Positions 1-64,000 of a DNA stretch of 64,000 bases are shown here, piece after piece. Location: positions 186,001-250,000 of the forward strand of contig NZ_JADR01000002.1 in the NCBI RefSeq assembly GCF_000518485.1. Direction: 5' to 3'. This DNA comes from Olleya marilimosa CAM030 (lineage in GTDB: Bacteria; Bacteroidota; Bacteroidia; Flavobacteriales; Flavobacteriaceae). The number at the start of each line of letters is the position of its first letter. Within the stretch, counting starts at the first letter, position 1. The translations under genes and the position numbers were made by a program. The notes under the pieces were generated by a model that saw only the letters and a list, made by a program, of their open reading frames with translations, was not told the origin of the DNA and made no database searches.

Positions 1-1
1 A

Positions 2-277
2 ACTTGCAATTGTTTTGCTTTATATAAATTATTAGCCTCAGAGAGCGAAATTGAAACCATGAAAGCTAATTACGAAAACGGTAATTATGGTTATGGTCAT
101 GCTAAACAAGCATTATACGAATTAATCTTAACTACTTTTAAAACTGAACGTGAGCGTTACAACCATTATATGGCTAACTTACATGAAGTAGATGCTGCTT
201 TAGAAAAAGGAGCTGAAAAAGCTAGAAAAATTGCTAATGATGTATTAGCAAGAGTTAGAGCTAAAGTTGGGTATTAA
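2..277 (+). CDS. trpS: Tryptophan--tRNA ligase, C-terminal fragment
   Basis: The window opens inside this gene. The reading frame is open from base 2, well before the first Met at base 59, so the 5' part lies outside the window. The visible 91 residues carry the C-terminal end typical of bacterial TrpS, including GYGHAKQALYELI and a final basic helix ending in VRAKVGY. The enzyme charges tRNA-Trp with tryptophan in the cytoplasm. The HIGH and KMSKS motifs are not in view. It ends 8 bp from the convergently transcribed dprA, with no obvious terminator in between. Family assignment is from remembered sequence pattern and is fairly secure. Confidence 0.87.
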   Translation, partial: TCNCFALYKLLASESEIETMKANYENGNYGYGHAKQALYELILTTFKTERERYNHYMANLHEVDAALEKGAEKARKIANDVLARVRAKVGY

Positions 278-285
278 TATAATAT

Positions 286-1389
286 CTAAATAACCTCAAA
301 CAATTTTCCAGGAAGTGGTCTAACCACGCCTTTTAATTCCATATTAAGTAATGTGCCAGCTAGTTTATAGGTTGGCATATTACAATTAATAGCAATACTA
401 TCTAGCAAAGCCTTATTATTGTCTTTTAGGTAATTATACACAACCTTTTCATCAGGATCTAACTCAATAAACAACTGCTTTTGTACAGGTGGTTTTTGTA
501 AGTTTTCCAATTGCCAGTTTAAAATATAAGGCACATCTAAAGGTGTAGATAACAAATGTGCTTTTTGTTGTTTTATTAAATTATTACAACCAACGCTTTG
601 ACTATCTGTGACACGTCCAGGGACTGCAAACACATCTCTGTTATATGAGTTTGCAATATCTGCTGTAACCAGACTTCCGCCTTTTTCTGCAGACTCAATA
701 ACTATGGTTGCTTGACTTATACCTGCAATAATGCGGTTTCTTTTTAAAAAATTATTTCGATCAAAAGTATCACTACTCCAAAAGTCAGTAAAAAAACCTC
801 CATTGTTTTCAACTTCTGCAACGTACTTTTTATGCACTTTTGGATAAATTTGGTTTAAACCATGTGCTAAACAACCTATAGTTTGTAATTTATTTTTAAT
901 GGCAGCTTTATGTGCTGTAATATCTGTACCATAAGCAAATCCCGAAATTATAATTGGTTTATATATGGCTAACTCTTCAATTAATTTTTCACAAAATGCA
1001 ATACCTGATGTGGTGATTTTTCTAGCTCCAACAATACTAATAATATGTTTATTATTAAGGTTAATGTTTCCGCTTTCAAACAAAACTATAGGACTATCAA
1101 TGCAATGTTTTAAGTTTGATGGATATGTTGGGTCAGTAAATACGTGATGTTTTAGGTTTTCGTCTTTAATAAATTTTAGTTCTTTATCTGCTTCTTCAAA
1201 ATGACTAGATTGATATAATTCACTTAAAATAATTTCGCCTATACCATCAATTTTTAAAAGGTTTTGTTTCTTTTCTTTAAACACAGCTTCTGCACTTCCG
1301 CAATGGTTAATTAGCTTTTTTGCGGTAGTATCTCCTATTTTAGAGACGTGTTGTAAGGCTAAAATATAGCGTAATTGGTCGTCATTCAT
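286..1389 (-). CDS. dprA: DNA-processing protein DprA
   Basis: DprA (Smf) binds incoming single-stranded DNA during natural transformation and loads RecA. The 367-residue protein has the expected layout: an N-terminal helix-hairpin-helix-like region (residues 5-60, with KIDGIGEI), the Rossmann-like DprA core beginning near SIVGARK (118-124), SGFAYGTDITAH (149-160), the RNRIIAG segment (218-224), GGSL (237-240) and AVPG (255-258), and a C-terminal winged helix (about 305-367). Length is normal for the family. The gene stands alone, convergent with trpS and divergent from the HU-SPOR gene. No other competence gene is nearby. No Shine-Dalgarno is evident; the Met start fits the N-terminal domain well. 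Confidence 0.93.
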   Translation of the reverse strand: MNDDQLRYILALQHVSKIGDTTAKKLINHCGSAEAVFKEKKQNLLKIDGIGEIILSELYQSSHFEEADKELKFIKDENLKHHVFTDPTYPSNLKHCIDSPIVLFESGNINLNNKHIISIVGARKITTSGIAFCEKLIEELAIYKPIIISGFAYGTDITAHKAAIKNKLQTIGCLAHGLNQIYPKVHKKYVAEVENNGGFFTDFWSSDTFDRNNFLKRNRIIAGISQATIVIESAEKGGSLVTADIANSYNRDVFAVPGRVTDSQSVGCNNLIKQQKAHLLSTPLDVPYILNWQLENLQKPPVQKQLFIELDPDEKVVYNYLKDNNKALLDSIAINCNMPTYKLAGTLLNMELKGVVRPLPGKLFEVI

Positions 1390-1482
1390 TTTTTATTGCA
1401 CTGATTTTGAAACTACAAGAAAAGAAATTTAAGTCTGTTAATAACTAATACACACTAAATTTTCTTGGTTTTTAAAATTTTC

Positions 1483-1490
1483 TAACTTTG
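1483..1490 (+). promoter_or_regulatory. -7 box, possible near-leaderless promoter
   Basis: TAACTTTG matches the Bacteroidota -7 consensus TAnnTTTG. It ends only 5 bp before the ATG at 1496, so initiation about 6 bp downstream would give a leaderless or almost leaderless mRNA. A TTG at 1465-1467 is 15 bp upstream, shorter than the usual 17-23 bp. Confidence 0.4.
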
Positions 1491-1495
1491 TTACT

Positions 1496-2431
1496 ATGCA
1501 ATTAGAACATTACATAAGCGATTTATTATACAGATATGATTGTGTTACGGTTCCAGAATTTGGATCGTTTTTAACACAACGTCAATCTGCGCAAGTACAC
1601 GATAGTACCAATGCCTTTTATCCTCCTAAAAAGCAATTGTCTTTTAACGAGCAAATACAAAATAACGACGGTTTATTAGTGCGTTATATAGCAGATATTG
1701 AAAAAATACCTTTTGAAACTGCTGCACAAAACCTATCTAAACGTGTTAAGTCTTTAAAGTCTTATTTAGTTGAAGGTGAAACGTTAAGTTTTGAAAACAT
1801 TGGTGAGTTAATTTTAAATAATGAAGGTAAAATAGAATTTAATCCATCTTACCATTTAAATTATTTAACTGATGCTTTTGGTTTATCACAGTTTGTATCT
1901 CCTGCAGTAACTAGAGTTGTTTACAAAGAAGAAGCCGAAACCATTGAGCGTGTTATCCCAATTGCGGTAACACCAGAAAAACGTCAAAGCAAATCATACC
2001 TTAAGTATGCTGCTATTGCAGTTGTTGCTTTAGGCTTAGCTGGTTTTGGTTTTAATAACTACGTTAATACAGTAGCGCAACACAACCAAATTGCACAAGA
2101 AGAGGCAAATACACAATTAGATAGCCAAATACAAGAAGCTACTTTTGTAATTAGCAACCCATTACCTGCTATTACTTTAAATGTAAATAAGCAAACAGGT
2201 AACTATCATATTGTTGCTGGTGCTTTTAGAGTCGAAGAAAACTCTGATAAAAAAGTTGCAGAATTGCAAGAACAAGGTTTTAAAGCACGTAAAATTGGTG
2301 TAAACCAGTATGGTCTACATCAAGTAGCCTATGCAAGTTATACGTCCAGAGAAGAGGCTAATAATGCTTTAAACAGTATAAGAACAGAACAGAATAAAGA
2401 CGCTTGGTTATTAATTAAGTCTTTGGACTAA
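1496..2431 (+). CDS. HU-CCDC81-type and SPOR domain membrane protein
   Basis: A 311-residue protein with three visible parts. Residues 1-135 resemble the paired bacterial HU-CCDC81 domains (starting MQLEHYISDLLYRYDCVTVP, then EFGSF). A single membrane helix lies at about 169-190 (YLKYAAIAVVALGLAGFGF). A periplasmic tail ends in a SPOR domain (about 235-308, with YHIVAGAFR). SPOR domains bind denuded peptidoglycan glycans, typically at division sites. The HU-like part belongs to a family with a DNA-binding ancestor, but its ligand here is unknown. Topology suggests an inner-membrane protein with the HU part in the cytoplasm. It is single-gene, followed by a hairpin terminator. Domain naming is recognition, not a search result. 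Confidence 0.85.
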   Translation: MQLEHYISDLLYRYDCVTVPEFGSFLTQRQSAQVHDSTNAFYPPKKQLSFNEQIQNNDGLLVRYIADIEKIPFETAAQNLSKRVKSLKSYLVEGETLSFENIGELILNNEGKIEFNPSYHLNYLTDAFGLSQFVSPAVTRVVYKEEAETIERVIPIAVTPEKRQSKSYLKYAAIAVVALGLAGFGFNNYVNTVAQHNQIAQEEANTQLDSQIQEATFVISNPLPAITLNVNKQTGNYHIVAGAFRVEENSDKKVAELQEQGFKARKIGVNQYGLHQVAYASYTSREEANNALNSIRTEQNKDAWLLIKSLD

Positions 2432-2452
2432 AACTAAGCCATTAAGTATACC

Positions 2453-2490
2453 AAAAACCTCGTAAGTGTAAATTTACGAGGTTTTTTAAT
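2453..2490 (+). terminator. Intrinsic terminator after the HU-SPOR gene
   Basis: AAAAACCTCGTAA pairs with TTACGAGGTTTTT around a short loop and is followed by a T run on the plus strand, 20 bp past the stop codon at 2431. Confidence 0.8.
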
Positions 2491-2535
2491 TCTTAATTTA
2501 TTCTAAAATGCACTAACTAAATCTTAAAATCAGTT

Positions 2536-2543
2536 TACCTTTG
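2536..2543 (+). promoter_or_regulatory. -7 box for the thioesterase gene
   Basis: TACCTTTG fits TAnnTTTG and ends 19 bp before the ATG at 2563. There is no TTG at the expected -33 position, so this is a half-match only. Confidence 0.4.
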
Positions 2544-2562
2544 CGCCTGAAAAGAAAAAATT

Positions 2563-3075
2563 ATGATGAACGCAAGAACAGCTGAACACTCTAGAACCGT
2601 AATGACAGATTTAGTTTTACCAAGTGAAACTAATCCTTTAAACAACCTTTTTGGTGGCGAATTACTAGCTAGAATGGATCGTGCAGCAAGTATTAGCGCA
2701 AGACGACACTCAAGACGTATTGTTGTTACAGCCTCTGTAAATCACGTAGCCTTTAACAAAGCAGTCCCTTTAGGAAGTGTTGTTACAGTTGAAGCTAAAG
2801 TATCTAGAGCCTTTAAAACCTCAATGGAAATATTTATTGATGTTTGGGTAGAAGACAGAGAGTCTGGAAACCGATCTAAAGCTAACGAAGCTATTTATAC
2901 TTTTGTTGCAGTGGATGAAACTGGAACACCAGTTGCAATACCAGAATTAATCCCAGAAACTGACTTAGAAAAAGAACGTTTTGCTGCTGCCTTAAGACGT
3001 AAACAATTAAGCTTACTACTAGCAGGAAAAATTAAACCAAACGATGCTACAGAGCTTAAAGCTTTGTTTGAATAA
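2563..3075 (+). CDS. Acyl-CoA thioesterase (hotdog fold)
   Basis: A 170-residue hotdog-fold thioesterase of the YciA/cytosolic acyl-CoA hydrolase type, predicted to hydrolyse acyl-CoA esters to free acid and CoA. The signature region is NPLNNLFGGELLARMD near residues 24-39, where an Asn/Asp-containing helix caps the active site, followed by VNHVAFNKAVPLGS and the central strands. Length is typical. The start is one of two adjacent Met codons and either is possible. It is monocistronic, flanked by hairpin terminators on both sides. Chain-length preference cannot be read from sequence. Confidence 0.87.
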   Translation: MMNARTAEHSRTVMTDLVLPSETNPLNNLFGGELLARMDRAASISARRHSRRIVVTASVNHVAFNKAVPLGSVVTVEAKVSRAFKTSMEIFIDVWVEDRESGNRSKANEAIYTFVAVDETGTPVAIPELIPETDLEKERFAAALRRKQLSLLLAGKIKPNDATELKALFE

Positions 3076-3080
3076 CATTA

Positions 3081-3117
3081 AATAAAAAACCCAATGCTTT
3101 GCATTGGGTTTTTTATT
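3081..3117. terminator. Bidirectional intrinsic terminator
   Basis: A 37-bp perfect palindrome, AATAAAAAACCCAATGC / loop TTT / its complement. It is U-rich at the 3' side in both directions and sits between the convergent thioesterase and EnvC-like genes, so it can terminate both. Confidence 0.88.
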
Positions 3118-3149
3118 ATTTATATCTAACAATACAATTTAAACTTTTT

Positions 3150-4382
3150 TTACATCTTATAAATCCATTCTGCTGGATCCACTGAAGCATCATTTTTATA
3201 CAAACTAAACCATAAAAGTGTTTCGCCTTCACTATTAGTAAATACCTCTCCTATTTCTTGTTTAGTGACTATTTTATCTCCTGTTTTAACGGATATTTTC
3301 TTTAAATTATGGTACGCAGAGATGTAATTACCATGCTTTATTAAAACCGTAGGATTACCCCTTTTTTGAATTATAATTTTTAAAACCTCTCCTTTAAAAA
3401 CAGATCTAACAATAGCATTTTGCTCTGTAGCAATACGTACACCACTACTATTTATAGTTAGTGACGCATCTGTTGGATGACGTTGAACACCATATTTAAC
3501 TTTAACCAAACCTTTTTCTACAGGCCAAACTAATTTACCTTTATTACTTAAAAAATCGGCTGCCAATATTTTTGCTTCCGGAGTTAAAGCAAACGTGCTA
3601 GACGCTTTAATTGTTGTGGTTTTTGTGCCAGCTTTTTTGTTAGAATTTGCAATAGCCTCTTTAATAATACGATCAATTTCTCGATCAACCTCTCTGGCTT
3701 CTTGTTGCTTTTCTTTAATCTGAGCAGCATACTTATTTAAATCTTTTTTAATAGAAGCCATGATGGATTCATGCTGCTTCATGTCTTCCTCCAAAGCTTT
3801 TTGCACCTCTCTGTTTTCTGCAATCAACTTATCTTTAGCTGCTTTTTGCTTACCAAGTTCAAGGTTTAAATTTTGAAGTTTTAATGCTTTTTCTTTGATG
3901 TTTTCTCCTTGTTGCTTTTGATATTTAGAGTACTGATTCATGTACTGTAAACGCTTATAAGCTTGTCTAAAATTGTTTGAAGACAATAAAAACATAACAC
4001 GACTTTGGCTGCTTTTATTTTTGTACGTATTCAAAATTGTTTTAGCGTAATTGTCCTTTAAAATAACCAACTCATCACGTAATCCAGATATTTTTTTTTG
4101 GTTTACAGCAATTTCTCTGTTAATCAAATTAGCTTGTTGGTTGGTAACCTTAATCAGGTTACGTCTTACGCTTAATTTGTAATTTAAGTCTTCAATAAGT
4201 GTCGTTTGGCTTTTTTGCTTGGACTGGTTTTGAAACAGTAAAGCATTGATTTGCTTTATTTGGTTTTTAATTTCAATACGTTTAGCCTCTAATTGATCTA
4301 TTTTATTTTTTTGCGCTAAAGCGGAAGTTGTGCCCAATATTGCAAAAAAAGAAACTAATAACAGTAATTGACGATACTTCAT
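3150..4382 (-). CDS. EnvC-like murein hydrolase activator (degenerate M23)
   Basis: A 410-residue secreted protein: signal peptide at 1-23, a long coiled coil (about 25-250, rich in K, Q and E heptads), and a C-terminal LytM/M23 domain (about 285-405). In catalytic M23 enzymes the zinc ligands are the HxGxD His and Asp plus an HxH. Here the first site reads SSGVRI and the HLHF-like site reads LLWFSL, so those ligands are missing; only the YxHL-like YHNL remains. That pattern fits EnvC/NlpD-type activators of amidases in division-site peptidoglycan cleavage, not an active endopeptidase. It is the last gene of the envelope operon, 3 bp after the DUF4292 gene. Confidence 0.87.
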   Translation of the reverse strand: MKYRQLLLLVSFFAILGTTSALAQKNKIDQLEAKRIEIKNQIKQINALLFQNQSKQKSQTTLIEDLNYKLSVRRNLIKVTNQQANLINREIAVNQKKISGLRDELVILKDNYAKTILNTYKNKSSQSRVMFLLSSNNFRQAYKRLQYMNQYSKYQKQQGENIKEKALKLQNLNLELGKQKAAKDKLIAENREVQKALEEDMKQHESIMASIKKDLNKYAAQIKEKQQEAREVDREIDRIIKEAIANSNKKAGTKTTTIKASSTFALTPEAKILAADFLSNKGKLVWPVEKGLVKVKYGVQRHPTDASLTINSSGVRIATEQNAIVRSVFKGEVLKIIIQKRGNPTVLIKHGNYISAYHNLKKISVKTGDKIVTKQEIGEVFTNSEGETLLWFSLYKNDASVDPAEWIYKM

Positions 4383-4385
4383 AAA

Positions 4386-5159
4386 TTACAATTCTATTTT
4401 TTTATAGCCAGAAGGTATAGTAAATGGAAAACGTACGTCTTCATTTAATTTTACAGACTTAAGCTCTAGATTAATTTCCAATTGCTCTTCATCTTCTATT
4501 GCTAGTATTTTGGTTAGTTCTGGTAAGGTTTTGTCGTCTACTTTTTGATAAGCTAAATAATCAATATGTAAAATGCGCTTGTCACTTGGTTGAGATATTT
4601 CTTGAGCGTCCATTTTAAAATGCGACGGGTTTACAAATAAAAACAACTCGAACAACTCGCGTTGTTTTTTAGGTTGTAAAATATAGGATTTGTCATTAGC
4701 TGACAGGTTGTATTTATCATCGTTTAAGTCAAAAAGCGATTGACCTAATAGCATATTTTGTACTTTACTAAAATCTAAATCTGTACCTAATAGGTTACTT
4801 AAATAAGCAAAATCGCCATCAAAATAAGTATTATCCCATTTGTTATAAAAGGCAACTCTTGCTGGCGTAATAAGTACTTTAGCAATCCCTAAATAACTCA
4901 TCCAAATGGTTTTATCTTTCTCCATTCTAAAGCTTAAAGACACACCTTTTGATTTTTGATTTTGTGTGTAATCTACTTTTAGCTTTCCTGTTAAAGACGT
5001 AAAATCAATATTAGCTTTTGTACTATTTTTAATAAGTTGTTTGACTGATAGTTTAGTGTCTACCGTTCCATTAGTCACTAGAGTTTTAGACCCTTTACAG
5101 CCAGATACTACCATAGTGATTAATAGTATTACAAAAGATATGCGTGTTTTAAATGCCAT
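4386..5159 (-). CDS. DUF4292 family lipoprotein
   Basis: A 257-residue lipoprotein with a clear lipobox ending at C21 (ITMVVSGC). The body is beta-rich, with features such as MSYLGIAKVLITPARVAFYN, recalling LolA/LolB-like sheet proteins; I recognise it as the DUF4292 family. Function is unknown. Its start codon overlaps the stop of the upstream TPR gene by one base and the EnvC-like gene follows after 3 bp, so all three are probably co-translated. A role in envelope or lipoprotein handling is inferred from context only. Confidence 0.8.
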   Translation of the reverse strand: MAFKTRISFVILLITMVVSGCKGSKTLVTNGTVDTKLSVKQLIKNSTKANIDFTSLTGKLKVDYTQNQKSKGVSLSFRMEKDKTIWMSYLGIAKVLITPARVAFYNKWDNTYFDGDFAYLSNLLGTDLDFSKVQNMLLGQSLFDLNDDKYNLSANDKSYILQPKKQRELFELFLFVNPSHFKMDAQEISQPSDKRILHIDYLAYQKVDDKTLPELTKILAIEDEEQLEINLELKSVKLNEDVRFPFTIPSGYKKIEL

Positions 5160-6523
5160 TAGTTTAAACCTTCTAGTTTTTTTGCTTTATCTGTAAACGT
5201 TTTTGCTTTAGAAAAATTGTTAGTAGCAGTGTAAGCTTTGGCTAACTGTTTGTAAAAATCAATCTCCATTTTTGGGTCTTCAATTATATAATCCACACCA
5301 ATTTCTAGGCTATTTATAGCATCTTTAGGACGATTTAAATAATTTAAAGCGACACCATTTGCTAAATATAAAACGGGTTGTGATGGAAAAACCTCTAAAC
5401 CTTCTTCACTTTTTTGATGTGCTTGATCAAACTGTGATAAGTCTATGTGAAGCAAAATTATGTTTCGTAAAATACCAAAGTTTTCTTCTTCCTTCTGTAA
5501 CGCTTGCTCGTAAAAGTTAAGCGCTTTTTGTTTTTCACCTTTTAATAAATAATACTGTGCCAACTCTACCAAAGTTTTTCCGCTAGATTCTATTTTTGTA
5601 AGCATAGAGGTGACTTCTACCAAATCCTGCTCGTATTGTTGATTTATGCTTACAAACTTTACAAAATCTGCCAATACCTTGATTTTAGATTCTGGGTTAA
5701 TTTGCGAGCTTTGCAACGCAATTTTCATGGATTGTATAGCCTTTTCGTTTTGTCCTGCTTCTAAATAAAACTTATATAAAGCTAAATGTACTAGCTCTGA
5801 TTTTGGATTGACTTCCAATAATTTTTTGGCAGTTTCAAACGCTTTTTTGGTCTCTCCACTTTCACTGTAACGATAAATAAGTCGTAAATAAGTATCTTCA
5901 GATTCTGGATTTTTATCCACACGATCTTCTAGGTTTTCTATTTGATCTTTTTTACGACCTGTCGCGTTATAAATTCGGTTTCGTAAAATGTCACGATCCT
6001 TGTTTATTCCTAACTCGTCATCAAGTTCATCTAAAATTTTTAGTGCTTCTTTAAAATCACCAGTTTGCATATATATATTAGCCAGATCTTCTTTATAATC
6101 TGGATGATATTTAACTAACTGCCTTACTGTTTTTATGGCTTTTTTATATTCTTTTTGATGAATATAGGTACTATACAATTCATCCAAAAACCACTCGTTA
6201 TCAGGAATTTTGTTAACAGCTGTTTTTAGCGCATCCTCTGCTGCACCAAAATTTTTAAGATTATTGTAGTTTTTACCTAACTCAAAATATAAAATAGCTT
6301 CAGAATCGTCAATTTCTATACACTTTAATAGGTTATCTACAGCACGTTGGTAATTCTCTATTCCTTTTTGCTTTAAAGCTTCAAAAAAGTACTCTTGGTA
6401 AGCGTCTGAAACATCTCCTAAATCATCGTCAGGTTTTTTATCAAAATCAATTTGCGCAGTATTGACCTGCGGAAATAGAAATATCCCTAATATAATAAGT
6501 AGTATGTAACTTTGTTTTTTCAT
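5159..6523 (-). CDS. Tetratricopeptide repeat protein, exported
   Basis: A 454-residue protein with an N-terminal signal peptide (about 1-23, ending near VNTAQ) followed by a nearly continuous array of TPR-like helical pairs, e.g. AILYFELGKNYNNLKNFGAAEDAL and EDTYLRLIYRYSESGETKKAFETA. TPR arrays are protein-binding scaffolds, here presumably in the periplasm or on the membrane. The gene lies 28 bp after the nucleotidyltransferase gene and overlaps the DUF4292 start by one base. A specific partner cannot be named; the neighbouring EnvC-like protein and lipoprotein make an envelope-assembly role plausible. Confidence 0.85.
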   Translation of the reverse strand: MKKQSYILLIILGIFLFPQVNTAQIDFDKKPDDDLGDVSDAYQEYFFEALKQKGIENYQRAVDNLLKCIEIDDSEAILYFELGKNYNNLKNFGAAEDALKTAVNKIPDNEWFLDELYSTYIHQKEYKKAIKTVRQLVKYHPDYKEDLANIYMQTGDFKEALKILDELDDELGINKDRDILRNRIYNATGRKKDQIENLEDRVDKNPESEDTYLRLIYRYSESGETKKAFETAKKLLEVNPKSELVHLALYKFYLEAGQNEKAIQSMKIALQSSQINPESKIKVLADFVKFVSINQQYEQDLVEVTSMLTKIESSGKTLVELAQYYLLKGEKQKALNFYEQALQKEEENFGILRNIILLHIDLSQFDQAHQKSEEGLEVFPSQPVLYLANGVALNYLNRPKDAINSLEIGVDYIIEDPKMEIDFYKQLAKAYTATNNFSKAKTFTDKAKKLEGLN

Positions 6524-6551
6524 TAATTTGACGCTTCGCTTTGCTTTAAAA

Positions 6552-7571
6552 TTATTCTAACACAGAATAATCTCCTATACTAATTTTGGTGAATTTTCCA
6601 TCAAACTTAACATGATTACCAATCATAGCTTCGTCTAAATTAGCATTTTTAATAGTAGTATGGTTTTGTATTAGGCTATTTTTAACGGTTGAGTCTTCTA
6701 TAACACAGTTATTTCCAACCGAAACATATGGTCCAATAGTGGTATTTTTAAGTACTACGTTGTCACCAATGTAACATGGTTCAATAATGGTTGCATTTTC
6801 GGTTTTAACCGTGTCTGCTACTAATTGCTCTTCTCCATCTGCTTTTAAAAAGCCTAACATACGTTGATTAGTTTCTAAGGTTATGGCTTTGTTTCCGCAG
6901 TCCATCCACTCGCTAACCACACCTGTTTTAAACACTTTACCTTCAGACATCATCCCTTTAATACCATCATTAATTTGGTATTCTCCACCATGTATAATAT
7001 TGTTATCCAAAACAGTTTGAAGCTGCTCTTTAAGTTGACTTACTTCTTTAAAGTAATAGATACCAATAACTGCTAAATCGCTAACAAATTGTTCTGGTTT
7101 TTCAACAAGCTCAATAATTTCGTTTTGTCCGTTTAGCTTTACAACGCCATAAGCTTCTGGTTGGTCTACTTGTTTGGTCCAAATTACTGCATCTGCATCT
7201 GGATCTAAATTAAAATCTGCCCTAATTAACGTGTCTGCATATGCAATTACTGCTGGACCAGATAATGAGTCCTTAGCACACATTATAGCGTGACCTGTAC
7301 CTAAAGGTTGGTCTTGTCTATAAATAGACGCTTTAGCACCTAAACTTTTTGCTAAATCCTTTAGGCTAGATACCACATCATCACCAAACCAAGCTGGATC
7401 ACCTAAAACAAAAGCAATCTCTGTAATAGGTTGATTTAAAACTTTAGCAATGTCTTTAACCAATCTGTGTACTATTGGTTGTCCTGCTACTGGAATTAAA
7501 GGTTTTGGAACTGTTAAACTGTGTGGTCTAAGACGAGAACCTCGTCCTGCCATAGGAACTATTATTTTCAT
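6552..7571 (-). CDS. Sugar-phosphate nucleotidyltransferase
   Basis: A 339-residue two-domain enzyme. Residues 1-240 form a nucleotidyltransferase domain with the G-rich loop PMAGRGSRLRPHSLTVPKPL and an AYADTLI metal-site region. The C-terminal 80 residues look like a left-handed beta helix (repeats around ATIIEPCYIGDNVVLKNTT). It should make an NDP-sugar from a sugar-1-phosphate and NTP; the substrate is not determined. It is distinct from the RmlA at the other end of the window, which lacks the beta helix. It sits in an operon with a flippase, dut and envelope proteins, a setting more like cell-wall or glycan housekeeping than the O-antigen locus. Confidence 0.85.
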   Translation of the reverse strand: MKIIVPMAGRGSRLRPHSLTVPKPLIPVAGQPIVHRLVKDIAKVLNQPITEIAFVLGDPAWFGDDVVSSLKDLAKSLGAKASIYRQDQPLGTGHAIMCAKDSLSGPAVIAYADTLIRADFNLDPDADAVIWTKQVDQPEAYGVVKLNGQNEIIELVEKPEQFVSDLAVIGIYYFKEVSQLKEQLQTVLDNNIIHGGEYQINDGIKGMMSEGKVFKTGVVSEWMDCGNKAITLETNQRMLGFLKADGEEQLVADTVKTENATIIEPCYIGDNVVLKNTTIGPYVSVGNNCVIEDSTVKNSLIQNHTTIKNANLDEAMIGNHVKFDGKFTKISIGDYSVLE

Positions 7572-7660
7572 GTTATTAAATGCCTACCTAAGCAGGAATC
7601 TTATTATTGTTAAACTAAATTTTTATTTTTTAAGATTGAATTTTTGGTGTTCAATACTTT

Positions 7661-8095
7661 TTATTTTGTGCCTGTGCTACCAAAACCACCTTCACCTCTA
7701 TCGGTTTCAGAAAGTGTTTGTACTTCTAACCATTCTGCACGTTCATGTTTTGCAATTACTAATTGTGCAATACGTTCTCCATTTTGGATTATAAAATCTT
7801 CGTTAGAAAGATTTACTAAAATGACACCTATTTCTCCTCTATAATCTGCATCTATTGTTCCTGGAGCATTAAGTACTGTAATTCCTTTTTTTGCTGCTAG
7901 ACCACTTCTTGGTCTAACTTGAGCTTCCAATCCTATTGGTAACTCTATAAACAAGCCTGTTTTAACGATTGTACGCTGTAAAGGCTTAAGTAGTATAGAG
8001 TCTGTAATATTGGCTCTTAAATCCATTCCTGCAGACGCTATGGTTTCATAGTGTGGCAATGCGTGATTGGATTTATTAATAATTTTAATCTGCAT
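7661..8095 (-). CDS. dut: dUTP diphosphatase
   Basis: A 144-residue trimeric-type dUTPase that converts dUTP to dUMP and diphosphate, keeping uracil out of DNA and feeding dTMP synthesis. All five family motifs are present: AGMDLRA (motif 1), [12 protein letters not shown] (2), [15 protein letters not shown] (3, with the catalytic Asp), GERIAQLVI (4) and [10 protein letters not shown] (5, the Gly-rich tail). Length is standard. It lies 41 bp after the flippase gene and 89 bp before the nucleotidyltransferase. Confidence 0.96.
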
Positions 8096-8136
8096 ATTGT
8101 TTATTTGCTTCTGTATAACCTGAATTTCAGATTAGT

Positions 8137-9564
8137 TTAATTTCTTTTTAATAAACGTTTTATTTCTTTCTTTTCAAAAAGAACTATTAATCCCAAAAAT
8201 ACTAAAACTATAATAGTATTAATGTAATAGTTGGCTTTTGTATTTAATGCTACAATAGATAACGCTACAGCCATAAATAAGTAGCCTAAAATTTGCTTTA
8301 AATTATAAGGTACTGGATAATGCTTTTGACCTAATAAATAAGACAATATCATCATAACTCCGTAGGCTACCAAGGTTGTCCAAGCTGCTGCTATAAAACC
8401 AAATTCAGGTATTAATGTAATATTTAAACCAATTGTAACAATTGCACCAACAATAGATAAGTACATTCCGTATCTGGTTTTATCAGTAAGTTTGTACCAA
8501 ATAGCCAAGTTAAAATAAATACCTAAACATAAATTAGCAAGTAATACTATTGGTACGATTTGTATGGCTTGCCAATAATTAGAATCTGTAACTAACATGG
8601 CTTTAAAAATATCTAAATAGGCTATAATAAAGACAAGCATTAAGCTACCTGTTATTACAAAATACTTCATGATTAAAGCGTAGGTTTGTTTTGCGTTTTT
8701 TTCTTTTGCATGAGAAAAGAAAAAAGGCTCTGCACCTAACCTAAAGGCTTGTATAAAAATAGTCATAAACATTGCTATTTTATAACATCCACTATAAGCA
8801 CCATTAATGTCTTTGTCTAATAAATTAGGAATGACCCATTTATCAAAATTCTCATTAATAACATAAGCTAAACCAGCAACCATAATTGGCCAACCGTAAT
8901 TAATTAATTGTTTGAAAATAGTAAGACTAAAGTGAAGCTTGGTTTTAAAAAAGTAAGGTAACAACAGTAATAATGTCACAGCACTTGCAGCCAAATTTGC
9001 TATAAAAATATATTGGACTAAGTCTGAAGTATCATACCAAGAAAAAGACAAATCAAATTTTGGAATACACCAAAGGAAAAAATAATTAAGTAAAACATAA
9101 ATTAATATGTTACTAATTTTTATGGCTGCAAATTTAATTGGTCGTCCTGTTGCACGTAAATACGCAAAAGGAGCCACTACCAATGTGTCTAACACAATAA
9201 CACCAATTAATAAATTAAAATACTTTTGAGAAATGCCAAACATGTTAGATAGTTGATGACTATAAAGCAACATGGCTATTAAAAACAAAAATGTTGTAAC
9301 AACTAAACTGATAAACGTCGTAGAAAATATCTTATCTTTTTCTTTAGATTTTGTAAAAAATCTAAAGAAAGCTGTTTCCATTCCATAGGTAAGCAACACA
9401 TTAAAAAATGCAGCGTAAATATAAAAGGTTGTGTTGTCAGAAAAGCTTGTGGTTTTTAAGTTCCCTGTATGAAGAGGCACTAAGACAAAATTCATTAGAC
9501 GAGGTAATACGGTTGCTAAACCATATATAATCGTGTCTTTAAAAAACTTTTTTAGTACGCTCAA
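8137..9564 (-). CDS. Oligosaccharide flippase family membrane protein
   Basis: A 475-residue polytopic protein with about 12-14 predicted membrane segments spread over its whole length, starting MSVLKKFFKDTIIYGLATVL. It belongs to the polysaccharide-biosynthesis/MOP flippase group (Wzx- or MurJ-like) that moves undecaprenyl-linked glycans across the inner membrane. It is remote from the main polysaccharide locus and heads the dut operon, so its cargo is uncertain; a peptidoglycan or housekeeping glycan lipid is possible. Confidence 0.84.
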   Translation of the reverse strand: MSVLKKFFKDTIIYGLATVLPRLMNFVLVPLHTGNLKTTSFSDNTTFYIYAAFFNVLLTYGMETAFFRFFTKSKEKDKIFSTTFISLVVTTFLFLIAMLLYSHQLSNMFGISQKYFNLLIGVIVLDTLVVAPFAYLRATGRPIKFAAIKISNILIYVLLNYFFLWCIPKFDLSFSWYDTSDLVQYIFIANLAASAVTLLLLLPYFFKTKLHFSLTIFKQLINYGWPIMVAGLAYVINENFDKWVIPNLLDKDINGAYSGCYKIAMFMTIFIQAFRLGAEPFFFSHAKEKNAKQTYALIMKYFVITGSLMLVFIIAYLDIFKAMLVTDSNYWQAIQIVPIVLLANLCLGIYFNLAIWYKLTDKTRYGMYLSIVGAIVTIGLNITLIPEFGFIAAAWTTLVAYGVMMILSYLLGQKHYPVPYNLKQILGYLFMAVALSIVALNTKANYYINTIIVLVFLGLIVLFEKKEIKRLLKRN

Positions 9565-9617
9565 TGTATCAGTAAATTAGGCTTAAATGTATTGATTTTA
9601 AAACAGTTTAAAAAGTA

Positions 9618-10076
9618 TTAATTATCTGTTGGTCCATCAGGATAATAAACGCCTTCTTTTTCGTCTAAATAATTGACTTTATAATACTTTGTCACTCCAT
9701 CCTGGATGTAACTAATAGCACACTCTCTATTTTCTAACTTAAATGGAAAAAAACCTGTAGTTGTAAGTGCATTATCCTCTGCATTGGTCAATCTTTTTGT
9801 AAGTCTAGAGGTGTACAAACCTTTTCCTTCTTTAAGTTTACCCTTCATTTTTCTGAAGTAAACACTATCTATTGTTATATTTTTTTCAGGAATAAGATTA
9901 GCAAAATAAACATTAACTCCTACGCTTCCAATCTTAACACCTGTTGTCCAATTATTAAAATAAGCTCTTGTTAGGTTTAAAGGTGCATCTTTTTGAAAAG
10001 CATATTGTGAGGGTTTACAGCTTAAAACAGTTAATACTATTAAAGCTATAACCATCGGTTTTAAAGTAGGTCTCAT
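9618..10076 (-). CDS. Small lipoprotein, paralogue 1
   Basis: A 152-residue lipoprotein, lipobox VLTVLSC with Cys at residue 20. The body shares a clear pattern with the next gene upstream: a Y-x-x-W-x-x-G segment (ANFNNWTTGVKIGS-like), VNVYFANL, then LDSVYFR-like and a C-terminal ISYIQDGVTKYYKV strand. No characterised family is recognised. The gene lies 19 bp after its paralogue. Both are probably outer- or inner-membrane-anchored periplasmic proteins. Confidence 0.68.
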   Translation of the reverse strand: MRPTLKPMVIALIVLTVLSCKPSQYAFQKDAPLNLTRAYFNNWTTGVKIGSVGVNVYFANLIPEKNITIDSVYFRKMKGKLKEGKGLYTSRLTKRLTNAEDNALTTTGFFPFKLENRECAISYIQDGVTKYYKVNYLDEKEGVYYPDGPTDN

Positions 10077-10095
10077 TTTGTGTTAGTAGGTTTGG

Positions 10096-10569
10096 TTAGT
10101 TATTGTTTAAATTTCTTGGTGGTGCACTTGGGTATTGCTCCATTTGTTTTTCGACTAAATTCTCAATCTTAAAGTACTTAATTGTACCATTTTCTGTATA
10201 ACTAACTACTGCTTCATTATCCTTTAAATCAAAAGGAATCTCTGATGTATCTACACTATAATCCTTAGGTTGATTAGCAATAGTTATGATACGTCCAATA
10301 TATAAATCTGGAAAATTAGGTTTGGTGTTTAAAGTAACCTTATGTCCCCTAAAATACAAACTATCTAATTTTAATTTTTTAGGATTAGATGCCATAGGAA
10401 TAAATACATTTATACCTGAGCCACCATCTTTAAGACCTGCTACCCATTTTTGATAATAAGCTTTATCTGTTTGGAAAGCTGCTTCCTTTTGAAGTTTTTG
10501 TGCGCTAGAGCATTGCATAAATAGAAAACTAGTTAAAATTGAAACGCTTAAATATTGTATAAATTTCAT
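10096..10569 (-). CDS. Small lipoprotein, paralogue 2
   Basis: A 157-residue lipoprotein with lipobox LFMQC (Cys at residue 20). It aligns by eye with the neighbouring 152-residue gene: AYYQKWVAGLKDGGSGINVF against AYFNNWTTGVKIGSVGVNVY, and LKLDSLYFRG against ITIDSVYFRK. This indicates a tandem duplication that has diverged strongly. Function unknown. Confidence 0.68.
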   Translation of the reverse strand: MKFIQYLSVSILTSFLFMQCSSAQKLQKEAAFQTDKAYYQKWVAGLKDGGSGINVFIPMASNPKKLKLDSLYFRGHKVTLNTKPNFPDLYIGRIITIANQPKDYSVDTSEIPFDLKDNEAVVSYTENGTIKYFKIENLVEKQMEQYPSAPPRNLNNN

Positions 10570-10615
10570 AATTAAAGGAATTTGTATAAAGGTAATTAAT
10601 CAAAAGGTATTCCAT

Positions 10616-10650
10616 AAAAAAAACCTTATCCATTTTGAATAAGGTTTTAA
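10616..10650 (-). terminator. Terminator of the atp operon
   Basis: On the minus strand AAAACCTTAT pairs with ATAAGGTTTT and is followed by a long T run, about 36 bp past the atpG stop. It closes the operon before the divergent-spaced lipoprotein genes. Confidence 0.75.
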
Positions 10651-10685
10651 TGTATAAAACATTCTACTACAGTAGAAAAATTGTA

Positions 10686-11546
10686 TTAGTTATTTAATGC
10701 TTCTGCACCACCAACAATCTCTAAAATTTCGTTAGTAATTGCAGCTTGACGTGCTTTGTTGTAAGTCAATTTAAGTTGATCTCTTAACTCTGTTGCATTG
10801 TCAGTTGCTTTATGCATTGCTGTCATACGTGCACCATGCTCTGAAGCAAAACTATCTCTAATCCCTTTATATAACTGTGTTTTTAAAGACTTAGGTATAA
10901 GTTCTTCAACTATTTCTAGTTTAGATGGTTCAAAGATATAATCAGAATTGTTATCTGCTTCACCTTCTATTGGTACAATTGGTAAAAACTGTTCAGTCAT
11001 TACTTCTTGTGTTGCTGCATTTTTAAATTTATTGTAAACGATTTCGATTTTATCAAATTCGCCTCTAGTAAATTTACCCATTAGCATTTCGGCAATGTCT
11101 GCAACACTGTTAAAGGTTAAGTCGTCATAAATGGCACTTTGGTTACCAATTACGATTCCTTTTTTAGCAAATGCATCGTTTGCTTTTTTTCCGATAGCTA
11201 AAACAGATACTTTTTTACCTGCATAGACATTAGAAATCAAGTGTTGTGTTTGCTTGATAATGTTAGAATTAAAAGCACCACATAAACCTCTATTAGAAGT
11301 TATAGATACAATTAAAACGTTGTTAATCTCGCGTTGTTCTGCAAATTTACTTCCAGCATCTTCATCTAAAGTTGCACTTAAACTTTGTAAAAGTTCAGTT
11401 AACTTATCAGAATAAGGACGCATAGCAGTAATAGCATCTTGAGCTTTCTTTAACTTAGCAGCAGATACCATTTTCATGGCACTAGTAATCTGCATCGTTG
11501 AAGATACTGAAGATATTCTATTACGTATTTCTTTTAGATTAGCCAT
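10686..11546 (-). CDS. atpG: ATP synthase subunit gamma
   Basis: The 286-residue central-stalk subunit that rotates inside the alpha3beta3 head. The N-terminal MANLKEIRNRISSVSSTMQITSAMKMVSAAKL and C-terminal KLTYNKARQAAITNEILEIVGGAEAL coiled-coil helices are diagnostic of the family. It is the last gene of this operon, separated from atpA by 104 bp that contain a 17-bp-stem hairpin and a REP-like palindrome. Confidence 0.96.
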   Translation of the reverse strand: MANLKEIRNRISSVSSTMQITSAMKMVSAAKLKKAQDAITAMRPYSDKLTELLQSLSATLDEDAGSKFAEQREINNVLIVSITSNRGLCGAFNSNIIKQTQHLISNVYAGKKVSVLAIGKKANDAFAKKGIVIGNQSAIYDDLTFNSVADIAEMLMGKFTRGEFDKIEIVYNKFKNAATQEVMTEQFLPIVPIEGEADNNSDYIFEPSKLEIVEELIPKSLKTQLYKGIRDSFASEHGARMTAMHKATDNATELRDQLKLTYNKARQAAITNEILEIVGGAEALNN

Positions 11547-11562
11547 TCTTTATATTATAAAG

Positions 11563-11583
11563 ACTCTTCGACATGCTCCGAGT
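11563..11583. repeat. REP-like palindrome, copy 1 (atpA-atpG gap)
   Basis: The 21-bp sequence ACTCTTCGACATGCTCCGAGT is an imperfect inverted repeat closely matching the copy at 13248-13268 (same length, same TTCGACA core). Only these two copies were noticed in the window, both inside the atp operon between genes. Confidence 0.6.
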
Positions 11584-11602
11584 GACATTAATTTAATAAT
11601 TC

Positions 11603-11643
11603 AAATTTATAGTTATAGACGACTAATCTATAACTATAAATTT
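11603..11643. repeat. 17-bp perfect inverted repeat after atpA
   Basis: AAATTTATAGTTATAGA, a 7-nt loop, then its exact complement, starting 8 bp past the atpA stop on the minus strand. No T run follows on the minus strand, so it is not a classic terminator. It could be an mRNA processing or stability element, or part of a REP-type unit with the adjacent 11563-11583 palindrome. Confidence 0.75.
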
Positions 11644-11650
11644 ATAATTG

Positions 11651-13231
11651 TTATGCTCTATATTTAGCTGAAAGATCTTTACATACAGCGATAAGTGTAT
11701 CTGTAACCTCGTCAGTTAATTTACCTGCTTTTAAAGTATCTAAAACACCTCTGTGCTTAGCATTTAAGAATTCAAGATAATCTCTTTCAAATTCTTTAAT
11801 TTTATTTACAGGTACGTCTTTTAATAAGTTTTTAGATCCAGCGTAAATAATTGCTACTTGATCCTCTACAGTAAATGGATCGTTTTGACCTTGCTTTAAG
11901 ATCTCTACGTTACGTTTACCTTTTTCAATTACATTTAAAGTTACTGCATCTAAATCTGAACCAAACTTAGCAAACGCTTCTAGCTCACGATATTGTGCTT
12001 GATCTAACTTTAAAGTACCTGATACTTTTTTCATTGATTTAATCTGTGCGTTACCTCCAACACGAGATACAGAAATACCTACGTTAATTGCTGGACGTAC
12101 ACCAGAGTTAAATAAATCTCCATCTAAGAAGATTTGTCCATCTGTAATAGAAATTACGTTAGTTGGGATATATGCTGATACGTCACCTGCTTGTGTTTCA
12201 ATAATTGGTAATGCAGTTAAAGATCCACCACCTTTTACGATTGGTTTTAATGATTCTGGTAAATCATTCATCTCTTTAGCAATAGCGTCATTATTAATAA
12301 CTTTTGCAGAACGCTCTAATAATCTAGAGTGTAAGTAAAAAACGTCTCCAGGATACGCCTCACGTCCTGGTGGACGACGTAATAATAAAGATACCTCACG
12401 GTAAGCAACTGCTTGTTTTGATAAATCATCAAATACAATTAAAGCTGGTCTACCAGTATCTCTAAAATACTCTCCAATAGATGCTCCTGTAAAAGGTGCA
12501 TAAACTTGCATTGCAGCAGGATCTGATGCATTTGCAGCTACTATTGTAGTATAAGCTAAAGCTCCTTTTTCTTCTAAAGTTTTAGCAATAAGCGCTACTG
12601 TTGAAGCTTTTTGTCCAACTGCAACATATATACAGTATACAGGCTCACCTGCATCGTAAAATTCTTTTTGATTTAAGATAGCATCAATACAAACTGCAGT
12701 TTTACCTGTTTGTCTGTCACCAATTACTAGCTCACGTTGACCTCTACCAACTGGGATCATAGCATCGATTGCTTTAATACCTGTTTGTAATGGCTCAGTT
12801 ACTGGCTCTCTGTAAATAACTCCAGGTGCTTTACGCTCTAAAGGCATCTCATAAGTTGTTCCAGTGATTGGTCCTTTTCCGTCAATTGGGTTACCTAATG
12901 TATCTACAACACGTCCAACAATACCTTCTCCTACTTTAATAGAGGCAATACGGTTAGTACGTTTTACTGTAGATCCTTCTCTAACTCCTACTGAAGTTCC
13001 TAAAAGTACAATACCTACATTATCTTCTTCAAGGTTAAGTACGATACCTTCTAAACCACCATCGAATTCTACTAACTCACCATATTGTGCGTTAGCTAAT
13101 CCGTAAGCACGTACAATACCATCACCTACTGTTAATACTGTTCCAACTTCGTCTAATGAAGCGCTAGCTTCAAAACCTGAAAGTTGTTGTTTTAAGATTG
13201 CTGATACTTCAGCTGGTTTTACTTCTGCCAT
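11651..13231 (-). CDS. atpA: ATP synthase subunit alpha
   Basis: The 526-residue non-catalytic nucleotide-binding subunit of F1. The Walker A loop GDRQTGKT lies at residues 171-178, followed by [24 protein letters not shown] and the family's [20 protein letters not shown] stretch. Length and domain order (beta barrel, nucleotide-binding core, helical C-terminus) are normal. It lies 42 bp after atpH; that gap holds the second REP-like palindrome. Confidence 0.97.
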
Positions 13232-13247
13232 CTTTATTGATATTTAG

Positions 13248-13268
13248 ACCCTTCGACAAACTCAGGGT
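13248..13268. repeat. REP-like palindrome, copy 2 (atpH-atpA gap)
   Basis: ACCCTTCGACAAACTCAGGGT: 21 bp with a 5-bp ACCCT/AGGGT stem and the same TTCGACA core as the copy at 11563-11583. The sequence type (CTTCGACAAGCTCAGGG-like) is, from general recollection, dispersed in many flavobacterial genomes. Confidence 0.62.
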
Positions 13269-13273
13269 AAGTC

Positions 13274-13810
13274 TTAGTTTATTGTAAATTCTCTTTTTAA
13301 CTTGCTTAATTGGTTAGCGATACTTGCATTATACTGCGTATCTCCAACACGTAAAATGAAACCACCTAAAATGCTTTCATCTACTATATTTTTTATTGCT
13401 GCATCTTTACCTGTAAGTTCTTTAACTTTAGCTAAAACTTTAGCTTCTAAAGCTTCTGTTAAAGGAACTGCTGTCGTAACGGTTGCAATTTGACTACCTT
13501 TTTGTTGCTCATATAAAGTTATAAACTTTGATGCTACTTCTGGTAATAAATCTGTACGTTTATTTGTAATAAGAGTGTCTATAAGGTTTACCGTTGCTGG
13601 ATTAATCCCTTTAAAAACCTCTAATAATGCAGATTTTTTAATGCTAGAACTAATTACAGGACTGTAAAGCATATCTTTTAAATCTTTACTTTGCGCTACT
13701 GTATTATTAATTAGCTCCATGTCATTGTTTACAACGTCTGTTGTATTATTATCTGTAGCTAAGCTTAAAACTGCTTTTGCGTAACGTATTGCTGCTCTTT
13801 CTCCTGCCAT
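13274..13810 (-). CDS. atpH: ATP synthase subunit delta
   Basis: The 178-residue peripheral-stalk protein (OSCP) that caps the F1 head and binds subunit b. It shows the delta-family N-terminal six-helix domain (starting MAGERAAIRYAKAVLSLA) and the C-terminal DESILGGFILRVGDTQYNASI signature. Standard length. It lies 9 bp after atpF. Confidence 0.95.
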   Translation of the reverse strand: MAGERAAIRYAKAVLSLATDNNTTDVVNNDMELINNTVAQSKDLKDMLYSPVISSSIKKSALLEVFKGINPATVNLIDTLITNKRTDLLPEVASKFITLYEQQKGSQIATVTTAVPLTEALEAKVLAKVKELTGKDAAIKNIVDESILGGFILRVGDTQYNASIANQLSKLKREFTIN

Positions 13811-13819
13811 GACTTAAAC

Positions 13820-14320
13820 TTAGTTTAATTTAGCATCATTTAACATAGACTCAACTAACTCTAATTGTTTGTCTTTGTTAGATAATTCTTGACGCACTAC
13901 TTTTTCTGCAATGTCTAAAGATAAACCTGCTACGTGATTTTTTAATTCTGCCATAGCTGATTTCTTTTCGCTTTCAATAGCTGCTTGTGCTTGAGCAATC
14001 ATGTTGTTTGCTTGAGCTTGAGCTTCTGTTTTAGCGTCTTCAATCATTTTATTTTTTAACTCTCTTGCTTCTTTAAGCATAGACTCACGTTCTGCACGTG
14101 CTTCTTTTAATAACTTCTCGTTATCTGCTTGAAGATTTTGCATTTCTAACTTAGCATTTTCAGCTGAGTCTAATGCATTTTGAATACCGTCTTCACGAGT
14201 TTGTAAAGCGTCTAGAATAGGTTTCCATGCAAATTTTCTCATTAATAATATTAATATTACTAAGATAATGGCTTGCATAAAGAATAAGCCTACTGAAAAG
14301 TCGTTTAATAAAGCTTCCAT
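13820..14320 (-). CDS. atpF: ATP synthase subunit b
   Basis: The 166-residue peripheral-stalk subunit. One membrane helix at about 10-28 (SVGLFFMQAIILVILILLM), the RKFAWKPIL turn, and then a long charged, Ala/Glu-rich coiled coil to the end. This is the single-b form; no b' gene is present. It is separated from atpE by a 98-bp gap containing a strong hairpin. Confidence 0.95.
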   Translation of the reverse strand: MEALLNDFSVGLFFMQAIILVILILLMRKFAWKPILDALQTREDGIQNALDSAENAKLEMQNLQADNEKLLKEARAERESMLKEARELKNKMIEDAKTEAQAQANNMIAQAQAAIESEKKSAMAELKNHVAGLSLDIAEKVVRQELSNKDKQLELVESMLNDAKLN

Positions 14321-14358
14321 AAAATATAGATTACTTAAATAATGTTTTGTTTAATTTA

Positions 14359-14396
14359 AAACAGTTCCTGCAACCAACCGTTGCAGAAAGCTGTTT
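14359..14396 (-). promoter_or_regulatory. Strong hairpin between atpE and atpF
   Basis: CTGCAAC/GTTGCAG with a 5-nt loop, flanked by AAACAG/CTGTTT, gives about 15 pairs with one mismatch and one bulge. It lies between the atpE stop and the atpF start. On the minus strand the 3' side is followed by TTTTAAATT, so partial termination or 3'-end protection of the atpE message is possible. Confidence 0.65.
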
Positions 14397-14418
14397 CTTT
14401 TTTGTTTTTAGGAAATTT

Positions 14419-14619
<201 letters not shown>

Positions 14620-14647
14620 TTATAAATATTAATTAAACAAATTCTTA

Positions 14648-15760
14648 TTAATGATGGTCATGTTCTTCAACTGCCATTCCTATAAATAACGATGATAACA
14701 TCGTGAAAATAAACGCTTGTAAAAAGGCTACTAAAATTTCGATAACCGAAATAAATAATGCTAACACTAAAGACATTCCTGTCGATCCTACAACACCAAA
14801 CGATTCTTTTAAAGTAATCATTAATGCTATTAAGCTCATTACCACAAAGTGGCCTGCAGTCATGTTTGCAAATAAACGCACTAATAATGAGAAAGGCTTA
14901 ATTAACACAAAACCTACTAACTCTATTACTGCTAATATTGGACGTAAAATTACTGGCACACCAGGCATCCATAAGGTGTGTTTCCAAAAGTCTTTACTCC
15001 CGCTAAATAAATATATAACTGCTGTAAAAATTGCTAGACAAGCAGTTACTGCAATTTGACCTGTTACGTTAAACCCTATTGGTGTTAACCCTAATAAGTT
15101 TAATATCCAGATAAAGAAAAATACAGTTAACAAAAAGCCCATAAACTTACGGTACTTTTTCTCTCCAATATTTGGTTTAGCAATATCATCTCTAACATAT
15201 ATTACTAATGGCTCTAAAACTCTACTAAATCCTTTTGGCACAGAGTGTCCTTTTTTATAACCTCTTGCTAACGCTGTAAAACCTAATAACATTAACACTC
15301 CAGTCAATAACATTCCAAATACAGATTTTGTAATTGAAAAATCTATAACTTTATGTGCATTTGTTGGATGGTGTGCATCATCAAAAGCTACTGTTGTTGC
15401 GCCATTATCTAACTCGTAAATTTTACTGTGTAGCTTTACTAAACGTGTGTCTCCTTTTTCTACTATTACACTTCCACTATCATCATGGTGAAATGCTGAA
15501 GACATAAATGTTTTTAAACCATTACTTGTCCATACGATTACTGGCAACGGAAAGCTATAGTGTGTCCCAGACTCATTGTGTGTAAACAAATGAAAATCAT
15601 GAGAATCCTTTAAGTGATGTGCGATATACTCTTTAATTTCTTGAGCAGTATCCACTTTATTTCCTGGCTCTTGCTTAACATCGCTTCCGTAAGAGGACAC
15701 TGAAAATAAAGTCAGAACTAATATCGCTATAAAATTGATAGATTTTTTTGCCAACATCAT
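14648..15760 (-). CDS. atpB: ATP synthase subunit a
   Basis: The 370-residue stator channel subunit. An N-terminal signal-like segment (1-23) and about 120 extra residues, rich in His and charged residues (HHLKDSHDFHLFTHNE), precede the membrane core; such extensions are usual in Bacteroidota AtpB. The core has GLTPIGFNVTGQIAVT and the essential-Arg helix SLLVRLFANMTAGHFV. It is probably the first gene of the atp structural operon, 135 bp from the upstream membrane protein. Confidence 0.95.
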   Translation of the reverse strand: MMLAKKSINFIAILVLTLFSVSSYGSDVKQEPGNKVDTAQEIKEYIAHHLKDSHDFHLFTHNESGTHYSFPLPVIVWTSNGLKTFMSSAFHHDDSGSVIVEKGDTRLVKLHSKIYELDNGATTVAFDDAHHPTNAHKVIDFSITKSVFGMLLTGVLMLLGFTALARGYKKGHSVPKGFSRVLEPLVIYVRDDIAKPNIGEKKYRKFMGFLLTVFFFIWILNLLGLTPIGFNVTGQIAVTACLAIFTAVIYLFSGSKDFWKHTLWMPGVPVILRPILAVIELVGFVLIKPFSLLVRLFANMTAGHFVVMSLIALMITLKESFGVVGSTGMSLVLALFISVIEILVAFLQAFIFTMLSSLFIGMAVEEHDHH

Positions 15761-15801
15761 ACTTTTTGTTACTAATAAATTTATGGTCTGTAAATTTTGT
15801 G

Positions 15802-15809
15802 CAAATGTA
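15802..15809 (-). promoter_or_regulatory. -7 box upstream of atpB
   Basis: TACATTTG on the minus strand fits TAnnTTTG, about 42 bp before the atpB start. No TTG lies at the -33 distance. It is a candidate for the main atp promoter. Confidence 0.4.
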
Positions 15810-15895
15810 AGTAATAATTTAAAAAGGTAAACGCTTTTTTTAATTAGATTTTTTTTAAGGTATTAATAGTCACTATTATTCTTTATTTCAAGCAC

Positions 15896-16267
15896 TTACT
15901 TGCTTTTTAATAATTTGGCTATACAAACAGTCTCAACAATTAAAAATAAAAAAAATGGAATTAATAAGCCTAAACGATGTTGCATCGCTAAATCTTGCTC
16001 AGAAAATATCGTGGATTTAAACAATAGTATGAAAATTCCTATTTTTAAAAACATCATTGTTAGGTATGCTGCACCGATTTGATTGGGCATTTTATCGTAA
16101 ATAAACTCTATGCTTAGATATACTATTAATACTGCTATACCATGAAATAAATATAGCTTTTGTAAAGAGTAAGGCAATACGTCTTGGGTTAAATAATTTT
16201 GAAGGTTGTAAGCAACTGCTAGTAATACTAATATTATTACAACTACATATAGTATACGTTTATTCAT
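15896..16267 (-). CDS. Small four-helix membrane protein at the atpI position
   Basis: A 123-residue protein with about four membrane segments (ILYVVVIILVLLAVAY, LFHGIAVLIVYLSIEF, AAYLTMMFLKIGIFILLF, LLIPFFLFLIVETVCIA). It lies between an AtpZ-like gene, which it overlaps by 8 bp, and atpB. Its place matches atpI of other bacteria, but I do not see a clear AtpI signature. It may be the family annotated DUF6168 in flavobacteria. Involvement in F-ATPase assembly is inferred from position only. Confidence 0.72.
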   Translation of the reverse strand: MNKRILYVVVIILVLLAVAYNLQNYLTQDVLPYSLQKLYLFHGIAVLIVYLSIEFIYDKMPNQIGAAYLTMMFLKIGIFILLFKSTIFSEQDLAMQHRLGLLIPFFLFLIVETVCIAKLLKSK

Positions 16268-16502
16268 TTTTAGTCTTTTGATCGTTAGTTATTTTAACAA
16301 CTTGCTTGATTACAGCGTACATTGCAATAAAAACAGATAATAACGTCATTATTTTAAAATATAATTGACTACCATCGCCATATTTGCTATCCAACCAATT
16401 ACCTAATTGGCTACCTAACCAAATGGTTAAACCCATTTGTATGGCAATAGATGTAAACCTAATGTAAGGATTAAGCTGTTTTTTTTGTTTTTGATCCGCC
16501 AT
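16260..16502 (-). CDS. AtpZ/AtpI-family protein
   Basis: An 80-residue protein with two membrane helices (IQMGLTIWLGSQLGNWLD and MTLLSVFIAMYAVIKQV) separated by a short charged loop, the pattern of the AtpZ/putative F0F1-ATPase subunit family, which may help c-ring assembly or Mg2+ supply. It overlaps the bactofilin gene upstream by 32 bp and the next membrane-protein gene downstream by 8 bp, so translation is tightly coupled. Confidence 0.8.
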   Translation of the reverse strand: MADQKQKKQLNPYIRFTSIAIQMGLTIWLGSQLGNWLDSKYGDGSQLYFKIMTLLSVFIAMYAVIKQVVKITNDQKTKNE

Positions 16503-16857
16503 TTATATCTTTTACTGTCGTTTTCATAACACACGATACATTAAATGTTGCTCCAGGCTCTACAGCCAGTTTTTGTGTGACCACTTCACCTTCTATATGC
16601 GCTGTAGACTTTAAGGTTAAGGTTTCGGTTAATTCTAAAGCTCCAGTTAGCTTTCCTTCAAAATAAGCGTTACTACATTTAAGAGTCCCTTTTATTTCGC
16701 CTTCTTTACCAATAACTACTTTACCAGACGCCTCAACATTACCTTCGATTAATCCATCCACACGTAAGTCTCCTTCACTAAAAAAATCTCCTACTATTTT
16801 AGTACCTTTTGCTATTATATTTTGAATAGAAAATTGCTCTTGTTGCTTTTTTTTCAT
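16471..16857 (-). CDS. Bactofilin family cytoskeletal protein
   Basis: A 128-residue protein with a central right-handed beta-helix pattern of repeating hydrophobic/Gly turns (IVGDFFSEGDLRVDGLIEGN, then VVIGKEGEIKGTL) typical of bactofilins (polymer-forming cytoskeletal proteins). The N- and C-terminal tails are short, basic and flexible. Bactofilins polymerise without nucleotide and scaffold envelope or peptidoglycan enzymes. It lies 11 bp after sprE and overlaps atpZ-like by 32 bp. Confidence 0.9.
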   Translation of the reverse strand: MKKKQQEQFSIQNIIAKGTKIVGDFFSEGDLRVDGLIEGNVEASGKVVIGKEGEIKGTLKCSNAYFEGKLTGALELTETLTLKSTAHIEGEVVTQKLAVEPGATFNVSCVMKTTVKDINGGSKTKKTA

Positions 16858-16868
16858 TTTAAGGGAAA

Positions 16869-19415
16869 TTATTGATTTTCTAAATATTGGTTTAGATTTT
16901 TATGTATTTGAAGAATTTGATAGTTGTCAGAAGAAATTCCAAAATAAGGTCTATCTATCTTAGGTTTATCTTCTGCCTTTAATATATCTGCAAATCCTTT
17001 TGCACCATCTACACTTTTTAAACCATGAACAACCACAAAAGAGATTTCTGGATTATATACATCCACAGATGTGGATAAATTATAATATTGAATTTTAGGG
17101 GTTACCTCGTCTAACATTTTTTTAAATGTAGCTATCGCTTCAGTGTTATTTTTTTCAAATTGAAACAACACTTTAAAGGACGTAGACTCTGTATTTGGTT
17201 TAAATGTTTTATCACTTACAGATTTTAAACTGTTTACTATGGCTTGCGCCTGAATTGCTTCTGGCATATTAGCAAATGCTAATGCAACATCATTTAATCC
17301 ATCTATATACGCTTGATAACCGTTTAACCTACCATTAGCTGTCGCTTTTAAAAGTGCGAATTTTGCTACTATTGGCTCGCCATCAAAAAACTTAATATAT
17401 TTATTTGACTTTTCAATGACCTGAGCATACTCTTGTTTTTCTAGTAATTTATAGGTTGCTTCATATAGACTTTCCGGACTACTTTCGTCTCTAGTTGCTG
17501 CTAATTCAGGATTTTTTAAAATCTCGGCATACCTAGAACTTGCATAATTAGCTATAATATCTGTTTTAGTTATTTGTGCTTCGTCATTTTGACCTAAAAT
17601 CTCATATATTTTATATAAATTATACTTAGATGGTAAAATTAATTTTTGCTCTGGATTACTTGCTAATAGGTTTAAAAACTTGCTTTTAGATAAATTATAT
17701 TCTTTAAATTTTTCTTTGTAAATCAAACCTAATTGATAATAGGCGTAATTACGTTCTTTTTTAATGCTATCTAACTCTTTTTGTGCTGTAGGTATTTGAG
17801 CTATATAATATTGAGGGTCTAAAAACTCTTGGTCCTGTTCTAAAACTGCTGCTATATCAGGATTGGATTGATTGCCAATTGCGCTTCCGCTTGCAGATGA
17901 CCATCTCCAATCGTCTTGATTTTTACGGTCTCCCCAAATACGAGTAAATTCATTTTTACCATAAGCAACTGTGCTTGGGTTATAAAAATAAAAATTACTA
18001 CCAACACCTGGTAATCCACCTCTTGGCTTAGTGACGTTGTTTGTTGGTAAGTTTGTTGTTGCTAATCCTTTTTTTCTAGCTTCGATTTCTAAACGTTCTT
18101 TTTCTTTTTCAGCTTCTAATTTAAGTTGATTAGTATAGTCTGTAAAAAACGTAACACGATCTGCATCAGACATGTTTACTAGTTTAAGTATACTATCATT
18201 AACTTCGGCTAAGCCTTCATAATAAATAACGTCGTCTAAGTTTTCGCGTTTACGCTTTATAGTACGATATGGTTTACTATTTTCAACCATACTAGTCATT
18301 GTGCTATCAAAATAAGCGCCTGCAACTTTATAGTTGTTTCTATCAAAATAAAAATCGCCTAAAGTCTCATAGTTTTTAGCAATTAAAATTTTATCTGTAG
18401 ATTTTTCTCTTAGTGATTTATTGTAATATACTACTGCTAAGGAATCTGATTTATTAGTTAAATGAAACTCTCCTATTTGGTGATATATCTTATCTAGGTA
18501 CGGACGATTTTCTCGGTTTTTTTCTAATTTGGTTAGGTGCTTTAAAAACGCAATTTTATCACCTTTATCGTAATCAAAATTTTTAGCTTTTTCAATCTGA
18601 GCAGCCATTAAGTAACGACGTGGGATTTTTCGGTTTAAATCTATAACCTCGTCAAATGCGATATTAGCACTATCTTTAAAGGTTAATACATTATAAAGTT
18701 GTCCTTTTATAAAACCAAAACGTCCTTTTTCGTCATTGTTTTTAGTTGCTTTAGCTGCAATTTTTATTTGTGTTAAAGCGCTATCTAAAGCTTTAGTATT
18801 AATGTAGGCTTGTGCTAAAATGGAGGTCGCATCTGCTAACTCTTGACCTTCTAATTCTTCTTGTTCTATTAGACGTTTTAGGTTTTTAATGGCCAACTCG
18901 TCATTTTCTAAACGCATATTGGTTTTTTCTCTCCAAACCTTTGCTGTGTTTATCTTATCTGAAGCAGGATACTTGTAAAGGATATAATTAAAGGCTTCTA
19001 GAGCAGGCACAAAACGTTGATCAAAATATCTAGCTTCTCCTAACAATAAATAGGCTTCATCAATTTGAGGATTATACTCTTTACCTTGAATATTCATCCC
19101 ATGTTTTTGGATGGCTTTTACTGCTTTTTCTTCCGCTTTAGTAAAACTTTCGTTTTTTGATTGTCCTGGTAAAACAATTTCATCACTAACTTGCATACGC
19201 TCGACAGGCAATATGTCCCAATAGTTGTCCTTGTAACCATCGTTAAGACTGTTTTGTCCTTGTTTTAAAGCCTCGTAACCATTAAACAATGCGTTATACT
19301 CTGCAGTAACTGCATGAAAATTACGATTTATAAAACTGTTTTTTTTTCTTGAACAACTAGTAATTGTTGCTAAGATCAAACCAAAAACTATACAAATTTT
19401 TAATGCTATTCTCAA
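16869..19415 (-). CDS. sprE: SprE/PorW-type gliding and T9SS lipoprotein
   Basis: An 848-residue lipoprotein (lipobox near ITSCS, Cys at about residue 21). It begins its mature part with SRKKNSFINRNFHAVTAEYNALFNGYEAL, a stretch I recognise from SprE/PorW. The rest consists of many TPR-like helices, e.g. EAYLLLGEARYFDQRFVPALEAF, with a charged coiled segment near 430-460. In Flavobacterium johnsoniae SprE is needed for gliding and type IX secretion; Porphyromonas PorW is the counterpart. Length matches. It heads the run sprE-bactofilin-atpZ-like, all closely spaced. No other T9SS gene is in the window. Confidence 0.83.
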   Translation of the reverse strand: MRIALKICIVFGLILATITSCSRKKNSFINRNFHAVTAEYNALFNGYEALKQGQNSLNDGYKDNYWDILPVERMQVSDEIVLPGQSKNESFTKAEEKAVKAIQKHGMNIQGKEYNPQIDEAYLLLGEARYFDQRFVPALEAFNYILYKYPASDKINTAKVWREKTNMRLENDELAIKNLKRLIEQEELEGQELADATSILAQAYINTKALDSALTQIKIAAKATKNNDEKGRFGFIKGQLYNVLTFKDSANIAFDEVIDLNRKIPRRYLMAAQIEKAKNFDYDKGDKIAFLKHLTKLEKNRENRPYLDKIYHQIGEFHLTNKSDSLAVVYYNKSLREKSTDKILIAKNYETLGDFYFDRNNYKVAGAYFDSTMTSMVENSKPYRTIKRKRENLDDVIYYEGLAEVNDSILKLVNMSDADRVTFFTDYTNQLKLEAEKEKERLEIEARKKGLATTNLPTNNVTKPRGGLPGVGSNFYFYNPSTVAYGKNEFTRIWGDRKNQDDWRWSSASGSAIGNQSNPDIAAVLEQDQEFLDPQYYIAQIPTAQKELDSIKKERNYAYYQLGLIYKEKFKEYNLSKSKFLNLLASNPEQKLILPSKYNLYKIYEILGQNDEAQITKTDIIANYASSRYAEILKNPELAATRDESSPESLYEATYKLLEKQEYAQVIEKSNKYIKFFDGEPIVAKFALLKATANGRLNGYQAYIDGLNDVALAFANMPEAIQAQAIVNSLKSVSDKTFKPNTESTSFKVLFQFEKNNTEAIATFKKMLDEVTPKIQYYNLSTSVDVYNPEISFVVVHGLKSVDGAKGFADILKAEDKPKIDRPYFGISSDNYQILQIHKNLNQYLENQ

Positions 19416-19452
19416 TGCGGTTGTATTTAGTGTAATACATAACTAATTAATG

Positions 19453-19477
19453 CCATAATTATTATTTATAATTATGG
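19453..19477. repeat. AT-rich inverted repeat upstream of sprE
   Basis: CCATAATTA / 7-nt loop / TAATTATGG, a 9-bp perfect stem 38 bp upstream of the sprE start. No T run follows. It may be an operator or a 5'-leader hairpin. Confidence 0.5.
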
Positions 19478-19532
19478 ACAGGTGCGTAAAAATAAGCATC
19501 TTTTTTACTTTTAGCCAAAAAATGAACTGAAA

Positions 19533-19555
19533 CTTAGATGTTTTACATATCTAAG
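19533..19555 (-). terminator. Candidate terminator after the ABC ATPase gene
   Basis: CTTAGAT / 9-nt loop / ATCTAAG, 7 bp past the ATPase stop on the minus strand, followed by T-rich sequence (TTTCAGTTCATTTTTT). Confidence 0.45.
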
Positions 19556-19561
19556 AGACTG

Positions 19562-20272
19562 TTAAACTGGATTTACTGTACCAGAAAAATGCGCTTCCAA
19601 CTCTTTTAAAGTTGCTTCGCTAGTTTGTATATCTTTAATTACTTGACCTTTATCTAAGACCACAATACGCTCGCATACATCTGTGACGTGCATTAAATCG
19701 TGACTAGACACTAAAACAGTGACTCCTTTTTTCTCAGCTAAATCCTTAATAATTTGCTTTAATCTAATTTGTGTTGTTGGATCTAAATTAGCAAAAGGCT
19801 CATCCAAAATAATTACCTCAGGATTACCAATTAACGCAGCGACAATACCTGCTTTTTTCTGATTACCTTTACTTAAATCACGAAGGTATTTTTTTTGACC
19901 CAAAATTTCGCCATGAAAAAAGTCTTCAAACTGTGACACTAAATTGTCTACGTCTTGTTTGTTTTGTCCACGTAAATCACCAATAAAATAAAAATATTCT
20001 TCTGGTGTTAAATAGCCAATTAAAAAGCTTTCGTCAATAAAAGCAGACGTAAAGGGTTTCCAATCTTCGCTCTCGTTAACTAATATTCCATTAGTTTTAA
20101 TATAACCAGTAGTAGGTTTAATTAAATCCAATAACAAACTAAAGTACGTTGTTTTTCCTGCACCATTATTACCCACAAGACCAAAACTTTGACCTTTAGG
20201 TATGTCTAAATTAGAAATATTTAAAACTTCGTTTCCGCTATATTTTTTTGAAAGATTTGTTGTTGTTATCAT
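19562..20272 (-). CDS. ABC transporter ATP-binding protein
   Basis: A 236-residue ABC ATPase. Walker A GNNGAGKT is at residues 34-41, the signature is LSKGNQKK, Walker B is VIILDEPFANLDP, and the H-loop is in SSHD. The domain is of the ABC-2/exporter type. It lies 21 bp after the DUF5687 permease-like gene, so the two probably form the transporter. It is the last gene of the PadR-controlled run. The substrate is unknown. Confidence 0.93.
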   Translation of the reverse strand: MITTTNLSKKYSGNEVLNISNLDIPKGQSFGLVGNNGAGKTTYFSLLLDLIKPTTGYIKTNGILVNESEDWKPFTSAFIDESFLIGYLTPEEYFYFIGDLRGQNKQDVDNLVSQFEDFFHGEILGQKKYLRDLSKGNQKKAGIVAALIGNPEVIILDEPFANLDPTTQIRLKQIIKDLAEKKGVTVLVSSHDLMHVTDVCERIVVLDKGQVIKDIQTSEATLKELEAHFSGTVNPV

Positions 20273-20293
20273 AGTTAAAAAGTTTTGTAAATA

Positions 20294-21772
20294 TTAATTG
20301 TCTTGGTTAAATGCTTTTATCATTTCATACTTAGAGTCTAAGTACTTATTGGTAATAAAGCGCATGATTTTTTGATGAAAAATAATTCCGATAACTCCTA
20401 GTAGTATTAACGCAGATATACCTGCATAAAAACTAACAAAATGAGATAATAACCCAAAAATAGCCAATGGTAAAAGTAACAATGGAATACCAATTAACCA
20501 TTGTACTGCTCCTGTACCCTGAAAGTTAAAAGCTGCACGTTGATTTAAGTCTATTTTTTTTCGATTAAAAGATCCACCAAGCATTATAACATAACTATTA
20601 ACACCTATGTTATACACTGCTGCTGCAAAATGTGCAACTAAGATTTTCCAACCAAAATAGACATAAGGAATACTTAGTACAAACATGATAATAACACTAA
20701 GGACCATTAAGGTGTATTTAGATTTTAAATATTGTTCATACTTAATATTTTGGCTCATTAACATTTTGTAATATCCACTATCCCAAGCCGGAATAAATTG
20801 CCCAAAATTAATTAAGAAAATACCAGTCACAAATACACCAATAAAACCATACATAATTGGCATGTCTCTGTATATTGGTTGTGGGTAAAAAAACAAACCA
20901 TATAATAATCCAAATACCAACATAAAAACAGCAGACCTTGGACGTTTGTTTCTCCAAATTAATTTTAAATCTAATTGCATAAAAGGTGCACTATCACCAA
21001 AACGCTTGGTCCATCCTAAATCTGAAGTGGTCACCTCTTTAATTTTTGTTTTAAGTGAATGGTCTAAGTATAATTTTTTAATTAATATTTTATGATTAAA
21101 CAGATATAAACCAATTAAAATTACAATCAAAATTAGCAGTAATAATGGATTGTTAACTATGGCTAACATAGCTGTAGACAAAGCACCTGAAATATTAATA
21201 ATATTAAAATAGTTAAGTCCAAATAACGTACCAGCAAATATGATTATTGGTAGAAATGACAATTCTGTTTCTGCAGAAAAACTTTCAATAATAAAATTTA
21301 AAAAATTATTAATTAGGGTTAGTAAAATCATAGCAGCAGCCCAAGTCATTACGGTTGCTAGTTGATAATCCTTAGTAATAAGGATAATACTAAAAGGTAT
21401 TATAGCAAAAAGGGGTAAAAAATTAAAAAAGGATACTGCAGATTTTCCTAAAACAAAATGCACAATACTACTTCTTTTAATGGGTATGGTTAGCAAAGGT
21501 TTGACACTCATTACTGGTAATTTTTGAAGAAAAAAACGCAATAATAAATCGCCTAAAAACCAAAAAAAGATAAATCCATTAACCACAATAAAAGGGTCTT
21601 GATCCGGAAAAGTTTTCTGTAAAATTGGATATAATCCAAAGCCTAATGCTAAAAACACTAAAATAAAGTATAACGCAAAAAAGCCCATGACAATCTTTAT
21701 TGCTAAGCTTTTACCAAAGCTTGCCGAGCGAATAAATGACTTCCACTCTAAGCTTAAAAATTTACTAATCAT
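20294..21772 (-). CDS. DUF5687 family membrane protein (ABC permease-like)
   Basis: A 492-residue polytopic protein with roughly 11-12 membrane segments. The N-terminal FLSLEWKSFIRSASFGKSLAIKI and central SAPFMQLDLKLIWRNKRPRS are the two amphipathic repeats seen in ABC-2-like permeases. I recognise it as DUF5687, a Bacteroidota family regularly paired with an ABC ATPase, as here. Transport function is inferred from the pairing. It lies 53 bp after the last of the four paralogues. Confidence 0.8.
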   Translation of the reverse strand: MISKFLSLEWKSFIRSASFGKSLAIKIVMGFFALYFILVFLALGFGLYPILQKTFPDQDPFIVVNGFIFFWFLGDLLLRFFLQKLPVMSVKPLLTIPIKRSSIVHFVLGKSAVSFFNFLPLFAIIPFSIILITKDYQLATVMTWAAAMILLTLINNFLNFIIESFSAETELSFLPIIIFAGTLFGLNYFNIINISGALSTAMLAIVNNPLLLLILIVILIGLYLFNHKILIKKLYLDHSLKTKIKEVTTSDLGWTKRFGDSAPFMQLDLKLIWRNKRPRSAVFMLVFGLLYGLFFYPQPIYRDMPIMYGFIGVFVTGIFLINFGQFIPAWDSGYYKMLMSQNIKYEQYLKSKYTLMVLSVIIMFVLSIPYVYFGWKILVAHFAAAVYNIGVNSYVIMLGGSFNRKKIDLNQRAAFNFQGTGAVQWLIGIPLLLLPLAIFGLLSHFVSFYAGISALILLGVIGIIFHQKIMRFITNKYLDSKYEMIKAFNQDN

Positions 21773-21825
21773 AGTTGTTATTGTTTGGTTGGTTTAATAG
21801 ATAAGTATACAAATGTGCAAAAATG

Positions 21826-22515
21826 TTACAAACAAAATTCTGGATAGGTCTGGTTTAAAAGTTGTTCTGCTTTGTTTGGTATAACTTCAAAACTAATATA
21901 CATCCAAAGACAAAACAGTGTAGAAAAAATAGACACACCCAAAACAATGTAAGGATAACTAAAAATATTCCCAGAAAAATTATACCATTGTGGCAGCTGA
22001 GTGAGTAAAACTATTGCTGAAGCTCCTGCTTGTTTAAATATTATTTCTTCTAACATCCATTTTTTATTGGACAGCGCTTTACGCTGTTTAAATTGTTTTT
22101 TTAGTTGTATGCTTTTATAGATTACAAAAACACATATTAGAACATAAAACCCTATTAAAAATGATTTTGCTAAAACAGAAGATAATGACATATAGATAAT
22201 CAAAAACAAAGCAATAGTTGATATTAACTTAGGAAACGTGAACCACTGTTTTAATTCTGCCCATAAATACATTATGTAACGTTTATTCATTGCTTTTTGA
22301 CGACGTTCTAACACGTCCATAAAACCAAAGACTCCAAATTTTTTGAAGGCTTGGTCTCTAGCCTCTTCAAACGATATATCTGGTTGAGTTTGCCATACAG
22401 ACTCTATATCGTTTGCTAAGTGATCTACTAACTCGGTTTGTAAATCATAATGCTCAACGTAGTGTTGTCTTGTAAAGGCGTATAGGTTTTGTATTTGAGG
22501 TTGGGTTAACTTCAT
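21826..22515 (-). CDS. PadR-cassette membrane protein, paralogue D
   Basis: A 229-residue protein. The N-terminal soluble domain of about 70 residues has the pattern shared by all four paralogues: LTxxxIQ, then HYDLQTELVDHLANDIE. A charged linker follows, and then about four membrane helices (near FPKLISTIALFLIIYM, IGFYVLICVFVIYK, AGASAIVLLTQL and YPYIVLGVSIFSTLFCLW). The N-domain resembles in style the HAAS/DUF1700 domain of PadR-associated membrane proteins, though I cannot confirm homology. It lies 5 bp after paralogue C. Function unknown. Confidence 0.75.
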   Translation of the reverse strand: MKLTQPQIQNLYAFTRQHYVEHYDLQTELVDHLANDIESVWQTQPDISFEEARDQAFKKFGVFGFMDVLERRQKAMNKRYIMYLWAELKQWFTFPKLISTIALFLIIYMSLSSVLAKSFLIGFYVLICVFVIYKSIQLKKQFKQRKALSNKKWMLEEIIFKQAGASAIVLLTQLPQWYNFSGNIFSYPYIVLGVSIFSTLFCLWMYISFEVIPNKAEQLLNQTYPEFCL

Positions 22516-22520
22516 TAAAA

Positions 22521-23198
22521 TTATAATATTTTATATTGATAATACAATGATTTTTGGTCTTTGTAGATTTTTCTTGACACAACTTCTGACGCAATACAAA
22601 ATAGAAAAGAAATCACCCACAAAACAATAAACCAAAGTGCGCCTTGACCTTCAATTAAACTTGATTTAAAAAGTGTTAGAGATAAACTAAATAACTGAGC
22701 CAACAGGTTTACAAACTGTGAAACGGATTGCATATAACTTAATGACAAATGTTTTTTATTGTCTATTGTTTTACGTCTATAAGACCACCAAAATGAAAGA
22801 ATAGTGAAAACAAATAATACACCTACTAAACTGAATAAAAAGTTTTCTTTATTCTCCAAAACTTTATACAAACTTACCAACACATACATTAAAGCTACTG
22901 TAATAATAATTTTAGGTAAGCTAAAAAAAGACAACAAATACTTAAACACCCTTTTATAGAAAGATTTTTCAATTTGCTTAGTTCTATTAGTTATTAACGG
23001 TTTGAAGCCTTTAGTCCCAAAAGCTATCTTCGCTTTTGTTACTGCATCCTCAAAAGGCAACTTTGGATTGTCTTCTAAAATTTGAGCAGTAGCGTTAGCC
23101 AAATGATCCACCAATTCGATTTTCAAATCAAACCATTCTATTCCGCTTTTTTCAACGTAGGTATCTATGTATTGTATTTGTTCTTTGGTTAACTTCAT
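22521..23198 (-). CDS. PadR-cassette membrane protein, paralogue C
   Basis: A 225-residue protein with the same plan as its neighbours: an N-domain with LTKEQIQYIDTYVEKSGIEW and ELVDHLANAT, an acidic/aromatic middle, and about four membrane helices. The segment LSFFSLPKIIITVALMYVL parallels the FPKLISTIALFLIIYM helix of paralogue D, so the two are the closest pair. Spacing is 3 bp to paralogue B and 5 bp to D. No catalytic motif is visible. Confidence 0.75.
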   Translation of the reverse strand: MKLTKEQIQYIDTYVEKSGIEWFDLKIELVDHLANATAQILEDNPKLPFEDAVTKAKIAFGTKGFKPLITNRTKQIEKSFYKRVFKYLLSFFSLPKIIITVALMYVLVSLYKVLENKENFLFSLVGVLFVFTILSFWWSYRRKTIDNKKHLSLSYMQSVSQFVNLLAQLFSLSLTLFKSSLIEGQGALWFIVLWVISFLFCIASEVVSRKIYKDQKSLYYQYKIL

Positions 23199-23201
23199 TA
23201 T

Positions 23202-23825
23202 CTAGATAATATTTTTTGAGTACTCTAAAATCTTATTCTTTTTGTTACGCAACTCGATTGCTCCTGCTATGTTAAATAAAACTGCAAAAAACCAAAAGGT
23301 GATAAAAAAATATTGATTTTCTAACCATGGTTTAGCTGCTCCCATAGTGTATAAAAATAAAGAAGGTAAAGCCATTATTGAATATAAAGGCTGTGCCATT
23401 TGCAACTTTTTAAAGGTTTTATGATGTGAATATCCAGCAATCAGCGCCCAAAAATGTATAGTTGAAAGACTAACTACAAGAACAATAATTGATGTCTTGT
23501 TTGGTTGCAACTTTTGCATCCAATAAACCAAAAATCCCAACATTAATGTAAAAGGCATATAGTTAGGCTTATAAAAAAACATAGCTAAACGTCGCCACAT
23601 TTCTCTTTGATAACTCCAATGGATTGTTTTTTGACGTTTCTTTTCAAAATCTTGAATAAAATCTATTTTAGATTTAAGATAATCTTCTAACTGTTGGTTT
23701 TTATTAGATGCTTCAAAATCTGAAGCTAAATGATCAATAAGCTCCAATCTAACATCTACATACTTTACCTTAAGTTTAATTAGGTAATTATCAATTTGGT
23801 TTATATTTTCTTCGGTTAAGCTCAT
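23202..23825 (-). CDS. PadR-cassette membrane protein, paralogue B
   Basis: A 207-residue member of the tandem family: LTEENINQIDNYLIKLKVKYVDVRLELIDHLAS at the N-terminus, then a helical linker and about four membrane helices. Its linker is shorter than in the others because the DAxxKA segment after the N-domain is reduced. It ends with a short basic cytoplasmic tail. Co-transcription with its neighbours is nearly certain given gaps of 2 and 3 bp. Confidence 0.74.
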   Translation of the reverse strand: MSLTEENINQIDNYLIKLKVKYVDVRLELIDHLASDFEASNKNQQLEDYLKSKIDFIQDFEKKRQKTIHWSYQREMWRRLAMFFYKPNYMPFTLMLGFLVYWMQKLQPNKTSIIVLVVSLSTIHFWALIAGYSHHKTFKKLQMAQPLYSIMALPSLFLYTMGAAKPWLENQYFFITFWFFAVLFNIAGAIELRNKKNKILEYSKNII

Positions 23826-23827
23826 TC

Positions 23828-24478
23828 TTAAACAAGTTTTTTATATTCCTTTTCATAGTTTCTCATAATACTAACAGCTGTTTTTACAAACGCATAAATC
23901 AGTGTACATGATATTGCAAACACTCCTGCTGCAATCCATTGACCACTTTCTGATTCAGCTTGATACTTAGTTAATAAATGCAAAGCATTAACCACTTGAA
24001 ACAAAAACACATATACCAATCCAATACGCTCTACACCAGAAAATCGATCATAATTAAATACCCTTAATACAACCAAGTAAACAATTCCTAAGACAATAAA
24101 GAACAGCAATGGAAAACTAAAAATAGCAGTCTCAATGGTTTCAAAACCAAAATTATTAATAAATAAACGAGCGCTAATTATGACACCTAAAAACACTAAA
24201 AGACTATTAATGGTTAGCATATTTATCCAAATTAGTTTCAATAAATTATTGTAAGTGTTTCTTAAAAAACCCTCATTATCCTGTAACAATCTAGCTTTAT
24301 TACAAACCATATAGGCTTTAAAAGCATCATAAAAAGACAATTCATTGCTTAACTCTAATTCAGCCTCTAATGCAGAAGCAATGTGGTCCACCATTTCCAT
24401 TCTAATATCTGCAAAATGGATTTCAGAATTCTCTAAATAAGTATCTATAAATTGTATGTTTTCTTTACTCAACTTCAT
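23828..24478 (-). CDS. PadR-cassette membrane protein, paralogue A
   Basis: A 216-residue member, first after padR, with one base between the padR stop and this start. The N-domain reads LSKENIQFIDTYLENSEIHF, then DIRMEMVDHIASALE. Four or five membrane helices follow (e.g. LIWINMLTINSLLVFLGVII, IFSFPLLFFIVLGIVYLVVL). In PadR/HAAS-type systems such soluble domains are thought to signal between the regulator and membrane partners; that is an analogy, not shown here. Confidence 0.75.
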   Translation of the reverse strand: MKLSKENIQFIDTYLENSEIHFADIRMEMVDHIASALEAELELSNELSFYDAFKAYMVCNKARLLQDNEGFLRNTYNNLLKLIWINMLTINSLLVFLGVIISARLFINNFGFETIETAIFSFPLLFFIVLGIVYLVVLRVFNYDRFSGVERIGLVYVFLFQVVNALHLLTKYQAESESGQWIAAGVFAISCTLIYAFVKTAVSIMRNYEKEYKKLV

Positions 24479-24479
24479 A

Positions 24480-24818
24480 CTAATCCAAACTTAATTTAGG
24501 ATTCATAAACGTTTCCATGGTTTTAATGTAATCCTTAAGTTCCTCCAATTTACTAACCGTTTCTTTATTACCTTTTTCGGTAAGCTTGTAGTATTTACGT
24601 AAACGGTTATCAACTTTTTTGACCTCGACATCTAATAATCCCTCAGCTTCCAGCTTATGCAAAGCAGGATACAAAGCACCTTCGGTAATATTAAGTTCAC
24701 CTTTAGTAATTGCTTTCACTTTTTGCGTCATTTCGTAACCATACATTTTTTCGCTTTCATTTAAAAGCTTTAAAATAATAGTGGTTAGACTACCCTTATA
24801 TAATTTTGAATTTGCCAT
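24480..24818 (-). CDS. PadR family transcriptional regulator
   Basis: A 112-residue winged-helix repressor of the small PadR type: SLTTIILKLLNESEKMYGYEMTQKV is the N-terminal wHTH start, TEGALYPALHKLEAEGLL the recognition helix, and LRKYYKLTEKGN the wing. I take the start as the Met at 24818 (MANSKLYKGSL). A longer frame reaches 24848, but a -7 box at 24823-24830 and the 36-bp palindrome lie inside that extension. PadR proteins usually repress their own operon until bound by a ligand. It is the first gene of the seven-gene run down to the ABC ATPase. Confidence 0.92.
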   Translation of the reverse strand: MANSKLYKGSLTTIILKLLNESEKMYGYEMTQKVKAITKGELNITEGALYPALHKLEAEGLLDVEVKKVDNRLRKYYKLTEKGNKETVSKLEELKDYIKTMETFMNPKLSLD

Positions 24819-24822
24819 ATTA

Positions 24823-24830
24823 CAAACATA
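24823..24830 (-). promoter_or_regulatory. -7 box of padR
   Basis: TATGTTTG on the minus strand matches TAnnTTTG and ends 4 bp before the chosen ATG, so the message would be leaderless or nearly so. No TTG is at -33. The box overlaps one end of the palindrome by 3 bp. Confidence 0.5.
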
Positions 24831-24863
24831 CATAATTTTCTTATGCATAATAAACTTATGTAT
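24828..24863. promoter_or_regulatory. 36-bp nested palindrome, likely PadR operator
   Basis: Outer half-sites ATACATAA (24828-24835) and TTATGTAT (24856-24863) are exact complements, and an inner perfect 10-bp palindrome TTATGCATAA (24841-24850) has the same centre. 16 of 18 positions per half are symmetric. It overlaps the padR -7 box and occupies the region where RNA polymerase would contact upstream DNA, as expected for an autoregulatory site. Confidence 0.65.
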
Positions 24864-24928
24864 TAATTTTTTTCTAAACAGAAGGCAAAACGGTAAAGCT
24901 TCATTATTTTTACATAAAAATTTAAACC

Positions 24929-25984
24929 ATGTCTCAATTTAATACACTAACAATTTCTGATATCACACGTCAAACAGACCAATGTGTTACGTTGACTTTT
25001 GCTGTACCAGATAATTTAAAACAAGACTATGCCTTTAAAGCAGGTCAATATATTACACTAAAAACTAAAATTAACGATGCAGAAGTAAGACGTGATTACT
25101 CATTATGTTCTTCTCCGTCAAGCGGAATACTAACCGTTGCGGTTAAAGCAGTACCAAACGGAACCTTTAGTACTTATGCCAACAGCAGTTTAAAAGCTGG
25201 AGATACTTTAGAGGTTGCAAAACCACAAGGACGTTTTGTTTTTGAACCAAAAGCATCCGAGGAACGCACAATTGCAGCATTTGCAGCAGGAAGCGGAATA
25301 ACACCAATTTTAAGTATTGCAAAGACAGTATTAGAGCAAGAACCTAAAAGCCACTTTGTATTAGTTTATGGTAACAAAACGGTTAATGACACTATATTTT
25401 TAGCAGATATTTTAGCCTTACACCATCAATATCCAGAGCGTTTTTATGTACAGTTTTTATATAGCCAATCTCAAGAAGAGAACGCTTTATTTGGACGTAT
25501 CGAAAAAAGTACCGTTAACCTTATTGTAAAAAATAAATATAAACACGTAACAATTGACGCGTTTTACCTTTGTGGTCCAGAAGCAATGATTAACACAGTA
25601 AAAGAGGTTTTAGTTGAAAATAATATTGCCGAAAATACTATTCATTTTGAATTATTTACTGCTGCTACCCAAAATACAACAACCACTGCAGAAGCAACTG
25701 ATGGTAATACCCAAATTACAGTAACAGTGGATGACGAGTCAGAGACCTTTACTATGTCTCAAAAACAAACCGTATTAGAAGCTGCTTTAAAACAAGACTT
25801 AGATGCACCATATTCTTGTCAAGGTGGTGTTTGTAGTAGCTGTATTGCAAGAGTTACAGATGGTCAAGCAATAATGAGACAAAACAACATACTTACAGAT
25901 GCCGAAGTGGCTGAAGGATTAATTTTAACCTGTCAAGCACATCCTACAACACCTACATTGGTAGTCGATTATGATGATGTATAA
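24929..25984 (+). CDS. PaaE-like flavin/2Fe-2S oxidoreductase
   Basis: A 351-residue NAD(P)H-dependent reductase with three domains: an FAD-binding barrel (1-105, with RRDYSLCSSP), an NAD(P)-binding domain (about 106-235, with AAGSGITPILSI and FYLCGPEAMI), and a C-terminal plant-type 2Fe-2S ferredoxin domain (about 265-351). Its cysteines are spaced C-x4-C-x2-C-x29-C. This architecture is that of PaaE, the reductase of phenylacetyl-CoA epoxidase, but no paaABCD is near, so the partner oxygenase or desaturase is unknown. It is divergent from padR across a 110-bp gap. Confidence 0.85.
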   Translation: MSQFNTLTISDITRQTDQCVTLTFAVPDNLKQDYAFKAGQYITLKTKINDAEVRRDYSLCSSPSSGILTVAVKAVPNGTFSTYANSSLKAGDTLEVAKPQGRFVFEPKASEERTIAAFAAGSGITPILSIAKTVLEQEPKSHFVLVYGNKTVNDTIFLADILALHHQYPERFYVQFLYSQSQEENALFGRIEKSTVNLIVKNKYKHVTIDAFYLCGPEAMINTVKEVLVENNIAENTIHFELFTAATQNTTTTAEATDGNTQITVTVDDESETFTMSQKQTVLEAALKQDLDAPYSCQGGVCSSCIARVTDGQAIMRQNNILTDAEVAEGLILTCQAHPTTPTLVVDYDDV

Positions 25985-25992
25985 GCCAAAAT

Positions 25993-26013
25993 AAACGTTT
26001 AAACGTTTTTTTT
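25993..26013 (+). terminator. Candidate terminator of the PaaE-like gene
   Basis: AAACGTTTAAACGTTT is a 16-bp palindrome (6-bp stem with a 4-nt loop) followed at once by T's on the plus strand, 9 bp past the stop. The stem is weak. Confidence 0.45.
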
Positions 26014-26076
26014 ATACCTTTTACCGAATCGCATCTAAAACAGACCTTCAAAAAATAAAACTAGTCTAGTATCAGA

Positions 26077-26187
26077 TATCTTTGAAACAGATTATAACAC
26101 TGAAATTTGTTAGTTTAAGGGATGATATTAATTTTATATTAGTAGTTAAAATCTAAAATGCCTCAAGAAATTGAGGCTTTTTTTATG
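26077..26187 (+). ncRNA. Possible small transcript with its own terminator
   Basis: A -7-like box TATCTTTG (26077-26084) is followed about 75 bp later by a good terminator hairpin (26160-26177, GCCTCAAG/loop/TTGAGGC, then seven T's). The terminator is 175 bp past the nearest plus-strand gene, which already has a weak terminator. No -33 TTG is seen, so this is a speculative sRNA. Confidence 0.2.
26160..26184 (+). terminator. Plus-strand intrinsic terminator
   Basis: GCCTCAA pairs with TTGAGGC over a 4-nt loop, followed by TTTTTTT on the plus strand. Its T run overlaps the stop codon of the convergent GT9 gene. Confidence 0.7.
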
Positions 26188-27208
26188 CGTTTAAAACAGC
26201 AGTAACTTTTTCTGTAATTTGTTTAGGTAGTATACTTCCAGCCACATTTTTATAATCTTCTGGATATTTATTACCATAAATAGAAGTCGGTAATTTAGGA
26301 TACAACATTTTGTCTGGTGTAATATTATAGCTTTTAGGCTGATTAAATGCTGCAAAACCTGCATAAGGATGCGTAACTCCCCAAATAGTAATCACTTTAA
26401 CACCAAGCATAGCTGCCAAGTGCGCATTACCAGAATCCATGCTTATCATTACATCCAAGTTAGATATTAAATCTAACTCCTGGTTTAAATTATAAAGACC
26501 TGCAACATTTATTACAGCATCACTATTTGCTGCTAATGTATCCAGTTTAGCTTGGTCTGCTTTACCACCAAACAGAAAAATAATATAATGCTTCTGTAAT
26601 ACATTAATAACCTCTTGCATTTGATCCAATGGATACATTTTGGATGTGTATTGTGCAAAAGGTGCTATACCAATCCATTGCTTTGTGTTTTGGTTATTTA
26701 CTTTGTTTAAGATTGCTTCTGGCAGAGTTTTTTTTGAAGGAAAACTAGGGTTATCTAAACTAAGCTTAAAACCTAAGGCTTTAAAAACGTCTGCATAACG
26801 TTGATGCGTACTTTTTAAAGGATGAAAATTTTGCCCATTAACTAGTGCTTTCTTTTCGCTTCGACCTTTATCTATTTGTTTAAATTTTTTTCCGAAGAAA
26901 AAAAGCTTTAAAATCTTAGTTCTTAAAACATTATGTAAATCTGCAACAGCATCTATTTGTAATGCTTTTAGTTGCTTGGATAGTTTATATAATCCAAAAA
27001 CACCTTTGTGCTGTTTGTGTAAATCAATAGCAAAAACCTCAACATTTTTTAAATCTCTAAAAAAAGGAGCAAAAAACGGACGTGTTAAAACGGTTAATTT
27101 AAGGTCTGGATAATGTTGTGTTAAGGCTTGTAAAACAGGAACAGTCATAGCAACGTCTCCCATTGCAGAGAGACGTATTACTAAGATATGCTTTGGTATT
27201 TTGGACAT
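26183..27208 (-). CDS. Glycosyltransferase family 9 protein
   Basis: A 341-residue GT-B enzyme of the heptosyltransferase-like family (GT9). It begins HILVIRLSAMGDVAMTVPVL, the family's N-terminal signature, and has the C-terminal donor-site strip ISMDSGNAHLAAMLGVKVITIWG followed by PYAG. It should transfer a sugar from an activated donor to an LPS core or other envelope acceptor. No heptose genes are in the window, so the sugar is unknown. It follows the DUF4254 gene with a terminator-like hairpin in the 36-bp gap. Confidence 0.9.
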   Translation of the reverse strand: MSKIPKHILVIRLSAMGDVAMTVPVLQALTQHYPDLKLTVLTRPFFAPFFRDLKNVEVFAIDLHKQHKGVFGLYKLSKQLKALQIDAVADLHNVLRTKILKLFFFGKKFKQIDKGRSEKKALVNGQNFHPLKSTHQRYADVFKALGFKLSLDNPSFPSKKTLPEAILNKVNNQNTKQWIGIAPFAQYTSKMYPLDQMQEVINVLQKHYIIFLFGGKADQAKLDTLAANSDAVINVAGLYNLNQELDLISNLDVMISMDSGNAHLAAMLGVKVITIWGVTHPYAGFAAFNQPKSYNITPDKMLYPKLPTSIYGNKYPEDYKNVAGSILPKQITEKVTAVLNA

Positions 27209-27213
27209 ACTAA

Positions 27214-27246
27214 AAACACGTGCTAAAATTACAAGTGCACGTTTTT
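27214..27246 (-). terminator. Terminator-like hairpin between DUF4254 and GT9 genes
   Basis: ACGTGC pairs with GCACGT over a 13-nt loop, extended by three A-T pairs beyond a mismatch, with a T run on the minus strand. It starts at the DUF4254 stop and ends 6 bp before the GT9 start, so it may attenuate GT9 expression. Confidence 0.45.
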
Positions 27247-27853
27247 ATTTCTGATTTCTTAAAACAGGGTTAAGCTCGTCGTCATTATACATTTTCATTT
27301 GCTTATACACTTTCATGTATTTATAACCATTTTGGATATCTGATAATAAGGTATCAATAGCAGTACTTAAATCCACACGTTGTTCTAATAAAATATCCAA
27401 TTTAGTTTGGCATGCTGCTTTATGCGCTTCAGAAGCATCTGCTCTAGTTGCTTCTTCTTCCATGTGGTATACTTTTAGCGCAAGGATAGACAATCTATCA
27501 ACTCCCCAAGCTGGACTTTCAGTATTAATAGTTGCATCACTTTTAGGTGTTACATCTTTATATTGCTCTAAAAAATAGCTGTCAATATATTCTACCATAT
27601 CAGTTCTATCTTGGTTAGAGGCATCAATTTTACGTTTTAAAGTTAATGCTGCAACTGGATCAATTTGTGGATCACGAATAATATCTTCATAATGCCATTG
27701 TACAGTATCTATCCAACATTTACGGTACAATAGGTGCTCTAATAAGTGCGTGCTTTTATCATAAACATTGGTAAACGGTTGGTCTACCGTATTAATGATA
27801 TGGTACTTTTTTATAACGTCCTGGAATATTGTATTTGCTGTATCTGTAAACAT
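27245..27853 (-). CDS. DUF4254 domain protein
   Basis: A 202-residue mostly alpha-helical cytoplasmic protein recognised as DUF4254 (WHYEDIIRDPQIDPVAALTLKRKID, WGVDRLSILALKVYHM). No catalytic motif is evident. It is commonly found beside GT9-type glycosyltransferases in Bacteroidota, as here, which hints at a shared role in LPS or other envelope glycan synthesis. Divergent from upp. Confidence 0.85.
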   Translation of the reverse strand: MFTDTANTIFQDVIKKYHIINTVDQPFTNVYDKSTHLLEHLLYRKCWIDTVQWHYEDIIRDPQIDPVAALTLKRKIDASNQDRTDMVEYIDSYFLEQYKDVTPKSDATINTESPAWGVDRLSILALKVYHMEEEATRADASEAHKAACQTKLDILLEQRVDLSTAIDTLLSDIQNGYKYMKVYKQMKMYNDDELNPVLRNQK

Positions 27854-27914
27854 ATTGTTATTTTTAAGACTGTAAAATTACATAATTTAAACTGAATTTT
27901 AGGCTGTACGCGTT

Positions 27915-27943
27915 TTGGCTTTTTAAATATTAGAGTAACTTTA
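27915..27943 (+). promoter_or_regulatory. Promoter of upp
   Basis: TTG at 27915-27917, an 18-bp spacer, then TAACTTTA (27936-27943), one mismatch from TAnnTTTG. The ATG at 27965 is 21 bp further on. Confidence 0.5.
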
Positions 27944-27964
27944 CTTTTTAAAGACATAATTATC

Positions 27965-28624
27965 ATGCATATTCATAATCTATCTGAACAAAATTCTATT
28001 TTAAATCAATTTATTGCTGAAATCAGAGACGTTTCTGTCCAAAACGATAGTATGCGTTTTAGAAGAAATATTGAGCGTATTGGAGAAATTTTAGGCTACG
28101 AATTAAGTAAGGCTTTAGAGTTTGAAACTAGATCTATAACAACTCCTTTAGCAACAATAATGACTGAAACCCCAAAAAACGATGTGGTTTTATGTTCAAT
28201 ACTTAGAGCTGGAGTCCCATTACATAATGGTTTACTAAACTATTTTGATAAATCAGAAAATGCATTTATATCTGCTTACAGACACCATTTAGATAATCCT
28301 GAATCTTTTGAAATAGTTGTCGAGTATCTAGCATGTCCTGACCTTACTGGTAAAACATTAATATTAGCAGATCCTATGTTAGCCACAGGACAATCTTTAA
28401 TTGCAACTTACAAAGCTTTAGAGCCTTTTGGAAAACCAAAGCATGTGCATATTGTTGCTGCAATTGGTGCAGAGCCTGGTGTTGATTATTTAAAAAATAA
28501 TTTACCTGAAAACACTAATCTGTGGATTGCTGCAATAGATAAAAGCTTAAATAATAAAGGTTATATCGTTCCTGGATTAGGAGATGCTGGCGATTTAGCT
28601 TTTGGTGCAAAACTACAACACTAA
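27965..28624 (+). CDS. upp: Uracil phosphoribosyltransferase
   Basis: A 219-residue type I phosphoribosyltransferase that makes UMP from uracil and PRPP (pyrimidine salvage). The PRPP loop is LILADPMLATGQSLIA, the uracil-binding segment near the C-terminus includes NKGYIVPGLGDAGDLAFG, and CSILRAGVPLHNGLL is conserved. Length is normal. Its last 12 bp overlap the convergent DUF6427 gene. Confidence 0.95.
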   Translation: MHIHNLSEQNSILNQFIAEIRDVSVQNDSMRFRRNIERIGEILGYELSKALEFETRSITTPLATIMTETPKNDVVLCSILRAGVPLHNGLLNYFDKSENAFISAYRHHLDNPESFEIVVEYLACPDLTGKTLILADPMLATGQSLIATYKALEPFGKPKHVHIVAAIGAEPGVDYLKNNLPENTNLWIAAIDKSLNNKGYIVPGLGDAGDLAFGAKLQH

Positions 28625-29536
28625 TAAAACGATTGGTATAACAACTAACAATCCTAAAAACAATTCTTTAAACCACTTTTCTTCAATAGTTTCAATATAA
28701 TTGGTAATTATTACAGCCAAAGGTGCAAATAAAAATAACAGCTCGCTTCCATTTTTTTGAGGTGCAAATGCTGCAATCACACTAGCAAAAACACAAGCTA
28801 AAAATAAGATTTTATAAGAAGGTCGATAACTTCTCATTTTCTTTTTAATATCCTTTAAATAAAACAAAGACGACCAGATACCAAAAGATAACAACATAGT
28901 TATTGCTGTTATAAATTGTACCGAATTATAGCTGTTAAAATCAAAATTAACTGCTGGATTTATATTTAGTGCTAAAAAATAATCATCGTAAACAAGGACG
29001 GAAAAACTAATTGCTAAAACAGCAACAGCAGCCAATCCAATAAACGGAACCAAGTAATATTTTACAGTGGTTTCTGAAAACAACAACATAGCAATAAACA
29101 GCAACGGGAAAAACAAAATAGCCCAAAAATAAAATAGCGACGCCATAGCAATTAAAAACCCTGAATCAAATAGCTTTTTAATTACATCTTTTTTTGACCT
29201 AACACTTATTAAACGTCTTAATGTGAGTAATATAAAAAAATTAGAGACTACAATTTTATAGTCCAATAAAGCTTGCGGAATAGCTAAAAAAAACAGCGCA
29301 AATAATAAAATTTCGTAGTTATTTTGTTGCGATAATAAGTTTTTAGTAACTATAAAGTTAAGCAATAATATAGACAAATACACTAAAATAAAAACAGCGA
29401 TATTGGTCCAAATGGACGTTTCAGCATTAACCAAATTTGGGTACTTAAAAGGCAACAATAAAAAAGCAATTAGTGTGATACTAAAAACAATTAAAAAATT
29501 AATTGGTTTGGATTTGCTAAAAATTGTTGTAATCAT
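28613..29536 (-). CDS. DUF6427 family membrane protein
   Basis: A 307-residue integral membrane protein with about nine or ten hydrophobic helices and short loops (FLIVFSITLIAFLLLPF, IWTNIAVFILVYLSILLLNF, ...). I recognise the combination upp-DUF6427-DUF6341-purD as common in Flavobacteriaceae, which supports the name; function is unknown. It is transcribed convergently with upp and divergently from the DUF6341 gene, whose promoter lies in the 46-bp gap and reaches into this gene's start region. Confidence 0.76.
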   Translation of the reverse strand: MITTIFSKSKPINFLIVFSITLIAFLLLPFKYPNLVNAETSIWTNIAVFILVYLSILLLNFIVTKNLLSQQNNYEILLFALFFLAIPQALLDYKIVVSNFFILLTLRRLISVRSKKDVIKKLFDSGFLIAMASLFYFWAILFFPLLFIAMLLFSETTVKYYLVPFIGLAAVAVLAISFSVLVYDDYFLALNINPAVNFDFNSYNSVQFITAITMLLSFGIWSSLFYLKDIKKKMRSYRPSYKILFLACVFASVIAAFAPQKNGSELLFLFAPLAVIITNYIETIEEKWFKELFLGLLVVIPIVLLVL

Positions 29537-29556
29537 TAACTCTTTTTGTATTTTTG
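29527..29556 (+). promoter_or_regulatory. Promoter of the DUF6341 gene
   Basis: TTG (29527-29529), exactly 19 bp spacer, TATTTTTG (29549-29556): a full match to the Bacteroidota TTG-N19-TAnnTTTG promoter. The ATG at 29583 follows 26 bp later. The -33 element lies within the first codons of the divergent DUF6427 gene. Confidence 0.65.
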
Positions 29557-29582
29557 TACTATAAATATACTACTATATAATT

Positions 29583-29810
29583 ATGAAAGATTTTTTTGAA
29601 GCTATACAAAGCCTTTTTGTTGACGTATTATTTGCTCCTTATGACGCATTAAGAGCCTTAGAACTAGAAAGCTGGTGGGCAGCAAACTTTATGTCTTGGA
29701 TATTTATCATCATTGGATTTGTAGCGTTTATTTATTGGATGTTACAATTAAAAGGTTACGCAGCTAACAACGAAGAAGATAAAAGTATCTCTTCACACTC
29801 ATATTTATAA
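29583..29810 (+). CDS. DUF6341 small membrane protein
   Basis: A 75-residue protein: an amphipathic, Trp-rich N-terminal half (PYDALRALELESWWAANFMSW) and a single membrane helix (about 38-57, WIFIIIGFVAFIYWMLQL), then a short charged tail. It is conserved in position between upp/DUF6427 and purD in flavobacteria (recollection). Function unknown; its own promoter is clear. It ends 3 bp before the convergent purD. Confidence 0.76.
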   Translation: MKDFFEAIQSLFVDVLFAPYDALRALELESWWAANFMSWIFIIIGFVAFIYWMLQLKGYAANNEEDKSISSHSYL

Positions 29811-29813
29811 AAC

Positions 29814-31085
29814 TTATAGGTCAAATCCTATATCTTTTCTATAATTCATCTTATCAAAGTTTAGTTTATCTATACTTTGGTAAGATTTTTTTATGGCCTC
29901 TTGGTACGTATCGCCATAACTAGTTATTGCCATAACACGACCACCTGAGGTTACAATACCTCCATCTTTATTTTGTGCTCCTGCATGAAACACAATAGAG
30001 TCTTCAATATTTTCTAGACCTGTAATGACTTTTCCTTTTTCATAAGCTTCCGGATAACCACCAGATACTAACATAATTGTAGTTGCTGCTCTTGGGTCTA
30101 CCTCAATAGTAATTTGATCCAAAGTTTGATTAGCAATTGCTTGAAAAACCTCAACTAAATCGTTTTTAAGTCTTGGCAATACGACTTCTGTTTCAGGATC
30201 ACCTAAACGCACGTTGTACTCGATAACCTTAGGCTCATCTCCTACTTTTATCAATCCAATAAATACAAACCCTTTGTATGGTAAATTATCTTTTTGCAAA
30301 CCAGCAATCGTTGGTTTAACCACTTGCGCTTCGACTTTATCCAAAAAGGCTTGATTAGCAAAAGGAACTGGAGACACTGCTCCCATTCCGCCTGTATTTA
30401 AGCCAGTATCACCTTCGCCAATACGTTTGTAATCTTTAGCAGTTGGTAGGATTTTATAATTTTTACCATCGGTTAGCACAAAACAACTTAACTCTATTCC
30501 GTCCAAAAATTCTTCGATAACCACTTTAGTACTTGCTTGCCCAAACTTAGCATCCACAAGCATGCTTTTTAATTCGGCTTTAGCCTGATCAATATCATTT
30601 AAAATTACAACCCCTTTACCTGCTGCTAATCCATCTGCTTTAAGTACAAATGGCGGATTTAAGGTTTCTAAAAACGCGTAACCATCTTCCACAGTGTCTT
30701 TATTAAAGCTTTGGTAAGCTGCAGTTGGTATGTTATGTCTGTATAAAAACTGTTTTGCAAACTCTTTACTACCTTCTAAGGTTGCAGCTGCTTGTTGTGG
30801 TCCAATTACCGCTACGTTTTTAAGTGCGTTATCTGCTAAGAAAAAATCATGAATACCTAATACTAAAGGATCTTCAGGACCAACCACTACCATAGTAATT
30901 TTATTATTTAAAACCACCTCTTTTATGGCTTCAAAATCGGTTACGCTAACAGGTACATTTTTAGCTATTTGTGCTGTTCCAGAGTTTCCTGGTGCTACAA
31001 AAAGCGAGCTACATTTTGGGCTTTGTTTAAGCTTCCAAGCAATTGTATGTTCTCTTCCTCCTGATCCTAAAATTAAAATATTCAT
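29814..31085 (-). CDS. purD: Phosphoribosylamine--glycine ligase
   Basis: A 423-residue ATP-grasp enzyme that makes GAR from phosphoribosylamine and glycine in purine synthesis. It begins MNILILGSGGREHTIAWKL; the ATP-grasp region includes PPFVLKADGLAAGKGVVI, and the metal site PKVIEYNVRLGDPETEVVLP is intact. The start is the ATG at 31085: a longer frame would begin at a TTG (31118) that falls inside the -7 box at 31116-31123. No other pur gene is adjacent. Confidence 0.96.
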   Translation of the reverse strand: MNILILGSGGREHTIAWKLKQSPKCSSLFVAPGNSGTAQIAKNVPVSVTDFEAIKEVVLNNKITMVVVGPEDPLVLGIHDFFLADNALKNVAVIGPQQAAATLEGSKEFAKQFLYRHNIPTAAYQSFNKDTVEDGYAFLETLNPPFVLKADGLAAGKGVVILNDIDQAKAELKSMLVDAKFGQASTKVVIEEFLDGIELSCFVLTDGKNYKILPTAKDYKRIGEGDTGLNTGGMGAVSPVPFANQAFLDKVEAQVVKPTIAGLQKDNLPYKGFVFIGLIKVGDEPKVIEYNVRLGDPETEVVLPRLKNDLVEVFQAIANQTLDQITIEVDPRAATTIMLVSGGYPEAYEKGKVITGLENIEDSIVFHAGAQNKDGGIVTSGGRVMAITSYGDTYQEAIKKSYQSIDKLNFDKMNYRKDIGFDL

Positions 31086-31115
31086 TGTAGTAATGTTGTG
31101 TTGTTGTTGTTTCCA

Positions 31116-31123
31116 CAAAAATA
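31116..31123 (-). promoter_or_regulatory. -7 box upstream of purD
   Basis: TATTTTTG on the minus strand fits TAnnTTTG, 30 bp before the purD ATG. No well-placed -33 TTG. Confidence 0.42.
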
Positions 31124-31197
31124 ATTATTTAAAAGAATTTGATTGACTTTAAATCCAATAGTTTTTTATTTCTTTATTTTACAGAAAATCTATTGCA

Positions 31198-32505
31198 TTG
31201 AAACAATTTGAATGGTCTTTACGGTTAAAAGGATTTCCTGTTAATGAAGCTAAAAAAACACAAGCTATTATTGATGGGTTTACACAAGCTGATTATGCTA
31301 ATTACCTAAGTAAGCAACTACAAGCCATTGTTGCGTTTCATTTAGAACACACACCATTTTACAACACTTTATGTCAAGGGATTGACACCAAAGATTGGAG
31401 TGCCTTACCTGTGTTAACCAAAGCTAACTTGCAACAACCTTTAGCTAATAGATTATCCGATAAGTATACTTTAAAAACCGTACATAAGCATAAAACCTCA
31501 GGATCTTCCGGAACCCCTTTTGAGTTTGCTAAAGACAATTTTGCGCATGCTATGACTTGGGTAACGTTTATGCAACGTTATAGTTGGTTTAATATAGATT
31601 TAAACACCTCTAAACAAGCGCGTTTTTATGGCATTCCGTTAGATACCAATGGATATTATAAAGAACGTTTAAAGGATTGGTTAGGTAACCGTTTTAGGTT
31701 TTCGGTGTTTGATTTAAGTGATGCTGCTTTAAATAAAGTATTACATAAATTTAAACGTACAAAATTTAATTACATTAATGGTTACACTAGTGCTATCGTA
31801 CAATTTGCAAAGTTTTTAAAACGAAATAATATTGTTTTAAAAGACGTTTGTCCAACATTAACTGTTTGTATTGTCACCTCTGAAATGCTATTTGATGACG
31901 ATAAAAAACTGCTTGAAACACAATTTAATATTCCTATTGTAAATGAATATGGTGCAGCCGAATTAGGACTTATTGCTTTTGAGGACCAAGACGACAATTG
32001 GATAGTAAATACCAACCATTTATATGTCGAAATTTTAGACAATAACAACCAACCTGTCCCTTATGGTCAACCAGGTAAAATTGTGGTCACCGATTTATAT
32101 AATCGTGCACACCCTTTTATACGTTATGAGCTTGGCGATTTAGGTCAGTTGTCCACTAAAAGCACATTACAACGTCCCATTTTAGAATCTCTAATAGGAC
32201 GTACCAGTGACTTTATTTCGCTTCCAAGCGGAAAAATTGCAGCAGGCTTAACCTTTTATTATGTGACTAAAACCGTCATGACCAAAGACGCGAATGTAAG
32301 AGAGTTTATAATTGAACAAATTGAAATTGATACCTTTAAAATTGACTATGTTGCTACCGAAGCGTTAAGCCAACCTCAGCAAAAGGCTGTACAATTAGCT
32401 GTAGATAAATATTTGGAACCTAATTTAAAATTAATTTTTGAGCAGAAAACTATTTTGGAACGGGAAGTTAGTGGTAAACTAAAACAGTTTAGGTCTGGAT
32501 TGTAG
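31198..32505 (+). CDS. PaaK/CapK-like AMP-forming ligase
   Basis: A 435-residue adenylate-forming enzyme of the phenylacetate-CoA ligase-like group. The nucleotide-binding motif HKTSGSSGTPFEF is near residues 98-110; NEYGAAELGLIAFED and FIRYELGDLG are the A8-like segments. The start is a TTG (31198), since no ATG precedes the conserved N-terminal region. Relatives named CapK occur in polysaccharide loci; the true acid substrate is unknown. It is monocistronic and ends 1 bp from the convergent barrel gene, across a small palindrome TAGATTAAAATCTA (32503-32516). Confidence 0.8.
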   Translation: MKQFEWSLRLKGFPVNEAKKTQAIIDGFTQADYANYLSKQLQAIVAFHLEHTPFYNTLCQGIDTKDWSALPVLTKANLQQPLANRLSDKYTLKTVHKHKTSGSSGTPFEFAKDNFAHAMTWVTFMQRYSWFNIDLNTSKQARFYGIPLDTNGYYKERLKDWLGNRFRFSVFDLSDAALNKVLHKFKRTKFNYINGYTSAIVQFAKFLKRNNIVLKDVCPTLTVCIVTSEMLFDDDKKLLETQFNIPIVNEYGAAELGLIAFEDQDDNWIVNTNHLYVEILDNNNQPVPYGQPGKIVVTDLYNRAHPFIRYELGDLGQLSTKSTLQRPILESLIGRTSDFISLPSGKIAAGLTFYYVTKTVMTKDANVREFIIEQIEIDTFKIDYVATEALSQPQQKAVQLAVDKYLEPNLKLIFEQKTILEREVSGKLKQFRSGL

Positions 32506-32506
32506 A

Positions 32507-35188
32507 TTAAAATCTATATTCTGCTTTTAAAAGTACCATGCGTGGTAGTAATCTAACTTCTGTAGTTGAAGACCCTAAATCGCTAATAGAAAAACTAGTG
32601 TAACGCTTGGTATTAAATAAGTTTTTACCAGTTATGCCTAGCGTTAGTTTTTTATCAATCAATTTGTATTGCGTTTCAAAATCTAAAAAATAATAGGTGT
32701 TGTCTGTGTCTAAACTTCCAAAATGATAACGTTCTGTTTTTACTTTTGCATCAAACTTTTTATTAAAGATAAAATCAAGATCTAAAAAAGATTGATTATT
32801 AGTAAACTTACTATTGGCAAAGGTTTCAATTTTATTTGTTGTCCAAGCAGTACCTAAATGGTAATTAAAAACCCCTTTGAAAGCAGACCGTAACTCTAAT
32901 CCATAATTATAATTACTAGACACCACTGTTCTTAAATTAGAATTATTTACGACGTTTTTAAATTCATTTTTGGTGTAACCTAAATCTAATTTTAGGTTAG
33001 ATGACATAAACTTAAAATAGTAATCAAACTTGGTATTAATAGTTAAAAACTGACTGTCTTTAATAAGTGTTTTCTGGGTTTGCGTATAGTTTTGATTAAT
33101 AAGGGTGTTGGTGGACAAAAAATCATGATTTTTAGTATAAAGCACCAAGGTGTTTGCAAAAAACCGATTTGCCCAATTACCCAATTGATAATTAAGCATC
33201 ACACTAGAGGCTTTTAATTGGTTAAAGGTATTTGTTCCTTTACTAAACGATCTAAATCCTGTTAACACATAATTACTGTACACGTCTAACACTTTGGCAT
33301 TAGCCGTATTGTAACTATAAGTGGTTTGTATTTTATTATTACTATTTATAGTCCACTCTGCACCTAGACTTGGATTAATATAAAAAGGAGTTTGTTGGTT
33401 AGACGTATTGTTACTGCCTAATGTATTAAACAACTGATGCGCTTCAAGGTTACCACTTAGTGCAAAATTATCTAGTTTTATCTTGTATTTGCTTTTAAAA
33501 TATAAATCGTTAACTTGATATTTAGTCTGGTTTTGATACTCTATTGGCTGATGTAACGAAACGTTATCTTCCAATAGTGTAAAACTAGTGTTTAATTTAT
33601 CCTCTCTAAACTGGTTACCAAGTTGCAACTCTAATAAATGTCCATTTGATTTACGATCTAAAATATGTGCATTTACACCAACAAACTGCATTTGGTTATT
33701 ACTAACCTGAAAGACATTATTTGCTGTACTATACTCTGGAAATAAATCTTGATACAAAAATTGATTTATGGTGTAATTTTGTGGCTTTTTTTCGGTAATA
33801 AAACGACCTGTAAGTAACATTACCTTTTGGTCTTTAAATTTATTAGTATAGTTTAATTTTTGATCAAAAAAAGTAGTGTTTTGTTCTAAATTTTGGAGTG
33901 TAGACACACCATTAAATACTAAATTAGCATCATTATTATAATAACCACTATTGTACTTTGTGGTAGACTCTAACATTTTAGTGTTGGAAGGCTTGTAGAT
34001 AACATCCACCTTCCCAAAAGCCAATTGCTTTTTATTATCCAGCTTATAATCTTCCGTGTTAGTAAAACTGTTAGTATTTGTGGTAATATTATCCACTTGA
34101 TTTCTAAAAAAAGAGGTTTCATCCCAATTAAAAAAGCCTAAGGTTTTTATTTTTAATTTATCTGAAGGATTAAATATGGCGTTTAGCGAGACCAACTCGG
34201 CATTATTAAAATTGGTGCGTTCTTTTTTAAAATTAGAATCGGAAGCCGATAAGCCTATTAAATTACTTACCGATTGATTATCTCCTATACTTGCTGGTTG
34301 ATTAAGTCTAAAAGGCTTAATTAATTGTTGAATATCCCCTGTAGCATTATAGCCAATACTATTGGCATTGGCTAAAAAGTAGTATTTATTTTGTTTACCA
34401 AAATTCATCAAATTAGCCTTGTAATGATAAAAACTATCGTTACCAATATTAGCCTCCAAATTACCAAACCAAATGCGTTTTGATTTTTCGTTTAATTTTA
34501 AGTTTAAAGCTACCTTATCGCTTACTTCTATATCTTTTAGCAAGTGGTTGTTGGAGTAGTTTTGTAACACCTCGACCGTTTCAATAGGATAAGCAGGCAT
34601 ATTTTTGGATAATAATTTATACCCTTTTTCAAATAAATCGTCACCATCAATCATTAGTTTTTCAATCTCTTTATTACCAACTTTTATAGTGCCTTCACTG
34701 TCTATATTTAAACCTGGTATTACTTTTAGTAAATCCTCGACTGTATGTTCATTTCCTCTTGTAAAGTATTTAGTTTTAAAGGTTATGGTGTCCTTTTTTA
34801 TTACCATTGGACGTTCTGATTTTATAACAACCTCATCCAATGTAAAAGGTTGTTCTTCTAAAACTACGTTTATGGTTTTATTATTTTGAGTACCATCTAA
34901 TACTAATGGAATTGTTTTGGTTTTATAGCCTAATGCATTAAAAACCATATTAAATTGACCTTGGTTTTTGGTAACCAAGGTATAGTTTCCGTTGTTATCT
35001 GAATATGTGTAATTTAAAACACGATTAGTTAACGTATCTTTTATAGTTATGCTAACGGAATATAAGCTGCCATTACTATCTGAGACAGCTCCAGACAATG
35101 TTGTTTGTGAGCGACAAACGGTTTGAGACAATACTAGAAGCGTTATGAAAATTAGTTTTTTCAATATTATTATTTTTTGTCTTCCCAT
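32507..35188 (-). CDS. CarboxypepD_reg / plug / outer-membrane barrel protein 1
   Basis: An 893-residue outer-membrane protein: signal peptide, a CarboxypepD_reg-like beta-sandwich (about 30-115, TTLSGAVSDSNGSLYSVSI), a TonB-receptor-plug-like domain (about 118-235, TVEDLLKVIPGLNIDSEGTI, ETVEVLQNY), and a long barrel with alternating strands ending in ...EYRF. It resembles the OMP_b-brl_3 group rather than a full SusC. The ATG at 35188 overlaps the GLPGLI gene by 19 bp; a TTG at 35164, giving MKKLIFITLLVLSQ-type signal peptide, is an equally good start. No TonB box or SusD partner is seen; the ligand is unknown. Confidence 0.85.
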   Translation of the reverse strand: MGRQKIIILKKLIFITLLVLSQTVCRSQTTLSGAVSDSNGSLYSVSITIKDTLTNRVLNYTYSDNNGNYTLVTKNQGQFNMVFNALGYKTKTIPLVLDGTQNNKTINVVLEEQPFTLDEVVIKSERPMVIKKDTITFKTKYFTRGNEHTVEDLLKVIPGLNIDSEGTIKVGNKEIEKLMIDGDDLFEKGYKLLSKNMPAYPIETVEVLQNYSNNHLLKDIEVSDKVALNLKLNEKSKRIWFGNLEANIGNDSFYHYKANLMNFGKQNKYYFLANANSIGYNATGDIQQLIKPFRLNQPASIGDNQSVSNLIGLSASDSNFKKERTNFNNAELVSLNAIFNPSDKLKIKTLGFFNWDETSFFRNQVDNITTNTNSFTNTEDYKLDNKKQLAFGKVDVIYKPSNTKMLESTTKYNSGYYNNDANLVFNGVSTLQNLEQNTTFFDQKLNYTNKFKDQKVMLLTGRFITEKKPQNYTINQFLYQDLFPEYSTANNVFQVSNNQMQFVGVNAHILDRKSNGHLLELQLGNQFREDKLNTSFTLLEDNVSLHQPIEYQNQTKYQVNDLYFKSKYKIKLDNFALSGNLEAHQLFNTLGSNNTSNQQTPFYINPSLGAEWTINSNNKIQTTYSYNTANAKVLDVYSNYVLTGFRSFSKGTNTFNQLKASSVMLNYQLGNWANRFFANTLVLYTKNHDFLSTNTLINQNYTQTQKTLIKDSQFLTINTKFDYYFKFMSSNLKLDLGYTKNEFKNVVNNSNLRTVVSSNYNYGLELRSAFKGVFNYHLGTAWTTNKIETFANSKFTNNQSFLDLDFIFNKKFDAKVKTERYHFGSLDTDNTYYFLDFETQYKLIDKKLTLGITGKNLFNTKRYTSFSISDLGSSTTEVRLLPRMVLLKAEYRF

Positions 35189-35997
35189 TCAAAAACCAAC
35201 TCGCGTCCTTGTCTTTTACTATGGTCGGTAAAACCAACGGTTGTCCCTCTACCCTGTCTAGATTTAAGATTGTTTTTTAAATTATTCATTTTTTTATTAA
35301 ATACCTCTTCTCTTAACGCTACAAATGCTTTTAAACCAATGTTTACATCATGCTTGTCTTGATTAAGTGTCTTTTCATTAATCGTTTTTTTAGTTATTTT
35401 AGTAACAATCCATTCGTATTTATGTGTTTGGTCATACATATCTAAAATTAGTCCTGGTAATCCATGAAACTTCCATGGTCCAAAAGTTATTGGGATGTCA
35501 TTAGTATACCATGCTATATAATTTCGGCCTCTAAAACTTGTGGTTGCTTTATTGCACATATATGTGCCAATTTTAAGTGTATCTGGATGGTTTAGATCCC
35601 AATCTAGTTTAGGAAGTGCTTCCGTTACTAAATACGTTTTACTATCAAAGGTTATATTCTCTGTAGACGATAACTTATGTGTATTAAGATTTACAAAGTT
35701 TCGTTTTATAACATTTTTTTTACCAATAACAATTGTTTCGTTTATCTCCGAATCATTAGTATCATCCTTTTGTTTGCTATCTTCATCAAGCGGAATTTCG
35801 TAATAATTAGATTTATTTTCTTTTAAATATGGGATTAAAATTCCTTTTTTAGAAATTGGTACATAGTTGTTAAAATTAACCGTGTATTCTATTTGGTATT
35901 GGTTGCTAAGCGAATCTGACAGACTTGTTTTGTCTGAATTTTGTGCACTTATAAGCTGTATTGAAAATAATAAAGCAATTAAAATTTTAATTTTCAT
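35170..35997 (-). CDS. GLPGLI family protein 1
   Basis: A 275-residue exported protein with a signal peptide (IKILIALLFSIQLISAQ) and the family motif GLPGLILDMYD (about 193-203). GLPGLI proteins are of unknown function and restricted mainly to Bacteroidota; they are commonly encoded next to outer-membrane barrels, as here. A basic C-terminal tail (RQGRGTTVGFTDHSKRQGR) is longer than in the two relatives nearby. It overlaps or abuts the barrel gene downstream, and 139 bp separate it from barrel 2. Confidence 0.87.
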   Translation of the reverse strand: MKIKILIALLFSIQLISAQNSDKTSLSDSLSNQYQIEYTVNFNNYVPISKKGILIPYLKENKSNYYEIPLDEDSKQKDDTNDSEINETIVIGKKNVIKRNFVNLNTHKLSSTENITFDSKTYLVTEALPKLDWDLNHPDTLKIGTYMCNKATTSFRGRNYIAWYTNDIPITFGPWKFHGLPGLILDMYDQTHKYEWIVTKITKKTINEKTLNQDKHDVNIGLKAFVALREEVFNKKMNNLKNNLKSRQGRGTTVGFTDHSKRQGRELVFEWEDKK

Positions 35998-36097
35998 GAT
36001 TGATTGATTTTATGCTAAGTGTTAACAGAATAACTGTATTATCTAACTTAAAAATACAAGTTTTTCCAAATTAATAATTGTGGTAAAAACCGGAAAC

Positions 36098-36112
36098 AAC
36101 CTCTTTCAGGTT
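36098..36112 (-). terminator. Weak terminator-like hairpin after barrel gene 2
   Basis: AACCT/5-nt loop/AGGTT, 25 bp past the barrel-2 stop, followed on the minus strand by GTTTCCGGTTTTT. The stem is short, so only a candidate. Confidence 0.28.
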
Positions 36113-36136
36113 ATATTTATTTAATAAGTATCTTTA

Positions 36137-38815
36137 TTACAATTTATAAATCACTTTAAACATGATAATACGTGGTAAAACAAATGTTTTACTATCCTGA
36201 ATCAAAAAGTTACTAAAGTTATTGGTTTGCCTAAATTTGACATCAAACATATTACTTGCACTAACCTCAAATCCCCAAGGACTGTCTTCGGTTTGATAAA
36301 ACAAACTGGCATTAGCCATATCAAATTGATTGGTGTTATTTGTTGTTTTGTTATTAAAGGTATCTAAACTGTAGTCTGCTTTAAAAATAAAGTCGTTTAA
36401 AAAATCATATTCCAAATTGGTAAAAAAACTGGTATTTAAAAACTGGGTAAGATTTCCTCTAGATTTGTAATTACTAGTCGCGTGCTTATAACCAACCTCA
36501 ATATTAGGATGGTTTTTAAAATTAGTTTCTAGGCTTAGTGTATTATTAAAGTTTTTAGAACTGTTTAAACTAGTATTTAGATTTACAATTTGATAGTAAT
36601 CATTATAACTCCATCTAGAATTAAATTTCAGCTTTAGCTTTTTAATATTTTTAGAAACACGACTAGACACACTAAGCGTTTGCTCTGGTTGATCAAACAT
36701 TACTGGTGTGCTAAACTGCTCGATACCTTGTAACTGTATTGTGTTTTTTATGCTTTTTATACGTTTATTATAAGTTGTAATCAGACTATAATTTAAACCT
36801 CTAAACAAACTAAATCTCCTATAACTTACACTTGCAGTATGGTATAATGTATTACTTAGGTTTGCGTCACCTTTAAACACACTATTAAAGTTATTTAAAA
36901 CAAAATTATTTGCAATCCTGTTTACTGTTGGAAAAGTAGCGTTAAGCTTATATTTAAAATCTATTTTTTCGGAATTACTAAACTCGATATTACTAGTAAA
37001 TTGAGGTAATAGTACTGTTTTAGAATTACTTATACCATGAGACAATTGATTAGCCTGCCAATTATAAAAATGAAGATAAGCTGCAGGTTTAAATGTTGCA
37101 ATCCCTATTTGAAACTTGTACTCTAAGCCTAAATAGGTATCCATTAAATTATAATGCAACTGATTATTAAATCCTGCGGTTTCAAAATTGTTAATAGTCC
37201 CATCACTAAGTTGTTGTAAATCTTGAGTATTAAAACTATTAAATGCTGCATTAACACCCAAAGACGTATATAAATGATTAAAATTATTTAGTACCCAATA
37301 GTCTTTTAAAATGGTATTTACGCTATTGGTTTTTACCGTTTTAGTCTGTTGGATATTATAATTTACATCCATTTGCAAGGGTATTAAACCTTGTAATATT
37401 TGCTGATTGGTTAGCCAATTAGTAATGGGTTGATCATTTTTAAAATTATATATGCTTTGTAAAGTTGCTGTGTGATTTTTGGATAACTTCCTGCTATAAC
37501 TAAAGTTTTGCTTTAGATTTAATCCTGTAACATTGTTAGTTGTGCTAATAGTATTATCCTGTGATGGATTAATCGTATTTATTACTCCTAAACCTTTATT
37601 GTTGGTTACTTTTATTACGGTATTTATATTTAGATCTTCTTTTATGGTTGGTTTATACTCTAAAGTTACTTTTCCTATGCTAAAAAAATTATCCAACGCA
37701 TTATTAGCAAAACGTTGTTCTGTAAATGGTTGGTCAATATTTTGATAAGTATTTATGGTATTACTTGCAGTGGTATTTTTTTCGTTATTAACAATCGCGT
37801 AAGCGCTTAAATCTGTAACCTGGTTAATGGATTGCCTGATATTAAAAGCGCCAAATTGGTTGGTACTTGACTTATAGTCTTGATTGTCTAAAAATTGGGC
37901 AAAATCACTGCGATATAGTTTAAAATAGTTTCCTGCATCGCTTAACAATTTACCTATACCTCCTTCAAACTCTAAATAATCTTTAATAGTAAAACTTTTG
38001 ACACCAGTGTTATTAAGATCACCAATAGCGTTTACATTGGTTTTAGGGCTGTAATAAAAAATACTTGGATGCACTACGTAGCGATCTTTAATACCTGCTC
38101 CAGCTTCAATATCTCCAAACATAAATTTTTTCTTGTCCTCTTTTAACTTAATGTTTAAAGCCATGTCATCGCTATCTTGCAAGCCTTTTAACATTGCGAC
38201 ATCATTGTAGTTGTCTAAAACCTCAACTTTATCTACTGCATCTGCAGGAATATTATTAACAGCTAGTTTACTGTCTCCTGTAAAAAAGGTTTTATTTTCT
38301 ACTAAAACTTTAGTGACTTTAGTACCATTAACTGTGACATTACCGCTACGATCCACGTCTACACCTGGTAATTTTTTAAGGACATCCTTAAGTTTACGTT
38401 CTTCACCTGTTACAAATTTATCTGTTAGATAAACAATGGTGTCTTTTTTGACCACCATTGGCGGAGTGTATGTAATAGTGACCTCGTCTAATTGGTCTAA
38501 ATTTTCTTTTAAAATGATGTTATTGGAGGTGTCTTTGTCTAAATTAACATCTTCGACGTTAGGTAAAAACCCTAAATAACTTGTTGTAACGGTATAATTT
38601 TGATTTTTTTCTAATTGTAATTTGTAATTACCATCTTGGTTAGTAATTGCAAACGTAACGTCAATATTATCTGCAACTGGAACTGCCAAAATATTAGCAT
38701 ATTGCAAGGGTTGTTGCAAGCTGTCTGACACTTTACCTTGCAAGGTAATGGTTTGCGCTTGTAGAGCTACACTAATTGACATTACTAAAATCAAAACTAA
38801 ATATTTAATTAACAT
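36137..38815 (-). CDS. CarboxypepD_reg / plug / outer-membrane barrel protein 2
   Basis: An 892-residue paralogue of the barrel protein at 32507. Signal peptide MLIKYLVLILVMSISVALQAQ, a CarboxypepD_reg-like domain (about 23-110, ITLQGKVSDSLQQPLQYANI), a plug-like domain (about 113-225, KLKDVLKKLPGVDVDRSGNV, KVEVLDNYND), then a barrel ending in KVIYKL. It shares with barrel 1 the VxPMVVKKDTI, LPGVDVD/IPGLNID and VEVLxNY landmarks. It follows GLPGLI 2 by 4 bp, so the two are coupled. Function unknown. Confidence 0.85.
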   Translation of the reverse strand: MLIKYLVLILVMSISVALQAQTITLQGKVSDSLQQPLQYANILAVPVADNIDVTFAITNQDGNYKLQLEKNQNYTVTTSYLGFLPNVEDVNLDKDTSNNIILKENLDQLDEVTITYTPPMVVKKDTIVYLTDKFVTGEERKLKDVLKKLPGVDVDRSGNVTVNGTKVTKVLVENKTFFTGDSKLAVNNIPADAVDKVEVLDNYNDVAMLKGLQDSDDMALNIKLKEDKKKFMFGDIEAGAGIKDRYVVHPSIFYYSPKTNVNAIGDLNNTGVKSFTIKDYLEFEGGIGKLLSDAGNYFKLYRSDFAQFLDNQDYKSSTNQFGAFNIRQSINQVTDLSAYAIVNNEKNTTASNTINTYQNIDQPFTEQRFANNALDNFFSIGKVTLEYKPTIKEDLNINTVIKVTNNKGLGVINTINPSQDNTISTTNNVTGLNLKQNFSYSRKLSKNHTATLQSIYNFKNDQPITNWLTNQQILQGLIPLQMDVNYNIQQTKTVKTNSVNTILKDYWVLNNFNHLYTSLGVNAAFNSFNTQDLQQLSDGTINNFETAGFNNQLHYNLMDTYLGLEYKFQIGIATFKPAAYLHFYNWQANQLSHGISNSKTVLLPQFTSNIEFSNSEKIDFKYKLNATFPTVNRIANNFVLNNFNSVFKGDANLSNTLYHTASVSYRRFSLFRGLNYSLITTYNKRIKSIKNTIQLQGIEQFSTPVMFDQPEQTLSVSSRVSKNIKKLKLKFNSRWSYNDYYQIVNLNTSLNSSKNFNNTLSLETNFKNHPNIEVGYKHATSNYKSRGNLTQFLNTSFFTNLEYDFLNDFIFKADYSLDTFNNKTTNNTNQFDMANASLFYQTEDSPWGFEVSASNMFDVKFRQTNNFSNFLIQDSKTFVLPRIIMFKVIYKL

Positions 38816-38819
38816 AGCT

Positions 38820-39572
38820 TTATTGTCTAGATTGCTTTGCTCGTTTTATTCTAGCTTCTAAATTAGCTTTAATTTCAGAAAAAAAAGTTTTTCGTTGTAC
38901 CTCTTTTCCCTCAGTTGGTTGCTCTATTTTATGGTCTACATCAAATTTTATTTCTGAAGCAAAATAAGTGTTATTACCTACATTTACTTCTAAGATTAAT
39001 CCAGGCAGACCTTCAAACTGAAGTGGACCAAAAGGTACTGGTATTTGTGTTGTATACCATGCCTCTATAGCCATACCATCTTTATAAGCCAAAACCTCTG
39101 AGCTATTTAATAGTTGTGCTTTAAAACAAGTATAATCGCCAATTTTTTTATAGTCTTTAGTCAACTTCCAATTTAGTTGCTTTGTGCTATCTACAACCAA
39201 AAGTTTTTCGCCTCCCATTGTCATTGCATACAATGTTTTGTTCTCTTTTAGATTAACGTAATACTTTTGGTGTTTTACTCTTTTTATAATTTTATTTAAC
39301 TCGTTTTGTTCGTTGTCTGAATCTAAAGTTATTTTAATGTCATTTAAAGAAAAGTAGGATTGATTTGCATCAAATAGTAAGCTATAACTAAGATGTTTAT
39401 AATTATCGGCACCTTCAACTATTTTTTTTAATGAGGACTCAGAAAAGTCACTTTTTAAATTTTCTTTTATAGCCTCAAGGTTTACTACTCTGTTGTAGGT
39501 TACCTTATTAATTTTGTTTTGACTTATCCCTTGATAAGCAAAACATAGTAGGAATATTAAAATATATTTCAT
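38820..39572 (-). CDS. GLPGLI family protein 2
   Basis: A 250-residue exported protein: signal peptide about 1-17 (MKYILIFLLCFAYQGIS), a domain leading to GPLQFEGLPGLILEVNVGN (motif near 193-199), then a short charged tail. The W-K-L-x-x-D-Y-K-x-I-G-D-Y-x-C-x-x-A block (about 145-165) parallels those of the other two copies and includes a conserved Cys. It is 4 bp upstream of barrel 2 and 86 bp downstream of GLPGLI 3. Confidence 0.87.
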   Translation of the reverse strand: MKYILIFLLCFAYQGISQNKINKVTYNRVVNLEAIKENLKSDFSESSLKKIVEGADNYKHLSYSLLFDANQSYFSLNDIKITLDSDNEQNELNKIIKRVKHQKYYVNLKENKTLYAMTMGGEKLLVVDSTKQLNWKLTKDYKKIGDYTCFKAQLLNSSEVLAYKDGMAIEAWYTTQIPVPFGPLQFEGLPGLILEVNVGNNTYFASEIKFDVDHKIEQPTEGKEVQRKTFFSEIKANLEARIKRAKQSRQ

Positions 39573-39658
39573 AATTAAAAATTGAAACTGTGTAAAACGC
39601 CTTAAATATTAAAACTAAATTCTTGTTCTTTATTTTTGTTTTTTTTGAATTTTAGCCA

Positions 39659-40411
39659 TTAATTATTCCTTCTTTCTTCTTTAAGTTTAGCTATTTTATG
39701 AGATAATTCTTCTTTAGAAATAAATTCGCCTTTTGGTGTTTTTTCAAGCTCCTGACTGTTTTTATGAAATTTAATTTGAGTAGCAGTATAAATTAAAGTT
39801 TTAAAATTTAATTCTAAAATTAATCCTGGTAAATTATAAAACCCTCTTGGACCAAATCTAAATGGTATTTCTGGTGCAAACCAAGCTGATACTTTATGCA
39901 ATTGCTTTTTTCCATTGACATATTCTACATAATCTGTTGTTGCTAAATAGCAGACATATTTGTCAATTGTTTTACTTTGGTTTGTAATCTTCCAATTTTT
40001 AATACTAATAGAATCCTTATAAATGTATTTTTTATTTAAAAAATTAAACCATTTTTTGCATTCATTAGGTTTGATGTTATAATAATACTTGGTTTCAAGT
40101 TCAGACATGATTTTAGCAAGTTTAGACTCAAACGGATTAACATCATTATCCATTTGATTTACTCCAGTAAAAACTGCTGAATTTTGATTAGCATTTAAAA
40201 TCATTTTTATCGAGCTTAATAATGCTATTCCCTTACTATAGGTTTTTACCACTTCTGGCGCATCCTCGATTTTATTTAAGTGCTTTTTAATGGTGTCATT
40301 TTCTACTTTTTGACTATTAAAAGTTATTTTATAATCAACGGTTAAACTTTGCTGAGCGTAAGAATTTGCCACCAATAGAAAAATGAAAATAATATAGCTT
40401 GTTCTATTCAT
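39659..40411 (-). CDS. GLPGLI family protein 3 (NLPGLI variant)
   Basis: A 250-residue exported protein with signal peptide (SYIIFIFLLVANSYAQ). The family motif here reads NLPGLILELNF, a Gly-to-Asn change at the first position. It has the WKITNQSKTIDKYVCYLATTDY block and the PEIPFRFGPRGFYN segment before the motif. It lies 3 bp after the 81-residue secreted-protein gene, so the two are almost certainly co-translated. Confidence 0.85.
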   Translation of the reverse strand: MNRTSYIIFIFLLVANSYAQQSLTVDYKITFNSQKVENDTIKKHLNKIEDAPEVVKTYSKGIALLSSIKMILNANQNSAVFTGVNQMDNDVNPFESKLAKIMSELETKYYYNIKPNECKKWFNFLNKKYIYKDSISIKNWKITNQSKTIDKYVCYLATTDYVEYVNGKKQLHKVSAWFAPEIPFRFGPRGFYNLPGLILELNFKTLIYTATQIKFHKNSQELEKTPKGEFISKEELSHKIAKLKEERRNN

Positions 40412-40414
40412 AAT

Positions 40415-40660
40415 TTATTGACTCCAATAAGATCCAGCAATAAAATCTACTTCTGCAACACACTTATCAAAATAAGTGTTTCCTACTGCATAAGCAGCCT
40501 CAGCATCAAGACCCAAAGAAACGCCTAAGGCTTCATAACCTTCAGCACCAGCAAAACAGTGATCATAATTAAACGATGGATCACTTTCTTCCATGAAGCT
40601 TACGGAATCCATACTCATCATAAATAAAGCTACAAAAGTTAATCCTAATAATTTTTTCAT
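40415..40660 (-). CDS. Small secreted protein, two cysteines
   Basis: An 81-residue protein with a typical signal peptide (MKKLLGLTFVALFMMSMDSV, cleavage near residue 22). The mature part is about 58 residues, acidic, rich in Ala, Gly, Asp and Tyr, with two cysteines (YDHCFAG and YFDKCVAE) that could form a disulfide, and a C-terminal AGSYWSQ. No family is recognised. It heads the GLPGLI/barrel cluster, 3 bp before GLPGLI 3. Normal codon use and the tight junction support it as a real gene. Confidence 0.7.
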   Translation of the reverse strand: MKKLLGLTFVALFMMSMDSVSFMEESDPSFNYDHCFAGAEGYEALGVSLGLDAEAAYAVGNTYFDKCVAEVDFIAGSYWSQ

Positions 40661-41008
40661 AATTTCTAAAATATTAAACCAGTTACATTGTTTAAACTGG
40701 TTGATAATTAATTAAGTTATTAGTCGATATTTAAATTAATAGTTGTCGCTATTAAATTTGTAATAAGTTGTCAAAAAAATAAAAAACAAGCGCTTGTTAG
40801 AGATTAATCTTGCGTCTCTAGCTAGTAGTTAAAATTGACAACGTTTAACTATTATACTATTAACAAACCGAAGCTAAATCTAAAAAAATAAAACATTGAT
40901 ATTTTAATCGTTTTTTTTTGCGATTTATCGAAAACAACACGTTTCGCTCATTTTGTGTTGTGGTTAAAACCACACATAATCAAATGTTTATAAAAAACGC
41001 TAGGTAAA
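40661..41008. other. 348-bp gene-free region with five inverted repeats
   Basis: Between the GT2 gene and the small secreted-protein gene. It contains inverted repeats at 40677-40702 (8-bp stem AACCAGTT), 40785-40798 (14-bp palindrome AACAAGCGCTTGTT), 40798-40820 (TAGAGA/TCTCTA), 40826-40851 (8-bp stem TAGTTAAA), and 40934-40961 and 40959-40974, two mutually exclusive stems (ACAACAC/GTGTTGT against TGTGGTT/AACCACA). The palindrome at 40785 is followed on the minus strand by TTTTTATTTTTTT and may terminate the polysaccharide operon. No exact TAnnTTTG box was seen. Confidence 0.6.
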
Positions 41009-41785
41009 CTATTGTTTAGTAGATACAATTAGTCTAGACTTTACAAAAAAATGTTCGTAAATAAAAATAACCATGCTGTATATGGATTTTATTGTTGAAA
41101 ATCCTAAGCCTTTTTTATACACCCAATAGTTATGTTTTAATAACTCTAATTTATTAGAAGAGATAGAGTTTGATCTAACACGATAATATGCTAATGGCTC
41201 TTGGACACCTAGAGCAGGTTTACCAGACTTTTTGATGGCAGACAACCATAGTAACCAATCCTGTCGTTTGCGTAGGTTAGGCGCTGTTATTTTACCTAAG
41301 GCTTTGGCATTATACATTCCGGTAAGATTACCTATGTAATTAGTTTTTAAATATTTTTTATAACTGAGTTGTGGTAATGCTTTTACTAACTTGTTTAATG
41401 ATTGTCCTGCCTCATTAATCTGTTTGTAACTACTAAAACTTACATCACAATTTTGGGTTAGCATAACATTAACTTGAATTTCCAATTTATTATGCATCCA
41501 CAAATCATCTGCATCTAAAAAAGCAATAAAATCGCCTTGTGAAGCTTCAATACCTTTATTTCTGGATATTGCTGCGCCTGCATTAGTTGTATTTGATAGT
41601 AATTGGATATTATCATGCATGGCAACATATTTTGTTACTAATGCAATGGTATTATCTGTTGAGCAGTCGTCTATTAACCATAACTCCCAATTAGTATACG
41701 TCTGACACAAAATACTTTTTATAGTCTGATCTATAAAAGCTTCTGAGTTATACATTGGTGTTATTATAGAGACTAATGGTTTCAT
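41009..41785 (-). CDS. Glycosyltransferase family 2 protein
   Basis: A 258-residue GT-A enzyme: SIITPMYNSEAFIDQTIKSI at the N-terminus, the nucleotide-binding DD in LIDDCSTD, and the metal site LDADDLW (about 92-98). It should add one sugar to a lipid-linked polysaccharide repeat on the cytoplasmic face. It is the last gene of the polysaccharide locus, 2 bp after the initiating transferase. Donor not determined. Confidence 0.9.
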   Translation of the reverse strand: MKPLVSIITPMYNSEAFIDQTIKSILCQTYTNWELWLIDDCSTDNTIALVTKYVAMHDNIQLLSNTTNAGAAISRNKGIEASQGDFIAFLDADDLWMHNKLEIQVNVMLTQNCDVSFSSYKQINEAGQSLNKLVKALPQLSYKKYLKTNYIGNLTGMYNAKALGKITAPNLRKRQDWLLWLSAIKKSGKPALGVQEPLAYYRVRSNSISSNKLELLKHNYWVYKKGLGFSTIKSIYSMVIFIYEHFFVKSRLIVSTKQ

Positions 41786-41787
41786 GT

Positions 41788-43197
41788 TTAGTAGGCTTCT
41801 TTTTGACCTTTAAAAACGTTTATCATGGTTTGAAAAATGATTCTAATGTCTAATACTAGTGACCAATTTTCGATATAAAAATTATCGTATTTAATACGGT
41901 TAATTATGTCTTCGTCATTTTTTATTTCACCTCTATAACCTTTGACTTGGGCTAATCCAGTAACGCCAGGCTTAACGTTGTGTCTAAATATAAAATTGTA
42001 CTTATCAATTTTTTTTGAATAATCATCTGTATAAGATAGCATGTGTGGTCTGGGTCCAACAACACTCATGTCACCTTTTAATACATTATAAAATTGCGGA
42101 AACTCGTCCAAACTAGTTTTACGTAAAAACTTACCAATTTTAGTTACTCGTTTATCATTTTGTGTGATATAGGTTCCTGCAATAGTTTTATTAGTTTTTA
42201 AAGATCTAAATTTATAACAAGTAAACTCTTTATAATTAATTCCGTTACGTGTGTGTTTATAAAATAAAGGTCCTTTAGATTCTAATTTTATTACAATAAA
42301 CAATAATGGGACTAGCCATGATAAGATAAAAATTATAATAAGTGATGAAAAAATAACATCAAAAATGCGTTTAATAAATTTATTAAAATCATTGTTTAAA
42401 GTTACCTCTGGCATTGACAATACTGGTAGATAATTATAATAATCTGTTTTTAATCTACTAGTTAGCAACTTATTGGTTTTAGGTATAAACTTAATGTTAC
42501 AGTGATTAATCTCGGCATACTTAACATAATCATTGACTTGCTTCTCTGTCAGTTCATCAATTGCACAATAAATCTCGTCAATACTTTTATCGTTAGATAA
42601 AAATTGAAAACTATCTGAAATATTTCCTGTATACGATTTAGAATCTGTATTTGCAAAGGTCGCTTTAATGGTATACCCTAATTCTTTACGTTTGGTAAAT
42701 AATTGTTTTAGCTCTTGTGCGCCTTCACCTTTACCTATTATAACTACGCGTCTAACATTTCCTTTTAAAAAGGAACGATAAGACTTTAAAATATAGTAAC
42801 TAACTAGTTTTGCAGTACTAATAAATAAAAACGATAGTAATAAGTATTTTAGGGTTGTAAAAGCTGGTGTATCTATACTTCTAAAAGCACCTATAAAAGC
42901 ATACACTATAATACCAAAAGCTAAAAATTGCTTTATAATTAATGATATAATATTGATACTTGAAGTGTAACGATAAACCTCATAAAACCGCAATAAAGAC
43001 GTCGATATCATCCAGAAAAATATGGAATATACCACGTACAAAAAGTGTTTATTATTTAATATCTCTATATCAAAATAGTAAAGACTTGATTGGTTAAAAT
43101 TGAAAAAGTAAAACGCTAACACATTAATGACAAGTAGGTCAAAAATGATAAGTATAGGTCTAAGTAACCAAGAGTACCTTCCGCGTTTATACTCCAT
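41788..43197 (-). CDS. Polytopic initiating glycosyl-1-phosphate transferase
   Basis: A 469-residue WcaJ/WbaP-type polyprenyl glycosylphosphotransferase: N-terminal four-helix membrane region (1-145), a CoA-binding-like Rossmann domain (about 150-250), a fifth membrane segment (about 275-298), and the catalytic C-domain with [32 protein letters not shown] and GPRPHML, KPGVTGLAQV. It attaches a hexose-1-phosphate, probably glucose or a relative, to undecaprenyl phosphate. This is the second initiating enzyme in the locus; the other is the short PglC-like protein. Confidence 0.9.
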   Translation of the reverse strand: MEYKRGRYSWLLRPILIIFDLLVINVLAFYFFNFNQSSLYYFDIEILNNKHFLYVVYSIFFWMISTSLLRFYEVYRYTSSINIISLIIKQFLAFGIIVYAFIGAFRSIDTPAFTTLKYLLLSFLFISTAKLVSYYILKSYRSFLKGNVRRVVIIGKGEGAQELKQLFTKRKELGYTIKATFANTDSKSYTGNISDSFQFLSNDKSIDEIYCAIDELTEKQVNDYVKYAEINHCNIKFIPKTNKLLTSRLKTDYYNYLPVLSMPEVTLNNDFNKFIKRIFDVIFSSLIIIFILSWLVPLLFIVIKLESKGPLFYKHTRNGINYKEFTCYKFRSLKTNKTIAGTYITQNDKRVTKIGKFLRKTSLDEFPQFYNVLKGDMSVVGPRPHMLSYTDDYSKKIDKYNFIFRHNVKPGVTGLAQVKGYRGEIKNDEDIINRIKYDNFYIENWSLVLDIRIIFQTMINVFKGQKEAY

Positions 43198-43203
43198 AGA
43201 AAA

Positions 43204-44193
43204 TTACTTATTAAAATTTGAAAAATCTTTGTGTTCGCTTTTATGAAGCTCTGCTTCTGTTAAGTTTTTAAAGTAGTCATAAGTTTTTTTCATACCTTCT
43301 TCTCTTCCTACTTTAGGTTCCCAATTTAATAATTTTTTAGCCAATGAAATATCAGGTTGGCGTTGCATAGGGTCATCTACTGGCAAGTCTTTATAAACTA
43401 CTTTTTGGGTTGTGCCTGTTAGTTTAATAATCTCTTCAGCAAAATCTTTAATGGTAATTTCGTGCGGATTTCCAATATTTACAGGGTTTGCATAATCACT
43501 TAATAGTAATCTATAGATCCCTTCTACTTGGTCTGTCACATAACAAAATGAGCGTGTTTGACTACCATCACCAAATACGGTCAAGTCTTCACCACGAAGT
43601 GCTTGACCCATAAAAGCAGGAATTACACGTCCATCGTTAAGTCGCATTCTTGGTCCATAAGTGTTAAAAATACGAACAATACGCGTCTCTAACCCATGAA
43701 ACCTATGATAGGCCATAGTTATGGATTCTTGAAAACGTTTAGCCTCGTCATACACACCTCTTGGTCCAATGGTATTGACATTACCATAATAGTCCTCTGT
43801 CTGTGGATGCACTAATGGGTCACCATATACCTCTGATGTAGATGCAATAAGTAACCTTGCATTTTTCGCTTTAGCTAAACCTAACAAATTATGGGTCCCT
43901 AAGCTTCCTACTTTTAATGTTTGAATAGGAATTTTAAGGTAATCTATAGGACTTGCAGGTGATGCAAAATGCAAAATGTAATCTAAATCACCTTGTATAT
44001 TGATAAAATTTGTGACATCATGTTGAATAAAAAGAAAATTAGCATTTGAAGACAGGTGTGCTATATTTTTGGGATCCCCTGTTATGAAGTTATCCATACC
44101 AATAACAAAATAACCTTCATTAATAAAACGATCGCATAAGTGTGATCCTAAAAATCCTGCTGCTCCAGTAATTAAAACTCTTTTTTGACTCAT
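43204..44193 (-). CDS. UDP-glucuronate decarboxylase (UDP-xylose synthase)
   Basis: A 329-residue extended SDR. The NAD loop is [10 protein letters not shown] (8-17); STSEVYGDP holds the catalytic Ser/Thr and YDEAKR the Tyr-Lys pair (about 147-151); [10 protein letters not shown] is conserved in UXS enzymes. Beside UDP-glucose 6-dehydrogenase (one-base spacing), conversion of UDP-GlcA to UDP-xylose is the natural reading. The extra N-terminal membrane part of animal UXS is absent. Confidence 0.89.
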
Positions 44194-45492
44194 TTATCTT
44201 CCTATTGAGACATATTTAAACCCTTCATTTTCAACATCTTTTACGTCATATAAATTACGTCCATCAAATATGGTTGGACTATTCATTATATCTTTAATTT
44301 TTGCGAAATTTGGAGTTCTAAAAATACTCCACTCTGTAGAAATAATTAATGCATCTGCTTTGCTTAATGCTTCATACATACTATCTGCAAAGTTAATTTT
44401 ATCACCTAATTTACGTTTAACATTTGGCATAGCCTCTGGATCAAAAGCTGTTATATTACATCCTGCTTCTAATAAAGCATCAATCATATATAAAGCAGGA
44501 GCCTCTCTAATATCGTCTGTTTCAGGTTTAAATGCTAATCCCCAAATAGCTATATTTTTTCCTTTTAGGTCATTATTAAAATGAGATTCTATCTTAGGTA
44601 TTAACACCAATTTTTGTCTAGCATTAACATTAATAACCGCATCTAAAATTTTAAAATCATAGTTGTTATCCAATCCTGACTTACGTAATGCTTTTACATC
44701 TTTAGGAAAGCATGAACCACCATAACCTATACCTGGAAACAAAAATCGTTTTCCAATACGAGAGTCTGTTCCCATACCAATTCTAACTTTATCTACGTCT
44801 GCTCCTACTTTTTCACAAAAGTTAGCAATCTCATTCATGAATGTAATTTTAGCTGCTAAAAACGAATTTGAAGCGTACTTTGTCAGTTCGGCAGATTTTT
44901 CATCCATTACAATTATTGGATTACCTGATCTTACGTATGGTTTGTATAGCTTTTCCATTAGTTTTGTTGCACGATCACTACTTGATCCAACAACAATACG
45001 TTCTGGTTTTAAAAAGTCGTCTACAGCAAATCCTTCGCGTAAAAATTCCGGGTTAGAGACTACGTCAAAATCTACTGTAGCGTTTTTTGAGATAGCTGCA
45101 TGTACTTTATCAGAAGTACCTACTGGAACTGTGCTTTTATCTACAATGACTTTGTAGTCTTTTATTAATTTTCCGATGTTATCTGCAACACCTAAAATAT
45201 ATTTTAAGTCTGCAGATCCGTCTTCATCTTCTGGTGTTGGTAATGCCAGAAAAATGATATCTCCATGCTCTAAACCTTCTTCTAAACTAGTAGAAAATTT
45301 AAGTCTATTAGCTTTAATGTTTCTTTCAAATAATACATCTAAATGAGGTTCGTAAATAGGAACCTCACCTGACTGCATTTGTTTTACTTTTTCCTGATCT
45401 ATATCTATGCAAAGTACTTCGTTTCCTGTTTCTGCTAAACAGGTTCCTGTTACTAAACCAACATATCCTGTCCCAATTACTGCTATTTTCAT
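44194..45492 (-). CDS. ugd: UDP-glucose 6-dehydrogenase
   Basis: A 432-residue enzyme that oxidises UDP-glucose to UDP-glucuronate with two NAD+. N-terminal GTGYVGLVTGTCLA loop, catalytic Cys261 in GIGYGGSCFPKD, and the middle AELTKYASNSFLA helix. Length is standard. Its product is the substrate of the next gene downstream and possibly also a repeat-unit sugar itself. Confidence 0.94.
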   Translation of the reverse strand: MKIAVIGTGYVGLVTGTCLAETGNEVLCIDIDQEKVKQMQSGEVPIYEPHLDVLFERNIKANRLKFSTSLEEGLEHGDIIFLALPTPEDEDGSADLKYILGVADNIGKLIKDYKVIVDKSTVPVGTSDKVHAAISKNATVDFDVVSNPEFLREGFAVDDFLKPERIVVGSSSDRATKLMEKLYKPYVRSGNPIIVMDEKSAELTKYASNSFLAAKITFMNEIANFCEKVGADVDKVRIGMGTDSRIGKRFLFPGIGYGGSCFPKDVKALRKSGLDNNYDFKILDAVINVNARQKLVLIPKIESHFNNDLKGKNIAIWGLAFKPETDDIREAPALYMIDALLEAGCNITAFDPEAMPNVKRKLGDKINFADSMYEALSKADALIISTEWSIFRTPNFAKIKDIMNSPTIFDGRNLYDVKDVENEGFKYVSIGR

Positions 45493-45504
45493 TTGTATAT
45501 ATAT

Positions 45505-47466
45505 TTAAACTATTTTTTTGTCAAAAATTTCAAAATCAGAATTCATACTTAAAAATTCAGGTACGATCTCTTTCATTTTTTTTACGATTTCATTTTTATT
45601 GTCTTCTTTAGCTAAAACAAATAGCTCATGAACGTCTTTGTTAATTTCTGTATAACTACAGTTTTCTACTTTTGCAATCATAATTTTACTATTGTAAGTA
45701 GGTAAAGTTGTTGACTTATCACTTAGCAACTCTTCATATAGCTTTTCTCCTGGTCTTAATCCTACAACTTTAATGTCGATATCTTTATAAGGTACAAAGC
45801 CAGCTAAACGGATAATTTTTTTAGCCAAGTCAATTATCTTAACAGCTTCTCCCATATCAAAGATAAAAATCTCTCCACCATTACCCATTGCGCCTGCTTC
45901 CAATACTAATTGGCAAGCTTCTGGTATGGTCATAAAATACCTAATAATATCTGGATGCGTTATAGTTAAGGGTCCACCTTCTTCAATTTGCCTTTTAAAC
46001 AATGGTACAACAGAGCCATTACTACCCAAAACATTTCCAAATCTTGTGGTTACAAAGTTAGTTTTGTTTTTAGGGTCTGCCATTGCTTTAACTTGTAAAG
46101 CTTGGACATAAATCTCGGCAATACGTTTAGAAGCACCCATTACATTACTAGGGTTTACAGCCTTATCTGTTGAGACCATAACAAATTTTTCTGCTTTGAA
46201 TTTATAAGATAAATCTGCTACGTTTTTAGAGCCCATAATATTTGCAAAAATGGCTTCCGATGGATGTTTTTCCATTAGTGGTACATGCTTGTATGCTGCT
46301 GCATGGTATACCACTTGCGGACTATTTTTTTTAAATACATCTTCTAAAACGTCTACTTTTCTGACATCACCAATAACAGCCTCAAAGTTTAGCTCAGGAA
46401 AATCGTGTTTAATTTCTTGTTGGATTTCGTATAAAGGCGATTCGGCTTGATCAAAAATCAATAGTTTGCTAGGTTTATAGCTAGCTACTTGTCTGACAAT
46501 TTCGCTTCCAATAGATCCTGCTCCACCTGTTACTAAGATGCATTTATTAAAGATTTCTTTAGCAACTAATTTGTTATCTAATTTTATAGGTTCTCTTTCT
46601 AAAATATCTTCAATTTGTATTTTTTGGATTTGATTAGAAAGTGTAGTATTTTTTTCAATATCAGAAATTAAAGGCGCTCTAAAAACCTTGTAGTTAAACT
46701 CTAAACAGCTGTCTACGATTTTAATACTTTCCTCTTTTGTTAAAGTACTATCAGCAATTATTAATGCTTGTGCATTATATATTCTAAGTAAGACAGCTGT
46801 ATTGCGTTTTAAATGAATAATTGGTAATCCTAAAATCTCTTTACTTCTATTTTTACCATCCTTATCAATAAATCCTAAAATTTTGTATCGAGAGGGTTTT
46901 TCAGATTTTAATGCACTAGCGATTGCGATTGCGTTTTCACCTGTACCATAAATTAAAACGTTTAATCTAGCTTCTTCGTCATTATAACGTTGGTACACTT
47001 CAAACACTTGTTTTACTAAAATCCTAAATAAGAATAAACCACAAAATGATACAATTGAATAAATGAATAGTTGCGGAATTGAGAATAACTCGTCACCAAT
47101 TAAAAATAAATAACCGTAATAAAGTCCTAAAGCTGAAAGCAATGTAGCTATAGTAGCCAAGAAAAATTTGGCAGCATCTATAAAAGTAGAATGCCTTATA
47201 AGTCCAGCATAAGTCCTAAATAGAATAAAAAATAAGACATTAATGATGACTATGAGAAACTCTTCTTTAGAAAATCCTAAATTAAAAAAAGCTGCATTTT
47301 TAATTTTGCTTACAATAATTTTAGTAAAAAATAAGGAGATTATTAATATAAAACTATCAAAACAAAGGATTGCCCACCTTGGTAAGTAATTTATATTTTT
47401 AAAATCTATTTTTTTTTGACTAGATTCTAAAACTTGAAATAAAGCTTGTTTTAATTGTTTAAGCAT
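45505..47466 (-). CDS. Membrane NDP-sugar 4,6-dehydratase (PglF/FlaA1-like)
   Basis: A 653-residue protein: four N-terminal membrane helices (about 28-150), a CoA-binding-like domain (about 165-290), then an SDR 4,6-dehydratase domain with TGGAGSIGSEIV, VSTDKAVNP and MGASKR. The Tyr of the usual YxxxK is replaced by Met, as in UDP-GlcNAc 4,6-dehydratases of the PglF/WbpM type. It should convert UDP-GlcNAc to the 4-keto-6-deoxy sugar, feeding the PglE- and PglD-like enzymes upstream in the locus. Confidence 0.88.
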   Translation of the reverse strand: MLKQLKQALFQVLESSQKKIDFKNINYLPRWAILCFDSFILIISLFFTKIIVSKIKNAAFFNLGFSKEEFLIVIINVLFFILFRTYAGLIRHSTFIDAAKFFLATIATLLSALGLYYGYLFLIGDELFSIPQLFIYSIVSFCGLFLFRILVKQVFEVYQRYNDEEARLNVLIYGTGENAIAIASALKSEKPSRYKILGFIDKDGKNRSKEILGLPIIHLKRNTAVLLRIYNAQALIIADSTLTKEESIKIVDSCLEFNYKVFRAPLISDIEKNTTLSNQIQKIQIEDILEREPIKLDNKLVAKEIFNKCILVTGGAGSIGSEIVRQVASYKPSKLLIFDQAESPLYEIQQEIKHDFPELNFEAVIGDVRKVDVLEDVFKKNSPQVVYHAAAYKHVPLMEKHPSEAIFANIMGSKNVADLSYKFKAEKFVMVSTDKAVNPSNVMGASKRIAEIYVQALQVKAMADPKNKTNFVTTRFGNVLGSNGSVVPLFKRQIEEGGPLTITHPDIIRYFMTIPEACQLVLEAGAMGNGGEIFIFDMGEAVKIIDLAKKIIRLAGFVPYKDIDIKVVGLRPGEKLYEELLSDKSTTLPTYNSKIMIAKVENCSYTEINKDVHELFVLAKEDNKNEIVKKMKEIVPEFLSMNSDFEIFDKKIV

Positions 47467-47519
47467 TTGGATCTTTAATAAAAGTTAACAAATATCTTAA
47501 AATATAATGATAATATTAC

Positions 47520-47527
47520 CAAATTTA
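47520..47527 (-). promoter_or_regulatory. Possible internal -7 box before the PglF-like gene
   Basis: TAAATTTG on the minus strand, in the 98-bp gap upstream of the gene starting at 47466. A CAA (TTG) is 15 bp away, a little short for -33. A weak internal promoter is possible. Confidence 0.3.
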
Positions 47528-47564
47528 TATTTAAAGCCTTTACAACTCTAGTTTATGTATTAAT

Positions 47565-48695
47565 TTATAAAAGCTTATTTAATGCTTTTTTAATTCTATC
47601 TAAATCGGTTTGCTGTAAATTTGATCCACTAGGTAGGCATAATCCTTTTTCAAAAAGGGTTTGACTTAAATGGTCACCAAAGTATAGCGCATTTTTAAAA
47701 ATTGGCTGCATGTGCATAGGTTTCCATAATGGCCTAGTCTCTATGTTTTCAGCATCCATAGCTTCTTGAAATTGTGCTTTTGTAAAAGGTGCGTCTTCAT
47801 GAATTAAAATACAACTTAACCAAAAATTTGAATAAAAATCTGCGTTAGGTTGTTTTTGTACTTCGACACCTTTTATATCCTTAAAAAGATTGGTGTAAAA
47901 AGCATTCATATCACGTCTTAAGCCAATGTGTTTATCCAATACCTCCATTTGGCCACGTCCTATACCAGCCGAAATATTACTCATCCTGTAATTGAAACCA
48001 ATTTTGGAATGTTCATAATGTGGTGCATTATCCCTTGCTTGCGTAGCATAAAAAATAGTTTGTTTTTTATCTTCTTCTGTATTACAAACCATTGCTCCTC
48101 CTCCCGAAGTTGTAATAATTTTATTTCCATTAAAGGATAAAATTGAGAAGTCGCCAAAAGTTCCGCATTGTCTTCCTTTATAAGTGGATCCTAGAGCTTC
48201 TGCAGCGTCTTCAACAACAGCTATTTGATATTTATTAGCGACTGCCAATAGCTCATCTATTTTGGATGGCATGCCATATAAATGTACAATAATAATCGCT
48301 TTAGGTTTTACTCCGTTGGCTATCCTGTCTTTAATGGCTTCTTCTAAATGCTTTGGACACATATTCCATGTTTCTGGTTCGCTATCTACAAAAACTGGAA
48401 TTGCACCTTGATAAGCAATTGGGTTTGATGAGCCACAAAAAGTAAAAGTTTGACAAATTACCTCATCGTTTAATTTTATACCTAGCTGCACTAAAGCTAA
48501 GTGTATTGCAGCAGTACCAGATGATAAGCACGCTACTTTTTTATCTTGGCCTAAATAATTTTCTAAATCGTTTTCAAAACCACTTACATTAGGACCTAAA
48601 GGTGCCACCCAATTAGTATCAAATGCTTCCTTAATATAATTTTGCTCTGTTCCTCCCATGTGTGGAGAAGATAGCCATATTTTTGTATTCATCAT
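47565..48695 (-). CDS. PLP aminotransferase, PglE-like
   Basis: A 376-residue DegT/DnrJ/EryC1/StrS enzyme. The PLP-binding Lys is present (K192, in LSFNGNKIITTSGGG), unlike in the ColD homologue elsewhere in the locus. The combination with a PglF-like dehydratase and a PglD-like acetyltransferase suggests 4-amination of UDP-4-keto-6-deoxy-GlcNAc toward UDP-diacetylbacillosamine. It abuts the acetyltransferase gene with no spacing. The exact stereochemistry of the product cannot be read from sequence. Confidence 0.9.
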   Translation of the reverse strand: MMNTKIWLSSPHMGGTEQNYIKEAFDTNWVAPLGPNVSGFENDLENYLGQDKKVACLSSGTAAIHLALVQLGIKLNDEVICQTFTFCGSSNPIAYQGAIPVFVDSEPETWNMCPKHLEEAIKDRIANGVKPKAIIIVHLYGMPSKIDELLAVANKYQIAVVEDAAEALGSTYKGRQCGTFGDFSILSFNGNKIITTSGGGAMVCNTEEDKKQTIFYATQARDNAPHYEHSKIGFNYRMSNISAGIGRGQMEVLDKHIGLRRDMNAFYTNLFKDIKGVEVQKQPNADFYSNFWLSCILIHEDAPFTKAQFQEAMDAENIETRPLWKPMHMQPIFKNALYFGDHLSQTLFEKGLCLPSGSNLQQTDLDRIKKALNKLL

Positions 48696-49337
48696 TTAAT
48701 GAAATTTAATAGGTTTAGCTGGAATACCAACTGCTGTACAATTTGCTGGTAAAGATTTAGCAACAACTGCTCCTGCTCCAACAATAGTATTTTCTCCGAT
48801 ACTTAATTGATTAATGATTTTTGCACCTGTGCCAACGTAAACGGACTGATTGATGTCAACTTCTCCCGAAATATTTACACTAGGCATAAATGAGCTATAA
48901 CTAGCTATTTTAGTGTCGTGACCAACTGTACAACATAAATTAAGTGTTATAAAATCTTCTAAATTTATATTACATGTTAAAATATTTCCTGCACAAATAA
49001 TATTACCTTTTCCTAGTGATACATCGTCTTTAGAAATTAAGACAGATGGATGGATTAAATTAGGATAACTAACATTAGTGTTGTTAATACATGATATAAT
49101 TTTTTGTTTTATCTCTGGCACTCCAATACCTATTGCTATATTTAGTTTGTAGTCAATTTTATTTAAATCGGTCAAACCTCCTAAAACTTTTAAACCGTTA
49201 ATTAAGGTTCCCTTATCAATATTATCATCAAAAAAGCCAATCAAATCAAATTGATTTGACAATTGGTTAATACTATCAATTAAAGTTTTAACCTCTCTTC
49301 CAAATCCTCCTGCTCCTATTATTGCGATTTTTTCCAT
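48696..49337 (-). CDS. Sugar O/N-acetyltransferase, PglD/NeuD-like
   Basis: A 213-residue protein with an N-terminal Rossmann-like UDP-sugar-binding part (IGAGGFGREVKTLID) and a C-terminal left-handed beta helix of hexapeptide repeats. TVGHDTKIASY carries the putative catalytic His. Members of this family N-acetylate the 4-amino group of UDP-sugars (PglD) or O-acetylate sialic acid-like sugars (NeuD). The PglE- and PglF-like neighbours favour the former. It starts 6 bp after the sugar transferase gene. Confidence 0.88.
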   Translation of the reverse strand: MEKIAIIGAGGFGREVKTLIDSINQLSNQFDLIGFFDDNIDKGTLINGLKVLGGLTDLNKIDYKLNIAIGIGVPEIKQKIISCINNTNVSYPNLIHPSVLISKDDVSLGKGNIICAGNILTCNINLEDFITLNLCCTVGHDTKIASYSSFMPSVNISGEVDINQSVYVGTGAKIINQLSIGENTIVGAGAVVAKSLPANCTAVGIPAKPIKFH

Positions 49338-49343
49338 TTGAAA

Positions 49344-49946
49344 TTATTTACCTGTAAATTTTGTTGTAGTTGCCTGATTAGCTGTATTTATACCTTCGGA
49401 TTTAATTACTTTCAATATTGTTTTAAATAAAATTTTTGCATCTAGTTTAAAGCTAAGATGCTCTACATACCAAACATCTAATTCAAATTTTTTCTCCCAA
49501 CTAATAGCATTTCGCCCATTTACTTGTGCCCAACCTGTTATTCCCGGCTTGACATCGTGCCTTTTACTTTGTATTGGATTGTAAAGTGTTAAATACTCTG
49601 GTAATAAAGGTCTTGGTCCAATTAAACTCATGTCACCTTTTAACACATTTATTAGTTGTGGTAATTCGTCTAGTGATGTTTTTCTTACAAATTTACCTAA
49701 ATTAGTTAATCTTTTTTCATCTGACAATAGATTTCCTTGGTCATCCTTTTTGTCATTCATAGTTTTAAACTTTATGACTTTGAATAACTTTCCACGCTTA
49801 CCTGGTCTAATTTGGTAAAAGAATGGCTGTCCGTTATTAAAATAAGAAAGTATTACTAAAATAATAATAAATATTGGACTAAAAATTATTAAACAGAGTA
49901 ATGATACTATAAAATCAAAAAATGGTTTAAAGACGTTTTTATACAT
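49344..49946 (-). CDS. Monotopic sugar-1-phosphate transferase, PglC-like
   Basis: About 200 residues. One N-terminal re-entrant membrane helix ([20 protein letters not shown]), then the catalytic signature [33 protein letters not shown] and [15 protein letters not shown]. It transfers a sugar phosphate, here probably the diacetamido sugar, to undecaprenyl phosphate. I chose the Met at 49946 ([12 protein letters not shown]); a Met at 49967 adds seven basic residues. Either way it overlaps the upstream GT4 gene. Confidence 0.89.
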
Positions 49947-51147
49947 TTTGTTTTTTTGTGTTTTCAATAACTTTAACCACTTGTGGTACTAGGATAGACT
50001 TATCGTATTTAGTCTCGGCTAACTGTCTTGAGTTGATAGAAAATGAATTATATAAGTCTTTATCTTGCTCTAAAATCTGTATTTTTTTTACTAACTGCTG
50101 TGGACTAGTAATATCTGCATAAAAACCGCAATTATTATCCTCTATCATGGTTTTAGTCCAACCAGCAGAATTAACTATTATTGGCTTACCTGCAGATAAA
50201 GAATCAAACAATTTGTTGGGAGAATTAGTCTTTAAAATTTCAATATTAGCAAAACTTACAAGCGAGACATCACATGCATTTACAATTTCTGAAACTTCGA
50301 TCAATCCTTTTGTGCCCAAAAACTTTACATTTTCTAACGCATTATCATTCACATATTTTTTAAAGGTTTCGAACATAGCTCCTTCGCCTAAAAACACAAA
50401 ATCAATGGTTGTAATATTATTGTCTTTTGCATATTTTGCTGCTTCAAAAAGGTGTTCTAAACCGTTAGCCCTACCCATTGCTCCAAAATGAATACAATTA
50501 AACTTTTGTGGATTTAAACCTAAGTTTGTTTTTTGCTGGTCTGATACTGGTCTAGGAAAAAACTCATCAATCTTAGACATATTTGGTATCATACTAACTT
50601 TGGTGTGGTCTTTAATAAACTTTAACACCCCTTTTTCCATGCCTGGTGATAATGCAATAATATGATTAGCATTTTTATATATTGTTTTTTCAAAACCTAC
50701 AGCTAATTTTATTAACAGTTTGTTTTTTAAAGCTCCCATTTGGATTGGCACTTCAGGCCATAAATCTCTAACTTCAAAAGTATATGGAATCTTTTTAAAC
50801 CATTTACCTATTAATGCAGGAAAACCAACTGTTAAAGGAGTAGATGTTGCAAAGACTGCATCTACATTTTTTTCTTTTAACAAGTAATAACTTGACATAA
50901 ACATAAATGACAAGAAAGACTTAGCTCTAGCTATAATTGATAAGTTATTAGAGTATGGTACGTTTAAGTATAATATTTTAATACCATCAACAACCTCATG
51001 CTTTTTTGAAGAATCCATATTGTTTTTAGTACTAATAACTAAAACATCATGGTTTTTTTTTATTAATTCTTTGGCTATCCAATAAGACCTAGTTCCACCA
51101 GATTCGGTTGGTTTTCTAAAATATTGGTGTATGTAGATTATTTTCAT
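49939..51147 (-). CDS. Glycosyltransferase family 4 protein (WbuB-like)
   Basis: A 402-residue GT-B enzyme starting [20 protein letters not shown], characteristic of the WbuB/WbnK-like group, with the GT4 site around [24 protein letters not shown]. It is adjacent to a PglC-like initiator, so it may add the second sugar of the repeat. WbuB in E. coli uses an amino sugar donor; the donor here is not known. Its 3' end overlaps the sugar transferase gene. Confidence 0.88.
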
Positions 51148-52346
51148 TTTTGTAAGCTTAGTTCATTATCATAATTAATAAATAGTATAGATATAATCAT
51201 AATGACTATTGTATTAACACTTGTAAGTAAATTACCCGAAAATAGAGACGCAAAAATAAGACTAAATATTATGAAATTAGAATACTTAGTAGAACTTGTA
51301 CAAAGATTTTTGAAGAACGAAACATATGCAACAACTCCAATAAGCCCAAAAAATAGGATTAAATCAAACAACTCTAACTCAACACGAATATTTGCAAATT
51401 TAGGTCCCCCAAAGATATAATTCAAAATGCCCCAATTTTCTTCAATATAAGGAATAAAATAGTTTTGTAAAAGCACATTCCTATATGATGTAAGGGATGT
51501 AAAAAAACCCTCTTCTAAATACACCCTATTAAATAACGAAAACTGCTTATAAAATACATCTTGAATTACATGTCTAAATAAAAAAATCGATAGTAAAATA
51601 CCTGCTAAAAAATAGTACGTTATCTTTTGCTTCAACAATTTAATATTGTCAATAAAAAAATATGATAAGAAAATTAATGTTAATAAGGAGGCCTTTTTTG
51701 TTCCAATTAAAAAAGAGCACACAATGAGTAAAACTAAAATACTTCCTATTATTACGTCCTTTTTTTTACGATATAAAAAGTAGGCAACACATATTGCTAT
51801 AAAATAAAGGTAACCAGCTTCGCTATGATATAAAAGTAATCCTTGAAATCCAAACCTAGTCCCTCCAAAAAAATAAGTTTTAAACACATTAAGATTTAAT
51901 AAATAACCAATTAATATAGCAACAGAGTTTATTGCCATAAACCAAATAAAACCTTGTACTTGGTACTTTAAAACACTATATATTATTGTTTTTTTAAATA
52001 AAAAAACAAATAGCAACGCGAATAAACCACTTAAAAAATAGTGTCCATTAAATAATAAATTAGCCAAGTTTAGTGATGAACACAATGTTAATTGACTAAC
52101 AATAAACGCAATGGACAGCAAAGCTAATGGTAGCATAAAATTATAATCCACTTTATGTTTATTATAAAAAACATAAGCACTAATTATAATTATTATTTTA
52201 AAAATAATACCAAATCTATAATAGGTTAAATTAGCTATATCGTGAGATACAAAAAGCTTTATAATAAAATCATGTGTAAAAAAAAGCAGTATAATGTTTT
52301 TTAATAAAAAAGCCTCATTATAAATTTTGTTCATTATTTTCCTCAT
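51144..52346 (-). CDS. Polytopic Wzy-like membrane protein 1
   Basis: A 400-residue protein with about ten to twelve membrane helices and a large loop near residues 275-325. The LIGTKKASLLTLIFLSYFF segment resembles the S-x-(K/R)-x-x-(L/A) strip of O-antigen polymerases. Low sequence conservation is normal for Wzy. It overlaps its neighbours by 4 bp (downstream) and 29 bp (upstream), so it is firmly in the operon. Polymerase or O-antigen ligase. Confidence 0.73.
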   Translation of the reverse strand: MRKIMNKIYNEAFLLKNIILLFFTHDFIIKLFVSHDIANLTYYRFGIIFKIIIIISAYVFYNKHKVDYNFMLPLALLSIAFIVSQLTLCSSLNLANLLFNGHYFLSGLFALLFVFLFKKTIIYSVLKYQVQGFIWFMAINSVAILIGYLLNLNVFKTYFFGGTRFGFQGLLLYHSEAGYLYFIAICVAYFLYRKKKDVIIGSILVLLIVCSFLIGTKKASLLTLIFLSYFFIDNIKLLKQKITYYFLAGILLSIFLFRHVIQDVFYKQFSLFNRVYLEEGFFTSLTSYRNVLLQNYFIPYIEENWGILNYIFGGPKFANIRVELELFDLILFFGLIGVVAYVSFFKNLCTSSTKYSNFIIFSLIFASLFSGNLLTSVNTIVIMIISILFINYDNELSLQK

Positions 52347-53514
52347 TATAAATACTAATATGTCTATTTACAAAACTTTTCCAAGACAGGCTATTAGAGA
52401 CTTTAATAACATTATTTTTATATTGATCTATATTACTATTAACAAGTAAACAGGCTTCTGCAAAGTCTTTAGCATTATGGCTTTTTGCCACCTGACCTAC
52501 TTTATTAATATTTACATACATATCTAGTTGTCCATTAGGAGGTACCACTACAGGGACACCATAGGATCTGGCATCACTAACAGGTCCGCTGGCCGAAGGA
52601 AAACTATCACTATGTGTTGATAAAAAGATATCTGAAGCCTTAAAATTGTCTTCATATTCTTTTAAACTCAAATATTTTAGAGTCTTAGTTACTCTATTCT
52701 CTATTTTAGCCTCTTTTATTAGGCTTTCAATCTCTTCTAGCCTATAATCAGATAAACTTCCTGCTATAACAAAATGAAAATTATCTGGTAATTGTTTAAT
52801 AGTTTGAATTGCAACCTCAATTTTTTTGTCACGTCTAATCATTCCTAAAAATGATATAATAGTTTTATCTAACGGTAATCCAAGTTCCGCTTTAAGCTTA
52901 TTTTTATCGATTTGTGAATACGCATTACTTGGATAATCAATACCAGAAATTTTATTTTTTAATTTTGGAAATGATAAAACCAACCTATCCTTAATCCACT
53001 CTCCATGACATACAACATGAGCTGTTTTACTAAAACTTGTGTTAAGTAAACTTTTAACTAAATACTTGTAAACCGATCCAATAGAGAATGATTGCAAATT
53101 AAAATCTGAAGCATGTAATGTGTAAACTAGTTTTATAGGCTTATTTTTAAGTTTTTTAGCTAAATACCAATACGATATATATTCTGAATCAAGAATATGA
53201 ACAACATCATAATTTTTAGTTTTTAAATATTTTACTAAATCTTTATGAAATTTAATACCATTAGAAACCCTGTCAAAACCCCTTTTCACCATCCCCAATT
53301 TACCATACTTGACATAGTTTTGCCTTGATACTTTAGAGAAGTTTAAATCACTTTTATGTATCCTATCTATGTCAATATTCGTGTCTGTTAAAATAGCATC
53401 ATTCGGTACAAAAACATCTGTATCAATATCCTCTAGGTTTTTGTGTATATTTTTTAAATACACAGTTCCATGACCTGAACTACTTACACTCCCGCTTACT
53501 AATAAGACTTTCAT
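52318..53514 (-). CDS. Glycosyltransferase family 4 protein
   Basis: A 398-residue GT-B enzyme: LLVSGSVSSSGHGTVYLKNI at the N-terminus; in the C-domain FLGMIRRDKKIEVAIQTIKQLP and the donor-site region SDSFPSASGPVSDARSYGVPVVVP, with the second E of the GT4 E-x7-E motif replaced. Donor and acceptor are unknown. It overlaps both flanking genes (35 and 29 bp). Confidence 0.87.
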   Translation of the reverse strand: MKVLLVSGSVSSSGHGTVYLKNIHKNLEDIDTDVFVPNDAILTDTNIDIDRIHKSDLNFSKVSRQNYVKYGKLGMVKRGFDRVSNGIKFHKDLVKYLKTKNYDVVHILDSEYISYWYLAKKLKNKPIKLVYTLHASDFNLQSFSIGSVYKYLVKSLLNTSFSKTAHVVCHGEWIKDRLVLSFPKLKNKISGIDYPSNAYSQIDKNKLKAELGLPLDKTIISFLGMIRRDKKIEVAIQTIKQLPDNFHFVIAGSLSDYRLEEIESLIKEAKIENRVTKTLKYLSLKEYEDNFKASDIFLSTHSDSFPSASGPVSDARSYGVPVVVPPNGQLDMYVNINKVGQVAKSHNAKDFAEACLLVNSNIDQYKNNVIKVSNSLSWKSFVNRHISIYNEENNEQNL

Positions 53515-54613
53515 GCTTTACTTTTTTTGATTGAATAATAATGACTAACAGACAATAATACAAAAAATATTTTGCGGAGGTCATACCCGAAGACACATTA
53601 AAGGGTACAAAATAAAATATAGCTAAATATAGCAATACATTGTTTTTATTATTAATAATAGCTTTAACCAAAATGTATATTATGAATAAAAAAAACAAAA
53701 TTCCAAAAAAGTAACCACAGGTTATAAAATATTCTAGAAAAAAGTTGTGTGGAAGAAGTGAATCTTTATTTGGTGAAAAAGACAAATTAGGTAAAAAATT
53801 AATTTCTTGTATTAAATTTTCATAGATACTAAATCTAATCTGTACACTGCTTCCTCCACCAGATTTAATAGCATAGGTCATCCTTTTTAATGTTTCGATA
53901 CCATTGTTATATGCAAAAATTTCAATTTTTTTGAAAATATAATCCCAATTCAAATAAATTAATAGCCCAATAAACGAGGCATACATAACACTTTTAAATC
54001 TAGAAACTAAAAGGTATATTAATAATGTAAAAACTAGCCCCACAAGCGCTTGCCTAGAACCTGATAACAATAATAAAAAAAAAACAATCCCAATACACAC
54101 CCATTTATACCATTTAGATTTGATACCAAAAAGTAATATGGTTAAACCAGCCAATATATTACCTACATGCTGATACCTATTTTTAGATATTAATCCATTA
54201 TAGTGTAAAAAGAAAATAAATAATCCTAGTATTATATAGGATAGCAATAGGTTTTTAAACGTTGTATTAATGTCGTGTTTATTAATCTCACAATAAAAAA
54301 TATAACTCATCGGAAAAAAAAACAGAAACAAATACATTGCTGATTTTACACGCACCCCAAAGTCTAAACCTATTAAACCTCCAATCAATAATAATGATGC
54401 TAATATGCCTAAAAGCATGTAAAAGACAGAGGCTTCAAGGTTTATTATTAATTTTCTATTAAAAAATATATAAATTAAAAAAAAAGAAACAGGAACAATG
54501 TAAGTGACAAAACTAAATCTAAAAGAAAAAGAGTACAAAATCAGTGTTAACACAAAAATGTTCAGAAAAGATTTTTTAAATATGTTTTCTCTAAGAATAC
54601 TAAAGAACTTCAT
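53480..54613 (-). CDS. O-antigen ligase/polymerase-like membrane protein 2
   Basis: A 377-residue protein with about ten membrane helices. The SGSRQALVGLVFTLLIYLL segment matches the Wzy_C/O-antigen ligase signature (S-G-S-R-x-A). A periplasmic loop sits between about residues 225 and 290. One of three such proteins in the locus, so one may be the polymerase and another the ligase. Overlaps the downstream GT4 by 35 bp and the upstream flippase by 14 bp. Confidence 0.8.
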   Translation of the reverse strand: MKFFSILRENIFKKSFLNIFVLTLILYSFSFRFSFVTYIVPVSFFLIYIFFNRKLIINLEASVFYMLLGILASLLLIGGLIGLDFGVRVKSAMYLFLFFFPMSYIFYCEINKHDINTTFKNLLLSYIILGLFIFFLHYNGLISKNRYQHVGNILAGLTILLFGIKSKWYKWVCIGIVFFLLLLSGSRQALVGLVFTLLIYLLVSRFKSVMYASFIGLLIYLNWDYIFKKIEIFAYNNGIETLKRMTYAIKSGGGSSVQIRFSIYENLIQEINFLPNLSFSPNKDSLLPHNFFLEYFITCGYFFGILFFLFIIYILVKAIINNKNNVLLYLAIFYFVPFNVSSGMTSAKYFLYYCLLVIIIQSKKVKHESLISKRECK

Positions 54614-56093
54614 TTTTCTTCTTATTTATAACGTTAGTAATTATATTTAATAATTCTGGTTGTTGTTTTAAATACCAAATCACTAATATAACGGATGCAA
54701 TAAAGGCAAATATAGCGTCTAAATAAACATTATTAACTAGTAAAATAAGACTAATTGTAAAATTAAATATTAATATTGGCTTATAAATATATTTAAGCCA
54801 TTCAAACGGATTTTTTACAATAACCTTAGCGGTAATAAAATTAAACATTGATGTTATAACTAATCCAATGTTTCCAATAATTACACCATAAAGACCAAAG
54901 GATTGACCCAATAAATATATACAGTACAATGCTAAAAAAGAGCCTAAAAGTTGCCAAAGCCCAATATGTTTAGTCTTTTTAATTGCCATAAGGGTATAAA
55001 ACCCTGGTATACTTAAGGAGTTAAAAGCATAAATTACAATAGCTAGCTGGAAGGCCAAAATGGAATCTGGATAAACTTCTAAATTAATATCCATAATATC
55101 TTTTAACAAGACTCTATAAACAATAAGCATTAAAAGTGATGCAAAAAATATCAAAAAAGTATTAAACTGTATGGCGTGTTTATACTCTTTAACAAATTCA
55201 TCTCTATGCGTTTTAACTTTTGTCCAATACTCAGTAAGTTTGGGTATTATTGGCTGTAATCCAACAGTTGCGATAGAACTAATATAACTAGTGATAGAAA
55301 TTATTGCAGCATAAATACCTAAAATTTCTGGTGTTGTTATTTTACCAATGATTATTTTATCAAACTGAGTAAAAATAACACTTCCAAAATAACCAACCCA
55401 AGTTGTTCCAGAATAACTGATGATGGTTTTTGTGGTTTGATAATCAAAATGTGGTTTTATTTTAAAAATATTTAGCTTTTTAGAGGCTAAATAAATGTAA
55501 GTTATCAAGGTTAAAATACTAATTAAGAACATGTAAAATGTTAGGGTTACAAAGTCTTCTTCTAAAAAACTAAAAACTAGTAGGCCAACATTAATAACAA
55601 AAATATTAATAAATTTAATAATGTTAACCAACAAAAATTGATTGTAAGCTTGTATAATACCTGAAAACAAATGTTGAATTAACATAATTGAAGAGTATAA
55701 TCCAATCCACCTTAAGGCAATAATTATATCATCACTGACTAAACTGTTATTTAAAAAAACATGTGCAATTTCTGTTGTAAAAAACAAAAAAGATATTGCT
55801 ACAATTGCACTAAGTACAATATTAATTAAAAGCAAAACGGGGATTATCGTTTTAGTTTTATAGTCTACATCCTCCTTAGTTTCTAAAGCATTAATTTCTG
55901 ACACAAAGTGCATTGTTGTAGAAGCAATACCCACATCAAGCATTAAGGCTATGTTACCAATAGAGGTAATTAAAGCCCAGACACCAAATTTTTCAACACC
56001 CATATAATTAACCATCAATGGGATGGTAAAAAGAAACAGAATAGCCCTACCTGCTCCTCCAAATATATTATATAGATTATTTTTAATACTCAT
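54600..56093 (-). CDS. Wzx-type oligosaccharide flippase
   Basis: A 497-residue protein with about 14 membrane helices; the N-terminal NIFGGAGRAILFLFTIPLMVNYMG and a conserved central helix region are typical of MOP-superfamily polysaccharide transporters. It should flip the finished lipid-linked repeat to the periplasm. It is the only flippase inside this locus (another is at 8.1 kb). Confidence 0.88.
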   Translation of the reverse strand: MSIKNNLYNIFGGAGRAILFLFTIPLMVNYMGVEKFGVWALITSIGNIALMLDVGIASTTMHFVSEINALETKEDVDYKTKTIIPVLLLINIVLSAIVAISFLFFTTEIAHVFLNNSLVSDDIIIALRWIGLYSSIMLIQHLFSGIIQAYNQFLLVNIIKFINIFVINVGLLVFSFLEEDFVTLTFYMFLISILTLITYIYLASKKLNIFKIKPHFDYQTTKTIISYSGTTWVGYFGSVIFTQFDKIIIGKITTPEILGIYAAIISITSYISSIATVGLQPIIPKLTEYWTKVKTHRDEFVKEYKHAIQFNTFLIFFASLLMLIVYRVLLKDIMDINLEVYPDSILAFQLAIVIYAFNSLSIPGFYTLMAIKKTKHIGLWQLLGSFLALYCIYLLGQSFGLYGVIIGNIGLVITSMFNFITAKVIVKNPFEWLKYIYKPILIFNFTISLILLVNNVYLDAIFAFIASVILVIWYLKQQPELLNIITNVINKKKNEVL

Positions 56094-57354
56094 TATTTAA
56101 TTTTTGAGAATTTGTAACGTAATAGTAAAACAGTGAATTAAAGGCTGAAAAAAATATAATCCCGTTTAATCTTTCAAAAAATGTCTCTGTTAAAAACACA
56201 ACCATTAATAACATTAAAAAAAAGAAATAAGCATAATTTTTAGTTTTTAAAGACAGAACCATATTATTAATTACTAAAACTAAAAATGCACAAAGTGTAA
56301 TTAAACCACCAGACAACAATAAATAAAAATAGTTGTTATGAGTGTTTAGATTATTTTCGTACAATTCTATAAACTCCATGTCCAAATAGCAATTACTTAA
56401 ATTATAACTTACATCTCCAATTCCGTAGCCTAAAAATGGATTATTTAAAAACAAATTGGTGTTGCATTGGTTTATAAAATATCTTACATCTATGCCACTT
56501 GTAGACACTGTAGCGTCCGTAAACCAAGCATACACTTTCTCTAGCTGTAGTACTAGCCTATAATTTAAAGAGAAATTATTCATCAATAAATAATAAAAAC
56601 CAACTAAAAACGGAATAAATAATAACAGAAATATAATTCTTCCTTTTAATGTTTTGGTTTTTATAAAGAGGTATAAAGGAATAATGATAATATACGAATA
56701 TACTACTGCTCTAGAATTAAGCATAAATAAGAACAAACTAAATACTACTATTAGTACTGTTGCTAATATTTTGTATGCGTTTTTATTTACATTATAACAA
56801 TACTCAATCAATAAGATTATACTAGTCAATATAAAAGCACTAATGTACGTAGGATGCCAATCCTTGTAGGTGCCTGCATTTATTATTGATCTAAAATCAA
56901 AATTACTAGTAGCAACCTCTAAAACAGAGACGTTTTTTGACAGTTTAATGTACAAATAAATAACAGACAGCAGATTAGCTATTACAAATAATTTAGCTAA
57001 AATAATTAGTTGCTTTTTAGTAAGATTAATAAAATGAAAAATAATTATTGGAAATAATACAAAAGATAATTGTCTTGTAATGATTTTAAATCCTGTGTTT
57101 TTGTCCGATGTATAAATTATTGAAACTACTAATAGTAAAAAAAACAAACTATTTATTACCAACCCGTGAATAGTGCTATTTTTAATCGAATTAATTCCTG
57201 TTTTAAAATTTAATACTACACTAAAAATAAAAAAAAACAATATAATTTTAGAGTTTGTTTTAACCTCAAACATTGGAAAAAACATCAATAAACAAATAAG
57301 CAGAAAAGAAATTTTCTGCTTATTATTAATAATTTGGAATAAAACTGATTTCAT
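56083..57354 (-). CDS. O-antigen ligase/polymerase family protein 3
   Basis: A 423-residue protein with about eleven membrane helices, a LLFMLNSRAVVYSYIIIIPLYLF-type strip (the Wzy_C/WaaL signature), and a large periplasmic loop with DVRYFINQCNTNLFLNNPFLGYGIGD. The H-containing loop around DWHPTYISAF and the overall shape best fit the O-antigen ligase domain. It overlaps the flippase by 11 bp. Ligase or polymerase cannot be told apart here. Confidence 0.82.
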   Translation of the reverse strand: MKSVLFQIINNKQKISFLLICLLMFFPMFEVKTNSKIILFFFIFSVVLNFKTGINSIKNSTIHGLVINSLFFLLLVVSIIYTSDKNTGFKIITRQLSFVLFPIIIFHFINLTKKQLIILAKLFVIANLLSVIYLYIKLSKNVSVLEVATSNFDFRSIINAGTYKDWHPTYISAFILTSIILLIEYCYNVNKNAYKILATVLIVVFSLFLFMLNSRAVVYSYIIIIPLYLFIKTKTLKGRIIFLLLFIPFLVGFYYLLMNNFSLNYRLVLQLEKVYAWFTDATVSTSGIDVRYFINQCNTNLFLNNPFLGYGIGDVSYNLSNCYLDMEFIELYENNLNTHNNYFYLLLSGGLITLCAFLVLVINNMVLSLKTKNYAYFFFLMLLMVVFLTETFFERLNGIIFFSAFNSLFYYYVTNSQKLNNEY

Positions 57355-57367
57355 TTATTGTGCTGTT

Positions 57368-57985
57368 TTATTCTTTATAAAAAACTTCTAATTTAGGCCT
57401 ACTATCTACATCTACATGATTACTAGAGCAAAATCGTATACCTTTATAAGGCTTCTCTTCACTTTCCAATCTAAAAATGTAACCATAATTTGGATAGGTT
57501 TTATTAACTACATTTTTAACGTAATTAGTAACGTCTATTTTGTAGGGCTGCATTTTGTCTGTTGGTGCATCTATTAATATTTGATCGCTTTCCTCGCCTT
57601 CTGGTTGGTTCTCCCAATTAACATCTTTATTAATCCAAACCGATTTAGAACGTTGAATATAAAATGAATTTTTTTCTCCAAAATGTCCAGGTTCAATAGC
57701 TTTTAAATAAATAAAAGCTGAGTCTATTTTTGCAGTTTGAGGAATTGAAGCAAATCCGAAACGAATTAAAAAACGACTATCATTATCTATCGTGTCTTGA
57801 ACTGAAATTGATAATAAATGTAATCTTTCTAAATGCGAATAGTTTCTAGTCTCATATGCTTCTGAAATCACTACATCTTTACCCGTTACTTCATCGGGTT
57901 GAAAAACAGCTTTTATTGTTTTGTCTTTATTACAAGAGCAAAAAAGCATAATAGAAAATAAAATTGTTGCTTTTAAAAACTTCAT
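57368..57985 (-). CDS. DNRLRE-type domain lipoprotein
   Basis: A 205-residue lipoprotein (lipobox near MLFCSC, Cys about 17-19) with a beta-rich body: ISVQDTIDNDSRFLIRFGFASIP, KIDSAFIYLK, NENQPEGEE-like WENQPEG, KIDVTNYVKNVVN and the end GIRFCSSN...DSRPKLEVFY. These are landmarks of the DNRLRE/carbohydrate-binding-like domain usually found on large extracellular proteins. As a stand-alone lipoprotein between sugar synthesis and polymerase genes it is unexpected; a glycan-binding or assembly role is inferred. Confidence 0.7.
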   Translation of the reverse strand: MKFLKATILFSIMLFCSCNKDKTIKAVFQPDEVTGKDVVISEAYETRNYSHLERLHLLSISVQDTIDNDSRFLIRFGFASIPQTAKIDSAFIYLKAIEPGHFGEKNSFYIQRSKSVWINKDVNWENQPEGEESDQILIDAPTDKMQPYKIDVTNYVKNVVNKTYPNYGYIFRLESEEKPYKGIRFCSSNHVDVDSRPKLEVFYKE

Positions 57986-57995
57986 TTCGTCGTAT

Positions 57996-58931
57996 TTAAC
58001 TGTCTTTTTCTTGTTCTAAAAAAAATTGAAAGGTTTTTTCTAATCCTTCTTTTAAGTCTACAGAATGTTTCCACCCCAACTCGTGCATTTTAGAACTATC
58101 CATTAACTTTCTAGGCATACCGTCTGGTTTTGAAGTGTCTTTAACTATTTGACCTTCAAACCCTGTAATTTCTTTAATTATTTCTGCTAATTCTATAATT
58201 TGAACATCTTCGTCCGAGCCAATATTGATGTGTTGGTTTTCGTTGTAGTTATTCATTAAAAATAAACAAGCACTAGCTGCGTCATCAACATACATAAACT
58301 CTCTTTTAGCACTTCCTGTACCCCACATTACTACCTGTGCATCGTTATTTACTTTAGCAGTATGAAATTTTCTTAAAAGCGCTCCTATAACATGTGAATG
58401 TTCTGGATCAAAATTATCGTTTTCGCCATATAAATTAGGTGGCATAGCAGATATAAAATTTGTCCCGTATTGTTTGTTATAATATTCGCATAGTTTTATT
58501 CCTGCTATTTTTCCTAAAGCATAACCTTCGTTAGTTGGTTCTAATTTACCATCTAAAAGGTACTCTTCCTTCATAGGTTGTTGTGATAACCTTGGATATA
58601 TACAAGAACTTCCTAAAAATAATAACTTAGACACTTTGTTTTGGTATGCTGCTTCAATGATATTGGAATTAATCATTAAATTATCATATAAAAACTCTGC
58701 TGGTCTTTCAATATTTGCTCCGATACCACCAACTTTTGCTGCAACAAGAAATACATATTCTGGTTTTTCGGTTTTAAAAAAACTATTAACCGCTTCTTGA
58801 TTTTTTAAATCTAATTCAAAAGATCGTCTAAAAACAAGATTGTTGTAACCGTCTTTTTTTAGAGCTCGTACAACAGCTGATCCTAGCATACCATTATGTC
58901 CAGCTACATATATCTTAGCGTCTTTATGCAT
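57996..58931 (-). CDS. colC: GDP-L-colitose synthase (ColC), GDP-fucose synthase homologue
   Basis: A 311-residue SDR related to GDP-L-fucose synthase: [15 protein letters not shown] loop (11-21), [16 protein letters not shown], and the YALGK active site. In colitose pathways the homologous epimerase/reductase ColC acts on GDP-4-keto-3,6-dideoxymannose. Because the gene next to it encodes the ColD-like 3-dehydratase and the following gene Gmd, I prefer colC over fcl. By sequence alone GDP-fucose synthase is not excluded. It overlaps colD by 8 bp. Confidence 0.8.
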
Positions 58932-60090
58932 TTGAAAAAGATTTAAGGCAACTAATTAAACGGTCTACATGCTCTTTATTATCCTTTGAGTGATTTCCTA
59001 CAAAAAAGGCTTCATCATGGATGTAATCAGCATTTTTTAATGTATTATGTACACTATAATCTAAATACTCGACTGCTTTATTTCTAACAAAGTTACCTGC
59101 AACTACTGGTCTTGCATCAATATTATTTTGATCCAAAAGCTTAACTAATTGGCTTCGTTTACCTATATTTTTTCCTTCTAAAATTATTGCAAACCCAAAC
59201 CAAGAACTATCCTCTGTTTCTTCTTGGAATCTGTAACCTTCTAAATCGTTAATTTGAGATTTAAAGTATTTAGCATTTTCACGTCTTTGAGCAATAATAT
59301 CATCTAATTTTTTTAATTGCTCAATACCTAATGCGCCTTCCATTTCGATTGGTCGTAGGTTATAACCTGGCATTATAAAGTTGAAACTTTCGTAAAAAGC
59401 ATCTTCTTTTTTCTTATAAATTTTACTGTCTTTAGGCAGATTTCTAGTCCAACCGTGAGCTCTAATAGACAACATGTAATGATAAAGCTCTTCATTATCG
59501 GTTACAGTTACCCCACCTTCCATTGTACAAAGGTGGTGAGAGTAAAAAGTAGAAAAGGTTCCCATTTCTCCAATTGTTCCAGCTGATTTACCTTTATAAA
59601 AGGCTCCCATAGACTCACAGTTATCTTCTAACAGAATTAAATTGTGTTTTTTGCAAATGCTATTTAAAACGTCAAAATCATTTGGATTTCCAAGTAAGTT
59701 TACTGCAAAAATAGCTTTTGTATTAGGTGTTATTGCGGCTTCTACTTGAGTAACATCCATATTTAAAGTTTTTGCATCTATGTCAATAAACTTTAATTTC
59801 AAATTATGCTGTGATAATGGAAAATAGGTTGTACTCCAAGATACCGCTGGTACTAGAACCTCATCACCTGCGTTTAGTTTTTTTGAATAGACTAAAGCTG
59901 CGATTGCTAATAAATTAGCTGATGATCCAGAATTAGACATCACAGCATATTTTGAATTGAATTTTTTAGCAAAATCCTGTTCAAAAGCTTTTACTTTTTC
60001 TCCCATTGAAAAGAATCCAGATGCTATAACTTCGTTTAAAGCTTCAAACTCTTTATTGTCCCAAGTATTATCAGATAAGGTATATCTCAT
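58924..60090 (-). CDS. colD: GDP-4-keto-6-deoxy-D-mannose 3-dehydratase (ColD)
   Basis: A 388-residue PLP enzyme of the aminotransferase fold whose PLP Lys is missing: the active-site strip reads [13 protein letters not shown], with His185/His186 where active aminotransferases have Lys. E. coli ColD has the same SHH strip, where a His acts as base to remove the 3-hydroxyl. Other ColD-like landmarks are [36 protein letters not shown] and FVGNHSKDN. The length equals the E. coli enzyme as I recall it. Substrate comes from Gmd, the adjacent gene; product goes to ColC. Confidence 0.9.
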
Positions 60091-60102
60091 TATAGAAAAT
60101 TT

Positions 60103-61188
60103 TTAATCAAATGATTTTTTAATTGTGTGTTCTTTTTTAGCTAATTGAAGGTCATGTTTCATCATGATTTTAACTAACTCTTCGATTGATGTTTTGCTAG
60201 AGTTCCATCCTAATAATTTATTAGCTTTTGATGGATCACCCAATAAGGTTTCAACTTCTGCAGGTCTAAAGTATTTTGGATCTACTTCAATTAATACTTT
60301 ACCAGTTTTTTTACATTTTCCAATTTCCTCTACACCTTTACCTTCCCATACAATTTCAATTCCAACTTCTTTAAAAGATAATTCACTAAAGTATCTAATT
60401 GAATATTGCTTTCCTGTTGCAATGACAAAATCTTCTGGCTCTGGGTGTTGTAACATTAACCACATACACTCTACGTAGTCTTTAGCGTAACCCCAATCTC
60501 TTAAAGAGTCTAAATTTCCTAAATATAATTTATCTTGAGTTCCTTCCGCAATCCTAGAGGCTGCAAGGGTGATTTTTCTAGTTACAAATGTTTCACCACG
60601 TCTTTCAGACTCATGATTAAACAAGATACCATTAACAGCATACATGCCATAAGATTCTCTATAGTTTTTTGTAATCCAATACGCGTACATTTTTGCAACT
60701 CCGTATGGTGATCTTGGATAAAAAGGAGTCGTTTCCTTTTGAGGGATTTCTTGTACTTTTCCATAAAGCTCTGAAGTAGAAGCTTGATAGATTCTAGTTT
60801 TCTTTTCTAATTCACAAATCCTAACAGCTTCTAATAAACTTAACGTCCCTAAAGCATCTGTTTTAGCAGTATATTCTGGCAAATCAAAAGACACTTTAAC
60901 ATGCGATTGTGCTGCTAGGTTATAAATTTCATCTGGTTCAATTTGCTTAACTAATCTTATTAAGTTTGAAGTATCCGTCATGTCACCATAATGAAGTGTT
61001 ATTTTTCTGTTTGAGTGTAGGTCTCTAATTAACTCATCAATATACAAGTGCTCTATTCTTTCGGTATTAAAAGAAGAACTTCTTCTAATAACTCCATGTA
61101 CTTCATACCCTTTTTCAATTAATAACTCAGCTAAAAATGATCCATCTTGACCTGTTATCCCTGTTATTAGTGCTTTTTTTTGTTGCAT
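60103..61188 (-). CDS. gmd: GDP-mannose 4,6-dehydratase
   Basis: A 361-residue extended [18 protein letters not shown] cofactor loop, STSELYG (catalytic Thr), [10 protein letters not shown] (Tyr-Lys), and [17 protein letters not shown], the RR-containing family strip. It makes GDP-4-keto-6-deoxy-D-mannose, the shared precursor of GDP-fucose, GDP-rhamnose, GDP-perosamine and GDP-colitose. Here colD directs it to colitose. It has its own promoter (61239-61268), so the module can be transcribed independently of rfb. Confidence 0.96.
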
Positions 61189-61210
61189 TTTATTTCTGTT
61201 TTTTAACTAA

Positions 61211-61221
61211 TTGGTTACCAA
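61211..61221. repeat. Small palindrome in the gmd leader
   Basis: TTGGTTACCAA, an 11-bp odd palindrome between the predicted gmd start site (near 61232) and its ATG. Too short to claim more than a possible operator. Confidence 0.25.
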
Positions 61222-61238
61222 CTTACCATAATTTGGGT

Positions 61239-61268
61239 CAAAGATATTGATTTTAAGCCGAAAACCAA
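61239..61268 (-). promoter_or_regulatory. Promoter of the gmd-colD-colC module
   Basis: On the minus strand TTG (61268-61266), 19-bp spacer, TATCTTTG (61246-61239): a full match to TTG-N19-TAnnTTTG. Transcription would start near 61232, giving a leader of about 45 nt before the gmd ATG. Confidence 0.65.
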
Positions 61269-61325
61269 TTATTACTATTTTTGATTGAACTTTAATTAGG
61301 TAGTAATTAGAGTCTATGTTATCTA

Positions 61326-61392
61326 AATTAAGTATTAGTTTTGAATCATACACTACACTTTTTGCATTTTGCATCTAATTCAATACTTAATT
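61326..61392. repeat. 11-bp inverted repeat between rfbD and gmd
   Basis: AATTAAGTATT (61326-61336) and its exact complement AATACTTAATT (61382-61392), 45 bp apart, just downstream of the rfbD stop. No T run follows. It could be a long-loop hairpin or a remnant of a small inserted element at a module boundary. Confidence 0.5.
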
Positions 61393-61415
61393 CTAACTAT
61401 TGATGCTTTATTAAA

Positions 61416-62267
61416 TTAAAGTTTGTTAAAATGTTTTTTTAGACTTTTTTCCCAATTTAAAATATTTAAATCAAAAGTTTTTATAATTTTTGTTTTATCT
61501 AAAACACTATATTTTGGCCTAAGAGCTTTAGTTTTATATTGCTCTGTACTTATTGGTGTTAGCTTAATATTTGTATTTGTTAAATCAAAAATTGCTTTTG
61601 CAAATTCATACCATGTTGTTTCACCTAAGTTACTAAAATGATATAATCCATATTCTTTTTTTTCGCTAATAATTATTTTTAATATAGCTTCTGATAAATC
61701 ATTTGCATTAGTAGGTGTCCCAAATTGGTCATTAACAACACCTAAAGCGTCCATTTTAGAGGCTAAGTTTAACATTGTTTTTAAAAAATTGTTTTTAAAC
61801 TCTGAATATAACCATGAGGTCCTAATTATGTAATATTCTGATAATTTAGATTGTATTTCCTTTTCACCTTCCAGTTTTGTAGACCCATAGACTCCTAAAG
61901 GATTTGTTATATCAGTTTCTTTATATGCTACTTGTGCTTGACCATTAAAAACAAAGTCTGTTGAAACATGAATTAATGTAACTTTATATTTTTTAGAGGC
62001 TTCAGCTAAATTTTTAGCTCCTAAAGTATTTATATTATACGCAATATCACTTTCGTCTTCTGCTTGATCAACTGCGGTATATGCAGCGCAATTAATGCAA
62101 TAATCAAAGTTATTATTACTAAAAACTTCATCAATTTGCTTACTATTAGTAACATCTAATCCTTTACTATCTAAAAAAACAAAATCTAAAGTTTTTTGCT
62201 CTTTAGATTTAATTTTTATACACGATCCTAGTTGTCCGTTTGAACCTGTTACAAGGATTTTTTTCAT
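61416..62267 (-). CDS. rfbD: dTDP-4-dehydrorhamnose reductase
   Basis: A 283-residue SDR finishing dTDP-L-rhamnose: TGSNGQLGSCIK loop, NCAAYTAVDQAEDE, STDFVFNGQ and VYGSTKLEGE (Tyr-Lys). Its 5' end overlaps rfbC by 4 bp. A 227-bp gap with an inverted repeat and a new promoter follows, marking the end of the rhamnose module. Confidence 0.95.
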   Translation of the reverse strand: MKKILVTGSNGQLGSCIKIKSKEQKTLDFVFLDSKGLDVTNSKQIDEVFSNNNFDYCINCAAYTAVDQAEDESDIAYNINTLGAKNLAEASKKYKVTLIHVSTDFVFNGQAQVAYKETDITNPLGVYGSTKLEGEKEIQSKLSEYYIIRTSWLYSEFKNNFLKTMLNLASKMDALGVVNDQFGTPTNANDLSEAILKIIISEKKEYGLYHFSNLGETTWYEFAKAIFDLTNTNIKLTPISTEQYKTKALRPKYSVLDKTKIIKTFDLNILNWEKSLKKHFNKL

Positions 62268-62809
62268 TTGTAAAGTGTTTTTATGGTTGGAAGGATTTTA
62301 TCTTTTTCTGAAATTATAAATTCATCCTGTTTAAGTTTCCAATCTATATTTAGGTCTTTATCGTTGTATATTACTCCGCTTTCAGAATCTTTATTATAAA
62401 TATTATCACATTTATAATTAAATACTGCTGTGTCACTTAAAACAATATAACCATGTGCAAATCCTCTAGGTACAAAAAGTTGTTTTTTGTTGTCCGCAGA
62501 TAACTCTACAGCTATATGCTGTAAAAAAGTTTCGGAATCTGGTCGCAAATCTACTGCTACGTCTAGTACCAAGCCTTGTGTTACCCTAACTAATTTAGCT
62601 TGGGCAAATTCTCCTTGCTGAAAATGAAGTCCTCTTAAAGCGCCTTTATTAGAAAAAGCTTCGTTGTCTTGAATAAAATTTACGGATTTACCTATTAAAG
62701 ATTCAAATTTGGCCTTATTATAACTTTCAAAAAAGTAACCACGATTATCACCAAAAATGGTAGGCTCAAAAATGAAACAATCTTTTAGATTTGTTTTAAC
62801 TATCTGCAT
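62264..62809 (-). CDS. rfbC: dTDP-4-dehydrorhamnose 3,5-epimerase
   Basis: A 181-residue cupin-type epimerase: FFESYNKAKFESLIGK, the catalytic His in ALRGLHFQQGEFAQAK, and the Asp in VLDVAVDLRPDSETF; FVPRGFAHGYIVLSD is diagnostic. Standard length. It lies 3 bp after rfbA and overlaps rfbD by 4 bp. Confidence 0.96.
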   Translation of the reverse strand: MQIVKTNLKDCFIFEPTIFGDNRGYFFESYNKAKFESLIGKSVNFIQDNEAFSNKGALRGLHFQQGEFAQAKLVRVTQGLVLDVAVDLRPDSETFLQHIAVELSADNKKQLFVPRGFAHGYIVLSDTAVFNYKCDNIYNKDSESGVIYNDKDLNIDWKLKQDEFIISEKDKILPTIKTLYK

Positions 62810-62812
62810 AAA

Positions 62813-63676
62813 TTATTGTTTAACTAAACTAATTAAATGCTCTCCATAACCACTTTTAAGTAGTGGTGTTGCCAAGTCTATTAATTGCTGTTTAGATATA
62901 AATCCACTACTATATGCTGCTTCTTCAATTGCTCCAATTTTTAGTCCTTGACGCTCTTCTATTACTTGTACAAATTGAGAGGCTTGCATTAAAGAGTTAA
63001 ATGTACCTGTGTCTAACCAAGCGGTACCTTTATCTAAGATAGATACTTGTAATTTACCTTGATTTAAATACGCTTTATTTACGTCTGTAATTTCTAATTC
63101 ACCTCTATGACTTGGTTTGATGTTTTTTGCAATTTCTAACACACTATTGTCATAAAAATATATCCCTGGAACTGCGTAGTTTGATTTTGGTTGTTCTGGT
63201 TTTTCTTCAATTGATAACGCTTTTCCGTTATCATCAAAATTTACAACACCATAGCGTTCTGGATCTGTAACATGATATGCATACACGATACCTCCATCTG
63301 GATTTATGTTAGATTTTAATAAATCTGTTAATCCTGTTCCGTAAAATATATTGTCGCCTAAAATAAGTGCTACTTTATCTTGACCAATAAAGTCAGCGCC
63401 AATAATAAATGCTTCAGCTAGGCCTTTAGGCTCTTCTTGCACTTCGTATTGGAAATTACAACCTAATTGGCTTCCGTCTCCTAAAAGTTGTTTAAAAAGT
63501 GGTAAATGATCTGGTGTAGAAATAATTAATATTTGATTTATACCTGCACTTATTAAAGTAGACAAAGGATAATAAATCATTGGCTTATCATAAATAGGCA
63601 TTAACTGCTTACTTAAAACCTTTGTTAAAGGATGTAGCCTTGTTCCTGATCCTCCTGCTAGTATAATCCCTTTCAT
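62813..63676 (-). CDS. rfbA: Glucose-1-phosphate thymidylyltransferase
   Basis: A 287-residue Rml[49 protein letters not shown] (metal Asp) and VEITDVN-like [12 protein letters not shown]. It makes dTDP-glucose from dTTP and glucose-1-phosphate. It overlaps the rfbB stop by one base. Confidence 0.96.
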
Positions 63677-64000
63677 TAACTATTATATTTTTTTAGGTAC
63701 CAGTCAATTGTTTTTTTAATTCCAGACTCAAAATTTTCATCTGCTTTCCAACCTAACTCAGTTTCAATTTTAGAGGCGTCTATTGCATATCTTAAATCGT
63801 GACCAGGTCTATCTTTTACAAAAGTTATTTGCTTTTTGTAAGAGGTCTTACTTGGTACAAGGTCATCTAAAATTCCACAAATTACATCTACAATATATAA
63901 ATTATTCCTTTCGTTTCTACCTCCTATGTTGTAAGTCTCTCCAGATTTACCAAAGTTAAATACTAAATTAATTCCTTTACAATGGTCTAGCACATACAAC
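63676..64000 (-). CDS. rfbB: dTDP-glucose 4,6-dehydratase, C-terminal fragment
   Basis: The C-terminal 108 codons of RmlB; the frame is open to the window edge, so the start lies beyond 64000. Landmarks are [31 protein letters not shown] and the [12 protein letters not shown] substrate/C-terminal strip. The SDR cofactor loop and YxxxK are outside the window. Its position at the head of rfbA-rfbC-rfbD completes the rhamnose set. Confidence 0.93.

Follow-up and report, generated by a model that had tools for sequence, protein, structure and literature searches.

A variable-copy array of PadR-linked membrane proteins beside a DUF5687-ABC pair in Olleya marilimosa

Introduction

Why should a single PadR-type regulator gene head a row of four paralogous membrane-protein genes together with an ABC pair? 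The question is raised by a locus of Olleya marilimosa CAM030 lying in a 64,000-nucleotide stretch of DNA (the window; positions 186,001 to 250,000 of contig NZ_JADR01000002.1), in which seven minus-strand open reading frames spanning window positions 24848..19562 encode PadR, the membrane proteins P1-P4, a DUF5687 protein and an ABC ATPase. An earlier note on this DNA had described them as a PadR-controlled cassette that might encode a multi-input membrane sensor or a hetero-oligomeric complex.

Several known systems resemble parts of this locus. HAAS-PadR dyads, in which a multi-TM protein with a helical N-terminal domain is always partnered by a stand-alone PadR-like wHTH gene, as in Olleya, are a suggested alternative to two-component signalling (Ravi et al. 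2024, mSystems, PMC11237479), and HAAS fusions to FtsX/MacB permeases have been reported (PMC11237479). In Listeria, the PadR protein LltR represses its own operon, which includes a gene for a DUF1700 membrane protein, by about 100- to 150-fold, while the ABC transporter LieAB is repressed by LftR, LftS not being required for this repression (PMC6624303, PMC4517056). In the literature searched, we found no direct test of communication between a membrane partner and PadR, no description of multi-copy, variable PadR arrays of the kind reported here, and no paper in which DUF5687 is named.

Results

Organisation of the locus

All seven genes are present in the arrangement that the earlier note had given. 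On the minus strand, padR (24480..24818, 112 aa) is followed by P1 (23828..24478), P2 (23202..23825), P3 (22521..23198) and P4 (21826..22515), with gaps of only 1, 2, 3 and 5 bp among these first five genes; 53 bp separate P4 from the DUF5687 gene (20294..21772), and 21 bp separate DUF5687 from the ATPase gene (19562..20272). Directly downstream of the DUF5687-ABC pair lies the T9SS gene sprE/porW (window 16869-19415), a position kept in nearly all loci with a long enough contig. The reported extent of the cassette (19562-24848) agrees with the gene positions except at its padR end: padR probably starts at 24818 rather than at 24848, because relatives begin M[AS]NSKLYKGS there (MANSKLYKGS in the window) and the ten codons ahead of it fall within the predicted operator and -7 box described below.

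PadR passes the gathering cut-off of its family (PF03551; 75.8 bits against 27, E 2.8e-21), and its best NCBIfam model is TIGR03433 (padR_acidobact). The ATPase matches PF00005 far above the cut-off (E 1.8e-21), and the DUF5687 protein is a full-length member of PF18940 (646.7 bits against a cut-off of 33, E 4.5e-194). In its predicted structure (mean pLDDT 75), DUF5687 is a duplicated ABC-2-type permease, with two tandem 6-TM halves (residues 16-239 and 260-482) that align with the CcmB, NosY, ABCG and ABCA folds (Z 10-13); on this model, DUF5687 and the ATPase would together be a complete exporter or flippase.

P1-P4 are paralogues, as the earlier note had proposed, with pairwise local alignment scores 10-27 SD over shuffles. 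None has a significant Pfam or NCBIfam match. Weak Pfam matches to STING_TM and DUF373 were set aside, since they look like generic TM-helix similarity. A Foldseek search of the P4 model against the PDB gave no match at E<=0.001, and profiles of the whole proteins and of the N-domain, searched against PDB sequences, gave chance-level matches only. The predicted structure of P4 (mean pLDDT 85) consists of an N-domain with helices at residues 5-17, 23-43 and 49-58, a linking helix (66-90) and four further helices. A layout of N-domain plus about four helices, as first suggested, is thus borne out by the P4 model, by P1 (four hydrophobic segments in a hydropathy scan) and by P3 (about four), whereas the same scan shows two segments in P2 and two longer, merged ones in P4. 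Four columns of the ELVDHLA motif region (D24, E28, D31 and H32) are invariant across 73 relatives and E38 is nearly so, while within arrays the mean identity is 39.6% in helices 1-2 versus 13.4% in the TM region (54 pairs). Judged from these alignments, the paralogues would combine a common docking part with differing membrane parts.

Copy number varies at a single site

We compared 80 DUF5687 loci with that of the window (81 in all). Where the contig reaches, the usual order is glycosyltransferase – paaE (reverse) – [PadR array] – DUF5687 – ABC – sprE, with the array absent from 46 of the 81 loci and present in 35, of which about 9, 15, 9 and 2 carry one, two, three and four copies, respectively. 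On the DUF5687 tree, there are 18 switches between presence and absence of the array, of which at least 12 fall on well-supported branches, and 28 changes of copy number; the nearest relative of the window (DUF5687 91% identical) has two copies rather than four. A fixed four-subunit complex is not supported by this range of zero to four copies at one site.

The copies do not all behave alike. In the paralogue tree, exporter-proximal copies, the nearly constant class to which P4 belongs, group together (5 changes versus 24 expected by shuffling), and the first and middle array positions are occupied by several classes. P1 belongs to the PadR-proximal class, P2 to a class common to Olleya and two Winogradskyella, and P3 to one that among the loci surveyed otherwise occurs only in Olleya namhaensis; no P1 orthologue was found in the three other Olleya loci. 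O. namhaensis lacks P1, and its first array gene is a P1/P2 chimera: nucleotides 1-40 match P1 of the window at 36/40 and P2 at 28/40, while the following 40 match P2 at 36/40 and P1 at 22/40, a pattern that recombination at conserved 5' ends could explain. The four copies are therefore not a fixed set: turnover affects the copies farther from DUF5687, and the adjacent one hardly varies.

Copies rapidly gained and lost at a constant site, a chimeric gene and diverging TM parts might also mark an immunity or specificity array, in which membrane proteins diversify against bacteriocins or similar toxins and selection drives their turnover. We regard this as improbable: no known defence or phage family was matched convincingly by the paralogues in PADLOC and PHROGs, and no toxin or biosynthetic genes were seen in the flanks examined.

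The N-domain travels with padR

In a family sample of 100 genomes, one per genus, the N-domain was found in 26. A padR gene lies within about 170 bp upstream of the N-domain cluster in 30/30 assessable clusters, that is, those whose contig permits the check; two more N-domain matches lie at contig ends. The domain is thus PadR-associated, as the earlier note had supposed. One orphan N-domain protein, from outside the family sample (L184:4381-5109, G053:C2), has no padR nearby and has lost the DH motif (AKDL). The linkage extends to other architectures, with the N-domain fused to an ADOP-like MacB/FtsX permease of about 900 residues beside padR in two Bacteroidota outside the family (L174:5802-8498 and L175:4700-7411); in G045, the N-domain sits on a GldL/GldM-like protein. 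At another locus (L172, G225:C590), genes for an ECF sigma factor and a small membrane protein run divergently from a PadR dyad, a layout in which PadR-ECF cross-talk is possible.

The tie to the exporter is looser. DUF5687 occurs in 76/100 family genomes and lies directly downstream of the array in 20 of the 26 array genomes, with one further case split by a contig break. The other five genera have the exporter unlinked or missing: in G206 and G225, array copies stand beside sprE and no DUF5687 was found in the assembly, and in G157, G169 and G179 array and DUF5687 are apart. The survey of gene neighbourhoods thus upholds a strict linkage to padR, but both the four-copy set and the DUF5687 tie are variable. 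These data bear on the proposal, close to the complex of the earlier note, that the paralogues are accessory subunits forming a hetero-oligomer with the DUF5687 exporter. The frequent adjacency to DUF5687 and the MacB/FtsX fusions speak for such subunits; the many DUF5687-ABC pairs without an array, the arrays without or apart from DUF5687, and a copy number that excludes any fixed stoichiometry speak against them. We consider accessory subunits unlikely, and the data do not support a fixed hetero-oligomer tied to DUF5687.

A further alternative is that the paralogues are effectors, with PadR itself binding a small molecule and each membrane protein countering its own agent by protecting or remodelling the membrane. 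G190 retains padR ahead of the DUF5687 exporter without any paralogue, so that PadR may sense ligands itself, and LmrR and similar PadR-type regulators bind drugs directly (PMC4534193). The precedent of Listeria also keeps this alternative alive, as Lmo0600, the DUF1700 protein under LltR, acted as an effector and not as a sensor, its derepression being harmful to growth in the cold, and LftS is dispensable for repression. Such effectors would, however, leave unexplained why the cytosolic N-domain is conserved while the TM part drifts, and why the N-domain is strictly linked to padR in several architectures. We hold this alternative to be possible, though doubtful.

Relationship of the N-domain to HAAS and permease prefix domain 1

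The N-domain had been called HAAS-like, which fits its context and helix order and not its family membership. Ahead of its TM region, the P4 model has three alpha-helices in succession, a trait of HAAS, and a constant stand-alone PadR partner, another such trait, was found in every assessable family cluster. Pfam HAAS (PF22564) is absent from the Pfam matches listed for 73 members and 35 N-domains, and it has no match in P1-P4 or in the whole genome of the window. Profile-profile comparison with HAAS gave probabilities of 6.7% and 3.6%, with a raw score of 16.7 against 9.9 +/- 1.5 (maximum 14.2) for shuffled-column controls. The helix-3 GxP motif occurs in 1/73 N-domain members versus 14/15 of the PF22564-type domains collected, and 34/73 members have FGxxGF in its place. 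With neither a Pfam match nor the GxP motif, we do not file the N-domain as HAAS, which it resembles in gene context and helix order.

By weak match, the N-domain is a distant relative of the NCBI permease prefix domain 1 (NF038403). This model matches 7/35 N-domains with E values of 1 or lower (4.6e-7 for the best), and wherever bit scores are given for relatives (14.7-18.1) they are below the curated cut-off of 30 bits; the P4 N-domain of the window has no match. Within the genome of the window, NF038403 matches a second PadR dyad only (E 0.002, 19.9 bits), whose 143-aa partner protein bridges the window paralogues (profile probability 95.9%) to NF038403. In this dyad (C4; L091:6876-7642), PadR is paired with the 143-aa protein, which combines the N-domain and a GldL-like TM segment. 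A third PadR of the same genome (C1; L095:3249-5439) adjoins a PspC-type protein of 617 aa whose N-terminus is HAAS-like, and PadR proteins of its score class are found in most genomes of the family.

A predicted operator over the padR promoter

Upstream of padR, on the minus strand, lies a predicted PadR operator (24828..24863), ATACATAAG-TTTATTATGCATAAG-AAAATTATGTAT, in which inverted-repeat arms flank the palindrome TTATGCATAA. It overlaps a sigma-A -7 box, TATGTTTG (24823..24830, minus strand; consensus TAnnTTTG, taken from PMC9723704). The operator has the general form ATACmTAAG…CTTATGCATAAG…TTATGTAT and is near-identical ahead of padR in 28/33 array loci (<=6/28 mismatches), compared with 0/1650 shuffles; similar arms occur upstream of several stand-alone PadR dyads. 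No remnant was detected at array-less loci (0/46), and the genome of the window contains no copy besides that at padR (<=3 mismatches). As the pattern occurs only at the padR locus within the genome, autorepression by PadR would be the simplest reading of an operator lying over the padR promoter. The start codon lies a few nucleotides downstream of the predicted -7 box, so that the padR transcript may have little or no leader.

A separate predicted promoter ahead of the exporter

DUF5687-ABC is preceded by a predicted ECF-sigma-type promoter (21801..21831, minus strand), TTGTAACA-N16-TACTTAT, whose -35 box contains the TAA stop codon of P4; array loci in general usually have the final copy's stop codon inside this box. 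The promoter has the form TTTGTAACA-N16-TACTWAT whether an array is present or absent (27/35 and 36/45 loci, respectively), and the strict pattern was found at 63/80 loci versus 0.01 expected in shuffles. A TGTAAC-N16/17-TACTWA element also lies upstream of an ECF sigma gene in the genome of the window (C1:162683-163174) and in most of 30 genera inspected; this gene has a match in 84/100 genomes. Since the same element precedes DUF5687 and the conserved ECF sigma gene, the exporter probably has its own ECF-driven expression, as part of a probable autoregulated ECF regulon including DUF5687-ABC, with read-through from the predicted padR promoter possible. One dedicated promoter for all seven genes is not favoured given this predicted promoter, which weakens the earlier idea of a single transcript.

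Discussion

We tentatively propose, at somewhat less than even confidence, that an array of HAAS-like membrane sensors, variable in copy number and autorepressed through PadR, is superimposed on an envelope-stress ABC-2 exporter. PadR would repress its own operon, and each membrane protein would use the conserved face of helix 2 (D24/E28/D31/H32) to hold or release PadR once its TM part encounters an envelope insult, different for each copy. De-repression would yield more sensors and, via read-through, more DUF5687-ABC, which would expel or flip a harmful lipid or amphiphile, while the ECF sigma factor would supply basal, stress-dependent expression of the exporter. PadR binding by the N-domain, TM sensing and exporter induction are the inferred steps of this proposal. 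The array looks like an adjustable sensor set that acts on a single switch, and less like an invariant machine of four parts, and of the two possibilities first raised for the locus, one regulator with several inputs is the one that fits.

Several features point to such sensors: the strict padR linkage and the lost DH motif of the orphan without padR, the conserved helices 1-2 against a diverged TM part, the ADOP-like fusions beside padR, the locus-specific predicted operator, the two-promoter layout, the modelled DUF5687 fold and, from Listeria, the precedents of LltR autorepression and LftR control of an ABC transporter. Against them stand G190, with padR and no paralogue, the lack of a formal match to HAAS, the loose tie to the exporter and, by analogy, the Listeria proteins LftS and Lmo0600. 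A more far-reaching version, which we would put forward with less assurance, is that swappable sensors sharing one PadR-docking domain undergo gain, loss and recombination via conserved 5' ends, so that the input repertoire of one repressor evolves cassette-like and the exporter comes under dual PadR and ECF-sigma control.

PadR-HAAS dyads have already been described; judged from the literature searched, what would be new is the multi-copy, variable-copy array beside DUF5687-ABC. Like HAAS, the Olleya-type N-domain is also fused to FtsX/MacB permeases elsewhere. Unlike HAAS-PadR dyads, the array has no Pfam HAAS match, no GxP, several paralogues per PadR and a copy number that varies at a single site. 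The NF038403, ADOP permease (TIGR03434) and padR_acidobact (TIGR03433) models show likeness in N-domain and PadR, but the Olleya N-domain sits on small 4-TM proteins and not on the permease. PadR autorepression of a membrane-protein operon and control of an ABC exporter, both presumed in Olleya, recall LltR-Lmo0600 and LftRS-LieAB, whereas Listeria has one membrane protein per PadR and the exporter at another locus. Other DUF5687-ABC pairs are usually without an array, unlike that of Olleya.

With one PadR, one predicted operator and one to four partners, the array is a natural setting for communication between membrane partners and PadR, and it comes with natural knock-outs, a natural chimera and D24/E28/D31/H32 as a candidate interface. 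It also places DUF5687, the undescribed Flavobacteriaceae exporter next to a T9SS gene, in a regulatory context.
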